64,000 nucleotides of DNA from Alkaliphilus sp. NP8 (GTDB taxonomy: Bacteria > Bacillota > Clostridia > Peptostreptococcales > Natronincolaceae). Made by a program: the position numbers and the translations under genes. Below are positions 1-64,000 of this stretch, piece by piece. Positions within the stretch are counted from its first letter, which is position 1; the number at the start of each line of letters is the position of its first letter. The DNA is taken from the NCBI GenBank assembly GCA_015978205.1, contig JADWMM010000002.1:98750-162749 (forward strand), written 5' to 3'. The notes under the pieces are model-generated. The model searched no databases. It saw nothing but the letters and a program-made list of their open reading frames with translations, and was not told where the DNA came from.

Positions 1-1668
1 CGATTCTTCATTAAATGCAGAACCAGTATTTCCAACATCTCTTCCTCCATGGCCAGCATCAATGACTATAAGTTTTTCCCTATATTTAGCTTCCTTGTTA
101 TTCATTTCTAGTATAAAGTCCTTAGATTCTTCAGGTGACATTAACTTATATTCAACTGAATCCTGCAATTCAAGCTTTATATTATATTCATCTCGATTTT
201 CTGTTATATCCATTGTTTTTATAATATGATCATTAACGTTTAAGCTTGCTAGCTCTAATTCAATATCTTCTTTAGGAACAGTTATTTCCATTGTATTAGT
301 TCCTTCTTGTCTACTTAAACTATATCTAGTAACAGTACTTCCCTTAAATGTTAACCTGGAAGTCGTCCATCCTAATTCTTCATATTTTATTGTTTTTAAA
401 GGTTCACCTTCTAAATGTAAATATAGCTTATTATCTTTTTCTTCTATATACACTTCTTCATAACCACTATCTTCTTTAATATCTACTACTATACGAACTG
501 ATTCTTCATCTTCTGATGATTTTTGAGAAATTCTAATTGCATTTGCAATTTTTCCATCTACATTTATTTTACTTGTACTAAAACTTTTAGCTAGAGCTAC
601 ATCCTTTATATCTACTACTAAACGATCCGGATCAGTAAGTTCCATTACATCATAGTTAGAAACTGAATCTCCTTCTATAATAATAACTTCCTTAGCATTC
701 ATATTTTCTTTTCTTATATTACGTATATAGCTATTAAAATCTATAACGATTTCGCTATTTTTTTCATCAAAGCTTACTTCGTGCTCTGTTAAATTATCTA
801 ATTCCATTACAATTCGTGTTACATATGGATCCTTCTGAAATTGAGATAATCTAAGTCCTTCTAAAATATTAACATCATCAGTGTTTATATTTAAAGTTCC
901 ATTAAATTCTATCTCGTCCTCATCTTTATAATCAAATTCTGCATTATTTAAATCTATTACTAATCTTTCAGGATTTACTAATTTAAACTCTTTATAATCA
1001 ACTTCTTGTGATGTTTTTATACGAATTTGTGGTGTAGCACCCTTCATTTCAATATTAACATCTGTAATTTTTGATATATCTTCAATTTCTTCTTTATCTC
1101 CCGGCTTATCTTCTGGTTCAGGTATTTCTTCAACCTTTTCAGGAGATTCTAACACTGCAGTTCTAGTATCGTTATCCCAACCTACATCAAACCCTAATTC
1201 TTCTGCAAAGAAACGAACCGGCACCATAGTTCTACTTATTCTGTTACCATTTAAATCTAATGTAAGAAGTTTGGCTGGTACATCATCTGGTAATCTTTTT
1301 TCTTCTCCATTAACAATAGCAATAGGACTATCAATTTTCAAAGTAATCTCTTTATCCTTAGTTGTAACTTTTACTTCATATTTTTCTTGATCCCATTCAA
1401 TATCTGCATTTAATACATCTTCAGCATGTTCTACAATCATTCTTAATGGTATTAAAGTTCTTCCTTGATTATTTAATACATACATTACAGGAGGCACGTC
1501 TTCGGACTCTATTCTATCTCCATCAATCTTTAAATTTAATACTTCAAAATTTCTTCCTCTACCGTCTTCCGCTAGTAAAATCTTGTTCAAAGATTTGTTA
1601 CCAAAAGAAACAGTAATTGAGGTTATAATAATCATTAGCGTTAAAAATACTGAAATTATTCTCCTCAT
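1..1668 (-). CDS. N-acetylmuramoyl-L-alanine amidase with N-terminal copper-amine-oxidase-like/stalk and AMIN-like domains (3' end truncated by window edge)
   Basis: Own translation of minus strand: starts MRRIISVFLTLMIIITSITVSFGNKSLNKILLAEDGRGRNFEVLNLKIDGDRIESEDVPPVMYVLNNQGRTLIPLRM (signal peptide + stalk domain); near the window edge reads IVIDAGHGGRDVGNTGSAFNEE, an Amidase_3 motif. RBS ggaggaaaac upstream of the ATG at 1668. Confidence 0.85.
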   Translation of the reverse strand, partial: MRRIISVFLTLMIIITSITVSFGNKSLNKILLAEDGRGRNFEVLNLKIDGDRIESEDVPPVMYVLNNQGRTLIPLRMIVEHAEDVLNADIEWDQEKYEVKVTTKDKEITLKIDSPIAIVNGEEKRLPDDVPAKLLTLDLNGNRISRTMVPVRFFAEELGFDVGWDNDTRTAVLESPEKVEEIPEPEDKPGDKEEIEDISKITDVNIEMKGATPQIRIKTSQEVDYKEFKLVNPERLVIDLNNAEFDYKDEDEIEFNGTLNINTDDVNILEGLRLSQFQKDPYVTRIVMELDNLTEHEVSFDEKNSEIVIDFNSYIRNIRKENMNAKEVIIIEGDSVSNYDVMELTDPDRLVVDIKDVALAKSFSTSKINVDGKIANAIRISQKSSEDEESVRIVVDIKEDSGYEEVYIEEKDNKLYLHLEGEPLKTIKYEELGWTTSRLTFKGSTVTRYSLSRQEGTNTMEITVPKEDIELELASLNVNDHIIKTMDITENRDEYNIKLELQDSVEYKLMSPEESKDFILEMNNKEAKYREKLIVIDAGHGGRDVGNTGSAFNEES

Positions 1669-1837
1669 TCGTTTTCCTCCTATTTTTTACATTCATCCCA
1701 TATAACAGTGTGCAATTATGTCGTTTATTATTTCCTTACTTCTATTTATATCACTTTATAAAATCTTATGTCAACGAATCTGAGAATTTGTAACTAAGAT
1801 GTAATATAAGCTTAAAATCTCAAGTGTTCAAAATAAA

Positions 1838-1883
1838 AAAATACTAATCAATTGATATAGAAAACTTCAATTGTTAGTATTTT
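1838..1883 (-). terminator. Intrinsic terminator (AATACTAATCAATTG / CAATTGTTAGTATT stem)
   Basis: Inverted repeat with flanking A/T tracts downstream of the 1912..2895 gene. Confidence 0.65.
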
Positions 1884-1911
1884 TATTTTATATAAAACTA
1901 TATATATCATA

Positions 1912-2895
1912 TTAAATTGCTTTATATAGTTCGTCTACATCTGGTGGGGCTAATTCCTTAACTTTATTTTTACTTATAATTTTTTTATCTTTTTCCACTA
2001 TTTTTCCTATTTCTGTAATCTGTAGACCTTCGCTTTTAAAAGTATTTATTAAAACATCTTTTTTATCTTTAGAAGCAGTAATAACCATAACTCCACTAGA
2101 AATTAGCCTCATAGGATTAATAGATAAAACTTCACAGATTTTCTTTGTTTCTTCTCTTATTTTTATATTATCTTCATATATTTCTACACCCAATCCAGAG
2201 ACTTCTGCTATTTCCCACAGAGCTCCAAATATTCCTCCTTCTGTTACATCATGCATACTATTAACACCTATACTACCTGCTAATACTCCTTCTTTTACCA
2301 CACTTATATCTTTTGAAAATCCCTGTGCAGCTTTAATTATTTCGTAGTCTATTTTATTCTTTAATTTTTCCTCTAAGTCTGCAGCTATTATAGATACACC
2401 TTCTAGTCCTACGTGTTTAGTCATAAAAACTACATCGCCTAGCTTAGCTCCTTTAGAAAGCACTAAATTCTCTTTAACTTGTCTTCCTATAGCTGTAGTG
2501 CTTATTATCATTTTATTTACAGCATCTGTAATCTCAGTATGACCACCAATTATCTCCACATTAATAGAAGCAGCTGCTTTATTCGCCTCTGCCATAACGT
2601 ACCTTAAATCTTCTTTTGTTGTATTAGGCGGCGCCATAATAGTTAACATTATTCCGATAGGTTCTACTCCATTAGATGCTATATCGTTGCAAGAAATATG
2701 TATTGCTAAACTACCTATATCTTTAACTGCTCCTGTTATTGGATCTGTACTCATTACAGAAACATAGTCTCCAAAATCTATTACTGCACAATCTTCTCCA
2801 ATATTCGGCCTAACTAAAACTTCTTCACGTTTATGTTTAATATTAGAAAAAATTACTTCTTTTAATACTTCTGTTGGTACTTTGCCTATTTTCAT
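1912..2895 (-). CDS. AIR synthase-related / HypE-like protein
   Basis: MKIGKVPTEVLKEVIFSNIKHKREEVLVRPNIGEDCAVIDFG resembles the HypE/ThiL/PurM superfamily N-terminus; start trimmed to ATG at 2895 behind a GGGGGAA RBS. Confidence 0.7.
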   Translation of the reverse strand: MKIGKVPTEVLKEVIFSNIKHKREEVLVRPNIGEDCAVIDFGDYVSVMSTDPITGAVKDIGSLAIHISCNDIASNGVEPIGIMLTIMAPPNTTKEDLRYVMAEANKAAASINVEIIGGHTEITDAVNKMIISTTAIGRQVKENLVLSKGAKLGDVVFMTKHVGLEGVSIIAADLEEKLKNKIDYEIIKAAQGFSKDISVVKEGVLAGSIGVNSMHDVTEGGIFGALWEIAEVSGLGVEIYEDNIKIREETKKICEVLSINPMRLISSGVMVITASKDKKDVLINTFKSEGLQITEIGKIVEKDKKIISKNKVKELAPPDVDELYKAI

Positions 2896-2947
2896 GATGT
2901 ATTCCCCCAACTTCCTTGCGTTATATAAAACATTATATCACAAAACG

Positions 2948-3538
2948 TTATGTGTCTAAACAAAATACCCTTTTCCACTTGTCGAATTCCATTACTTTAT
3001 GGTCTGAAACTATGTATAGTACTTCTATATCTTCAGGTTTAACAGAATGCAAAATTAAAACCTCTGCATCGTAATTATTTTTTAAATCTATACGTTTGCT
3101 TAGGTTTTCTTTAAAGCTTAAAGATGTTCGCCAATATTCTTTTATTAAATTTTTACCATTTGTGTCTATATATTTTTTAGCTCCTTTTAAAGCATCTATT
3201 TCTTTTAAAATAAAAGGTTCATATATTTCATTTGCTTTACTTTCATTGGCTATCCAACATTTAGATGGATCTACTTTTAAAGCCATTACTACTGTATGAG
3301 AATGAAAATTAGGTTTTTCACGATAATTCATAGTTGCAAATATAGCTTTTTTTCTTTCTACCCAAGAAGGTATATTATCTGGCTTTAAATTGTCTATAAA
3401 ATTATGAAAATTACAGTATTTATTTTCATAAGTCACTTTATCATTATATTTTATTCCTTCATACAAAATATTTTTCAAATCATTAATAGGAGCTATATGA
3501 TAAACTCTTTTTGTTTTTGAATAATCATCAAAATACAT
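2948..3538 (-). CDS. DarT-like (ADP-ribosyltransferase-fold) protein
   Basis: N-terminal RVYHIAPINDLKNILYEGI resembles DarT-type YHxT/AxIxNLxxIL; C-terminal DAEVLILHSVKPEDI resembles the DarT catalytic-Glu segment (xAExLVxxSVPxEx). RBS aggagg upstream. Confidence 0.5.
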   Translation of the reverse strand: MYFDDYSKTKRVYHIAPINDLKNILYEGIKYNDKVTYENKYCNFHNFIDNLKPDNIPSWVERKKAIFATMNYREKPNFHSHTVVMALKVDPSKCWIANESKANEIYEPFILKEIDALKGAKKYIDTNGKNLIKEYWRTSLSFKENLSKRIDLKNNYDAEVLILHSVKPEDIEVLYIVSDHKVMEFDKWKRVFCLDT

Positions 3539-3680
3539 AATATTCCTCCTTTATTCGTAAATTATTAGAGTTATATGTAACAAAAGTAGTAATTAAAAGT
3601 ATTTTTTTATTAAATAACAATAATTACATAACATTATAAACTGTATTTCAGACACAATATATATATAGGAGGTGTTTTTT

Positions 3681-3854
3681 GTGAATATGATTCAATGCGT
3701 TAATCCTTGTCTTTATGAAAAGGATGGTGAATGTACTTTAACCCATGTAACCTCAGTATCAAATGATCAATCAACCTCTGTAGATAAAGGTTGTGCTTAT
3801 TTCAGAAATAAGAAAGCTGGTGAGAGAAAAAAATCTAATATTACTTATTATTAG
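3681..3854 (+). CDS. Small cysteine-containing protein (VNMIQCVNPCLYEKDGECTLTHV...CAYFRNKK)
   Basis: RBS aggaggtg at 3667-3674 followed by GTG at 3681; four Cys in a C-x3-C-x7-C...C pattern. Confidence 0.55.
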   Translation: MNMIQCVNPCLYEKDGECTLTHVTSVSNDQSTSVDKGCAYFRNKKAGERKKSNITYY

Positions 3855-3901
3855 TATTTTTATACTTATTTATGTTAAATTTTAAATTTAGACTTCTAAA
3901 A

Positions 3902-3940
3902 AATAAAGCTCATCAGTATAATATACTGATGAGCTTTATT
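3902..3940. terminator. Bidirectional terminator between convergent genes
   Basis: AATAAAGCTCATCAGTATA / TATACTGATGAGCTTTATT near-perfect hairpin. Confidence 0.85.
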
Positions 3941-3948
3941 TTATTAAA

Positions 3949-5340
3949 TTAAATCAAAAACATAGCTACAATAGTAGTTACAACTAACCCTATTAATACA
4001 GGAATTATATTTCTACGTGCTAATTCCATAGGTGATACATTACATATAGCAGCTGCAGGAATTAATCCCCACGGAACTACTGTTCCACCACCTATCCAAA
4101 TAGAACCTATTTGACCTAAAGCTGCTAAAACAGCTATGCTTCCATTTACTGCTGTACCAAATATTTTGGCTACGGCTCCAGCTAAGTTTAAACCTGAAAA
4201 ACCAGATCCATCAAGACCAGTAAGACTACCTATGGTTATTTCCATAGCTGCTACTGTCGGTTTGTTCATAGGAGCTACTGCTGCTAAAGCAGTACCAAGA
4301 TCAGATAATACACCTTGCGAACCTACTGGCAATGCTCCATCCCCCATTACCTGTGTAAAAGATCCCATATCTCCCATATAGAAAAATGCTGCAATTGGAA
4401 TAATAGGTCCAAATATTTCTATACTGAATATAAAACCAGATTTAATATAATCTGTAATTTTCTCTAAAGCTTTAGATTTATGCTCTAAAAAGCATAATAT
4501 TACAAGTATTAAAACTGCTGTTCCACCTATTAAAGCAGTTGCATCTCCACCTGTTAAGCCTAATTTAAACATAGCTATAATATTTAATGCAAATGCAATT
4601 GGTACTATTCCAGCTGCTACTCTAGCTACAGGACTTATTTCCTTTTCATCTGATATAGCTTCTTCTAAAGTTGTTCTTTTAACTTCTAATTTTCCATTTC
4701 TCATATCTCTTTTTAACATAATATAAGCTATAGAAATAGTAACTACTGCCATAGTAATAAATAAAATAGTTCCTTGACTTATAAGCTCCGCTACTTCTAT
4801 ACCTGCTGAACTTGCAGTTATTGTAGGTGCTCCCTGAATAACATAGTCACTAGATAATGCTAATCCATGCCCGAATAAATTAATAGCTACAGCTACACCT
4901 ATAGCAGGTAACCCTACTTTTAATGCTACTGGTAAAAGTACTGCCCCTACTAAAGCAGTTGCTGGAGATGGCCAGAAAAACCATGATATTAAAAGCATTA
5001 CTACTCCCGTAAACCAAAAAGCTTGCCCTGGTGTTTTTATTAATTTTACTAATGGTCTAATCATAAGTTGATTTGCGCCTAAGTCTTCTAATAGTCTGGA
5101 CATAGATACTATTACAGAAATAATAAATATAATTCCTAATAGCTCCACACCTGCTACTACGAAAGCATTAAAGATTCCTCCTGCTGATCCTACAATCCCT
5201 TTTCCTGCTGCTAACCCCATTAGAAATATCCCTATAATACAGGGTATTAGCGTGTCTCTTCTCATAATCATTACTGCTAAAACAATTACAACCACTATTA
5301 CATAAATCCAATGCACTAAGGTTAACTCAACCATAGTCAT
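3949..5340 (-). CDS. Polytopic membrane permease (GntP/ion-transporter superfamily-like)
   Basis: 463 aa with many hydrophobic segments; FWPSPATALVGAVLLPVALKVGLP and GHGLALSSDYVIQGAPTITASSAG typical of anion-symporter-type permeases; specific family uncertain. Confidence 0.45.
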   Translation of the reverse strand: MTMVELTLVHWIYVIVVVIVLAVMIMRRDTLIPCIIGIFLMGLAAGKGIVGSAGGIFNAFVVAGVELLGIIFIISVIVSMSRLLEDLGANQLMIRPLVKLIKTPGQAFWFTGVVMLLISWFFWPSPATALVGAVLLPVALKVGLPAIGVAVAINLFGHGLALSSDYVIQGAPTITASSAGIEVAELISQGTILFITMAVVTISIAYIMLKRDMRNGKLEVKRTTLEEAISDEKEISPVARVAAGIVPIAFALNIIAMFKLGLTGGDATALIGGTAVLILVILCFLEHKSKALEKITDYIKSGFIFSIEIFGPIIPIAAFFYMGDMGSFTQVMGDGALPVGSQGVLSDLGTALAAVAPMNKPTVAAMEITIGSLTGLDGSGFSGLNLAGAVAKIFGTAVNGSIAVLAALGQIGSIWIGGGTVVPWGLIPAAAICNVSPMELARRNIIPVLIGLVVTTIVAMFLI

Positions 5341-5420
5341 CCTCCTTTCAAATTTTGAGTTTCTTAAAGTCCAGACTAAATCCGATCAAATCTCAGTTTT
5401 AATATAATTGGATATAAAAA

Positions 5421-5460
5421 ATATCCCTATCTAATTCATAATATGAATAAATAGGGATAT
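5421..5460 (-). terminator. Terminator downstream of gatB
   Basis: ATATCCCTAT ... ATAGGGATAT inverted repeat. Confidence 0.6.
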
Positions 5461-5491
5461 AGTGATTGCAATTACTTTGTTTTATTTTTAT

Positions 5492-6910
5492 TTAATTTAA
5501 TAGTTTTTGTAACACTTTATTTATTAGTTTAGGATTACCTTTACCTTTAAAAGCTTTCATGCTCTGTCCTACTAAATATCCAAAAGCTTTGTCTTTACCA
5601 TTTTTATAATCCTCTATAGATTGAGGATTTCTATGTAATACTTCTTTAATTACCTTTTCAATAGCATCCATATCATCTATCTGTATTAAACCTTTGTTTT
5701 GTGCTATTTGTTCAGGCTTACCTCCATTTTCAAACATTTCATAAAAAATTTTTTTGCCAGCAGAATTACTTATTATACCTTCGTTTATTAAATTTAATAA
5801 TTTACCAAAGTTTTTAGGAGTAAGTTTTACAGCACTTAACTCTACATCACATTCCTTTAAACGTCTTAAAAGTTCTGTCATAATCCAGTTACTTACTTTT
5901 TTAGGGTTATTAGAATAACTTAATGTTTCCTCAAAAAAACTAGCTAACTCTAAAGAGCCTGTTAATACTTCTATGTCATACTCTGGTAGTTTAAATTCTT
6001 CAAGCCATCTATTCTTTTTATCTTTTGGAAGTTCTGGCAATTCTTCTTTTATTTTATTTATTTCTTCTTCACTAAGTACAACACGTAGAATATCTGGCTC
6101 TGGAAAATATCTATAGTCCTCTTCAGTATCTTTTAATCTCATAACTTGTGTTTGTTTTTCTACTTCATCCCATCTTCTAGTTTCTTTTACAGTGTTTTTT
6201 TGTTCTTTAAGGAGCAATTTATGTCTATTTTCTTCAAACTCTATTGCGCTAACTACAGCTTTAAAAGAGTTTAAGTTTTTTAATTCTGTTATATTAGATC
6301 TAGTTTTCTTCTCTTCATCTTCTATATTAATATTTACATCACAACGTAAAGATCCTTCTTCCATCTTTACATCTGATATTCCAATATACCGTAAAATATC
6401 TCTTAAGCTTTCTAAAAACTCTTTAGTTTCCTCCCCACTATTTAAATCAGGTTCTGTAACTATTTCTATTAAAGGTACTCCACTTCGATTATAATCTAGT
6501 AGTGTTATATTCTGGCTATTATATAAAGATTTTCCCGTATCTTCTTCTATATGAATTCTCTTTATACCAATCTCTTTTTTGTTTTTTCCTTCTCCTATTT
6601 CTACAAACCCATTCTGGCATAAAGGACTATAATATTGAGTAATCTGATACCCTTTTACTAAGTCTGGATAAAAATAATTTTTTCTATCCATTATACTTTC
6701 TTTAGCAATATTACAATTTAGAGCAAGTCCTGCTTTAACTGCATAGTCCACTACTTTCTTATTGAGTACTGGAAGTGTACCTGGCATTCCTAAACAAACA
6801 GGACAACATCTAGTATTTGCAATACCCCCAAAATCTACTTTGCACCCACAAAATATTTTAGATTTAGTTGAAAGCTCAACATGAATTTCAAGTCCTATTA
6901 TAGTTTTCAT
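5492..6910 (-). CDS. gatB: Aspartyl/glutamyl-tRNA amidotransferase subunit B
   Basis: MKTIIGLEIHVELSTKSKIFCGC..CPVCLGMPGTLPVLN signature; order gatC-gatA-gatB. Start trimmed to the MKTIIG Met. Confidence 0.97.
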   Translation of the reverse strand: MKTIIGLEIHVELSTKSKIFCGCKVDFGGIANTRCCPVCLGMPGTLPVLNKKVVDYAVKAGLALNCNIAKESIMDRKNYFYPDLVKGYQITQYYSPLCQNGFVEIGEGKNKKEIGIKRIHIEEDTGKSLYNSQNITLLDYNRSGVPLIEIVTEPDLNSGEETKEFLESLRDILRYIGISDVKMEEGSLRCDVNINIEDEEKKTRSNITELKNLNSFKAVVSAIEFEENRHKLLLKEQKNTVKETRRWDEVEKQTQVMRLKDTEEDYRYFPEPDILRVVLSEEEINKIKEELPELPKDKKNRWLEEFKLPEYDIEVLTGSLELASFFEETLSYSNNPKKVSNWIMTELLRRLKECDVELSAVKLTPKNFGKLLNLINEGIISNSAGKKIFYEMFENGGKPEQIAQNKGLIQIDDMDAIEKVIKEVLHRNPQSIEDYKNGKDKAFGYLVGQSMKAFKGKGNPKLINKVLQKLLN

Positions 6911-6930
6911 ATCTATTCTCACCTACCTTA

Positions 6931-8397
6931 CTATGTACTTAATATATTATTTAGATTAATTGCTTTTTCAAAGGCTCTAGCTGCTCTTAAAAGAGTTTTT
7001 TCATCAAAGGCCCTTCCTATTAACTGCATGCCTATAGGTAGTCCTTTATCAAAGTCACAAGGAACTGATAAAGCAGGAATACCAGCTAAATTTGCAGCAG
7101 CAACATAACCATCTAGCTTTTTCTTTGTAGTAGTACTCTCCTGGTTAGTTCCTATTTCTAAAGCAGTAGTTGCTACAGTAGGAGTTAGGATAATATCATA
7201 ATTCGAAAAAACATTATTAAAATCAGCTTTAATTAATTTTCTAGTATAATCAGCTTTTTTATAATATTTTTCATAGTTATCCTTACTTAACCAATATGTA
7301 CCTTTCATAATTCTTTTTTTAACTTCAGATCCAAAACCTTCACTTCTACTAGATTTAACAAAGCTTTCTATATCCTTATAATTAAAACTTCTGTGTCCAT
7401 ATCTAATTCCATCGAAACGAGCAAAATTAAGACTTATTTCAGCTTCACTTATTATGCCATAAGTCGCCATTACATATTTTGTACTGCTTAATGATACTTC
7501 CTTGCAAACTGCACCTAAGTCTTTAAATACTTCTGCTGTTTTTAATACTGATTTCTTAACGGTATCACTTACATCTTCATCAAAGTATTCTTTAGGTATA
7601 GCAACCTTTAGCCCTTTAACTCCATCATTTATTCCATTTAAATAATCTACTTTATCTTTATTAATAGAGGTTCCATCACTTGAATCGTACCCAGCTATAG
7701 CATTTAAAACTAATGCTGCATCTTTTACATTCCTAGTAATTGGTCCTATACTATCTAAAGAGCTGGCCATAGCTATTAATCCATATCTAGATACTAGTCC
7801 ATATGTAGTTTTTAACCCTACTAGTCCACAAAAAGATGCTGGCTGTCTAATAGAACCTCCTGTGTCGCTTCCTAATGTAAAAGCTGCTTCACCAGCAGCT
7901 ACAGCAGCTGCCGAGCCTCCACTTGAGCCTCCTGGAATTTTGTTTATGTCCCAAGGGTTTTTAGTATGCTTATAAAAAGATGTTTCTGTAGAGGAGCCCA
8001 TAGCAAATTCGTCCATATTAGTTTTACCTAGCATTATTCCGCCTTCTGATAAAAGTTTTTCATATACCATTGCATTATATGGAGGGGTGAAGTTTTCTAG
8101 CATTTTAGATCCACAACTTGTCAATATTCCTTCAGTACAAATATTGTCTTTAATAGCCATAGGTACTCCGCCTAATACACCTATTGATTCATTGTTATTA
8201 ATCTTTTTATCTATGTCTTTAGCTTTTTCAATAGCTATATCCTCTGTTATAGTTATGTATGAATTTACTTTATTTTCAACACTATTTATTCTATTTAAAT
8301 TAGCTTCAACTATTTCTATAGCCTTTACTTCTCTGTTTTCTAGTTTGTTTTTTATTTCATGTATACTAAGATTATAAATTTTCAGTTTTAACACCAC
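6931..8397 (-). CDS. gatA: Aspartyl/glutamyl-tRNA amidotransferase subunit A
   Basis: Amidase signature GGSSGGSAAAVAAGEAAFTLGSDTGGSIRQPA. Confidence 0.97.
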   Translation of the reverse strand: MVLKLKIYNLSIHEIKNKLENREVKAIEIVEANLNRINSVENKVNSYITITEDIAIEKAKDIDKKINNNESIGVLGGVPMAIKDNICTEGILTSCGSKMLENFTPPYNAMVYEKLLSEGGIMLGKTNMDEFAMGSSTETSFYKHTKNPWDINKIPGGSSGGSAAAVAAGEAAFTLGSDTGGSIRQPASFCGLVGLKTTYGLVSRYGLIAMASSLDSIGPITRNVKDAALVLNAIAGYDSSDGTSINKDKVDYLNGINDGVKGLKVAIPKEYFDEDVSDTVKKSVLKTAEVFKDLGAVCKEVSLSSTKYVMATYGIISEAEISLNFARFDGIRYGHRSFNYKDIESFVKSSRSEGFGSEVKKRIMKGTYWLSKDNYEKYYKKADYTRKLIKADFNNVFSNYDIILTPTVATTALEIGTNQESTTTKKKLDGYVAAANLAGIPALSVPCDFDKGLPIGMQLIGRAFDEKTLLRAARAFEKAINLNNILST

Positions 8398-8406
8398 CTG
8401 TTTTTA

Positions 8407-8673
8407 TTATCCTATTTTAAAATAATTACTTTCTCTATTACCTGCATTTTTAAGAAGTTTTTCTGTATTAAAAGACTTCTTTATTTTATCATCTCTTAAA
8501 ATAGCTTTATTCTCACTTGTATAAGTCATTATATTATTATCTATATCTATCTCATTTAAAATTTGAACATTTCTTAAGCTTTCATCTATATATTTCTGAA
8601 TTGATTCCTTGTCAATTTCATTTAACTGAAGCTTTGCAAGGTCTGCAATGTAATCTATATAATTCATATTCAT
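8407..8673 (-). CDS. gatC: Aspartyl/glutamyl-tRNA amidotransferase subunit C
   Basis: 88 aa upstream of gatA; YIADLAKLQLNEIDKESIQKYI. Confidence 0.85.
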   Translation of the reverse strand: MNMNYIDYIADLAKLQLNEIDKESIQKYIDESLRNVQILNEIDIDNNIMTYTSENKAILRDDKIKKSFNTEKLLKNAGNRESNYFKIG

Positions 8674-8843
8674 ATTAATTCCTCCTCGTATAGCTCTTTA
8701 TCTGATTATATATAATATATAGCAATTTTTCCACCTTAGGGCACATAGGTTTATTTATGTTTTTTTACTTCTATTTTAAGTTAAGTTATAATGTGTTAAA
8801 ATATATTAGTAAATTTATATAAAAATATAAAAGGTGGTTGCTT

Positions 8844-9239
8844 ATGAATATAAAAGGAAGTAAAACAGAAAAAAATTTGTGGACGGCCTTTTCTGGGGAA
8901 AGCCAAGCAAGAAATAAATATACATATTTTGCTAAAACAGCACAAGACGAAGGCTATGAAGATATAGCAGCAGCTTTTACACAAGCAGCTTCTCAGGAGG
9001 TTGAACATGCTAAATTAATATTAGAATTTTTAAACGGTATTAAAGATACTAAAACCAATTTAAAGCATTCTATTCAAACTGAAAATTATGAAGCTACAAC
9101 TATGTATAAAGAATATGAAAAAATAGCTTTAGAAGAAGGTTTTCCTGAAATAGCAACTTTTTTTAAAGAAGTATCAAAAATAGAATCAGAGCACGAAAAA
9201 AAGTTTACTAAGCTACTAGAAAGTATGCTAAATAAATAA
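8844..9239 (+). CDS. Rubrerythrin family protein (di-iron domain only)
   Basis: NLWTAFSGESQARNKYTYFAKTAQDEGYEDIAAAFTQAASQEVEHAK ferritin-like motifs; no C-terminal CxxC rubredoxin domain. ATG at 8844 behind AAAGGTGG. Confidence 0.85.
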   Translation: MNIKGSKTEKNLWTAFSGESQARNKYTYFAKTAQDEGYEDIAAAFTQAASQEVEHAKLILEFLNGIKDTKTNLKHSIQTENYEATTMYKEYEKIALEEGFPEIATFFKEVSKIESEHEKKFTKLLESMLNK

Positions 9240-9270
9240 ACCATATCTTAAGTGTTTTTAAAATAAATAA

Positions 9271-9309
9271 AAAAGCAAAGCCTAATAAATTGTATTAGAT
9301 TTTGCTTTT
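9271..9309. terminator. Terminator between convergent genes
   Basis: AAAAGCAAAgCCTAAT ... ATTAGATTTTGCTTTT stem with A/T tracts. Confidence 0.65.
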
Positions 9310-9983
9310 TTTATATAATATAGTCCTGCACTTCCTAATACTACTAAAGAACCTATAAAATAACCTACTATTTTAACAGCAGTATCGTAAAAGAATCCTT
9401 GTGGAAGCATTTGTATAAGTACATCTGTATTTGGATTTAATAACCATAAATCATTATTAAAAAATATAAGATGAAAATATGTAAAATACTTATGAAAATC
9501 TATAGCCATTAATAAAAGTAAAATAGCTAAAAGAGCTATATTTGCAATTGCAGTATATATTAATGTTTTTGAAAAACCTTTCTTCCAATTCTTATCTTTT
9601 TTAACAATAAAGATTAATATTCCGATAATTATTAGAATACTAATATTCCTAATTAACATTCCTACTGTAAATAATTCTTTTACATCTACCATATGTAACT
9701 TTTCTCTATTTCCAAATACTTCTGTTTTTTCTCCTCTAATAATTGCTGTGGTATCTAACTTTTCTCTATTATCTTTTAAATATTTTAAAATATCTTCTGC
9801 TGTATGTTCTAAGTTTTCCATATCCATACCAGTAGCTTCTGTTATATTGTATTTGTCAAAAGAGGTTATGTAATGGTCTAAACTAAAAGATATAAATTCT
9901 GTAAATGTAAATAACAATAATATTGATACCATAATTCCTAATATTACATAGCTTAGTTTTTTTAAAAACCCCAAACGTCCCAC
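9282..9983 (-). CDS. TIGR01906-type integral membrane protein
   Basis: 233 aa, four to five TM segments; HMVDVKELF and FHLIFFNNDLWLLNPNTDVLIQMLPQGFF resemble the TIGR01906 family. Confidence 0.6.
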   Translation of the reverse strand: MGRLGFLKKLSYVILGIMVSILLLFTFTEFISFSLDHYITSFDKYNITEATGMDMENLEHTAEDILKYLKDNREKLDTTAIIRGEKTEVFGNREKLHMVDVKELFTVGMLIRNISILIIIGILIFIVKKDKNWKKGFSKTLIYTAIANIALLAILLLLMAIDFHKYFTYFHLIFFNNDLWLLNPNTDVLIQMLPQGFFYDTAVKIVGYFIGSLVVLGSAGLYYIKKAKSNTIY

Positions 9984-10184
9984 CTCCTTTTATCTTCAAA
10001 ACTATTACATTTCTAAGTTTTTATGTAAAACTATTTTAATTATAGCATTTCTAAAACAGTCATTAAATATTATTATCAGCTATTTTTTATATTAATTTAA
10101 TAAAGCACAGTTTCTATGTTTTTTCATATTATATATTAAACAAAAGATAGCTATAGATCTATAGGTTATAAGGAGGTGAATTCT

Positions 10185-10361
10185 ATGGCAGCTGGAGCAT
10201 TAAGTAGATTTTTGGGTGAAGATACTAGCTTATTATTTTTCTTCTTATTGCTAGTGATTATTTTCTGTAAATGTGGTATTTTCCACGACAGTGGTGACGA
10301 GTTACTTTTCTTCTTCTTACTACTTGTAGTACTATTCGGCGGAGGAACTTGTTGGAGATAA
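10185..10361 (+). CDS. Small hydrophobic protein with duplicated LLFFFLLLVxxF motif
   Basis: MAAGALSRFLGEDTSLLFFFLLLVIIFCKCGIFHDSGDELLFFFLLLVVLFGGGTCWR; strong RBS aggaggtg at 10171; paralogous to 21230..21436. Confidence 0.75.
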   Translation: MAAGALSRFLGEDTSLLFFFLLLVIIFCKCGIFHDSGDELLFFFLLLVVLFGGGTCWR

Positions 10362-10383
10362 TATCCTTGCCTAAGAATAAAAT

Positions 10384-10417
10384 AAAAATGAGGTCAATAA
10401 ATTTTGACCTCATTTTT
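10384..10417 (+). terminator. Terminator of the small hydrophobic protein gene
   Basis: AAAAATGAGGTCAA / TTGACCTCATTTTT. Confidence 0.85.
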
Positions 10418-10460
10418 TATATTGTATAAGAAATAAATATTATATTTAAATTAATTTTAC

Positions 10461-10736
10461 TTATTGTAACTTACAACCACAGATATTAGAAATCATAATA
10501 TTCATAGTATAGTTACAATCCTCAGATGACATTTTTTCATGAATATGACTAATTAAATTAAATACCTTTTTTGCTTCTCCTTTGATTGTAGTAGATAAAA
10601 TACCGATATCATAGTCTAAACCTGAATCTTTAATTAAATTTAGTACTTCGTTAATATCATCTAGATAATTGTTTGAATCAATAGGAAAATATGTGATTTC
10701 ACATGAAACTATATTTCCTTTTTCCAAACCACACAT
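10461..10736 (-). CDS. YkoF-like thiamine/HMP-binding domain protein
   Basis: 91-aa ferredoxin-like protein, last gene of the TPP-regulated operon; SCEITYFPIDSNNYLDDINEVLNLIKDSGLDYDIGILSTTIKG. Confidence 0.6.
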   Translation of the reverse strand: MCGLEKGNIVSCEITYFPIDSNNYLDDINEVLNLIKDSGLDYDIGILSTTIKGEAKKVFNLISHIHEKMSSEDCNYTMNIMISNICGCKLQ

Positions 10737-11386
10737 ATGAACCCTCCTCTTTCAGAAACTGAAAGTTCTTTTTCTAATTCCATACTTATATCTTTTTCCA
10801 CAGTAGTTGGTGGAATAAATAAACATTCTCCACTATTTATTAATTCTTCTGTATTTAATGATTTTAATTGATCCGTAGATTTAAAGTCTGCATATTTAAA
10901 TACACTATTTTTTTGGAATGGCTCTGAAAGATAGAGTTCTCCCCAACTACTTTCTATATTTATAGTACCAATTAATAAATGGCCCTTATTTTTTAGCACT
11001 CTATACATTTCATTGTAGGCTTTTTGTGGCTCTTTAATAAATTCAAAAGCTGCCATTGAAAAAACTCCATCGAATGTTTTATCAGAAAAATTCAAATTAT
11101 AAACATCCATAATTTCAAACTTAATATTAAGTCCTTTTTCATTAGCTTTTTTACGTGCCTTACCAAGCATTTCTTCTGACACATCTATACCAACTACTTC
11201 GCAACCCATTTCAGCTAACTTTATACTAAAATTTCCTGTTCCGCAGCCTACATCCAATATTTTCATTCCAGCTTTAGGCTTAAAAAGAGAAAGAGCTAAT
11301 TCTGTTTCTACATTGTCTACAAATGTTCCTAGCTTTGATTTATACCACTGATCATAATCAATTGCTTCTTTGTCGAATATAGCCAT
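10709..11386 (-). CDS. Class I SAM-dependent methyltransferase
   Basis: MKILDVGCGTGNFSIKLAEMGCEVVGIDVSEEML motif I. Confidence 0.85.
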   Translation of the reverse strand: MAIFDKEAIDYDQWYKSKLGTFVDNVETELALSLFKPKAGMKILDVGCGTGNFSIKLAEMGCEVVGIDVSEEMLGKARKKANEKGLNIKFEIMDVYNLNFSDKTFDGVFSMAAFEFIKEPQKAYNEMYRVLKNKGHLLIGTINIESSWGELYLSEPFQKNSVFKYADFKSTDQLKSLNTEELINSGECLFIPPTTVEKDISMELEKELSVSERGGFICVVWKKEI

Positions 11387-11396
11387 ACTATACCTC

Positions 11397-12131
11397 CTAA
11401 AATAATTTTAATATTTTCTTCTTCATTTCGTTAAACTGAGTGCTGGTAAGTGTGTCGTTATCTCTTGGTCTAGGTATATTTACTTCAAATTCAGCCTTTA
11501 CAGATGCAGGTCTTTCTGAAAAAACATATATTTTATCAGATAAAAAAATAGCTTCATCTATATCATGAGTAATAAAAAGAATAGATGATTTTAAATTTTT
11601 AAATACTTCTAAAACCCATTGTTGCATTTTTTGTTTTGTCATAGCATCTAATCCACCAAAAGGTTCATCTAAAAGCATAATATCATTAGAAAACAAATAT
11701 GTTCTAAGAAGTGCTGCACGCTGTCTCATACCACCAGATAGTTGGTTTGGATAACTTTTTTCAAAGCCAGCCAAACCAAATAACTTGAAATATTCTAATG
11801 CTTTCTTTTCTGCTTCTACCTTTGAACTACCTTTTAATACTAAAGGAACGCATACATTTTCTAATATGTTTTTCCAAGGAAGAAGTAGGTCTTTTTGATG
11901 CATATAGCTTACTCTTCCTGTTTTGCTTGTATAGTCTTCTCCTTCAATTAGAACTCTACCTTCATCTGGTTTTAAAAGTCCTGCTATAATATTAAATAAA
12001 GTACTTTTCCCACTACCACTGGGACCTAATATAGTAACAAATTGATTTTGTTCAAGATCTATACAAACATTATCTAAGGTATGCAATGAACCAAATTTTT
12101 TCGTTACATTACTAATTTCTATCTTATTCAT
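11397..12131 (-). CDS. ABC transporter ATP-binding protein, thiamine/HMP-precursor type (ThiZ/SsuB-like)
   Basis: Walker A GPSGSGKSTL, signature LSGGMRQR, Walker B IMLLDEPFGGLD. Confidence 0.85.
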   Translation of the reverse strand: MNKIEISNVTKKFGSLHTLDNVCIDLEQNQFVTILGPSGSGKSTLFNIIAGLLKPDEGRVLIEGEDYTSKTGRVSYMHQKDLLLPWKNILENVCVPLVLKGSSKVEAEKKALEYFKLFGLAGFEKSYPNQLSGGMRQRAALLRTYLFSNDIMLLDEPFGGLDAMTKQKMQQWVLEVFKNLKSSILFITHDIDEAIFLSDKIYVFSERPASVKAEFEVNIPRPRDNDTLTSTQFNEMKKKILKLF

Positions 12132-12133
12132 AA

Positions 12134-13162
12134 TTACTCCTCTGGTAGAAATTCATTTGTAAATGCTTCTTTTGCTTCTAATTCATTTTCTAATAAATCG
12201 TTTTCAAACATCCAGTTCCCATATGTTTCCCACACTTCTTCTTTCATTTCTCCCCATCTAGGAGCATCGGATTTATATTCATTAGCTAAATATTCTTGAC
12301 TAGCTACTACTAATTCTTCATCTAATTCTGGTGCATGTTTTATTAACATTTTACCTGCTTCTTCAGGATTATTAATTGTAAATTCATATCCTTTAGAAGT
12401 AGCTTTTAAAAACTTTTTCGCTAATTCTGGGTTTTCTTCTAATAATGTTTCATTTGCAATAATAGCAGGAGTATAGAAATCTAAAGCAGGCTCTACTTCT
12501 TGTAACTTAATAAAGTTAAGGTCCATATCTCTAAGCCCAGCAGCTACTCCATCCCATCCGTAATAAATCCAAGTAAAGTCTACATGGTTTTCTACACTAG
12601 TAAAGAAATCTGATGTTCCTATATTAATCATCTCAACCTTATTAAAATCTGCACCTTCTTTATCCATTAAACCTTTTATCATAGCTTCTTCGGCTGGAGA
12701 TCCCCAACCACCATATTTTTTATTTTCAAAGTCAGCTGCCGTTTCAATATCTTTAGATGCAGGAGAAGCAAACCCGGAAGTATTATGCTGAATAATAGCT
12801 GCTATAGCTTTAACTGGTAAAGGATCCGCTGCTGTTCTAGCATATGTTACTTCTTCCTGATAACTAATTCCAAATTCCCCTTGTCCTGCTGCAATAAGGT
12901 CAGCAGTTCCACCTGATGTTGGTTGAATAATTTCCACATCTAATCCTTCTTCTTCATAGTAACCATTTTCTAAAGCAACATACATACCTGTGTGGTTTGT
13001 ATTAGGTACCCAATCTAAAACTACAGTTACTTTTTCTAATTGTTCCTCTTCTTTATTTGTATTATTTTTATCTTCTTCTACTGGTGTATCTGTAGCACAC
13101 CCTGCTAAAAGCCCTATTATTAGTGCTGTAATAATAAACAAGTTTATTCCTTTTTTAAACAT
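12134..13162 (-). CDS. ABC transporter substrate-binding lipoprotein (ThiY/NMT1-like)
   Basis: Lipobox [40 protein letters not shown] typical of NMT1/THI5-like proteins. Confidence 0.88.
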
Positions 13163-13182
13163 AATTATTTCTCTCCTGTTCT

Positions 13183-13950
13183 TTATTTTTTATTGCCATA
13201 TATCCATGGCATAGATTTTTTCTCAATAAAACTGATTAATTTAAGTATCATTACACTTAATAATGTGATTACTATGATAACAGCAAACACTTTATCAGTA
13301 GCAAATGACTGCTTTACTCTCATCATATATACACCTAATCCATTTTTACCTCCTACCCATTCACCTATAGTTGCTCCCATAATACTATAAGTTGCAGAAA
13401 TCTTTAAGCCAGAGAAAAAACTAGGAAGTGCAGCTGGTATTTTAACTATTTTGTACAATTCTATTTTACTAGCTCCCATAGATTTAATTAGATTTAAAAG
13501 CTCTGTTTCTACAGAAGAAAGCCCTTCTAATAAACTCAAAGTGATTGGAAAAAAGCAAACTAAAACAACTATAACAATTTTAGGTAAATAACCAAATCCA
13601 AACCAAATAGCAAATAGTGGCGCTATTGTAATAATAGGTATGGTCTGAGATGTTATTATTAATGGATATATGGCTTTTCTAACTACAGGAATACTGTCCA
13701 TAGAAATAGCAATAATCATTGCAAATATAATAGATATAATAAATCCTACAACTGCTTCCATAGCGGTTATATATGCATGTTCCATTAATTTAGGCATAGT
13801 TGTAATTAAAGTTTTTATAATTGTAGTAGGAGCTGGCAATATATATGTGGGCACTATTTCTATTCTACTTACCATTTCCCATATTAAAATCAATGTAGCA
13901 AAAAATACAATAGGGATAATCTTATCCTCTATATTTTTCAATTTTTTCAT
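13183..13950 (-). CDS. ABC transporter permease (ThiX/SsuC-like)
   Basis: BPD-type permease; [25 protein letters not shown]. Confidence 0.85.
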
Positions 13951-14212
13951 TCATAGTCACGCCTTCTGGTTTATAATCAATTTTTACCATAGAAACTACT
14001 CTTGGTGCTCCTTCTTTTACACAAACATCTTGAGCTTTTTTAACAATATCTAAAAGAGTATCTAGCTCTCCCTCCATAGTCGTTTCCATAGGGCCAACTT
14101 CATATTTAACTCCAGATTCTTCAATTAATTCTATAACTTTATCTACAACAGGATAAATACGTTCCTCCGAGACAGTAGGTAAAATTTGTAAACTAACATT
14201 AACATAAGCCAT
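13922..14212 (-). CDS. MTH1187/thiamine-binding (PF01910-like) family protein
   Basis: MAYVNVSLQILPTVSEERIYPVVDKVIELIEESGVKYEVGPMETTMEGE. Confidence 0.8.
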   Translation of the reverse strand: MAYVNVSLQILPTVSEERIYPVVDKVIELIEESGVKYEVGPMETTMEGELDTLLDIVKKAQDVCVKEGAPRVVSMVKIDYKPEGVTMNEKIEKYRG

Positions 14213-14295
14213 TTTTATATCTCCTTCCTATTTATTAATATTTTTTTGCACTTACTTATATAAAACCAAGATTAATATTTAATTAAAAATATTAA

Positions 14296-14326
14296 AATAC
14301 CCTTTATCCTAACTGGACAAAGGGTA
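14296..14326 (-). terminator. Riboswitch expression-platform terminator
   Basis: Minus strand: ATACCCTTTGTCC-AGTTA-GGATAAAGGGTAT followed by TTTAATATTTTTAA. Confidence 0.8.
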
Positions 14327-14350
14327 TGAAATATCATATTATTACACAAT

Positions 14351-14436
14351 ATTTCCCTCCGCTGGCATTATCCAGTTCAGGTTGTGGGTCGAAACAACAC
14401 AGCTTCCTCTCAGCCAGATTAAACTAGCTCCCCTTT
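14351..14436 (-). promoter_or_regulatory. TPP (THI-box) riboswitch aptamer
   Basis: Minus strand reads ggggagctagtttaatctgGCTGAGAggaagctgtgttgtttcgACCCacaACCTGAActGGATAATGCCAGCGgAGGGAa, matching the TPP aptamer consensus. Confidence 0.95.
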
Positions 14437-14547
14437 TTTCATATTTTTTTAATCACAATGTCATTATATATCTAATTTTGTATACAGTCAATAAGAGTTA
14501 ATATCCTACTTATTTTTAAAACTCAATTTAAAACAAGCTTCTTATTC

Positions 14548-16542
<1,995 letters not shown>

Positions 16543-16612
16543 TCATTTTAGGCATTATAATATCCATCTAACCATTATATTTAATAAAAAATACTAAGTA
16601 ATTAAATATTCT

Positions 16613-18838
16613 CTATCCTACTATTTCTAAATTCATAAATGTTGACGAAATCTTTTTAATACCTGCATTTGGAAAAGCTATAGTAAGCATTTCTCCTGAA
16701 ACTGACACTACAGTTCCTACACCGAATTTTGGATGCTTAATTTTGCTTCCTGATTTCACATCTTTTAAGTTACTAGACTCTGCAGAGTTTTTCTTTTCAT
16801 GCATCATAGCACCAGTAAAAAGTGGTGAAGTTCTCATTTTTCTTAAGTCTTTTTTTCTATTAAAAGGCTTATCTATTTTAATAAGTTTTTCTGGAATTTC
16901 GCTCATAAATCTAGATATAGCGTTTGAGTTTGTTCTTCCGTATAATGTTCTAGATATTGCATGGCTCATATATAATTTTTCTCTGGCTCTAGTAATACCT
17001 ACATAACATAATCTTCGCTCTTCTTCTTCATTATTTTCCTGAAGTGACATAGATGACGGAAATATACCTTCTTCCATTCCAGGTATAAATACTACTGGAA
17101 ACTCTAGTCCTTTAGCACTATGTAGTGTCATTAAAACTACTGCATTTTCTTCGTCATCATCTTCATCCATATTAGTTTCAAGAGAAGTTCTTGCTAAGAA
17201 CTCTTCTAATGTTTTTACTTCTGCATTTTCATCGAAATCTTTCGTTAAAGATAAAAACTCTTCCAAGTTTTCTATTCTACTTTCAGCTTCTATTTTTTCT
17301 TCAGATCTTAATACTTCTATATATCCAGTTCCTTCATATATTTCCTTTACTATATCTGTAACAGACATTTCATTTCGTTTTTCTCTTAATGACATTATTA
17401 AATTTGTAAATTTACCAGTCTGTACCTTAACTCTAGTAGACTGATTAGTCATTTTGTCCACATCTAAAAGTGCACTAAAGAAACTTTCTCCACTTACATC
17501 TGCATATGAATCAAACTTTTCCATGCTTTTTAGTCCAATACCTCTTTTAGGTACATTAATAACTCGTTTAACACTTACATCATCTATTGGATTTTCGATT
17601 ATCCTTAAATAAGCCAAAATATCTTTTATTTCTTTTCTATCGTAGAAACGAGTACCACTATAAATCTTATAAGGTATTCCTCTTTTCATTAGCATTTCCT
17701 CTAATGAACGAGATTGAGCATTTGTTCTATACAGCACTGCAAAATCTGAAAAAGATCTATTTTCTTCATCATTAAGCTTTTCTATAGTAGATGCTACAAA
17801 GCTAGCTTCATCATATTCATTATTTGCACGATAATATTGTATAATTTCTCCATCATTATTATCTGTCCATAGTTTTTTTGTTTTTCTATCTGTATTATTA
17901 GCTACTACTACATTGGCAGCATCTAAAATACTTTTAGTAGAACGATAATTTTGTTCTAGTTTTATAACCTGTGTATTTGGAAAATCCTTTTCAAATCCTA
18001 ATATATTCCTTATATCTGCACCTCTCCAGCCATATATAGACTGATCATCATCTCCAACAACACATAAATTTTCATGACTTTTGGCTAATATACTTATTAA
18101 AGTATACTGAGCCATATTAGTGTCCTGAAACTCATCTACTAATATGTATTTAAATTTATTTTGATAATACTTTAAAACTGTAGGGTTGGTTTGGAAAAGC
18201 TGAACAGTTTTCATAATCAAGTCGTCAAAATCTAGTGCATTATTACTTCTTAGCTTGTCCTGATACATTCTATATAATTCTGCAATTTTTTGATTTTTAA
18301 AATCACTTCCATATTCTGCTATATATTCACTTGGGCCGATTAACTGATCCTTAGCCCTGCCTATTGCATTTAAAACCGATCTAGGCTGGAACATTTTTTC
18401 ATCTAAATTTAATCTCTTTAAACATTCCTTCATAAGAACCTGTTGGTCTGTAGTATCATATATAACAAAGTTTTTGTTATACCCTAGCTTGTCTATTTCC
18501 ATACGTAAAATACGTACACAGGAAGAGTGAAAAGTACTTACCCATAGATCTCTATAGTTATCTTCTAGAAGCTGACCTACTCTTTCCTTCATTTCTTTTG
18601 CTGCTTTGTTAGTAAATGTAATTGCTAAAACATTATATGGAGACACTTCTTTTTCCTCCACTAAATAAGCTATACGATGTGTAAGTACACGTGTTTTTCC
18701 TGAGCCAGCTCCAGCTAAAACTAAGACTGGTCCTTCTGTAGTGAGTACGGCTTTTTTTTGCATTGGATTTAAACTATTATATCTGGATTCATTTTTTACT
18801 ATATTTCCGTTCTGACCTAAATTTTCTTCATTACTCAT
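16613..18838 (-). CDS. pcrA: ATP-dependent DNA helicase PcrA/UvrD
   Basis: AGAGSGKTRVLTHRIAYL; VDEFQDTN; DDDQSIYGWRGAD; operon with ligA. Confidence 0.96.
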   Translation of the reverse strand: MSNEENLGQNGNIVKNESRYNSLNPMQKKAVLTTEGPVLVLAGAGSGKTRVLTHRIAYLVEEKEVSPYNVLAITFTNKAAKEMKERVGQLLEDNYRDLWVSTFHSSCVRILRMEIDKLGYNKNFVIYDTTDQQVLMKECLKRLNLDEKMFQPRSVLNAIGRAKDQLIGPSEYIAEYGSDFKNQKIAELYRMYQDKLRSNNALDFDDLIMKTVQLFQTNPTVLKYYQNKFKYILVDEFQDTNMAQYTLISILAKSHENLCVVGDDDQSIYGWRGADIRNILGFEKDFPNTQVIKLEQNYRSTKSILDAANVVVANNTDRKTKKLWTDNNDGEIIQYYRANNEYDEASFVASTIEKLNDEENRSFSDFAVLYRTNAQSRSLEEMLMKRGIPYKIYSGTRFYDRKEIKDILAYLRIIENPIDDVSVKRVINVPKRGIGLKSMEKFDSYADVSGESFFSALLDVDKMTNQSTRVKVQTGKFTNLIMSLREKRNEMSVTDIVKEIYEGTGYIEVLRSEEKIEAESRIENLEEFLSLTKDFDENAEVKTLEEFLARTSLETNMDEDDDEENAVVLMTLHSAKGLEFPVVFIPGMEEGIFPSSMSLQENNEEEERRLCYVGITRAREKLYMSHAISRTLYGRTNSNAISRFMSEIPEKLIKIDKPFNRKKDLRKMRTSPLFTGAMMHEKKNSAESSNLKDVKSGSKIKHPKFGVGTVVSVSGEMLTIAFPNAGIKKISSTFMNLEIVG

Positions 18839-19010
18839 AATTATTTCACCCTTTACGTAAATATATATCTTTCATTTGATATAGTAAAAAATACTAATCA
18901 AATACCTAACTTTACTAGTTATTTCTTTTCTAAATTAGTATACCATATTTAAGTGTTTAATTCGAAGTTCTGTTTAACATCTATTTACTATAACAAAAGA
19001 TTCTATGCAT

Positions 19011-19050
19011 AAAAATAAGCATCCATTTTTGTTTAGGATGCTTATTTTTA
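19011..19050 (-). terminator. Terminator downstream of tatA
   Basis: AAAAATAAGCATCC / GGATGCTTATTTTTA. Confidence 0.85.
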
Positions 19051-19056
19051 TTATTA

Positions 19057-19266
19057 CTATTTGTCTTCTTTTTCTTCGTCTTTGTTTTGTTTTTCATCAC
19101 TATCTTCTTCTTTTATGTCTTCTGTTATTTTATTAGCATGAGACTTAAATTCATTTAATCCTCTACCTAATGCCTTACCAAGTTCTGGTAACTTAGCAGG
19201 ACCAAAAATAACAAGGGCAATTATAAGAATTAAGACAAGTTCTGAAGTTCCAAGTCTTCCGAACAT
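19057..19266 (-). CDS. tatA: Twin-arginine translocase subunit TatA/E
   Basis: [37 protein letters not shown]. Confidence 0.93.
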
Positions 19267-19535
19267 AAAACCCCTCCTTTATACTGTAGTTTCTGTTATA
19301 TCAAACCATAAAAATTAAAATAAAATTACATTATTAACTTAAAAATTAACATAGATATAAACATATTTTTATACCATATTTGCAATACTTATGTATTAAT
19401 AATAACACATATATTAATTTTATAAAAGAGTTTTTCGTTAATTTAATAACACTTTTTATTATCCAATAATTTTTATCCATATTTGAAAAATATTTACAAA
19501 TATAAATTCTGGTTCAATTACACTATATAAAGTAA

Positions 19536-19579
19536 AAAATAGTTTTTATTAAAATATATATTTTAATAAAAACTATTTT
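19536..19579 (-). terminator. Terminator downstream of brnQ
   Basis: Perfect AT-rich inverted repeat AAAATAGTTTTTATTAAAATATA/TATTTTAATAAAAACTATTTT. Confidence 0.65.
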
Positions 19580-19608
19580 GCATTTTAAAATTTAATTTCT
19601 ATTTTAAA

Positions 19609-20916
19609 TTATTTTTCTGAATAAACTGGTTTTCCTAAAAGCTCTAAAGCTTTTAAAAATGTCATTAATATTCCTCCTACTACTATAGTAGGTACTACCC
19701 ATGCAAAACCTTGATTTGCCAATGGTAATGCAGCTAATAATTTATCTATACCTGGTATTGGAATATTATATCCAACGAAAACTTCCATTATACTTATTGC
19801 TAATGCCGTATATACAACACCTGAATATACTACATGATGTTTTATATATTTATCTAAGAAATTTACTAGTACTAATGCAATAACAACTGGATAAATAACT
19901 ACTAATAAAGGTTCCGCTAAACTTGTAATCTGGTCTACTCCTGCATTGGAAATTACCATACTTATTACAGCTGTAGCAATACAAACAAATTTATAACTTA
20001 ATTTACCTTTGGTTAATTTGCTAAAGTACTCTCCTGTTGCAGCTGTTAATCCTATAGATGTTGTTAAACATGCAAGTCCTACAGCTACTCCTAACAATAC
20101 TTGTCCAACAGTTCCTAGTATTTGCTCTGTTATTCCCATAATTAATTGAGTTCTAGATAACTCCATGGAAAAACCACTTGCTGTTGCTCCTAAGTATGCT
20201 AGTCCACCATAAACTACTCCTAATCCTATAATAGCAACTATACCTGCTTTAATAGTTAAACTTGCTACATCTTTTGTATCTTTATACCCTTTAGCTTTAA
20301 TAGAAGATACAACAACTGCTCCTAATATAGTTGCTGCTAATGCATCCATAGTTTGGTAGCCTTCTTTAAAACCGCTAGCAAATGGTGCTTCAATTTGGCT
20401 TGCTTCGATTATACCTATAGGAGATATAATACCTTTAACAATAATTATTAATAAAGTTATAAATAATGCCGGAGTTAATATTTTACCTATATTATCAATA
20501 ATCGAACTAGGCTTTAATGTAAATAGTAAAACTATTGCAAAGAAGATTATAGAAAATACAACACTATTCATATTTGGAAAAAATGGAAGTACTCCCATCT
20601 CAAAAGTTGTGGCACTAGTTCTTGGAATAGCTAAAAATGGTCCTATAGCTAATGTTACAATAACTGTGATTACTATACCAAAACTTCTATTTACTTTTGA
20701 ACCTAGTACTTCTAAGTTACCACCAAATTTAGCAACAGCTATAATTCCGATAAGTGGTAAACCTACTCCTGTTAAAAGAAAACCAGTGATTGATGATAAT
20801 ACATCTACACCAGCCTGTTGTCCTAGTGTGGGGGGGAAAATTAAGTTCCCAGCTCCAAAAAACATTGCAAATAATGCAAATCCTACTACTAAAATGTCTT
20901 GCGTCTTTTTGTTCAT
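19609..20916 (-). CDS. brnQ: Branched-chain amino acid transport system II carrier protein
   Basis: GFALFAMFFGAGNLIFPPTLGQQAG family signature. Confidence 0.93.
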   Translation of the reverse strand: MNKKTQDILVVGFALFAMFFGAGNLIFPPTLGQQAGVDVLSSITGFLLTGVGLPLIGIIAVAKFGGNLEVLGSKVNRSFGIVITVIVTLAIGPFLAIPRTSATTFEMGVLPFFPNMNSVVFSIIFFAIVLLFTLKPSSIIDNIGKILTPALFITLLIIIVKGIISPIGIIEASQIEAPFASGFKEGYQTMDALAATILGAVVVSSIKAKGYKDTKDVASLTIKAGIVAIIGLGVVYGGLAYLGATASGFSMELSRTQLIMGITEQILGTVGQVLLGVAVGLACLTTSIGLTAATGEYFSKLTKGKLSYKFVCIATAVISMVISNAGVDQITSLAEPLLVVIYPVVIALVLVNFLDKYIKHHVVYSGVVYTALAISIMEVFVGYNIPIPGIDKLLAALPLANQGFAWVVPTIVVGGILMTFLKALELLGKPVYSEK

Positions 20917-21180
20917 TTTGTCACTCCTTTGTTAAAGTTGAGGAAATATTATGTCAATTAGCTTTTTGACTTTAATTATTATATCACTAATGTTTAAATT
21001 ATTAAACCCATTGAAAAATAGTCGAAACAAGAAGAATAATTAGAATTTTACCATGATTTTTAATATATTTTATTGTGAGTATAGAGTTTATTTTTAAAAA
21101 AATCGCATAATTATAGTTAAATTTTTAACTTTTTTTAGAATATTGTTAGTTATTGACAATATATAATATTTCAGAAAAAT

Positions 21181-21211
21181 AACAACAAGAGGATTAATCC
21201 TCTTGTTGTTG
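21181..21211 (-). terminator. Terminator of the small hydrophobic protein gene
   Basis: AACAACAAGAGGATTAATCCTCTTGTTGTT. Confidence 0.85.
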
Positions 21212-21229
21212 TGAATCCATGCTATTTAA

Positions 21230-21436
21230 TTAAATTCTCCAGATTCCTGATCCACCAAATAATAAAACTAATAGTAAGAAGAAGAATAGTAACTCATCAC
21301 CATTATCAGCGCCAAATATGCCACAGTTACAGAATATAATAACTAGTAGTAAGAAAAAGAATAATAAACTACTTTCTCCTCCAAAGAAATTTCCTAGTCC
21401 ACCTAGTATTCCTTTACTTTTTACAGCTTCACTCAT
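21230..21436 (-). CDS. Small hydrophobic protein with duplicated LLFFFLLLVxxF motif
   Basis: MSEAVKSKGILGGLGNFFGGESSLLFFFLLLVIIFCNCGIFGADNGDELLFFFLLLVLLFGGSGIWRI; paralog of 10185..10361. Confidence 0.75.
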   Translation of the reverse strand: MSEAVKSKGILGGLGNFFGGESSLLFFFLLLVIIFCNCGIFGADNGDELLFFFLLLVLLFGGSGIWRI

Positions 21437-21605
21437 ATATAACACCTACCCTTTCTTTTTGAATTGTTTTGTTTCTCACTTTATATTATGAAAATATAAG
21501 AATTTTGTGCATTTTTACCATTTCAAAAATAAAAAAAGAATATATTATTAAAGATATAATATATTCTTTCTTTCGCTACTTAATATTCCAAATTAATATT
21601 ACCTT

Positions 21606-22400
21606 TTATTCTTTTACAGAAGCTGCAAGTTCTGCCACAGCTGTTTCTAACTCTGTTCCCGCTTTCTGTTGATTTTGAGATATAGTATCTAAATCTTGAA
21701 TTTCTGTACTAATTGTAAATACTTCATCTTTAATTTTACTTAATATTTCTGCTATCTGCTTTGTAAAATCTTCACTATTAGTAGCTAATTTTTGTACTTC
21801 TTTAGCAACAATAGCAAATCCACTTCCATGTTCTCCCGCTCTTGCAGCTTCTATCGAAGCATTTAATCCTAGTATATTAGTTTGTTGAGTTATTTTATTT
21901 ATAAATTGAATGATTTTATCCGTTTCTTTAACATGATCGATAGTTCTATTTGCAAATTCATTTAATGTATTACTAAGATCGTTAGTTTTTTCAATACTAT
22001 CGTGCATTTGACTTACACTATCTTCAGTTATAGCACTTATATTCCTTATTTCTTTCATTTGCAATTCTAGCTTCTCATTTAACTTTTCTTCAGTATTAAC
22101 AAGCATAACCATTAGTTTCGCTGCCTCACTACAGACAACTTTTGCTCCATGAACATTATAAGATTCTATTTGCTCTGCTACATTACTATTCCCAGTTACT
22201 TCAATTACTAAGTCAGACTTTTTCGATAATAATTCTTGAATACTAATAGTATTATATATATTTAGCTCTTTTGCTAATTGCATTCCTGGAGCTTCCTCAT
22301 TTAAATCTACTATACCTAAAATCTCAACATCTTCCATTTTTATAAGTGTTTTTAATATTGACTTTCCACCTTGACCGCCGCCAATAATTGATACTATCAT
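21606..22400 (-). CDS. Cytosolic Rossmann-fold/MCP-signalling-domain fusion protein
   Basis: N-terminal [39 protein letters not shown] (NAD(P)-binding-like) then MCP hairpin [39 protein letters not shown]; no TM segment. Confidence 0.85.
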
Positions 22401-22657
22401 AAAATCATCCTCCATTTATTATTATTAAAAAATTCAAATATTATTATATATAAATACTCAATTTATGAATTTACATTAAGCTTTATATAGTTATAACAAT
22501 AGCAATTTTTATAACTTTAATTACCCACCAATCCTTATTAAAATCATTAGACATTTTTCTCTAAAATCCTCTATTTTTTCAAAAATTTTCATTTTTATTT
22601 TAAAAAAATTTACACATACTATATATGAGTAATTAAATATAAAAGGGATGTGTTAAA

Positions 22658-22864
22658 ATGGATAAAAGAAAATACTATAATAACCCTAAAGATTTAATTA
22701 ACGAAACTTATAATGCAGATGCATTTCCTGTAATAGAGAAAAGAATAAATCCTTTAGTAATGCCTCTAAGCATGGTAAAGGATTTAGATGCTTACGATTC
22801 TAGACATTTCTATGATGAATCTTGGGATAAAATAATTAATGAGAAAAACTCAAGTATTCATTAA
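22658..22864 (+). CDS. Small hypothetical protein (68 aa)
   Basis: RBS-like aaaaggg upstream, terminator immediately downstream, isolated transcription unit. Confidence 0.55.
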   Translation: MDKRKYYNNPKDLINETYNADAFPVIEKRINPLVMPLSMVKDLDAYDSRHFYDESWDKIINEKNSSIH

Positions 22865-22880
22865 AGTATAATTTATGTAT

Positions 22881-22910
22881 AAAAAAAGCCCTCAAATTTG
22901 AGGGTTTTTT
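22881..22910. terminator. Bidirectional terminator
   Basis: AAAAAAAGCCCTCAAATTTGAGGGTTTTTT. Confidence 0.9.
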
Positions 22911-24163
22911 TACTTTAATCCTATATCTTTACGATAAAAACTTTCATTAAATTGTATTTTATCTATATTTTCATATACTTTTTTTCTAGCATCTATTGTA
23001 TTTTTCCCAATACCTACAACCCCTATTACTCTTCCACCGTTAGTCACAATTTTATTTTCTTCTTCAGCTGTACCTGAATGAAATACTAACAAATCATTAT
23101 CTATATTGTCTAAACCTTCAATCGCAATTCCTTTTTTATATTTATCAGGATATCCACCTGAAGCTAATATTACACATACAGCATGATTTTTACTCCATTT
23201 AATATCTATATCATTTAATTTCTCATCTACTATATGTTCAAATATTTTTATTAAATCAGTTTCTAATCTAGGTAATACTACTTGAGTTTCTGGATCTCCA
23301 AACCTGACATTATATTCTAAAACCTTAGGCCCATTCTTTGTAATCATAAGACCTATAAAAATTATCCCCTTATAATCCATATTTTCTTTTTTTATGCCTT
23401 CTAGTGTAGGTTCTAATATTTCCACTTCTACTTTGTCCGTTATTTCTTCTGTATATATATAATTAGGTGAGTAAGTTCCCATTCCTCCCGTATTAGGGCC
23501 TTCATCATTATCAAAAGCTCTTTTATGATCCTGACTGTTTACCATAGGTACTATTGTTTCCCCATCTGTAAAGCATAATATGGAGGTTTCTACACCTTCT
23601 AAAAATTCTTCTATTACTATTTTATTTCCTGCATCCCCTAATTTTCTATCATTTAATAACTCTTTAATAGTGCTTAATGATTCATTTTTATTTTGACAGA
23701 TAAATACTCCTTTGCCTGCAGCCAGTCCGTCTGCCTTTATTACTACTGGATAAGAATATTTTTCTATAGCTAATTCTGCATCTTTAAAAGTTTTTACTTC
23801 ATCGTATTTAGCTGTAGGAATATTATATTTCTTCATAAAATTTTTAGCAAAGGATTTACTACCTTCTAGCTGTGCTGCATGTTTTGCAGGTCCTATAATT
23901 TTCAAGTTATTTTCCTTAAATGTATCAACTATACCTTCTACTAAGGGAGCTTCCGGTCCTACTATAGTTAAGTCTATATTATTGTTCTTACAAAATTCTA
24001 TAAGCTTGTCTATATTATTATAAGAAATATCTATATTTTTAGCGATTTTACCTATACCTGCATTTCCAGGAGCACAGAATATTTCATCTACTAAAGAACT
24101 TTGATTTAACTTCCATATTAAAGCATGCTCTCTACCACCACTACCTATTACTAGGATTTTCAT
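22910..24163 (-). CDS. purD: Phosphoribosylamine--glycine ligase
   Basis: MKILVIGSGGREHALIWKLNQS; start trimmed to ATG 24163 behind aaagaggtg. Confidence 0.96.
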   Translation of the reverse strand: MKILVIGSGGREHALIWKLNQSSLVDEIFCAPGNAGIGKIAKNIDISYNNIDKLIEFCKNNNIDLTIVGPEAPLVEGIVDTFKENNLKIIGPAKHAAQLEGSKSFAKNFMKKYNIPTAKYDEVKTFKDAELAIEKYSYPVVIKADGLAAGKGVFICQNKNESLSTIKELLNDRKLGDAGNKIVIEEFLEGVETSILCFTDGETIVPMVNSQDHKRAFDNDEGPNTGGMGTYSPNYIYTEEITDKVEVEILEPTLEGIKKENMDYKGIIFIGLMITKNGPKVLEYNVRFGDPETQVVLPRLETDLIKIFEHIVDEKLNDIDIKWSKNHAVCVILASGGYPDKYKKGIAIEGLDNIDNDLLVFHSGTAEEENKIVTNGGRVIGVVGIGKNTIDARKKVYENIDKIQFNESFYRKDIGLK

Positions 24164-24244
24164 ATTTTCACCTCTTTTTTTAAACACTATATCTCTAAAT
24201 AATTAATAAAATATAATTAATTTCACATTAAAAAATAATAAGTT

Positions 24245-25786
24245 TTAATGCTTAAAATGTCTAATTCCTGCAAACACCATAGAAATATCATGTTCATTAC
24301 AAGCATCTATAGAGTCTTTATCTTTAATAGACCCTCCTGGTTGAATAATAGATTTAACTCCTGCTTTTACTGCTTCATCTACACAGTCTCTAAATGGAAA
24401 GAAAGCGTCTGAAGCCATTACACTTCCCTCAAGAGAATGTTTGCTATTTCTAACTGAATTTTGAAGTGCCCATATTCTGCTAGTCTGTCCTGGACCTATT
24501 GCTAAAGTCTGTTTGTTTCTAACTAATACAATACCATTAGATTTAACATGTTTTACTATTTTAAATGCAAATATTAAATCTTCTTTTTCTTTTTTACTTG
24601 GTTGAGATTCTGTTACTACTTCCATTTGTTTTAATAATTGTTTATCCTCTTCTTGTACTAAAATACCACCTTGGACTTTTTTAATCTGTAATTTTTTATT
24701 ATCATTTTTTAATATATTTTTTATTTTTATTAATCGAAGGTTTTTCTTTGTTTGCAATACCTTAAAAGCTTCTTCTTTAAAGTCTGGAGCTATAATTACT
24801 TCTAAGAAAATTTGACTCATATCTTCTGCCATATCTTTAGTAATAGGCTTATTTGCTGCTACTATACCACCAAATATAGATACTGGATCTGATTCATAAG
24901 CCTTATACCAAGCTTCTTCAATATTTTCACCAGATGCTACACCACAAGGGTTAGTATGTTTTAAAGCAACTATTGTCGGTTCTTCAAATTCTTTTAATAA
25001 TTCTAAAGCTCCGTTTGCATCATTTATATTGTTAAAAGATAATTCCTTACCTTGAAGCTGAACTCCATCTACTAAAGTCCCTTCATTTTTTCCTATTTCT
25101 TTATAAAAAGCAGCTTTTTGATGTGGATTTTCTCCATACCGTAAATATTGTACTTTATCATAGCTCAATGTTAGATTTTTAGGAAAATTATTTTCTTCAT
25201 TATTTTCTTTTCTTAAATAATTTGCTATTAAACTATCGTAATATGCAGTTTGCTCAAATACCTTTAACGCTAATTTACTTCTAGTTTCTATAGTTGTATT
25301 TTTATTATTAGATTCTATTTCACTAATAACTTTTTTATAATCATTTGAATCTATAACAACAGTTACATCTTTATAATTTTTAGCCGCCGCCCTTAACATT
25401 GTAGGGCCTCCAATATCTATATTTTCAATAGCATCCTCTAGTGTTACATTTTCTTTTAAAATAGTTTCTTTGAAAGGATACAGGTTAATTATAACTAAAT
25501 CTATAGGATCTATATTAAGCTTTTCTATAGTTTCCATATGGTTAGCATTATTTCTAATAGCTAAAATTCCACCATGAACATTTGGGTGTAATGTTTTTAC
25601 TCTACCATCTAGACATTCTGGAAAATTTGTTACATGTGAAACATCCTTTACATCAATGCCTGCTTCTCTCAATAGTTTTGCTGTACCACCAGTGGAGATT
25701 ATTTCTATATCCAAACTTACAAGCTTATTTGCTAATTCAACAATTCCTTCTTTGTTAGAAACACTTATCAACGCTCTTTTTATCAT
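24245..25786 (-). CDS. purH: Bifunctional AICAR formyltransferase/IMP cyclohydrolase
   Basis: [22 protein letters not shown]...[14 protein letters not shown]; start trimmed to ATG 25786. Confidence 0.96.
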
Positions 25787-25823
25787 TTTATCACCCCGTA
25801 AATATTTATTAGGTATGGATAAT

Positions 25824-26456
25824 TTAAACATTTAGTATCTCAACCTTATTATTTATAACTTTTAATTTATCATCAATAAACAACTTAACTGCTAATGGAA
25901 ATATTTCATGTTCTACTTTTAATACCTTCTCAGATAAACTTTCTACTGTATCATTTAAATCAACATTTACAGCTCTTTGAATAATTATAGGGCCTCCGTC
26001 CATTTCTTCATTAACAAAATGTACTGTTGCTCCTGTTATTTTAACTCCTCTTTCTACTACTGCTTTGTGAACTTTTTTACCGTAAAATCCTTTTCCACAA
26101 AAGCTAGGTACTAAGGATGGATGAATATTAATAATTTTATTTTCATATTTTTTTATAATAGTTATAGGAATAAAGGATAAATATCCTGCTAAAACTATTA
26201 AATCTGTATTTAATTCTTCTAAAAAACTAAACAATGATTTTTCATATTCTAATTCTGATGAATATTGATTTCTATTAATAACTTTAGTTTTAATATTATG
26301 ATTTTGGGCTCTAGTCAATCCATAAACATCTTCTTTATTAGAAATTACTGATACTATTTCACCATTTATATCTTTATTATTGTGAATAGTATATATTAAA
26401 GACTGTAGGTTTGTACCTCCTCCAGAAATCATAACGATGATTTTTACTTTTTTCAT
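25824..26456 (-). CDS. purN: Phosphoribosylglycinamide formyltransferase
   Basis: [41 protein letters not shown]. Confidence 0.95.
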
Positions 26457-27478
26457 ATAATCACCTTTTTATTACCATCTACTATTTGGCCTATAATCTT
26501 TACATTCTCTCCTTGGGTCTTTAGTATTTCTAGAGAGTTTTGTACATCATCTTTACTTACAACTACCACCATGCCTATTCCCATATTAAATGTAGAAAAC
26601 ATTTCTTCTGTACTTATATTTCCTTTTTCTTGCATTAATCTAAATACAGGGGGTATTTCCCAAGCATTTGTATCAATTTTTGCATCTATATTCTCTGCTA
26701 AAATACGAGGAATATTTTCATAAAATCCGCCGCCTGTAATATGGGCAATTCCTTTTACTTTTATATTTTTAATAAGATCTAAAATAGGCTTTGTATAAAT
26801 CTTTGTAGGCTTAAGTAATTCTTCACCTAAAGTTGATTCTAATTCTTCTATATAATCTGTGCTTTTCATATTTAAAATCTCAAAGAAAAGTTTTCTTACT
26901 AAAGAATAACCATTACTATGAATACCGCTAGATGGTAATCCTAAAATAATATCCCCAGGCTTTATATTTTCACCTGTTATAATATTACTTTTATCCACAA
27001 TTCCCACAGCAAAACCTGCTAAATCATATTCAGATTCATTATATAACCCTGGCATCTCAGCAGTTTCTCCACCTATTAAAGCACACTGGGATAATCTACA
27101 ACCTTCAGCTATTCCTCCTACTATTTGAGCAGTTTTTTCTCCTACAAGCTTTCCAGTTGCAATATAGTCTAAAAAGAATAAGGGCTTAGCTCCTTGACAT
27201 AAAATATCGTTAACACACATTGCTACACAATCCTGTCCGATTGTATCATGCTTATCCATCATAAATGCTAATTTTAGTTTTGTTCCTACTCCATCGGTAC
27301 CAGATACTAAAACTGGCTCTTTATATTCCTTAATATCTAAAGAAAATAAACCTCCAAAACTACCTAAATCTGTTAAAACGTTTTTATTAAAAGTACTTTT
27401 AACATGTTCTTTCATCAACTTAACCGCTCTTTGACCTTCATTTACATCTACACCAGCACTTTTATAAGTTATGTTCAT
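26453..27478 (-). CDS. purM: Phosphoribosylformylglycinamidine cyclo-ligase
   Basis: [28 protein letters not shown]; overlaps purN by 4 nt. Confidence 0.96.
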
Positions 27479-27479
27479 T

Positions 27480-29393
27480 CTATAGCCCTCCTATTGAAGT
27501 TGGATAATTTCCACTAAAACAAGCAGAACAAAAATTTTCCTTTGATAACCCTGTAGATTCTAATAATCCATCTAAGCTTATATATCCTAAACTATCAGCG
27601 TCTACTAACTCTCTTATTTCTTCTACAGATTTAGTTGCTCCTAAAAGCTGTTTTTCGTCTGGAGTGTCTACTCCAAAATAGCAGCTATAAGCAACAGGAG
27701 GAGAACTTATTCTAAGATGAACTTCCTTTGCTCCTGCTTTTCTTAATTGATCTACTATTCTTTTACTAGTTGTTCCTCTTACTATAGAGTCATCTACTAA
27801 AACTATTTTTTTTTCTTTTACATTCTGTGTTAAAGGTGTTAACTTTAATTTTAAAGCTCTTTCTCTCGACTTCTGATCTGGTTGTATAAAAGTTCTTCCT
27901 ACATATCTATTTTTAAGCAGTCCTTCTCCAAAAGGCAAACCTAACTCTTCAGCATATCCTAATGCTACAGGAATAGATGAATCTGGAACAGCTATTACCA
28001 TATCTGCATCTATTGGATATTCCTTTGCTAATATTTTCCCTGCATTTTTTCTAGCTTCATATACATTAGCTCCATCTATTACACTATCTGGTCTAGCAAA
28101 ATAAACATATTCGAATACACAAGATGCTCTTTTTTTCTTTTTATAATAATACTTTGAATTAATTCCATCTTTATTAATAATTACAATTTCACCAGGTTCT
28201 ATATCTCTAATAAAATCTGCTCCCATTGCATCTAATGCACAGCTTTCAGATGCAAGAATATAACCTTCATCTAATTTTCCTAAACATAGTGGTCTTAATC
28301 CATAAGGATCTCTAATTCCAATAAGCTCTTTTTCTGTCATAATAACTAATGCATAAGCACCATCAATTAAGTCCATGGTTTTTTCTATTGAATCTAAAAT
28401 ATTTTCATCTTCATATTTAGAAATTAACTTAATAATTATTTCGGCATCTACAGAAGACTTAAAAACTTGGCCTTCACTTTCTAATATTTCTTTCAGTTCA
28501 TTTCCATTTACTAAACTACCATTATGAGATAAAGCTATACTTTTTCTTTTACCTTTAACAAACATAGGCTGAATATTTTCGTGGGTTTTCTTATCATTAT
28601 CCATTCCATACCTTACATGACCTACACTTATATGTCCTTTTAATCCACTCAGTGTTTCAGGATTAAAAACATCAGCTACAAGACCTCTTTTTTTATAAAT
28701 ATAATTATGCTCTCCATCAGTACTAATAATACCTGCACCTTCTTGTCCTCTATGCTGAAGAGAATATAAACCATAGAAAAGTAAACTAGCAGTATTAAGT
28801 TCATCATTGTTGTATATTCCCACTACACCACATTCTTCGCCTAATTTATCACTATATGGTTTGTTTAAAGATTCAAAATGTTTTTCCATGTATTTTTCAT
28901 AGCCAATATCTTCAAGAGCTTTTGCTTTTTCTTCAACTTTACTTGCTAAATATTCTTTGTAATTTATCAATTTGGTTTTTATATTTTCATCTGAAATAGC
29001 AATAATCTTAGCAGATAATATTCCTGCATTTATTGCTCCATTTATTGATACTGTTGCTACCGGTACACCAGATGGCATCTGTACAATGGAGTATAAGGAA
29101 TCTATTCCATTTAAAGTTTTACTTTTAATAGGAACTCCTATTACAGGCAAATTAGTAATAGATGCTACCATACCTGGCAAATGAGCAGCCCCACCTGCAC
29201 CTGCAATAATAACTTTAATACCTCTACCTTCTGCCTTTTTAGCAAAATCATACATTCTTTCAGGAGTACGATGAGCAGATACTATGGTAATTTCATATGG
29301 AATATTTAAATCTTCTAATATTTCTGCTGCTCCTTTCATAACAGGTAAATCTGAGTCACTTCCCATAATAATGCTAACTACTGGATTTTTCAT
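27480..29393 (-). CDS. purEF: Fused PurE (N5-CAIR mutase, about residues 1-165) and PurF (amidophosphoribosyltransferase, from about C188)
   Basis: Single 637-aa [40 protein letters not shown] (PurE) ... [15 protein letters not shown]...[10 protein letters not shown]...[17 protein letters not shown]-type PRPP loop (PurF). Confidence 0.93.
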
Positions 29394-29403
29394 AATATAC
29401 CTC

Positions 29404-30573
29404 CTAACAACTAGTTACTTTAAGGTTTTTATTTATACTTTCAGCCTTATCTAACATTTCTTCTATACTATTACCTAATATAGTTATATGTCCCATCTTT
29501 CTAAACGGTTTTGTACATTCCTTTCCATAGAAATGAAAATATACATCGGTATCTTTAAAAGCATACTCTGACCCTTTTATTCTTGCTTTACCTTCCGCAC
29601 CTTCTTCTCCTAAAACATTAATCATTATGCTTGGCTTTATTAAATATGGCTGAGATAAAGGGTATCCTAAAATAGCTCTTAAATGTTGTTCGAATTGAGA
29701 TATATTACAACCTTCAATAGTATAGTGACCTGAGTTGTGAACCCTTGGTGCTATTTCGTTTATAAATACATCTTCCTTGTATACAAACATTTCTATACAA
29801 AATACACCTGCACCCTCTAAGCTTTCCATCACTTTTAAAGCCAAACTTTCTACTTTTATTTTAATTTTTTCCGATATTCTAGCTGGTACTATAGTTGTTC
29901 TTAATATATTATCTTTATGAATATTTTCAGATAAAGGATAAATCTTAACTTCGCCTTCAGTATTTCGTGCTGCAATTACAGAAATTTCACTAGTAAATGA
30001 AATATATTTTTCAATCATCAACTCTCTATTACTTCCACCTAATGTATTAAAAGCTTTTTCAATGTCGTCTTTGTTTTTTATAACTTTATTTCCTTTACCG
30101 TCATATCCCCCATAGCAATTTTTTAATATTACCGGTAAGCCTTCTTCATTAATATAATTTTCAATATCTGCTATACTACTTACTTTTTCAAAATATGGAG
30201 TTTGAATATTTCGATTTTTAATAAAAGACTTTTGCGTATATTTATTTTGAATCATCTTCAATGTACTAGGTGAAGGTTGAATTTCATATCCTTTTTCGTT
30301 AAGATCTATTAACTTATCCGCATTTATATGTTCTAACTCATAAGTAATTAAATCGCATCTTTGTGCTAATTCTTCTATTTTATTAGCATCATAGTAATCT
30401 CCAATTATTTGCTCATCAGCTATAGAAGCTGCCGAACATTCTTCGTTCGGATCAAGTATAATAAACTTAATACCAAGTTTTTTTCCTTCTAGAATGATCA
30501 TCTTTCCTAGTTGACCACCACCTATAATTCCGATCGTAATAAGATTAGGACTAGTTTTAAGATTATTATCCAT
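29404..30573 (-). CDS. purK: 5-(carboxyamino)imidazole ribonucleotide synthase
   Basis: [32 protein letters not shown]-grasp; immediately upstream of purE-F. Confidence 0.94.
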
Positions 30574-30644
30574 AGTATTTCCTCCTAGTACTTAATTTTG
30601 ATTTTTTTAAAGCAGCTAAGAGATTTCTTAGCTGCTTGTATTTT

Positions 30645-31997
30645 TTAGTGAGGTAATAATGTAAATTTAATAATAAATAATATTGCCAATATATAAACTG
30701 TAGGATGAACTTCCTTTGACTTACCTGTTGCTAACTTCATTATTGGATAAAATATTAATCCAGCTGCAATTCCATTAGCTATACTATAAGTAAACGGCAT
30801 CATTGCAATTGTGAAGAAAGCTGGTAGTGCTTCTGAAAAATCATCAAAATTAATTTGTTTAACTGCACCCATCATCAATACACCAACTATAATTAACGCT
30901 GGAGCAGTAGCTTGTGCTGGTACTATTCCTGCAACTGGCGCTAAGAATATTGAAAATAAGAATAATATTCCTGTAGTTACAGATGTTAAACCTGTTTTTC
31001 CACCTTCAGCTACACCTGATGCTGATTCAACAAATGTTGTAACTGTAGATGTACCTAAAATAGCTCCTGCAGAAGTTGCTACAGCATCTGCCATTAAAGC
31101 CTTATTCATATCAGGTAATCTTCCATTTTCATCTAACATTCCAGCTTTAGTTGCTGTACCTATTAAAGTTCCAATAGTATCAAACATATCTACTAAGCTG
31201 AATGAAATAACTACTGTAATTACACTTGTTAATGCACCTACTAAACCAGCTTCCCCAAGATTTAATAAACCTGCAAAGTCCATCTGCATAAATGTTGGAC
31301 TTAAATCAAAAGCAAATTCTGCATTAATAGCTGTATTAGTTACTCCCATAGGAATACCTATAATAGTAGTTACTAATATACCAATTAAAATGGAGCCTTT
31401 ATAATTTCTAGCCATTAATATCCCAGTAATTGCTAAACCAAGAACAGCTAAAACAACTGGAGCGCTTGCAAAGCTTCCAAAGGCTAAAAATGTATCCGGA
31501 TTAGATACAATAATACCAGAACTTGTAAATCCAAGTAATGCAATAAATAATCCAATTCCTCCACTAATAGCATATTTTAAAGAAGTTGGAATTGCATCTA
31601 CAATAGCTTCTCTTACACCGGTAACAGTTAATATAATAAATAAAATTCCGGAAATAAAGATTGCTGCCAGTGCTTGTTGCCATGTATATCCTAACCCCAT
31701 AACTACTCCATATGTGAAGAAAGCATTAAGTCCCATTCCAGGTGCCTGTGCAAAAGGAAGGTTAGCATAAAAGCCCATAATTAATGTTCCAATAGCACCT
31801 GATAAACATGTTGCTATAAATACTGCATCATAATCCATCCCTGCTTTTGAAAGGATATCTGGGTTTACAAATAAAATATAAGCCATTGTTATAAATGTTG
31901 TAATACCTGCTATGATTTCTGTTTTTGCATCAGTTTTTTTCTCTGATAATTTAAAATAGTTGTCTACTGATGATACGTTAGTGTTTTTTGTACTCAT
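30645..31997 (-). CDS. pbuG: NCS2-family purine (guanine/hypoxanthine/adenine) permease, PbuG/AzgA type
   Basis: TEIIAGITTFITMAYILFVNPDILSKAGMDYDAVFIATCLSGAIGTLIMG; preceded by purine-sensing riboswitches. Confidence 0.88.
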   Translation of the reverse strand: MSTKNTNVSSVDNYFKLSEKKTDAKTEIIAGITTFITMAYILFVNPDILSKAGMDYDAVFIATCLSGAIGTLIMGFYANLPFAQAPGMGLNAFFTYGVVMGLGYTWQQALAAIFISGILFIILTVTGVREAIVDAIPTSLKYAISGGIGLFIALLGFTSSGIIVSNPDTFLAFGSFASAPVVLAVLGLAITGILMARNYKGSILIGILVTTIIGIPMGVTNTAINAEFAFDLSPTFMQMDFAGLLNLGEAGLVGALTSVITVVISFSLVDMFDTIGTLIGTATKAGMLDENGRLPDMNKALMADAVATSAGAILGTSTVTTFVESASGVAEGGKTGLTSVTTGILFLFSIFLAPVAGIVPAQATAPALIIVGVLMMGAVKQINFDDFSEALPAFFTIAMMPFTYSIANGIAAGLIFYPIMKLATGKSKEVHPTVYILAILFIIKFTLLPH

Positions 31998-32009
31998 CTT
32001 TAAGTCCTC

Positions 32010-32102
32010 CTTAAAATTACGCTGTTGCTTAGCAACGCTTCATGGCGCACTCAATTTTTTAATAAATATTAAAAAATTTCAAGTGCTTAAAATTACGCTG
32101 TT
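32010..32102. repeat. Copy A of a structured intergenic repeat; bounded by 17-nt direct repeats CTTAAAATTACGCTGTT (32010-32026 and 32086-32102)
   Basis: Shares TCATGGCGCACTCAATTTTT and AAAATTTCAAGTGCTTAAAAT exactly with copy B at 38284-38348. Confidence 0.75.
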
Positions 32103-32112
32103 TTTTAAATAA

Positions 32113-32162
32113 TAAAACCCGAGAGGATAGGTTTAAAAGAATGAAACCTACCCGCCCGGGTT
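32113..32162 (-). terminator. Expression-platform terminator of the tandem riboswitch
   Basis: Minus strand CCCGggcgGGTAGGTTTcattcttttAAACCTATCctctCGGGTTTTatt. Confidence 0.8.
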
Positions 32163-32257
32163 TTTATCCCATCGGTGTAACATATAATATATATGCTTGT
32201 ACCGCTTGGTCCGGCATTAATATTTAAAATATTAATCGGAACCCTAGGTACGCTTTC
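32143..32257 (-). promoter_or_regulatory. PRPP riboswitch (ykkC subtype 2 class)
   Basis: Minus strand GAAAGCGTACCTAGGGTTCCG...GCCGGACCAAGCGGTACAAGC...TTACACCGATGGGATAAAAACCCGGGCGGGTAGGTTTC matches ykkC/PRPP core motifs CUAGGGUUCC, CGGxCCxAGCGGUAC, GGGAxAAAAxCCCGGG. Confidence 0.85.
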
Positions 32258-32326
32258 ATTCATAGTCGAATAATTTACGGTTATTCGGTAGAAACTGCTA
32301 AACCATATTATTAGCATTATATAAAT
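32258..32326 (-). promoter_or_regulatory. Purine (guanine-class, C74) riboswitch aptamer
   Basis: Minus strand ATTTATATAATGCTAATAATATGGTTTAGCAGTTTCTACCGAATAACCGTAAATTATTCGACTATGAAT; P1, P2, P3 all pair; GACTATG at J3/1. Confidence 0.93.
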
Positions 32327-32460
32327 TTTGTATTCTTATTTAATTTTCCTAACTCTTAACTACACATTAATAATAACAAATATATTTTTTTAGGTCAATA
32401 GTTTTTTCGAACATTTTTTTATTATTTTTATATATTATATGATTAACCCCGCATTATAAA

Positions 32461-32490
32461 ACAAATCTGACGTGTAACGTTCAGATTTGT
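32461..32490 (-). terminator. Terminator downstream of guaA
   Basis: ACAAATCTGA/TCAGATTTGT perfect 10-bp stem, minus-strand TTTTAT follows. Confidence 0.75.
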
Positions 32491-32501
32491 TAAGTAGGAA
32501 A

Positions 32502-32634
32502 TTGAATACTACTCCCGCCGTAAGTTGCGGATTTCTAACTCCTTTTAGTCGTTATAAACCTGCCCAACTCTGACAGGGGTAGTACCTACAGTTTCTTCTA
32601 CGCTAAATGCTTGATGAAACTGGGTACTACTCCC
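32502..32634 (-). other. Structured 3'-UTR element between guaA and its terminator (possible IS200/IS605 right-end/omegaRNA-like remnant)
   Basis: GTAGTACCcAGTTTC...GAAACTgtaGGTACTAC extended hairpin, CCTG/CAGG, CTAA/TTAG and CCGC/GCGG hairpins; terminates GGGAGTAGTATTCAA; 10-nt direct repeat GGGAGTAGTA at both ends. Confidence 0.45.
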
Positions 32635-33592
32635 ACTCTACTGTAGCTGGTGGCTTAGAAGTTATATCATACACTACTCTATTTACTCCATTAACTTCAG
32701 TAACAATTCTTCTTGACATTGTATCTAAAACATCGTATGGTATTCTATACCAACCTGCTGTCATAGCATCTTTACTTGAAATAGCACGAATACCTACAGT
32801 GTGTACATAAGTTCTTTCATCATTAATTACTCCTACACTTTTGATATTTGGTAAAATTGCAAAATATTGCCATATATCATTATCTAAATTAGCATTCTTA
32901 ATTTCTTCGCGAACAATAGCATCTGCTTCTCGTACAACATTTACCTTTTCATCTGTTATTTCTCCTAATACTCTTACACCTAAACCTGGCCCTGGAAAAG
33001 GTTGTCTCCAAACTAATCCCTTAGATAATCCTAACTCTTCTCCAACAAGTCTTACTTCATCTTTATAAAGAAGTTTAACAGGTTCTACTAGTTCAAACTC
33101 TACATCTTCAGGTAATCCACCTACATTATGATGACTTTTTACTAGCTTGTCTCCTTCAGTGCCACTTTCAATAATATCTGGATATATTGTTCCTTGTACT
33201 AAGAAATCAAAGTTACCTAATTTCTTTGATTCTTCCTCAAATACACGTATAAACTGTTCACCTATGATTTTTCTCTTTTTTTCTGGATCATCTACACCTT
33301 TTAGTTCTTTAAAGAAACGTTCTTTTGCATTTATACGAACAAAGTTCATATTAAATTGATTTTTAAATATATCTTCAACAGAATCTGGCTCATTTTTTCT
33401 CATTAAACCATGATCTACAAAAATACAAGTTAAATTATCACCAATAGCCTTATGAACTAATACTGCTGCTACTGAAGAATCTACTCCACCAGATAAAGCA
33501 CAAATAGCCTTTTTATCTCCTACTTTATTTCTAATCTCATTAACTTGTTCCTCTATATAGGACTTTACGTTTATATTTCTTTCTTCTCTCAT
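32627..33592 (-). CDS. guaA: GMP synthase ATP-pyrophosphatase subunit, lacking the N-terminal glutamine amidotransferase domain
   Basis: [40 protein letters not shown] ... [15 protein letters not shown] ... [10 protein letters not shown]; protein begins about 27 aa before SGGVDSS; guaB ends only about 16 nt upstream. Confidence 0.92.
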
Positions 33593-33607
33593 ATTTATCA
33601 TCCTTTC

Positions 33608-35083
<1,476 letters not shown>

Positions 35084-35127
35084 TTATAATTTTTAAGCAA
35101 TAGTTATTTGATTTTAAATATTAAAAA

Positions 35128-35182
35128 ATCCGTTTAATAATTTCACTCTGAAAATATCAATGAGTGAAATTATTAAACGGAT
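35128..35182 (-). terminator. Expression-platform terminator of the guaB riboswitch
   Basis: Minus strand ATCCGTTTAATAATTTCACTCA...AGTGAAATTATTAAACGGATTTTTT, 20 bp or longer stem. Confidence 0.9.
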
Positions 35183-35283
35183 CTAATAGTATGAATTATG
35201 ACTATATAAAATCTATACCAAAATATATACAGCTTATGGTGTAAATTTATGAGTATTATTAGATTCACAGTAAAATAATTTCA

Positions 35284-35350
35284 CTCATAGTCGAATGTTT
35301 TTTGGCCATTCGGTAGATACTTCCGAACCATATTATCGGTATTATATGAG
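35284..35350 (-). promoter_or_regulatory. Purine (guanine-class, C74) riboswitch aptamer upstream of guaB
   Basis: Minus strand CTCATATAATACCGATAATATGGTTCGGAAGTATCTACCGAATGGCCAAAAAACATTCGACTATGAG. Confidence 0.9.
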
Positions 35351-35671
35351 TATTGCTAAAAAATATACTATACTTCATTTATTTTGTTCACACTAAAATA
35401 TCAAATTATAGATACATTGTCAAGTAGTTTTATTTATGTTGTTATATTTATAATGTTTAGAATTAACATATACTTATACATGTTTATTTTAAATGTTAGT
35501 ATATTTATATGCTAATTAAGAATATTAGCATACAGTTTTATTTTTTTTGTTTATGTTATCAAAACAATATATTACTGTAACTGTATTGTTTTCCAGTTAT
35601 ATATTCTTTTTTATTTCAAATAATAATACAGGAATGAAAAAAAGATATTTTTAAAGGAGGTAATTTTTATA

Positions 35672-35914
35672 ATGGCAAATAATATGCAAAATCAAAATAA
35701 TACTTTAGCTAATCAAGGAAGTAAAAAACTTGATTCTAACAATTTAAAAGTTTTAGAGGATCAATTAAATTATGAATCTTTATTAGCTAAAAAATTTAGT
35801 AATTATGCTACTGGTTGTAATGACACAGAACTAAAGAATCTTTGTGAACAAGCATCTCAACAGCATAAACAACATTATAACGAATTATTAAACTATTTAA
35901 ATTCTCATCAATAA
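35672..35914 (+). CDS. Small coat/ferritin-like-type protein (80 aa)
   Basis: RBS aaaggagg; Q/N-rich, KVLEDQLNYESLLAKKFSNYATGCNDTELKNLCEQASQQHKQHYNELLNYL helical hairpin. Confidence 0.65.
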   Translation: MANNMQNQNNTLANQGSKKLDSNNLKVLEDQLNYESLLAKKFSNYATGCNDTELKNLCEQASQQHKQHYNELLNYLNSHQ

Positions 35915-35951
35915 TTCATATAAACAAGATAATATATAAGGAGGTTTTATA

Positions 35952-36233
35952 ATGCAAATGAATCAATCTGGACTTACTGAAAAAGAATTAATGAATGATT
36001 TATTAACTTCAGAAAAACAAGTGACTTCTGCATATAATACAGGAATAACTGAATCTTCTTGTCAAAACTTAAGGCAACATTTAACTAAATGTTTAACAGA
36101 TTCTCAACAAATTCAATATCAAATATTTGATGCTATGAAACAAAGAGGTTGGTACCAAACTAAACCTGCTGCAAGTCAAGATGTACAAAATGCAAAAACT
36201 AAATATAATCAAATGATGAATGAACTTCAGTAA
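35952..36233 (+). CDS. CotF-family spore coat-like protein (93 aa)
   Basis: LTEKELMNDLLTSEKQVTSAYNTGITESSCQNLRQHLTKCLTDSQQIQYQIFDAMKQRGWYQTKPA, a CotF-type pattern. Confidence 0.8.
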   Translation: MQMNQSGLTEKELMNDLLTSEKQVTSAYNTGITESSCQNLRQHLTKCLTDSQQIQYQIFDAMKQRGWYQTKPAASQDVQNAKTKYNQMMNELQ

Positions 36234-36236
36234 TTT

Positions 36237-36263
36237 AAAAAAGGTGGATTATCCACCTTTTTT
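36237..36263 (+). terminator. Intrinsic terminator
   Basis: AAAAAAGGTGGATTATCCACCTTTTTTT. Confidence 0.9.
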
Positions 36264-36293
36264 TATATTAATGTAAATATTTATTTTTTATAT

Positions 36294-37121
36294 TTACTTA
36301 AACTTGATTACTAATTTATCAGCTATTTGTTCAAATGTGTCACTTTTATATTCATATACTTTTCCTGCATCTGATAGTTCTGTAAACTCTTTTACTATTG
36401 GAATTTTTCCTAGAAAATCTATATTTAGTTCTTTACTTACTTCTTCTGTTTTTCCTTCTCCAAATAGATAATATGGCTCTGGATATGATGGAGGTTGAAC
36501 ATAACTCATATTTTCTATTAAACCTACAACCGGTATATTCATTTTTTCTGTCATTTTAATTCCTTTATTTACTATCATAGATACAAGACTTTGTGGAGAT
36601 GTAACCATAACAATTCCTTCTACAGGTATAGATTGCATTACTGTAAGAGCTACATCTCCAGTTCCAGGAGGAAAATCAATTAATAAATAATCTAGCTCAC
36701 CCCATACAACATCTGTCCAAAATTGTTTTACTACTCCACCTATTACAGGTCCTCTCCAAATTACAGGTTCTGTTTCGTTAGGAAGTAGTAAATTCATTGA
36801 CATTACTTTTACATTATTTAAAGCAACTTCTGGTAAAATTCCTTCTTCAGATTGCTTTGCAGGTTCTTTTAGTCCAAATAGTTTAGGTATACTAGGTCCT
36901 GTTATATCTGCATCTAAAACCCCTACAGAGTAACCTTTACTAGATAATGTAGAAGCCAACATAGCAGTAACTGAAGATTTACCTACTCCTCCCTTACCAC
37001 TCATAATTCCAATAACATTTTTAATTTTACTATATTTGTTTTCTTTTTCTGGTACAATACAACTATTTGAAGCACATTTACCATCAACATTTTCTGAACA
37101 ACTATTACACTTCTCACTCAT
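36294..37121 (-). CDS. Mrp/NBP35-family Fe-S cluster carrier ATPase
   Basis: IGIMSGKGGVGKSSVTAMLASTLSSKG deviant Walker A; CxxC-containing N-terminus; start trimmed to MSEKC. Confidence 0.92.
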   Translation of the reverse strand: MSEKCNSCSENVDGKCASNSCIVPEKENKYSKIKNVIGIMSGKGGVGKSSVTAMLASTLSSKGYSVGVLDADITGPSIPKLFGLKEPAKQSEEGILPEVALNNVKVMSMNLLLPNETEPVIWRGPVIGGVVKQFWTDVVWGELDYLLIDFPPGTGDVALTVMQSIPVEGIVMVTSPQSLVSMIVNKGIKMTEKMNIPVVGLIENMSYVQPPSYPEPYYLFGEGKTEEVSKELNIDFLGKIPIVKEFTELSDAGKVYEYKSDTFEQIADKLVIKFK

Positions 37122-37304
37122 CTTTAGTTCCTCCAATATCTATATGTTTTTTATTAATTTTATATAATATATATTTTTAAAAATATATATTAATTATATA
37201 CCTTAAGCAATACTTAATGCAAGAAATCTAATTTATGTGGACTTTTTTAAAAAAATAGTAAACTAATCCTTAGTTTAAAACTATTTAGAATAATTTATGT
37301 AATC

Positions 37305-37351
37305 TTTACAAATAATTATATTAGGCTATGCCTAATATAATTATTTGTAAA
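37305..37351. repeat. Perfect 22-bp inverted repeat with 3-nt loop, abutting the RBS of the downstream gene
   Basis: TTTACAAATAATTATATTAGGC-tat-GCCTAATATAATTATTTGTAAA immediately before aggag. Confidence 0.85.
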
Positions 37352-37365
37352 GGAGTGTTTATAAT

Positions 37366-37743
37366 ATGTCTGAAGAAAGAAACCGAAATAGAAATAGAGC
37401 TCAAGAATCCGATAGCTGGACTGGTTTAATTTTGAGAGTAATCCTTTCTGCTATTGTATTATCCATTGCAGCATTCCTTACTCCTGGTTTTTCTATACAA
37501 GGAATTTGGTCTGTTTTAATGGCTGCAGTAGTTATTTCAGTTGCTGATTATTTAATTCAAAGATTTACAGGATTAGATGCTTCACCTTTTGGTAGAGGTA
37601 TCGTTGGATTTATAATAGCAGCTATAGTACTTTATGCTACTCAACTTTTAGTTCCTGATATGAGTGTTACATTTTGGGGCGCAGTTATCGGTTCTTTAAT
37701 GATCGGTATAATCGACATTATTATTCCTGGAAAAACTGTTTAG
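37366..37743 (+). CDS. Phage-holin-4-like (YvlD-type) membrane protein
   Basis: Four TM segments; SAIVLSIAAFLTPGFSIQGIWSVLMAAVVISVADYLI...GSLMIGIIDIIIPG. Confidence 0.7.
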   Translation: MSEERNRNRNRAQESDSWTGLILRVILSAIVLSIAAFLTPGFSIQGIWSVLMAAVVISVADYLIQRFTGLDASPFGRGIVGFIIAAIVLYATQLLVPDMSVTFWGAVIGSLMIGIIDIIIPGKTV

Positions 37744-37909
37744 TAGCATTAAGCTATTTACTTAATTAAAAAACTGTAAAACCCTACATAAATTGATTAT
37801 GGGATTTATATCAAAATATGTGCAGTTAAAGTTTTACTTTTCTAAGGGTTAGACATAGAATTGTATTATATTCAAATCACTAAAATGTCTAGCCCTTGTA
37901 TTATATAAA

Positions 37910-38083
37910 TTATAAATTTCTACTACTGGTATTTTGCTCTATTACTTTTTCTATAGAAATAATACTCATAGTTTCTGGTTGTTTAAATTTATAATAATTT
38001 AATACTAAAGCTAATATTATAAGTGTAATTACTAATATACAAATTCTAATAAACCAATATTTCTTAAAAATTAATACTCTCAA
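37910..38083 (-). CDS. Small single-TM protein (57 aa), absent from supplied ORF track
   Basis: Own translation: MRVLIFKKYWFIRICILVITLIILALVLNYYKFKQPETMSIISIEKVIEQNTSSRNL; TTG start preceded by ggaggg. Confidence 0.5.
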   Translation of the reverse strand: MRVLIFKKYWFIRICILVITLIILALVLNYYKFKQPETMSIISIEKVIEQNTSSRNL

Positions 38084-38283
38084 TTACAACCCTCCTTTAC
38101 TATCTATAATTAGATTTACCTTCTATTTTAATCTCGATTATATGTTTACCTATATTATATGTATTAACTAATTTGTCCTATGACTTAATTTTAAAATAAA
38201 TTCATATAAATAACGACAAATATTACCAGAGTATGATTATTTCCTGGGAAATTTGCATTTTTTCAATAAAAAATTCGTATTAT

Positions 38284-38348
38284 GCTGTCGCACAGACTCA
38301 TGGCGCACTCAATTTTTAACATTCGTCAAAATTTCAAGTGCTTAAAAT
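38284..38348. repeat. Copy B of the structured intergenic repeat
   Basis: Shared 20- and 21-nt exact blocks with copy A at 32040-32093. Confidence 0.75.
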
Positions 38349-38411
38349 ATTACTAACTTTCCACTTATTCATAAGGTCATTAGCTGTTAAATTAGTTATG
38401 CTTTTTTATAC

Positions 38412-38447
38412 AAAAAACACCTCAACATTTATTATTTGAGGTGTTTT
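38412..38447. terminator. Intrinsic terminator
   Basis: AAAACACCTCAA / TTGAGGTGTTTT. Confidence 0.75.
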
Positions 38448-38610
38448 GTCTATTATTGATAAATAAAATATTTAATATCTCTATCTAATGTTTTAATTGT
38501 CGAAATAATCTCTACTCTTGAACCAAGTATTAATTTTCTATTATATAATGTATACTCAATATAATTTTCTTAATCTTCACATAATCTCAGTACATGTATT
38601 TAAAAGTACA

Positions 38611-39912
38611 TTAGTTCCATTTCCTATTAAATTTAAACAGCAGCTTTGTGTATACCTTCACTGCTGTGCCCAATACCGATTCATCAAAATCAAATTTTTC
38701 ATTGTGGTGTCCCGCAGCAATTTTAGTACCAAATACCATATACGAAGATTTACCACCTTTTTTTTGAACCTTATCCATCATAAAGCTGGCATCTTCACTG
38801 CCTCCTAATATTTTATTAGGTATTATATTCTTTATTTCTTTAATTTGCAAAACCTCTTTTTCTATGACTTTAGAAAAGTTTTCATCGCAATTTACAGTAA
38901 TTGATTCTCCCATTTTCTTTATAATGATATTTAAATCATACATATTAGCAATGTTTTCTAATATATTTATAGTTTTTCTATATACATATTCATTAAGATC
39001 TGAATTCTCTCCCCTTGTTTCTATCTTCATTAAAGCATTTGGAGCAATTACATTTCTTCCAACACCAGCATTTAAAACCCCTACATTTACCCTGGTAACA
39101 CCATCTTTATGTGGAGGTATAGCATGTATATTTAATACCGCAGCAGACGCAGCCAGTAGTGCATTATTACCTTCATTAGGTGCAGCTCCAGCATGTGATC
39201 CCTTACCTTTGTATTCTACATCAATCTTTGTAGTAGATAAAAAATCCTTTGTCATTGGTGCAAAGCTTCCAGATTCCAAATTAAAGCCTAAATGACCTGT
39301 AAGAAAATAATCTACATCATTAACTACACCTTTATGTACTATAGCCTTTGCCCCTCTTACTCCTTCTTCTGCCGGTTGAAAAATAAGCTTAATTTTCCCT
39401 TTTAATTCTTTTTTATATCTTATTATTGTATGAGCTAACCCAAGACCTATAGCTGCATGGCCATCATGTCCACATGCATGCATCATTCCTTTATTTACAG
39501 AACAATATCCTTCTACATAAGGTCTATGATCTTCTTCTGTAGATTCGATAACATCATTAGCATCTATGTCAAATCTAAAGGCAATAGTTGGGCCTTCTAT
39601 TTTAGTATCTAATACAGCTACTACTCCAGTATAACCTTTCATTTTATCTATAATTTCTTTTGAAGCCCCTTGCTTTATTGCTCTATCAATTTGCTCTTTA
39701 ACATAATTATCATTTCCTCTACCCATTACAACTGATGGCTCTATAATATCTAATCCATAATATAAATCATATCCTAAATCTTCTAATATCTGAATAATTT
39801 TAGATGTACTTCTAAATTCACTCCACCCAGATTCAGCATATTTATGAAAGTCTCTCCTATAGTTTATTAACTTTTTTTCTATACTGTCAATGTAGTTGAA
39901 TTTATCATTCAT
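38611..39912 (-). CDS. M20-family amidohydrolase, AbgA-like
   Basis: GMMHACGHDGHAAIGLGLA; IFQPAEEGVRGAKA; length and insert resemble aminobenzoyl-glutamate hydrolase subunit A. Confidence 0.85.
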   Translation of the reverse strand: MNDKFNYIDSIEKKLINYRRDFHKYAESGWSEFRSTSKIIQILEDLGYDLYYGLDIIEPSVVMGRGNDNYVKEQIDRAIKQGASKEIIDKMKGYTGVVAVLDTKIEGPTIAFRFDIDANDVIESTEEDHRPYVEGYCSVNKGMMHACGHDGHAAIGLGLAHTIIRYKKELKGKIKLIFQPAEEGVRGAKAIVHKGVVNDVDYFLTGHLGFNLESGSFAPMTKDFLSTTKIDVEYKGKGSHAGAAPNEGNNALLAASAAVLNIHAIPPHKDGVTRVNVGVLNAGVGRNVIAPNALMKIETRGENSDLNEYVYRKTINILENIANMYDLNIIIKKMGESITVNCDENFSKVIEKEVLQIKEIKNIIPNKILGGSEDASFMMDKVQKKGGKSSYMVFGTKIAAGHHNEKFDFDESVLGTAVKVYTKLLFKFNRKWN

Positions 39913-40049
39913 TATATCTCTCCTATTTCTTTAAGAAATTTAACGTAGATTTTACCATTAACTCTAATATTACGGAGGTAATTTTTTACACTATTTTTTT
40001 CTAATTTTAAAGTTCTATGTTATTCGTTTTTGTTTGAGTAAACATACTA

Positions 40050-42038
40050 CTATATCTTAAACTTTGATATAATAGACTGTAAATCTTGTGCAAGCTTTGC
40101 TAATCCCTCACTAGCACTAGAGATTTGTTCCATAGATGCTGCTTGCTCTTCCATAGATGCTGAAACTTCTTCAGTAGAAGCTAAATTTTCTTCAGCAATA
40201 GAAGCAAGGCTTTGAAGAGTATCTAAAATTTCTTCTTTCATTTCTTCCGTTTCTTTACCTGAAACATTAAGCTTTTCTATGACCTTTTCTATTTCTTTCA
40301 TTGATTCAGCTATTAATGTAAACTTCTCTTTATTATTTACTACACTATTTGACTGTTCTATAGATATAGTAGCCACCCTTTCTACTACCTTTACTGCATT
40401 TTCTGCATTACTTTGAAGTTCAATTAACACTTCATCTATAGCACCTGTAGATAAAGTAGATTGTTCTGCCAGTTTTCTAATTTCATCTGCTACTACTGCA
40501 AATCCACGTCCTGATTCTCCAGCTCTTGCAGCTTCAATAGCTGCATTGAGTGCTAGTAGATTTGTCTGCTCAGATATTGATGAAATAACACTACTTGCTT
40601 GCCCTATTTTTTCTGAACTTTCATTTGTATTTAATATTACTTCTTGAATTTCTCTTATAGAAGAAGTGCTTTCCTCTGTAATTTTTGATAAGTTTTCAAC
40701 TTCTGATAATCCTAATTTCACTGAATTTATCGCTTTTAAAGAAGCTTCATTTATTTCTTTTATATATACTTGATCTGTTTCTATAACTTCACCCAATCTA
40801 CTTGCTTTTAAAGAACCTTCTTCAGTATTTTGAGCTTGATTTGAAGCTCCATTTGCTACTTCTTCTATAGAATTGGCTACTTTCTCAATAGATACTGATG
40901 ATTCCTCAGAGGTTGCAGTCAATTCTTCTGAAGAAGCAGCTACTTGATCTGAATATTGATTTATCTCATTTATTATATTTCTTAAATTATGAATAATATT
41001 TTGCATAGCTTGTGCTAAAATACCTATCTCATCCTTTTTATTAATAAGGTTACTATTAATATCCTCAGTAATATCTAGCTGTGATAGTTTTTGAGCACTT
41101 TCCTTAATTTTAATAATAGGCTTTGCAATTGAATTCCCGATTATAGATGTAACAGCTATACTTATTAATAAAACTACAGCAAGAACTACTAAATTTCTTT
41201 TTTGCATTTCTGGTATTGCGGACAATACCTCTTCTTGGTTAGCTGTAGTTACTATAATCCATTCAGTATCTTCTATAGGTGAATACCCAGCATATAAATC
41301 CTCTCCATCTACTGAGTAACTATAAACTCCACTTTTTTTATCTAGTATTTCATTTACTAAATTTGCAGATGATTTATAGTTAGAATCTTTCTGTGCTGCT
41401 TTTATTGCATTAAATTTACTCTCTACCATATCTTTATCTCTATGAGCAACTATAGTTCCTTCTGAATCTATTACATATGCGTATCCATTTTCTCCATAAG
41501 TCATGTTACTAATAACATCGCTTAAAGAACTTCCTTCACGCATACCAATTAAAGCGCCTACTATTTCATCCCCATTTTTAATAGAAGTAGCATACATTAT
41601 AACTTGTTTACCAGTTAATTCACTAGTCCTTAAATTAGATATATATGTATTGCCTTTTAAAGCTTCTTGTACAAAATCTCTATCACTTAATTGATTAGTT
41701 GTTCCGTCAGTAAAATTCGTATTACCATTAAGATTAACCACACCTATTTTAATAAAATTAGTTCTTTTTATCTGGGTTTTAAGTATAGGTTTTTGTATTT
41801 CCCAATCCATACTTTCAATATCTACTCTATTAGCTATCATCTCTAAAGCTTTTTTTTGAGTTTCAATTTTGCTATTTACTAAATCAGCACTCCTTACGGA
41901 TATTTCACTTAATGATTGTTCTGCTTCTTCTGTTAATGAGTCACCTGCTATTACTGTTGAAATACCTCCTATTACAACAGATGATATTAAAATCAGTATA
42001 CAAAAATAAAGAATTAATTTATTTTTTATGCTTTTCAT
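40050..42038 (-). CDS. Methyl-accepting chemotaxis protein (dCACHE, HAMP, signalling domain)
   Basis: [43 protein letters not shown]; two TM segments flanking an extracellular sensor. Confidence 0.95.
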
Positions 42039-42251
42039 AAAACTTCCTCCTAATAAAAAAATAATTATACATTAAAATTAATATACTTTATATGTTTAAA
42101 TTAATATTTATACTTTAATGATTATTATATGGGTTATATTGCCAAACTACATATTATCTCATATTACTTTTATATGCAACATTTTTTCTATAATTGGATT
42201 TATAATATTTTGGTTTTTATCATAAAAATAATAAGCTTTTTTAAACAAAAA

Positions 42252-42292
42252 AAAATAAAACATCAAAGGAAAATTCCTCTGACATTTTATTC
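42252..42292 (-). terminator. Terminator downstream of rpsI
   Basis: TAAAAcATCAAAGGaaaattCCTCTGAcATTTTA imperfect stem with A/T tracts. Confidence 0.6.
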
Positions 42293-42343
42293 TTTTTAAG
42301 CAAATATTGTAACTCCATAATATTGTATATATATGATAAAATA

Positions 42344-42736
42344 TTATCTCTTTGAGAATTGTGGAGAACGTCTTGCTTTCTTTAAACCATATTTCTTTCT
42401 TTCTTTAGCTCTTGCATCTCTAGTTAAGAAACCAGCTTTTTTAAGAGCTCCTCTTAATTCACTGTCAGACTTTATTAGTGCTCTAGCAATTCCGTGTCTT
42501 AAAGCACCTGCTTGTCCTGTGTATCCACCACCTGTTACTGTTGCGATTACATCAAACTTGCTTAATGTATCTGTTAATGTTAAAGGTGATTTAATATCTC
42601 TCTTTAAAGTATCATATTTAAAATATTCTTCAATATCTCTCTTGTTTACTTTAATATTTCCTTCACCAGGAACTAATCTTACTCTAGCTATAGATTGTTT
42701 TCTTCTACCTGTTCCATAATAAGCTACCTTTGCCAT
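42344..42736 (-). CDS. rpsI: 30S ribosomal protein S9
   Basis: [16 protein letters not shown]...[21 protein letters not shown]-type ending. Confidence 0.98.
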
Positions 42737-42763
42737 CCATAACTCCTCCTTTCAAATTTCCTC

Positions 42764-43192
42764 TTATATATCTAATACTTCTGGTTTTTGAGCATCGTGA
42801 TCGTGGTTTGGACCAGCGTATACTTTTAACTTTGTAAGCATTTGTCTTCCTAATCTATTCTTTGGAAGCATACCTTTTACTGAATTTAAAATAAGTTTTT
42901 CAGGCTTTTCAGCAAGCATTCTTCTGAATGAAATTTGTTTTAATCCACCTGGATGTCCAGTATGGTAAGTATAGAAAGATTGATCTAATTTCTTACCAGT
43001 TAAAGTTACCTTTTCTGCATTAACAACTATTACAAAGTCACCAGTATCTACGTATGGAGTAAATTCTGGTTTGTTTTTTCCTCTTAAAATTGTAGCGATT
43101 TCTGTTGAAAGTCTACCTAAAGTTTTACCTTCAGCATCAACAACATACCATTTTCTTTCAACTTCATTTGGCTTTGCCATGTATGATTTCAT
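42764..43192 (-). CDS. rplM: 50S ribosomal protein L13
   Basis: [26 protein letters not shown]. Confidence 0.98.
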
Positions 43193-43199
43193 TGCTTTC

Positions 43200-43315
43200 C
43201 CTCCTTGTTACTAATCAGTTTCAAATATCTTATTGTATTTGTCACGTTCTATATATGCGTCAAGATCCGGGGCAGTGGATCATATCTACACACTCTAATA
43301 TATTGTAATACAATG
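43200..43315 (-). promoter_or_regulatory. Structured leader of rplM-rpsI (L13 leader-like)
   Basis: Minus strand ...GATCCactgccccGGATCttgacgcatatatagaacgtgacaaat... between truA and rplM; location matches known L13 leaders. Confidence 0.5.
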
Positions 43316-43318
43316 AGC

Positions 43319-44083
43319 CTAGTGTGTCAAGGGATAAAACACTTTATCTAAAAATAATCCTTGTGGTGGCGCTGTATGCCCTGATAAGCTTCTATCCTTG
43401 ATTTCAAGAATTTTATTTATATGATCTACAGGCATTTTTCCACTTCCTATTTCTAGCAAAGTTCCAGTAATAATCCTAACCATGTTATACAGAAATCCAT
43501 TACCTTCTATATGAATATATACACTATTATCTTTATTTATAATATCTAATTTATGAATAGTTCTCACAGTATCTTCTACACTACTACCACTAGACATAAA
43601 TCCTCTAAAATCATGAGTTCCTAATAACAGCTTAGCTGCCTTCTCCATTTTTTCATAGTCTAATTTACTATAAACATGGTAACTATAATTTCTAAGTATT
43701 GCACTTCTATATCTATTTCTATATATCCTATATATATATCGCTTACCTATGGCATTGTACCTGGCATGAAACCCTTTAGGCATTTCCTTTGCATTAACAA
43801 TAGAAATATCCTTTGGTAAATTACTATTAAGAGCTAAAGGTAATCTGTCTATTGGAATATTACTATCCATATTAAAAGTTGCGACTTGGCCATATGCATG
43901 AACTCCTGCATCTGTTCGTCCTGATCCGTTAATAGTAATATCTTTTCCAGTAAGCTTTTTTAAAACTTTCATTATTTCTCCCTGCACAGTTCTAGCATTA
44001 GGCTGTACCTGCCACCCACTATAGTTTGTACCATCATATTCAATTTCAATCATGATATTTTTCATCATACCATTCCTATCCAC
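43319..44083 (-). CDS. truA: tRNA pseudouridine synthase A
   Basis: IEYDGTNYSGWQVQPNARTVQGE; GRTDAGVHAYGQ. Confidence 0.96.
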   Translation of the reverse strand: MDRNGMMKNIMIEIEYDGTNYSGWQVQPNARTVQGEIMKVLKKLTGKDITINGSGRTDAGVHAYGQVATFNMDSNIPIDRLPLALNSNLPKDISIVNAKEMPKGFHARYNAIGKRYIYRIYRNRYRSAILRNYSYHVYSKLDYEKMEKAAKLLLGTHDFRGFMSSGSSVEDTVRTIHKLDIINKDNSVYIHIEGNGFLYNMVRIITGTLLEIGSGKMPVDHINKILEIKDRSLSGHTAPPQGLFLDKVFYPLTH

Positions 44084-44091
44084 CTATAATA

Positions 44092-44892
44092 TTACAGTAT
44101 AATTCGATGAAATAATAAAACTGCTAATAACAGTGTTGTTGCACCTAATGCTACAACATCCCTACCTGTCATATTTAATTCCTTCATTCTAGTACGATTT
44201 TCACCACCACGGTAACATCTGGCTTCCATAGCCATAGCTAACTCATCTGCTCTTCTAAATGCACTTATAAATAATGGAACTAATAGTGGAACTAAGCTTT
44301 TTGCTCTACTGATAATATTTCCACTTTCAAAATCAGCCCCACGAGCCATTTGAGCCTTCATAATCTTGTCTGTTTCTTCAAGTAAAGTAGGTATAAACCT
44401 AAGTGCTATAGTCATCATCATAGCAAGTTCGTGAGCTGGAACACCAATTTTCTTAAGTGGATTTAATAAATGTTCTATACCATCTGTTAAAGCTATTGGT
44501 GAAGTAGTTAATGTTAATATAGAAGTTCCCATAACCAGTAATATTAATCTAATTGCCATAAAAAATGCCTGATGAACACCTTCTACAGTAACATTAAGAG
44601 GACCTAAACTTGCTATAACATCTCCTTGGGTCATAAATATGTTAATTACAAACGTAATTATAATTATTATCCTTAAAGGTTTTAATCCTTTAAGAATATA
44701 TTTAAAAGGTATTTTTGATATATATACAGTAGCTAATATAAATCCAACTATATAGGTATAAGGGATAAATGTATCAATAATAAATAATCCTACGATTAGT
44801 GCAAAAGTAACTAATATTTTTGTTCTAGGATCTAGTTTATGGATATATGATCCTGTTGGATAATATTGACCTATCGTAATGTCTTTAAGCAT
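44092..44892 (-). CDS. ecfT: ECF transporter T component
   Basis: [38 protein letters not shown]. Confidence 0.95.
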
Positions 44893-45748
44893 TTTTATTT
44901 CCCCTTATCCATTTTAAAATTTCTGCCTTAGCCTCTTCTACTGTAAATATATCTTCCCTAAGCTCTATACCTTTTTGTTTTAAATCTCTAATTAAATAAC
45001 TTATTTGTGGAACTCCTAGACCAATAGATTCCAAAGTTTCTACTTCCTTAAATACTTCTCTTGGCTGGCCAAGAAGGGCAACTTTCCCTTTATGCATAAC
45101 AATTATACGATCTACTAATTTTGCTATGTCTTCCATGCTATGAGATACTAAAATAACTGTATTTTTATATCTACTATGCAAGGATTTTATTTCCTCTAAA
45201 AGCTCGTCCCTTGTTCTAGGATCTAAACCTGCTGTAGGTTCATCTAATATTAACACTTCTGGTCTCATAGCAAATACACCAGCTATTGCTACTCTTCTTC
45301 TTTGGCCTCCACTTAACTCAAATGGCGATCTATCTTTTAATTCATCAAAAGGAAGCTTTACAAACTCCATAGCATCTTTAACTCTTTCTTCTACTTCTGA
45401 TTCTGATAAACCTAAGTTTAAAGGTCCAAAAGCAATATCCTTATATATTGTCTCTTCAAAAAGCTGATGCTCTGGATATTGAAAAACTAATCCAACCTTT
45501 TTTCTTATATCTCTTAATTTAACCGATTGATTAGTTATATCAGTATCATTAATAATTATTTTACCTGAAGTAGGCTTAATCAACCCATTTAAGTGCTGTG
45601 TTAATGTAGATTTACCTGAACCAGTATGGCCTATAAGTCCAATAAATTCTCCAGCTTCTATTTCAACATTTACATTGTCTAAAGCCTTTGTTTCAAATGG
45701 ACTTCCTGGATTATATACATATGTTAAATTTTCTATTTTAATTGACAT
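44885..45748 (-). CDS. ecfA2: ECF transporter ATPase A2
   Basis: [39 protein letters not shown]. Confidence 0.94.
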
Positions 45749-46587
45749 AGTTTCATCACCATTTCATCAACAGTTAATATATCTTGAGGCAAGTTTATTC
45801 CCTCTTTTATTAATTCATTAGCTAAATCTGTCATTTGCGGTACATCTAAACCTAATTTCTTTAATGATTCCACTTTTGAAAATACTTCTTTAGGTTTACC
45901 TTGTAGTACAATTTCACCTTGCTCCATTACTATTACTCTATCGGCATCTACAGCTTCTTCCATAAAGTGTGTAATATGAACTATCGTAATATTTTCTTCT
46001 TTATTGAGTTTCTTTATAGTATTAATTACTTCTTTTCGTCCTGATGGGTCTAACATTGCAGTTGGTTCATCAAAAATTATACAGTTAGGTCTCATAGCAA
46101 TAACCCCAGCAATAGCAATTCGCTGTTTTTGCCCACCAGACAACAAATGAGGTGCTTTTCCTCTATACTCTAGCATATCAACAATATTTAAAGCCTCTTC
46201 CACCCGTCTGTGTATCTCTTTAGGCTCTACACCTAAGTTTTCAGGTCCAAAAGCTACATCTTCTTCTACAATTGTAGCTACAAGTTGATTATCTGGATTT
46301 TGAAATACCATTCCCGCATTCTGACGAATTTCCCAAATATTCTCTTCATCTTTCGTATTAAGGCCTTTAACAAGCACATCTCCTTTTGTAGGCAACAAAA
46401 GGGCGTTCATATGCTTAGCTAAAGTTGATTTTCCAGAACCATTATGACCAATTACAACTACAAACTCACCTGGCTCTACTGTAACAGTCACATCATTTAT
46501 AGCTAATGTGCTTTGTTCCTCATTGTTTTCTTCAGTATTATTTTTATATTCAAACTGTATATCTTTAACTTCTACCATTTTACTCAT
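45733..46587 (-). CDS. ecfA1: ECF transporter ATPase A1
   Basis: [39 protein letters not shown]. Confidence 0.94.
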
Positions 46588-46700
46588 ATTATAATCCCTT
46601 CTTTATTTTCATATAATCATATCTTATATCTAAACAATTTATATTATAACCTATTTTCTACTCATTGACTATGATTTATGAAAAAACTAGGAAAATTAAT

Positions 46701-46738
46701 AAAAAAACAGGGACTAAGCCTATTTGAACTTAATCCCT
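46701..46738 (-). terminator. Terminator downstream of rplQ
   Basis: Minus strand GGGATTAAGttcaaataggCTTAGTCCCTGTTTTTTT. Confidence 0.85.
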
Positions 46739-46757
46739 CCCATCTTTTATATGCTAT

Positions 46758-47099
46758 TTATACTAATTCGATGATTACCATCTCTGCAGCATCGCCTTTT
46801 CTTGGTCCAAGTTTCATAATACGTGTATATCCACCATTACGATCTTGGTATTTTGGCGCAATCTCATCGAATAAATTTTTAACTACAGTTTCTTCAGTTA
46901 CAAAGCTAAGAACTTGTCTTCTAGCATGAAGATCACCTTTTTTACCAAGAGTAATCATCTTTTCAGCTAATTTTCTTGTTTCTTTAGCTTTTGATTCTGT
47001 TGTTTGAATTCTACCGTTTTTTAGTAAGCTGGTTACTAGATTTCTAAGCATTAAATTTCTATGAGCGCTTTCACGTCCTAATTTACGGTACTGTGCCAT
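46758..47099 (-). CDS. rplQ: 50S ribosomal protein L17
   Basis: [28 protein letters not shown]. Confidence 0.98.
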
Positions 47100-47121
47100 G
47101 TCTATCCCTCCTTACTACATC

Positions 47122-48069
47122 CTATTCATCGCTAGGCTTTAAGCTAAGACCTAACTCATCAAGTTTATGCTGAACTTCTACAAGAGATTTTTTTCCAAGG
47201 TTTCTTACTTTCATCATATCTTCCTCACTCTTTTGAGCAAGCTCATCTACTGTGTTAATACCTGCACGTTTCAAGCAGTTATAGGATCTTACAGAAAGGT
47301 CTAACTCTTCTATAGTCATTTCAAGAACCTTTTCTTTTGTATCCTCTTCTTTTTGAACCATGATTTCTACATCATTAACATGTTCAGTTAATGTAATAAA
47401 TAGATTTAAGTGTTCATTCATTATTTTTGCTGATAATGATATAGCTTCATCAGGTACAATGCTTCCATCAGTAAATACTTCAATAACTAATCTGTCATAA
47501 TCAGTTACTTGCCCTACTCTAGTGTTTTCAACATGATAGCTGACTTTTGTTACAGGGGTAAATATTGAATCTATAGGAAGTACTCCAATAGGCATATCTG
47601 GTGTTTTATTATTTTCTGCTGAAACATATCCTCTTCCCTTAGCAACAGTTAATTCCATATTTAAAACTGCATTTGTATCTAAAGTAGCAATATGCATTTC
47701 TGGACTAAGGATTTCGATATCTGCATCTGCAATAATGTCACCAGCTGTTACAACACCTTCACCTTTTGCTTCAATACGAACCGTTTTAGGCTCATTTCCG
47801 TGCATACGAATAGACAAGCCTTTTAAATTCACTATAATCTCTGCAACATCTTCCTTAACACCTGGTATAGTAGAAAATTCATGTAGAACACCATCAATTT
47901 TAATTGATGTTACTGCTGCTCCAGGTAATGAAGATAACATTATTCTTCTTAATGAGTTTCCTAATGTGGTGCCATATCCTCTTTCAAGTGGTTCTAGCGC
48001 AAACTTTCCATAGGTATTTTTATCATTGATCTCTAAGACCTCTACCTTTGGTTTTTCCATTTCTATCAT
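47122..48069 (-). CDS. rpoA: DNA-directed RNA polymerase alpha subunit
   Basis: [39 protein letters not shown]. Confidence 0.98.
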
Positions 48070-48132
48070 TAATTTGAACCCTCCTTTAGCATTTTTCTCT
48101 ATTTTATTGAGGGCAACTGATTCTAAAAATTA

Positions 48133-48756
48133 TTATTTAGAGTATAGCTCTACGATTAAGTTTTCTGCGATTGGTAAGTCTATATCTTCTCTTGAAGGTA
48201 ATGCAACAACTTTTCCCTCTAAATTTTCTATATCAGCTGTTAACCAATTTGGAGTATTCCCCTTAAAGCTTTCAGCTAAATCTTTAAATTTACTTGAAGA
48301 CTTAGATTTTTCTGCAACAGTAATAACATCGCCCATTCTTACTAAGTAAGAAGGAATATCAACTTTTTTACCGTTTACTAAGAAATGTCCATGAACAACT
48401 AATTGTCTAGCTTCTGCTCTAGAAGCACCAAAACCTAATCTGTAAACAACGTTGTCAAGACGGGTTTCTAATATTCTTAACAGGTTATCACCTGTGATTC
48501 CAGCTTCTTTATCAGCCATCTCAAAATATTTTCTAAATTGAGATTCTAATACACCGTAAAATCTTTTTGCTTTTTGCTTTTCTCTTAACTGCATTCCATA
48601 GTTAGAAAGTTTCTTTCTACCTTGGCCATGCTCTCCAGGAGCATAAGCTCTTCTAGAAATACCGCATTTATCTGTGTAGCATCTATCTCCTTTAAGGTAT
48701 AATTTCATACCCTCTCTACGGCATAATCTACATACCGCATCTTTATATCTTGCCAT
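48133..48756 (-). CDS. rpsD: 30S ribosomal protein S4
   Basis: [45 protein letters not shown]. Confidence 0.98.
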
Positions 48757-48779
48757 TTATTTACACCTCCGATTCTTCA

Positions 48780-49181
48780 TTAAACTCTTCTGCGTTTTGG
48801 TGGTCTACAACCGTTATGTGGAATTGGAGTTACATCCTTAATTAAAGTAACTTCAAGTCCTGCAGCTTGTAGTGAACGAATTGCAGCTTCTCTTCCTGCA
48901 CCTGGTCCTTTTACATAAACATCTACAGTTTTTAGTCCATGCTCCATAGCAGCCTTAGCAGCTGTTTCCGCAGCCATTTGAGCAGCGAAAGGAGTTGATT
49001 TTCTTGAACCTCTAAATCCTAGTTGTCCTGCACTAGCCCAAGCAATTGAATTTCCTTGCATATCAGTTAAAGTAATAATTGAATTATTAAATGTTGATTG
49101 AATATGAGCTTGGCCACGTTCTATATTTTTACGATCTCTTTTACGAGTACGTGCGCCTTTTCTCTTAGCTACCTTTGCCAT
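48780..49181 (-). CDS. rpsK: 30S ribosomal protein S11
   Basis: [44 protein letters not shown]. Confidence 0.98.
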
Positions 49182-49206
49182 TCTTGGTTTACCTCCTTAC
49201 CTACTA

Positions 49207-49575
49207 TTATTTCTTCTTACGACCTACTGCTCTTTTAGGACCTTTTCTTGTACGAGCATTGTTTTTTGTCTTTTGTCCTCTTAATGGTAATCCTTTAACG
49301 TGTCTAATTCCTCTATAGCATCTGATTTCTTTTAATCTTTTAATGTTTAAAGATATCTCTCTTCTTAAGTCACCTTCAACATTATAATCAGAGTCAATTT
49401 TTTTTCTTAAGTTATTTATTTCTTCTTCAGTTAAATCTTTTATTCTTGTATCCGGATTAATGCCTGCGGCAGCTAATATATCATTTGATGTTTTTCTACC
49501 GATACCAAATATATATGTTAGACCGACTTCAACTCTCTTATCTCTTGGTAAGTCAACACCAGCTATTCTAGCCAT
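49207..49575 (-). CDS. rpsM: 30S ribosomal protein S13
   Basis: [34 protein letters not shown]. Confidence 0.98.
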
Positions 49576-49619
49576 ATTGGTTTACACCTCCTAGTTCTAT
49601 TAAGCCACTTATTAAGTTC

Positions 49620-49765
49620 TTTGTATTACTACATTTTAAAATGTAGACGAAAATAAATATTCATAATAAATTAAACAGCTTTTGGGAATCACCAGTTTAA
49701 ACTGATGCAGCCGCTCCCGTAAGCTAATAACTACAATACTGTATTATACTACAAAACAAAACAAA
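49620..49765 (-). promoter_or_regulatory. Candidate internal promoter and structured leader between rpmJ and rpsM
   Basis: Minus strand TATAAT near 49745; nested AGCT/GGGA/CATCAGTTTAAACTGGTG/TCCC/AGCT fold and palindrome CTACATTTTAAAATGTAG in a 212-nt gap within an otherwise tightly packed operon. Confidence 0.5.
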
Positions 49766-49787
49766 GTTCCAGTAATATTTATATTTA

Positions 49788-49901
49788 TTAACCTTGCTTT
49801 TGTTTATGCTTTGGATTTTCACAGATAACCATTACTCTACCATTTCTTTTAATTATTTTGCATTTTTCGCAAATTGGTTTAACTGATGGTTTAACTTTCA
49901 T
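49788..49901 (-). CDS. rpmJ: 50S ribosomal protein L36
   Basis: Own translation [37 protein letters not shown]; absent from supplied ORF track (too short). Confidence 0.97.
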
Positions 49902-49917
49902 TGTTATCCCTCCTTGA

Positions 49918-50148
49918 CTACTTCTTACGCCACGTTATTCTACCACGAGTCAAATCATATGGAGACAACTCTATAGTAACCTTATCTCCCGGTAAAATTC
50001 TAATAAAGTTCATTCTTAATTTGCCTGATAAATGACCTAAAACTTCATGACCATTCTCAAGTTCTACAAGAAACATAGCATTTGGTAATGCTTCCTTTAC
50101 TTTACCTTCTACTTCTATTACATCTTGTTTCGACATTAAGCAATCCAA
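49918..50148 (-). CDS. infA: Translation initiation factor IF-1
   Basis: [53 protein letters not shown]; probable start at the second Met. Confidence 0.97.
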
Positions 50149-50163
50149 CCTCCATTTCTATCC

Positions 50164-50442
50164 CTAAGATTTTACACTTATTTTTGTAAGTTCTCTACGT
50201 ATAAAGGCATTATTTGTTCTTTTATCGTTTAAAATAGCTTCACGAATTTCAGTAGATACTAAATTTAACTTAGCCAAATGTTTAATCTTTTTCTTTTTAG
50301 GTTTATCTACCCTTCTCAAAGATCCGTCAACAATTAATACATGGTTGTTATCAACTTTACCAAATACAACGAAAATCCTTCCTGCGTCACGTCCAGATTT
50401 TGATTTAACTATTTGTCCTATATCTAAATCAGTCTGTTCCAT
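50164..50442 (-). CDS. KOW-domain RNA-binding protein (L14e-like)
   Basis: DIGQIVKSKSGRDAGRIFVVFGKVDNNHVLIVDGSLRRVDKPKKKKIKHL between map and infA. Confidence 0.85.
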   Translation of the reverse strand: MEQTDLDIGQIVKSKSGRDAGRIFVVFGKVDNNHVLIVDGSLRRVDKPKKKKIKHLAKLNLVSTEIREAILNDKRTNNAFIRRELTKISVKS

Positions 50443-50462
50443 ATAGTCACCTCATTCGCTAA

Positions 50463-51208
50463 TTACAGCTTTGTTAGAATCTCAGGTTCTTCATCCGTAA
50501 TTACTACGGTATTCTCGTAATGAGCTGAGTATTCTCCATCCAAGGTTACTACTGTCCAGTTATCTGAAAGAACTTTAACTTCGTAGGTACCTATGTTAAC
50601 CATTGGTTCAATAGCTAAGACCATTCCTTTTTTTAATCTAGGTCCTTTTCCTGGGGGACCATAGTTTGGAATTTGTGGTTCTTCATGCATATTGGTACCG
50701 ATTCCATGGCCTACGTAGTTTCTAACCACTGAAAAGCCATTGCTTTCCACATAAGTTTGAATAGCATTAGATATATCTGATAAGCGATAACCTACTTTTG
50801 CAAATTTAATTCCTTCATAAAAACTTTGCCTAGTTGCGTCTATAAGCTCTTGTACTTGTTGACTAACATTTCCAATGGCATGAGTTCTTGCAGCATCACC
50901 ATAATAACCTTTATAGATTGATCCGATATCAACACTTATAATATCGCCATCTTTTAGTGTTTTTAATCCAGGGATACCATGGACTACTTCATGATTTACG
51001 GAAGCACAAATGCTTGCCGGAAATCCTCCGTATCCTTTAAATGCAGGAGTAGATCCTCTTTTAAGAATATGCTTTTCTGCAATTTCATCTAATTCCTTTG
51101 TCGTAACTCCTGGTTTTGCTGCCTCTCCAATAAGTTCATGAACCTCTGCAACTATTTTTCCAGCTTCACGCATTAGTTCAATTTCTTTATCAGATTTTAA
51201 ATATATCA

Positions 51209-51209
<1 letters not shown>
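50463..51209 (-). CDS. map: Methionine aminopeptidase type I
   Basis: [37 protein letters not shown]. Confidence 0.97.
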
Positions 51210-51874
<665 letters not shown>

Positions 51875-51933
51875 TCAAATTAATAACATCAGATTCATGG
51901 GGTTAAAGCCCCATGAGTCTTTTATCTTAGCTA

Positions 51934-53208
51934 TTACTTTAAGAATCCTTGATAATGTCTCATTAAAAGTTGTGATTCGATCTGTTTTACAGTTTCTATT
52001 GCAACACCTACAACAATTATAATTGCTGTACCACCAAAAGCTATTGGTATTCCTGTTGCACTAATAATGATTGTAGGAATTACTGTTATAAGAGCTAACG
52101 CCACTGCTCCTGCTAAAGTAATTCTAGTTAAAACTTTATTTAAATAATCTGCTGTAGGTTTTCCTGGTCTAATACCTGGAATAAATCCACCATTCTTTTT
52201 CATGTTAGTAGATACTTCTACAGGATTAAATGTTATTGCAGTATAGAAATACGTAAAGAATATAATCAATACTATTGTTAAAAGATTATATACGATTATT
52301 CCTGGCATTGCTACAGGAGATAACCATGTATTTAAAAATCTTGCAAATCCACCTTCAGAGCCTATAAAATATGCTATTGTATGTGGAAATTGCAATAGTG
52401 ACATAGCAAAGATTATTGGCATAACACCAGATTGGTTTACTTTTAATGGAATATGAGAACTTTGTCCTCCATACATTTTTCTACCAACAACTCTTTTTGC
52501 ATATTGCACCGGAATTTTTCTTGTTCCTTCTTGAATAGCAACTACACCTACTATCATTAGTAGCGCAATTACTAAAAATAAAATTATAGCTACAGGATTT
52601 AATTCTCCTGCTGATGTTAACTCAAATGTGTTAGAAATTCCACTTGGTAAAACTGCAATAATACCAGCGAAGATTAAAAGAGAAATACCGTTCCCTATTC
52701 CCTTTTCTGTTATTTGCTCTCCTAGCCACATTAAAAATGTAGTACCAGCAGTTAAAGTAATAATTACTGCTATAATGCTAAATGCATCATTGTTTATTAA
52801 TGCACCTTGGAAAAGACCTAAACTAATCCCACTTGCTTGAATTAAAGCTAATACAATTGTTGCATATCTAGTATATTGAGCAATTCTTTTACTGCCTTCT
52901 TCCCCTTCTTTAGCTAACTCTTCAAGACGAGGAATAGCAACAGTTAATAATTGCATGATGATAGATGCTGTGATGTAAGGTGTAATGCTTAGTGCAAAAA
53001 TCGTCATATTACCAAAGGCACCACCAGATACTAAGTCCATAAAGGAAAGTAATCCAGCATTTTCTACTATGTTCTTTACTTGTGAAATATCAATACCAGG
53101 TACTGGTATAACAGAACCTAATCTGAAAATTACAAGCATCATAAAGGTATATAAAATTCGCCTACGTAAATCTGGGATTTTCCAAGCATTTCTTAAAGTT
53201 TCTAGCAC
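51934..53208 (-). CDS. secY: Preprotein translocase subunit SecY
   Basis: IFRLGSVIPVPGIDISQV; GIRPGKPTADYLNKVLTRITLAGA. Confidence 0.97.
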   Translation of the reverse strand: MLETLRNAWKIPDLRRRILYTFMMLVIFRLGSVIPVPGIDISQVKNIVENAGLLSFMDLVSGGAFGNMTIFALSITPYITASIIMQLLTVAIPRLEELAKEGEEGSKRIAQYTRYATIVLALIQASGISLGLFQGALINNDAFSIIAVIITLTAGTTFLMWLGEQITEKGIGNGISLLIFAGIIAVLPSGISNTFELTSAGELNPVAIILFLVIALLMIVGVVAIQEGTRKIPVQYAKRVVGRKMYGGQSSHIPLKVNQSGVMPIIFAMSLLQFPHTIAYFIGSEGGFARFLNTWLSPVAMPGIIVYNLLTIVLIIFFTYFYTAITFNPVEVSTNMKKNGGFIPGIRPGKPTADYLNKVLTRITLAGAVALALITVIPTIIISATGIPIAFGGTAIIIVVGVAIETVKQIESQLLMRHYQGFLK

Positions 53209-53209
53209 C

Positions 53210-53653
53210 TTAAATCACCTCTGCCTTTCCTCCAGCATTTTCAATCTTCTCTGCAGCTGACTTAGTGAATTTTTGTGCCTTAACTGTTAAGCTCTTTTCT
53301 AAGTTGCCATTACCAAGAATCTTTATTCCATCTTTTTGAATCTTTTTAATAATACCTTTTTCTTTTAAAAGTTCTGCTGTAACTTCAGTATTATTTTCAA
53401 AAGCATTTAATTTTTCAATGTTAACTTCGTTGTATACTTTTGCAAATACATTTGTGAATCCTCTTTTTGGTAATCTTCTATAAAGAGGCATTTGACCTCC
53501 TTCAAATCCAGGTCTTACACCTCCGCCACTACGAGCGTTTTGACCATTTGATCCACGACCAGCAGTCTTTCCAAGACCACTTCCAGTACCTCTAGCTTTT
53601 CTTTTTCTATTCTTAACGGCACCCTTTGCAGGTCTAAGTTCATGTAGTTTCAT
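53210..53653 (-). CDS. rplO: 50S ribosomal protein L15
   Basis: [38 protein letters not shown]. Confidence 0.98.
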
Positions 53654-53670
53654 GTCTACACCTCCTCAGT

Positions 53671-53850
53671 TTATATTTCCTCTACTTCTACTAAATGTTT
53701 TACTACTTCGATCATACCTCTTATTTGAGGAGTATCTTGTTTTTCAGTAATTTGCCCAATTTTTCTAAGTCCTAAAGCTTGAGCTGTTTTTCTTTGATTA
53801 GGCTTTGTACCAATCATACTTCTTACTAATTTTATACTTAACTTTGCCAT
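53671..53850 (-). CDS. rpmD: 50S ribosomal protein L30
   Basis: Own translation [59 protein letters not shown]; absent from supplied ORF track. Confidence 0.97.
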
Positions 53851-53863
53851 AGTATATTCCCTC

Positions 53864-54370
53864 CTAACCTAAGAGATCTTCTACGGACTTACCTCTTAGT
53901 TTTGCTACTTCTTCTGCTTTCTTTAATTGGCTTAATCCGTCCATAGCAGCATTTACCATGTTTCTGGAGTTATTAGTTCCTAGGGATTTAGCTCTAACAT
54001 CTTTAAAACCTGCTAATTCTAATACAGTACGTACTGGTCCACCAGCAATGATTCCCGTACCTTCTTTAGCTGGCATAATTAAAACGTTACCAGCGCCAAA
54101 GTGTCCACTTACTTCATGTGGAACTGTTGTTTCAACAATTGGCACATGGATAAGCTTTTTCTTAGCATCTTCAATTCCTTTTCTAATTGCATCTGGAATT
54201 TCCATAGCCTTACCAGAACCAACTCCAACGTGACCATTCTCATCTCCAACGATTACTAGGGCTGCAAATCTAAAGTTTCTACCACCCTTTACAACCTTTG
54301 TTACACGTTTTATATCAACAACTTGTTCTTTTAAATCAAGTTGGCTAGCATCGATTCGCTTGCTGTGCAT
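53864..54370 (-). CDS. rpsE: 30S ribosomal protein S5
   Basis: [37 protein letters not shown]. Confidence 0.98.
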
Positions 54371-54388
54371 TACTTTCCCTCCTTCTTA

Positions 54389-54757
54389 TTAAAACTTAAG
54401 TCCAGCTTCTCTAGCACCATCTGCTAAAGCCTTGACTCTACCATGGTATATATATCCACCACGGTCAAATGTTACAGTTTCTATTCCGTTTTCTACAGCT
54501 CTTTTTCCAACTAGTTCTCCAACTAATTTAGCAGCTTCAACATTTCCAGTTGACTTAACAGCATCTTTAATTTCTTTATCTAAAGATGAAGCAGCAACTA
54601 ATGTTTTTCCAGCTACATCATCAATTACTTGAGCATAAATGTTTGTTAAACTTCTATATACATTTAATCTTGGACGCTCAGGAGTTCCTGTAACTTTATT
54701 ACGAACTCTTTGATGTCTAGATAATCTATTAGTGTTTTTACCTACTTTTTTAGACAT
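54389..54757 (-). CDS. rplR: 50S ribosomal protein L18
   Basis: [34 protein letters not shown]. Confidence 0.98.
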
Positions 54758-54776
54758 CCTATTTCACTCCTTTCCC

Positions 54777-55316
54777 TTACTTACCTGTCTTACCTTCTTT
54801 ACGTTTAATTATTTCACCAGCATACTTAACACCTTTACCTTTGTATGGCTCAGGCTTTCTTAATTCTCTGATTTTAGCAGCATAGTTTCCTACTAATTGC
54901 TTGTTAATTCCTTTAACATGAATTTCAGTTTGGGAAGGAACTTCAACAGTTATTCCTTCTGGATCTTCCCACTCGATTGGATGAGAGAATCCAAGATTTA
55001 ATACAAGTTTCTTACCTTGTTTGTTAGCTCTATATCCAACACCTACTAGTTCAAGCTTCTTTTCGTATCCTTTAGTTACACCTTCTACCATATTTGAAAG
55101 TAGAGATCTTGTTAAACCATGTAACGATTTGTGCTTTTTGTTTTCAGTAGGTCTTTCTACAGTAGCTACATTTTCTTCAATATTTATTTTCATATCTTTG
55201 CTTAGTTGCTCTTTAAGTTCACCTTTAGGTCCCTTTACAACAACAAAGTTTTTTTCATCTATTTTAATTTCAACACCTTGTGGTATTTCAATTGGTTGTA
55301 AACCTATTCTTGACAT
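54777..55316 (-). CDS. rplF: 50S ribosomal protein L6
   Basis: [42 protein letters not shown]. Confidence 0.98.
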
Positions 55317-55345
55317 ATTCGCACCTCCTTGTAAGTTGATAGCTA

Positions 55346-55744
55346 TTACCAGATATAAGCAATAACCTCTCCACCAACGCCTTCTTTTCTAGCTACTTTA
55401 TCAGTAACGATACCTTTTGAAGTAGAGATGATTGCAATTCCTAATCCACCTAATACTCTAGGAATCTCATCTTTCTTTGCATATACTCTAAGGCCTGGCT
55501 TAGATATTTTCTTAATACCTGTTATTACTTTTTCTTTATTTGCTCCATATTTTAACTGCATTCTAATTAAACCTTGTTTTCCGTCTTCGATTACATCGTA
55601 TCCTTTTATAAAACCTTCTTCAAGAAGGATTCTTGCAATCTCTTTTTTCAGGTTTGAAGCTGGAATATCCACAGTTTCATGTTTAACCATACTACCATTT
55701 CTTATACGAGTTAGCATATCCGCAATTGGATCTGTCATTGTCAT
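55346..55744 (-). CDS. rpsH: 30S ribosomal protein S8
   Basis: [34 protein letters not shown]. Confidence 0.98.
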
Positions 55745-55767
55745 ATTGTAACCCTCCTTCCTATACT

Positions 55768-55953
55768 TTACCAGCTTGCTTTTCTAACACCTGGTATTTC
55801 GCCTTTATAAGCTAATTCTCTAAAACAAATACGACAAATGCCAAATTTTCTTAAATAACCGTGTGGTCTACCACAAATTTTACATCTGCTGTATTCTCTT
55901 GTTTGGTATTTTTGCTTTCTCTGTTGTTTTACTTTAAGAGACGTTTTTGCCAC
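55768..55953 (-). CDS. rpsZ: 30S ribosomal protein S14 type Z
   Basis: [38 protein letters not shown], zinc-binding type. Confidence 0.97.
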
Positions 55954-55970
55954 AATTTTCCCTCCTTACA

Positions 55971-56510
55971 TTACTTTGCAAAAGGCATTCCCATTAATCT
56001 TAATAACTCACGACATTCTTCATCTGTCTTTGCTGTTGTTACAAAGATAATATCCATTCCTCGCACTTTTTCTACTTTATCATATTCAATTTCCGGAAAA
56101 ATTAACTGTTCTTTTATACCTAAAGCATAGTTCCCTCTACCATCAAAAGCATTAGGATTTACACCTCTAAAGTCTCTAACTCTTGGAAGAGCAATGTTCA
56201 TTAATCTATCTGCAAATTCGTACATTTGGTTCCCTCTTAGAGTTACTTTAGCTCCAATTGGCATTCCCTCACGAAGTTTAAAGTTAGCAACTGATTTTTT
56301 AGCTCTTGTAGTTATTACTTTTTGACCAACAATTGTTTCTAATTCTTTAATTGCTGTTTCAAAGCCTTTTTTATTATCTTTTGCGTCACCCATTCCCATA
56401 TTTACTACGATCTTTTCAATCTTAGGAATTTCCATTACGTTTTTATATCCGAATTTCTCCATCATAGCAGGAGCAATTTGATCTTTGTACATATCTCTTA
56501 ATCTAGCCAT
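55971..56510 (-). CDS. rplE: 50S ribosomal protein L5
   Basis: [40 protein letters not shown]. Confidence 0.98.
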
Positions 56511-56538
56511 ACTGATAGGTACCTCCTTTCATCTATTC

Positions 56539-56862
56539 TTAGTCGATTACTTCTTTAGTTTTTTTGCTTATTCTTACTTTTTCTCCGTTATCTAAGAATT
56601 TGTATCCTACTCTAACACCTTGGTCAGCTTTTTTGTCCCAAAACATTACGTTTGATACATGAATTGGACCTTCTTGATTCACTATGCCGCCTTGTTGCAT
56701 TGCTTGCTGATTAGGCTTTTGGTGTTTAGTAATCATATTTACACCTTCAACAATAACTCTATCTTTCTTTGGAAGTACTTGAAGTACTTTACCTTTTTTA
56801 CCTTTATCTTTTCCGCTTATAACTACTACTGTATCACCCTTTTTAATGCGCATCCAAAACAC
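56539..56862 (-). CDS. rplX: 50S ribosomal protein L24
   Basis: [40 protein letters not shown]. Confidence 0.98.
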
Positions 56863-56870
56863 CTCCTCGA

Positions 56871-57239
56871 CTATAACACTTCTGGAGCTAATGATACTAT
56901 TTTCATAAAGTTTTTATCTCTAAGCTCTCTAGCTACTGGTCCAAATATACGAGTTCCTGTAGGTTGCTTATCATCCTTTATGACAACCGCAGCATTCTCA
57001 TCAAACTTAATATAGCTTCCATCATTTCTTCTTGTAGCGTTTTTAGTTCTTACTACTACAGCTTTAACAACTTGTCCTTTTTTTACAACTCCGCCTGGTG
57101 TTGCACTTTTAACAGAACAAACGATTACATCTCCAATATTAGCATACTTTCTTTTTGTTCCACCTAATACACGGATACATAATAATTCTTTTGCACCTGA
57201 ATTATCAGCAACTTTAAGACGTGACTCTTGTTGTATCAT
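56871..57239 (-). CDS. rplN: 50S ribosomal protein L14
   Basis: [33 protein letters not shown]. Confidence 0.98.
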
Positions 57240-57256
57240 GACAATACCTCCCTTCG

Positions 57257-57511
57257 TTACTTAGCCTTCTCTAATATTTCAACTAATCTCCATCTTTTAT
57301 CTTTAGATAATGGTCTAGTTTCCATAATTCTTACACGATCTCCAATTCCACACTCGTTGTTCTCGTCATGAGCTTTGAACTTCTCTGTTCTTTTAACAGC
57401 CTTTCCGTATAACGGGTGTCGAACAAAGTCTTCAACTAAAACAGTAATTGTTTTATCCATTTTGTCGCTTATAACTCGACCTACTCTTGCTTTTCTTAAA
57501 TTTCTTTCCAC
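57257..57511 (-). CDS. rpsQ: 30S ribosomal protein S17
   Basis: [48 protein letters not shown]. Confidence 0.98.
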
Positions 57512-57545
57512 GAGGTTGGCCTCCTTCCATTGTGAACTTTATATA

Positions 57546-57761
57546 TTACGCTCTTGCCTGCTTTAATTCATTTTCCCTAATGATTGTTTTAATTCTCGCA
57601 ATATCTTTACGAACATTTCTAATTCTCAAAGGGTTTTCAAGCTGGCCTGTTGCTAATTGAAAACGTAAATTAAATAATTCACCTTTTAATTCTGTTAACC
57701 TTTGATCTAATTCAACACTAGACATTTCTCTTAACTCTTTAGTTTTCATTAGCTTCACCAC
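57546..57761 (-). CDS. rpmC: 50S ribosomal protein L29
   Basis: [53 protein letters not shown]. Confidence 0.97.
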
Positions 57762-58182
57762 CCTTTACTTCTTGGTCTTCACGTTCTACAAATTTACATT
57801 TAATTGGAAGTTTATGTGCAGCTAATCTCATAGCTTCTCTTGCTTTTTCCTCAGAAACTCCAGAGATTTCAAACATAATTCTTCCAGGCTTTACTACTGC
57901 TACCCAGTATTCTGGCGAACCTTTACCGGCACCCATACGAGTTTCAGCAGGCTTCTTAGTAACTGGTTTATGAGGGAAAATTTTAATCCAAACTTTTCCT
58001 CCTCTTTTGATAGATCTTGTCATAGCAATACGAGCTGCTTCGATCTGATTTGAAGTAATCCATGCAGGCTCAGTTGCCATTAAGCCGAAATCACCATAAG
58101 AAACTGTATTTCCTTTATGAGCTTGGCCTTTCATTTTTCCTCTATGCACTCTTCTACGTTTAACTCTTTTAGGCATTAACAT
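57739..58182 (-). CDS. rplP: 50S ribosomal protein L16
   Basis: [34 protein letters not shown]. Confidence 0.98.
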
Positions 58183-58213
58183 GAACTATTCCTCCTTCCC
58201 TAAAGGCACTTTC

Positions 58214-58915
58214 TTATTGCGCTTCTCTTCTGCCTCTTGTATTCTTGCCTTGTTCGCTATTTTCATTTTTAGAAGCTGTTTTAGTAGGAAGTACTTCTCC
58301 TTTATAAATCCAAACTTTTACTCCTAACTTTCCGTAGGTAGTATTAGCTTCTGTAAATCCATAGTCTATATCTGCTCTTAATGTTTGAAGTGGTACATTA
58401 CCTTGGCTATATCCTTCTGTACGTGCCATTTCAGCCCCACCAACTCTACCTGAAGTAGATACCTTGATACCTTTTGCACCTGATCTCATTGCTCTTTGCA
58501 TAGCTTGCTTCATTGCTCTTCTGAAAGATACTCTTCTTTCTAATTGGAAAGCTATATTTTCAGCTACTAATTGTGCATTAGTTTCTGGGCGTTTTACTTC
58601 TACTACATTAATAGCAACTTTTTTATCAGTTAATTTTTCAACGTCTTTTCTTAATTGCTCAACACCTTGACCACCTTTACCAATAACCATACCAGGCTTA
58701 GATGTATGAACATTTATCTTAACTCTGTTATTAGCTGCTCTTTCGATTTGAATTCTAGCAATCCCAGATAAGAAAAGCTTTTTCTTTATAAATTTACGGA
58801 TATTGTTATCTTCTAAAAGAAGATCTCCGAAGTCTTTTTTATTGGCATACCATTTTGTGTCCCAGTCCTTGATAACACCAACTCGTAATCCATGTGGATT
58901 TACTTTTTGACCCAT
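58214..58915 (-). CDS. rpsC: 30S ribosomal protein S3
   Basis: [29 protein letters not shown]. Confidence 0.98.
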
Positions 58916-58927
58916 TCTTTTCCCTCC

Positions 58928-59266
58928 TTAAGCTTCTTTCTCTTTTAATACGACCTCAATATGACTAGTTCTTTTTCTAATAGTTGTTGCACGACCTTGT
59001 GCTCTTGGTGTGAATCTTTTCATTGTTGGTCCTTGGTTTGCATATATTTCAGATATATATAAATTTTCTGCATCCATACCATTATTATTTTCAGCATTTG
59101 CTATAGCAGACTTTACTAACTTCTCAACGATTGGAGCTGCTGCTTTTGGAGTATACTTTAAAATTGCTAATGCTTCATCAACCTGCTTGCCTCTTACAAG
59201 GTCAATTACTTGTTGTGCTTTTCTCGGAGCTATTCTTACGTATCTAACGATTGCTCTTGCTTCCAC
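58928..59266 (-). CDS. rplV: 50S ribosomal protein L22
   Basis: [36 protein letters not shown]. Confidence 0.98.
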
Positions 59267-59300
59267 AACAACTACCTCCTTCCTTATTAGAAAATTTTAT

Positions 59301-59600
59301 TTATTTTCTCTTAGTTGTTTTTTCGTTATCATCATGTCCTCTGTAGGTTCTTGTTAGAGCGAACTCTCCAAGTTTATGTCCTACCATGTCTTCAGTAACA
59401 TATACAGGAACGTGTTTTCTTCCATCATGAACAGCGATTGTGTGACCGATCATTTGTGGGAAAATTGTGGACGCCCTAGACCATGTCTTAATTACCTTTT
59501 TTTCGTTCTTGTCGTTCATTTCTTCTATTTTCTTTAGAAGTCCTTTGTGAACAAAAGGTCCTTTTTTAAGTGATCTGCTCATTACTTTTCCTCCCTTCAA
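59301..59600 (-). CDS. rpsS: 30S ribosomal protein S19
   Basis: [24 protein letters not shown]; probable start at MSRS. Confidence 0.98.
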
Positions 59601-59625
59601 TAGCTACCCATCTTAGGATACTATC

Positions 59626-60456
59626 TTATTTCTTTCTTCTTGATACAATATACTTATTTGAAGCTTTTTTCTTATCACGAGTTTTGTACCCAATTGTAGG
59701 TTTACCCCATGGTGTAACAGGAGATGGTCTACCGATAGGTGTTCTACCTTCACCACCACCGTGTGGATGGTCATTAGGGTTCATTACTGATCCTCTAACT
59801 GTAGGTCTGATACCCATATTTCTCTTACGTCCTGCTTTACCGATAGTAATGTTTTCATGATCTATGTTACCAACTTGACCTACTGTAGCTTTACAGTCTA
59901 CTGGAACATATCTAGTTTCTGAGGATGGTAATCTTACAAGTGCATATTTACCTTCCTTAGCCATTAACTGAGCTGAGTTTCCAGCTGATCTTACAAGCTG
60001 TGCACCTTTTCCTGGCTTCATTTCGATATTGTGGATAACTGTACCAACAGGGATATTTATCATTGGTAATGCATTACCAACTTTAATATCTGAATTTGGT
60101 CCTGACTCTACCATATCTCCAATTTTCAATCCTCTTGGAGCTATAATATATCTTTTTTCACCATCAACATAGTGTAATAATGCTATATTAGCACTTCTAT
60201 TTGGATCATATTCAATACTTGCAACTTTTGCAGGTACATTGTCTTTATTTCTTTTAAAATCAATTATTCTATAATGTCTTTTTTGTGCGCCACCTTTATG
60301 ACGTACAGTAATTCTACCATATGAGTTTCTACCACCGCTTTTTTTAATTGGTTCTAACAATGACTTTTCAGGTTCTACTTTAGTTATTTCTTCAAAAGTT
60401 GAAACAGTCATATGTCTTCTCGCAGGTGAAGTAGGTTTTAACTTCTTAATAGACAT
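59626..60456 (-). CDS. rplB: 50S ribosomal protein L2
   Basis: [49 protein letters not shown]. Confidence 0.98.
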
Positions 60457-60491
60457 TTCAGTTTCCCTCCTTCTTATTTAAAATAGGCTAA

Positions 60492-60782
60492 TTACATACC
60501 TTCGAAGAATTCGATTTCTTTACTTTCTGGTGTTAAAGTTACAATAGCCTTCTTCCAATCAGCACGTTTTCCTTGACTTGCGCCCATTCTTTTTACTTTA
60601 CCAATCATATTCATTGTGTTCACTTTTTCAACTTTTACATCGAATATTTTTTCTATAGCTTGCTTAACATCAATTTTGTTAGCTCTTTTGTTAACAACAA
60701 ATGTATATTTTTTATCCGCCATATCTTCCATACTATTTTCAGTAATTATAGGCTTTATAATGATATCATGTGGATTTGTCAT
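60492..60782 (-). CDS. rplW: 50S ribosomal protein L23
   Basis: [45 protein letters not shown]. Confidence 0.98.
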
Positions 60783-61405
60783 TATGCGTACACCTCCTCC
60801 ACTTTTTGAACAGCATCCTTTGTAATGATAAATTTATCATGGTTTAAGATGTCATAAACGTTTATTGTGTTTACTAAAGCTGTTTGCACTCCAGAAATAT
60901 TTCTAGCTGATCTGATAACAGCATCGCTTTTTTCACCCATTACGATAAGGGCTTTCTTATCCACATTTAAATTTTTAAGGATGTTAACCATTTCCTTTGT
61001 TTTTGGAGCGTCTAAGTTTAATTCATCTAATACTACTAATTCATTATTATTCACTTTTGAAGTAAGTGCAGATTTTAATGCTAATCTTCTTACTTTCTTT
61101 GGAATTGTATAACTATAGTCTCTTGGCTTTGGTGCAAATACAGTACCTCCACCTACCCATAATGGGGAACGAATACTTCCTGCACGAGCTCTACCAGTTC
61201 CTTTTTGTCTCCATGGCTTTCTTCCGCCACCTCTTACCTCGGATCTAGTTTTTGCTGATTGAGTTCCTTGTCTTTTGTTAGCTAATTGATTCTTAACAAC
61301 TTCATACATTGCATGTTCACTTACTTCTACTCCGAATATATTATCATTTAATTCGATTTCATTAACTTGTTCACCTGAAACATTGTATATAGCTACTTTA
61401 GGCAT
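60782..61405 (-). CDS. rplD: 50S ribosomal protein L4
   Basis: [44 protein letters not shown]. Confidence 0.98.
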
Positions 61406-61431
61406 TGTACATCCTCCCTTCTCTTATAAGA

Positions 61432-62064
61432 TTATTTGCCTTGCTTTATACTTTCGTTAATTGTAACTAATCCTTTTTTAGGACCTGGTATAGCACCTTT
61501 TACAATTAATAAATTTCTTTCAACGTCTACTTTAACAATCTCTAAGTTTTGGATTGTTACTTTTTCACTTCCCATATGTCCTGGAAGTTTCTTACCTTTA
61601 AATACTCTTGATGGGTCTGATGCAGCCCCCATAGAACCTGGACCTCTGTGATAATGAGAACCGTGAGTCATAGGTCCTCTACTTTGATTATGTCTCTTAA
61701 TAGAACCTTGGAACCCTTTACCTTTAGATGTTCCAGTAACATCTACACTATCTCCAACACTGAAAAGATCAGCCTTTAATTCTTGTCCTGCTTCAAACCC
61801 TTCTGTGCTTTCTACTCTAAACTCTTGTAGAGTTCTCTTTGGAGATAAACCAGCCTTATCAAGATGACCTTTCTTTGGCTTATTTAAATTCTTTTCTTTA
61901 ATTTCTCCGTATCCAACTTGAATAGCGTTATAACCTTCTTTTTCTTCAGTTTTAACTTGTGCTACAACGTTAGATGCAACTTCAATTACTGTTACCGGGA
62001 TAACAACTCCTAATTCATCAAAAATTTGTGTCATACCGATTTTTTTACCCATTAAACCTTTCAT
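61432..62064 (-). CDS. rplC: 50S ribosomal protein L3
   Basis: [28 protein letters not shown]. Confidence 0.98.
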
Positions 62065-62159
62065 ACATACACCTCCTATTAATCTTACAGCGGATTAGCT
62101 TTTGCTAATCATTCTAAGATAGGATGAATAAACATCTCTTTATCTTAGCTCTGTTGAGT

Positions 62160-62474
62160 CTATAACTTAATTTCAATGTCAACTCCTGCTGGTAAATCTA
62201 ATCTCATTAGTGAGTCAACAGTTTTTTGACTTGGGTTTAAAATATCAATCAATCTCTTGTGAGTTCTCATTTCAAACTGCTCTCTAGAGTCTTTGTACTT
62301 ATGAACAGCTCTTAAAATAGTAATGATTTCTTTTTGAGTTGGTAGTGGCACTGGACCAGATACTTCCGCACCATTTCTTTTAGCTGTTTCAACAATTCTC
62401 TCAGCAGATTGATCTAATACTTTGTGATCATATCCCTTAAGTCTGATTCTAATTTTTTGATTTCCATTAGCCAT
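62160..62474 (-). CDS. rpsJ: 30S ribosomal protein S10
   Basis: [40 protein letters not shown]. Confidence 0.98.
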
Positions 62475-62489
62475 TTAATTTCCCTCCTT

Positions 62490-62698
62490 CTCATCGCACG
62501 TTATTTTCTTACGTACGACTCAGGCCATGATACACTGTCCCGGGTGTGTTGACACAGTATAAAAACGAGACAATAGGCCTTGTCGCCCGATTCTTTGATC
62601 AAGACATGCTCTGTGAAAATTCCCCCTAGGGCAACCTTTCACTTCATCGCCTCTTAACACACTAATATAGTTTATAATATATCTGAACAAATTTCAAG
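62490..62698 (-). promoter_or_regulatory. S10-operon promoter and structured leader
   Basis: Minus strand TTGAAATTTGTTCAGATATATTATAAACTA promoter-like sequence, then about 170-nt GC-richer leader with several hairpins (e.g. GTGTcaacACAC, CGGGCGACAAGGCC region) before rpsJ. Confidence 0.55.
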
Positions 62699-62741
62699 GC
62701 ATTTTTAATTTTTTTTTAGATATTTTAATTCTTTATAATGC

Positions 62742-62776
62742 AAATTTAGAAGAAGGAAGTTCCTTCTTCTAAATTT
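62742..62776 (-). terminator. Terminator downstream of tuf
   Basis: AAATTTAGAAGAAGGAA/TTCCTTCTTCTAAATTT perfect stem. Confidence 0.7.
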
Positions 62777-62798
62777 GTTAATAATTATAGTTATTTAA

Positions 62799-63992
62799 TT
62801 ATTCAGTAATTGAAGCTACAACTCCAGCTCCTACTGTTCTACCACCTTCACGGATAGCGAATCTTAATCCTTCTTCGATTGCGATTGGGTGGATTAATTC
62901 GATGTCCATTGTTACGTTATCTCCAGGCATTACCATTTCCATTCCTTCTGGTAACTTGATTGATCCTGTGATATCTGTTGTTCTAAAGTAGAACTGTGGT
63001 CTATACCCATCAAAGAATGGTGTATGTCTTCCACCTTCTTCTTTCTTTAATACGTATACTTCTGCCTTGAACTTTGTATGTGGATTAATTGTTCCTGCTT
63101 TAGCTAGTACTTGTCCTCTTTGGATTTCATCTCTTTGGATTCCTCTAAGTAATAATCCTACGTTGTCTCCTGCTTCTGCTTGATCTAGTAACTTTCTGAA
63201 CATTTCTACTCCTGTTACTACGATCTTTCTCGGCTCTTCTGTAAGTCCTACTAATTCTACTTCGTCTTGAACCTTTACGATTCCTCTTTCTACTCTTCCT
63301 GTTGCTACTGTTCCTCTACCTGTAATTGAGAAAATGTCCTCTACTGGCATTAAGAATGCTTTTGCTGTATCTCTTTCTGGCGCAGGAATGTATGTGTCTA
63401 CTTGCTCGAATAATTCTACTATCTTTTGTCCCCACTCGCTATCTGGATCTTCTAATGCTTTTAATGCTGATCCTCTTACGATTGGTGTATCATCACCTGG
63501 GAAGTCATATTCGCTAAGTAATTCTCTTACTTCCATTTCTACTAATTCTAATAATTCTTCGTCATCTACCATGTCACATTTGTTTAAGAATACTACGATA
63601 TATGGTACTCCTACCTGTCTTGATAATAGGATATGCTCTCTTGTTTGTGGCATTGGACCATCTGCTGCTGATACTACTAAGATAGCTCCATCCATTTGTG
63701 CTGCTCCTGTAATCATGTTCTTTACGTAGTCAGCATGTCCTGGGCAGTCTACGTGTGCGTAGTGTCTGTTATCTGTTTCGTACTCTACGTGTGATGTTGA
63801 GATTGTGATTCCTCTTTCTCTTTCTTCTGGTGCTTTATCGATGTTATCGAATGCTACTGATGATCCTGTTCCATATTTTGTGTTTAATGTGTGTGTTATT
63901 GCTGCTGTTAATGTTGTTTTACCATGGTCTACGTGTCCAATTGTTCCAATATTAACATGTGGTTTGCTTCTTTCAAATTTTGCCTTTGACAT
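62799..63992 (-). CDS. tuf: Elongation factor Tu
   Basis: [73 protein letters not shown]. Confidence 0.99.
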
Positions 63993-64000
63993 TATTATTT

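Follow-up and report, generated by a model that had tools for sequence, protein, structure and literature searches.

A predicted tandem guanine-PRPP riboswitch upstream of purine permease and pur genes in Alkaliphilus sp. NP8, with comparative support for strand sharing between its two aptamers

Results

Gene context

The window, which here means the whole 64,000-nucleotide stretch of Alkaliphilus sp. NP8 DNA that was analyzed, carries on its minus strand, in order of transcription, guaB, guaA, a candidate promoter, a guanine aptamer, a ykkC-fold aptamer, a terminator, a permease gene and a set of pur genes. The first gene of the operon encodes an NCS2-type purine permease (30645..31997, minus strand; Pfam Xan_ur_permease, PF00860, E 1e-44) and is followed, on the same strand, by purK (29404..30573; TIGR01161, 423 bits), a 637-aa open reading frame in which purE and purF are fused (27480..29393; TIGR01162 at residues 6-160 and TIGR01134 at residues 188-631), purM (26453..27478; TIGR00878, 481 bits), purN (25824..26456; TIGR00639, 203 bits), purH (24245..25831; NF002049, 751 bits) and purD (22910..24187; TIGR00877, 559 bits). 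These profile matches bear out the first-pass annotation, which had placed a two-aptamer switch ahead of a purine permease and the pur operon, and this is the usual gene context of a tandem guanine-PRPP switch. In the congener G004, a 730-aa PurL-like gene, named by its N-terminal sequence only, lies between purE and purF, where it is absent in the window.

The product of guaA (32627-33601, minus strand) has 324 aa and covers just one half of GMP synthase, the ATP-pyrophosphatase (profile positions 191-512), and no match over the cut-off to the GATase half was found in the genome, while GuaA is full-length in the congeners G004 and G005. The short form is possibly ammonia-dependent, or it may reflect a deletion or an assembly fault. 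Directly after guaA lies a structured-looking, single-copy stretch of about 130 nt (133 nt; 32490-32627, minus strand), followed by a hairpin resembling a guaA terminator at about 32490-32461 (minus strand). The 133-nt stretch was considered as a repeat or mobile element and rejected as such, being single copy and matched in 0 of 19 relatives.

Other RNA elements were also detected. A second guanine riboswitch precedes guaB (35268-35369, minus strand, 84.1 bits), and a downstream terminator strand, ATTTCACTC, can pair with the 3′ strand of its P1. The window also contains a TPP riboswitch (14336-14444, minus strand, 56.8 bits) and an S10-Clostridia ribosomal leader (62580-62655, minus strand, 42.9 bits). 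A third guanine riboswitch in the genome (L001:1501-1602) lies ahead of a gene for a 442-aa permease-like membrane protein.

The guanine and ykkC-fold aptamers

The Rfam covariance-model scan of the window, which had been proposed as a check in the first-pass annotation, matched both aptamers. For the guanine aptamer, RF00167 (Rfam Purine) matched 32344-32243 on the minus strand at 88.3 bits (E 1.1e-14), above the family gathering score of 37 bits. The aptamer itself spans 32258..32326 (minus strand), with P1 at 32326-32320/32264-32258 (ATTTATA/TATGAAT), P2 at 32315-32311/32301-32297 and P3 at 32287-32282/32272-32267, every pair of which was checked. Position 74 is a C (32265, within GACTA), which marks the guanine type rather than the adenine type, where it is U. 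The three helices and C74 had been given correctly at first reading, as had the coordinates of the switch. Among 26 distinct rows, 96.2% of the P1 cells are paired, and the P1 covariation was matched by 0 of 500 shuffles. In many tandem guanine aptamers of the family (L128, L129, L131, L135, L147), the C-G pair closing P3 is replaced by A-U, with C74 kept.

For the second aptamer, RF00442 (Rfam Guanidine-I) matched 32258-32151 on the minus strand at 59.7 bits (E 3.8e-10) in a permissive window scan. The gathering score of this family is 63 bits, so the ykkC part is missed by a gathering-level Rfam scan and detected by the permissive one. No other RF00442 match turned up when the entire genome of 2.67 Mb was scanned, where this one has an E of 4.3e-10, and the Rfam matches included no dedicated PRPP family. 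The earlier call of a ykkC-class aptamer running on from the guanine aptamer, with its helices and coordinates, was thereby confirmed. A score slightly below the guanidine-I gathering score is expected for a subtype-2 ykkC RNA; across the family, true guanidine-I copies score 83-87 bits and most tandem copies 50-65.

The class of the second aptamer was read from published criteria (PMC6031431), by which position 49 is a pyrimidine in subtype 2 and A in guanidine riboswitches, G at position 96 separates PRPP from ppGpp aptamers, and a P0 helix is added. Residue numbering was carried over by eye from the Thermoanaerobacter mathranii structure paper (PMC6031431), the crystal sequence not being at hand, with the conserved A5-G6, ACACC and A103-G104-G105 as anchors. 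On this numbering, C49 falls at 32204, C75 at 32177, G96 at 32156 and A103-G105 at 32149-32147. Position 49 is thus a pyrimidine, within CCAAGCGG, and position 96, by the same by-eye numbering, is the G of PRPP aptamers, within CCCGGGCGG. With P0, a helix of the two aptamer ends that has 8 pairs in the window, the aptamer spans 32139..32261 (minus strand), the P0 pairs having been checked individually.

A guanidine-I riboswitch, suggested by RF00442 being the best Rfam match, has a negligible probability given the sub-threshold score, the C in place of the conserved A49, the presence of P0, CACC where guanidine-I has CACG, and a neighborhood free of guanidine genes; by comparison, a congener carries a genuine guanidine-I copy (L125) at 83.6 bits. 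A ppGpp binder of subtype 2a, which would make the locus a guanine-ppGpp gate, is very improbable, since in the published comparison G96 is specific to PRPP aptamers and the ppGpp ones show A, C, U or a gap there, the G is kept at the equivalent position in all tandem loci read, and the genes that follow serve purine rather than amino-acid synthesis. Both identities were dropped on residues 49 and 96. Taken with the gene context, the class residues and the extended P0 point to PRPP as the ligand, and the PRPP assignment of the first-pass annotation holds by the residue criteria of PMC6031431 and PMC5912903.

Terminator, promoter and leader

Downstream, a terminator hairpin of the intrinsic type with a U-rich tract occupies 32104..32170 (minus strand), with an apical stem at 32153-32144/32134-32125, a basal stem at 32163-32155/32123-32115 and the U tract at about 32117-32108. 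Its predicted folding energy over 32170-32104 is -29.0 kcal/mol (z -6.2), equaled by no shuffle, and the 250-nt leader as a whole folds with a z of -4.4. A consensus terminator scan flagged nothing in this region, and the likely reason is that a loop of 9 nt is longer than the scan allows. A search of the stretch between the aptamers found no further terminator. The terminator overlaps P3 of the PRPP aptamer and the 3′ strand of P0, which forms part of the hairpin's 5′ arm and loop. TAGGTTT had been proposed as both the closing 3′ strand of the ykkC aptamer and the 5′ strand of the terminator; the sharing with the terminator stands, whereas TAGGTTT proved to be a terminator strand overlapping the closing helix, and the closing helix itself is P0, in which GAATGAAA (32261-32254) pairs with TTTCATTC (32146-32139).

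Upstream, a consensus scan found a candidate promoter at 32370..32398 (minus strand; TTGACC, a spacing of 17 and TATTAT, with TG before the second hexamer, 10/12 matches). Such sites occur at chance level, with 3 found against 3.1 in shuffles, and it is its position that singles this one out. Between the terminator and the permease gene, the leader contains a palindromic repeat of about 90 bp (32010-32101, minus strand), a small interspersed element matched 11 times in this genome. Two congeners have 20 and 10 matches, none of them at the corresponding place.

Strand sharing between the guanine P1 and P0

The four nucleotides GAAT (32258..32261, minus strand) belong both to the 3′ strand of the guanine P1 and to the outer 5′ half of the PRPP P0, and can pair in both ways, as the equivalent strand can in most of 49 tandem loci. 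As GAAT is common to the two helices, P1 at full length and P0 at its full 8 bp are mutually exclusive, while a 4-bp P0 core is compatible with an intact guanine P1. The first-pass annotation had the guanine P1 3′ strand abut the 5′ strand of the PRPP closing stem and so oppose it; the opposition is right in kind, but the strands do more than abut, and the 4-nt overlap with P0 is the stronger relation.

Folding models of the leader, computed without tertiary contacts, ligand or transcription speed, point the same way. For a transcript reaching the terminator loop, the unconstrained fold contains the PRPP aptamer and the 8-bp P0, at -50.4 kcal/mol, and forcing the guanine P1 costs 5.2 kcal/mol and cuts P0 to 4 bp. 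The modeled default state without ligands would therefore lean toward ON, with the P0 form favored before the terminator is made. When the terminator 3′ arm is included, the terminator form is best, at -65.3 against -55.5 kcal/mol, so the decision must fall during transcription.

Comparison of tandem loci

Tandem loci were collected from named genomes by pattern and from relatives, and 49 were parsed; some pattern matches in other phyla, being guanidine-I RNAs or chance, were left out. The commonest first gene at these loci is a permease of the same family, with purE, purK or purD first in others; within the order, most tandem loci stand before this permease. A ykkC-fold element is present in 19 of 20 sampled genomes of the family, true guanidine-I copies among them, and in many of these genomes guaA immediately precedes it. 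Three loci considered as variant tandems (L180-L182) were rejected as such: each is a singlet PRPP-like element that lacks a guanine aptamer and has a promoter immediately 5′ of it; their P0 is shorter and stops before the upstream strand. Another singlet PRPP-like element without a guanine aptamer (L127:1501-1598) comes from a genome that lacks a full match to GuaA.

The P0 register was set from the core alone before the four outer positions were scored. Across the 49 loci, a mean of 3.45 of the four outer positions are paired in register, against 1.45-2.10 in other registers, barring one that falls back on the core. When partners were shuffled among loci, with relatedness kept in, 77 of 5000 shuffles reached the 100 pairs observed (mean 94.9). 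For the full P0, 93.3% of cells are paired against 30-64% when one strand is slid, and the covariation score was reached by 2 of 500 shuffles, from 26 distinct rows and again with relatedness kept in. The most clear-cut event is found in the genus of the window, where the C16-G80 pair of P1 and the G80-C pair of P0 seen in others become U-A and A-U, so that three strands are altered together. The covariation of the shared strand is modest evidence, as the three-strand change is one event in one genus and the signal comes partly from related sequences. None of the 49 predicted optimal folds holds both helices; the P0 extension is chosen in 16 and P1 in 21, and neither is dominant in 12. Imposing P1 costs a median of 0.6 kcal/mol, and the window is among the two most ON-leaning loci owing to the many A and U residues of its P1.

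Two aptamers acting independently on one terminator, without strand competition and with steric or purely kinetic coupling, would be an alternative account. Sherlock et al. kept a steric clash as an alternative (PMC5912903), the 4-bp P0 core can form beside an intact guanine P1, and the P0 extension is weak in several loci (L082, L109, L059). Against it, the outer four P0 pairs keep their register and are made with the P1 strand, and the genus of the window compensates in both partners, which makes independent action unlikely. Conservation across the 49 loci supports strand sharing between the aptamers, as judged from sequence comparison.

Discussion

The elements, the diagnostic residues and the pairing alternatives with their conservation come directly from the sequence analysis. 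Together they make it very probable that a tandem guanine-PRPP riboswitch controls the permease and pur genes at the level of transcription, with a single terminator serving both aptamers and a logic close to that of an IMPLY gate, the identity of the ligands and the gate logic being drawn from published work. Tandem guanine-PRPP riboswitches with IMPLY logic and purine genes were described by Sherlock et al. in 2018 (PMC5912903), in agreement with the first-pass statement that such two-input gates were already known, and 192 tandem examples are listed in PMC9481103. The published spacing between the guanine P1 and PRPP P1 stems is 5-7 nt (PMC5912903); in the window, where the guanine aptamer lies directly upstream and one terminator is shared, it is about 6 nt (32257-32252), within that range. 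The Bacillus megaterium codA tandem (PMC5912903) has the same aptamer order, short spacer, single shared terminator, purine context and predicted IMPLY logic, whereas the switch in the window heads a purine permease and pur operon and its guanine P1 is A/U-rich.

We infer the following order of events. The guanine aptamer would form first on the nascent leader. With guanine bound, P1 would be held and GAAT occupied, reducing P0 from 8 to 4 bp, and the terminator, which draws on the 3′ strand of P0 and a portion of P3, would win. With PRPP bound, the 8-pair P0 would displace the guanine P1 and tie up the terminator 5′ arm, and RNA polymerase would read through. In the absence of both ligands, the RNA made before the terminator is predicted to prefer the P0 form in this genome. 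High guanine without high PRPP would be the one condition that shuts the operon off. The mechanism would amount to three linked choices, in which the guanine P1 stands against the full P0 and P0 against the terminator. The ON/OFF logic first put forward for this locus, in which PRPP blocks termination and guanine opposes this, probably holds, given the elements present and the analogy with published systems.

Mutual exclusion of P0 and the guanine P1 was proposed for one species, T. mathranii, by Knappenberger et al. in 2018 (PMC6031431), the paper that also describes its PRPP aptamer (PDB 6CK5), and a 2022 review held that the precise structural changes are still unestablished (PMC9481103). 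The prediction for T. mathranii was made for one sequence by mFold, whereas the present comparison finds it in 49 loci. What is new is a modest step, namely a further tandem member and conservation support for the strand sharing, the gate type itself being known.

The singlet guanine riboswitch ahead of guaB (35369-35268) offers a comparison within the window. It likewise has a guanine aptamer, with TATGAGTGAAA as the 3′ strand of P1 and a downstream ATTTCACTC copy in the terminator, and differs in having no PRPP aptamer between these two strands. This singlet switch uses the same strand sequence (GAGTGAAAT with ATTTCACTC). It is possible, although we hold this only tentatively, that the PRPP aptamer was inserted into what had been the antiterminator of a plain guanine riboswitch, so that P0 would be the old antiterminator helix and the P1 3′ strand would have been selected to pair equally well with two partners. 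This reading was partly anticipated by Knappenberger et al. in 2018.

The known picture is unchanged by these results. They add a clean example of a probable two-input gate made entirely of RNA, placed before a purine permease gene and the pur genes, and they give multi-species support to a coupling that was left open by the discovery paper and proposed from one sequence by the structure paper. If the antiterminator origin is true, the balance between P1 and P0 would tune the default bias of the switch, and the A/U-rich genus studied here would lie unusually far toward ON.
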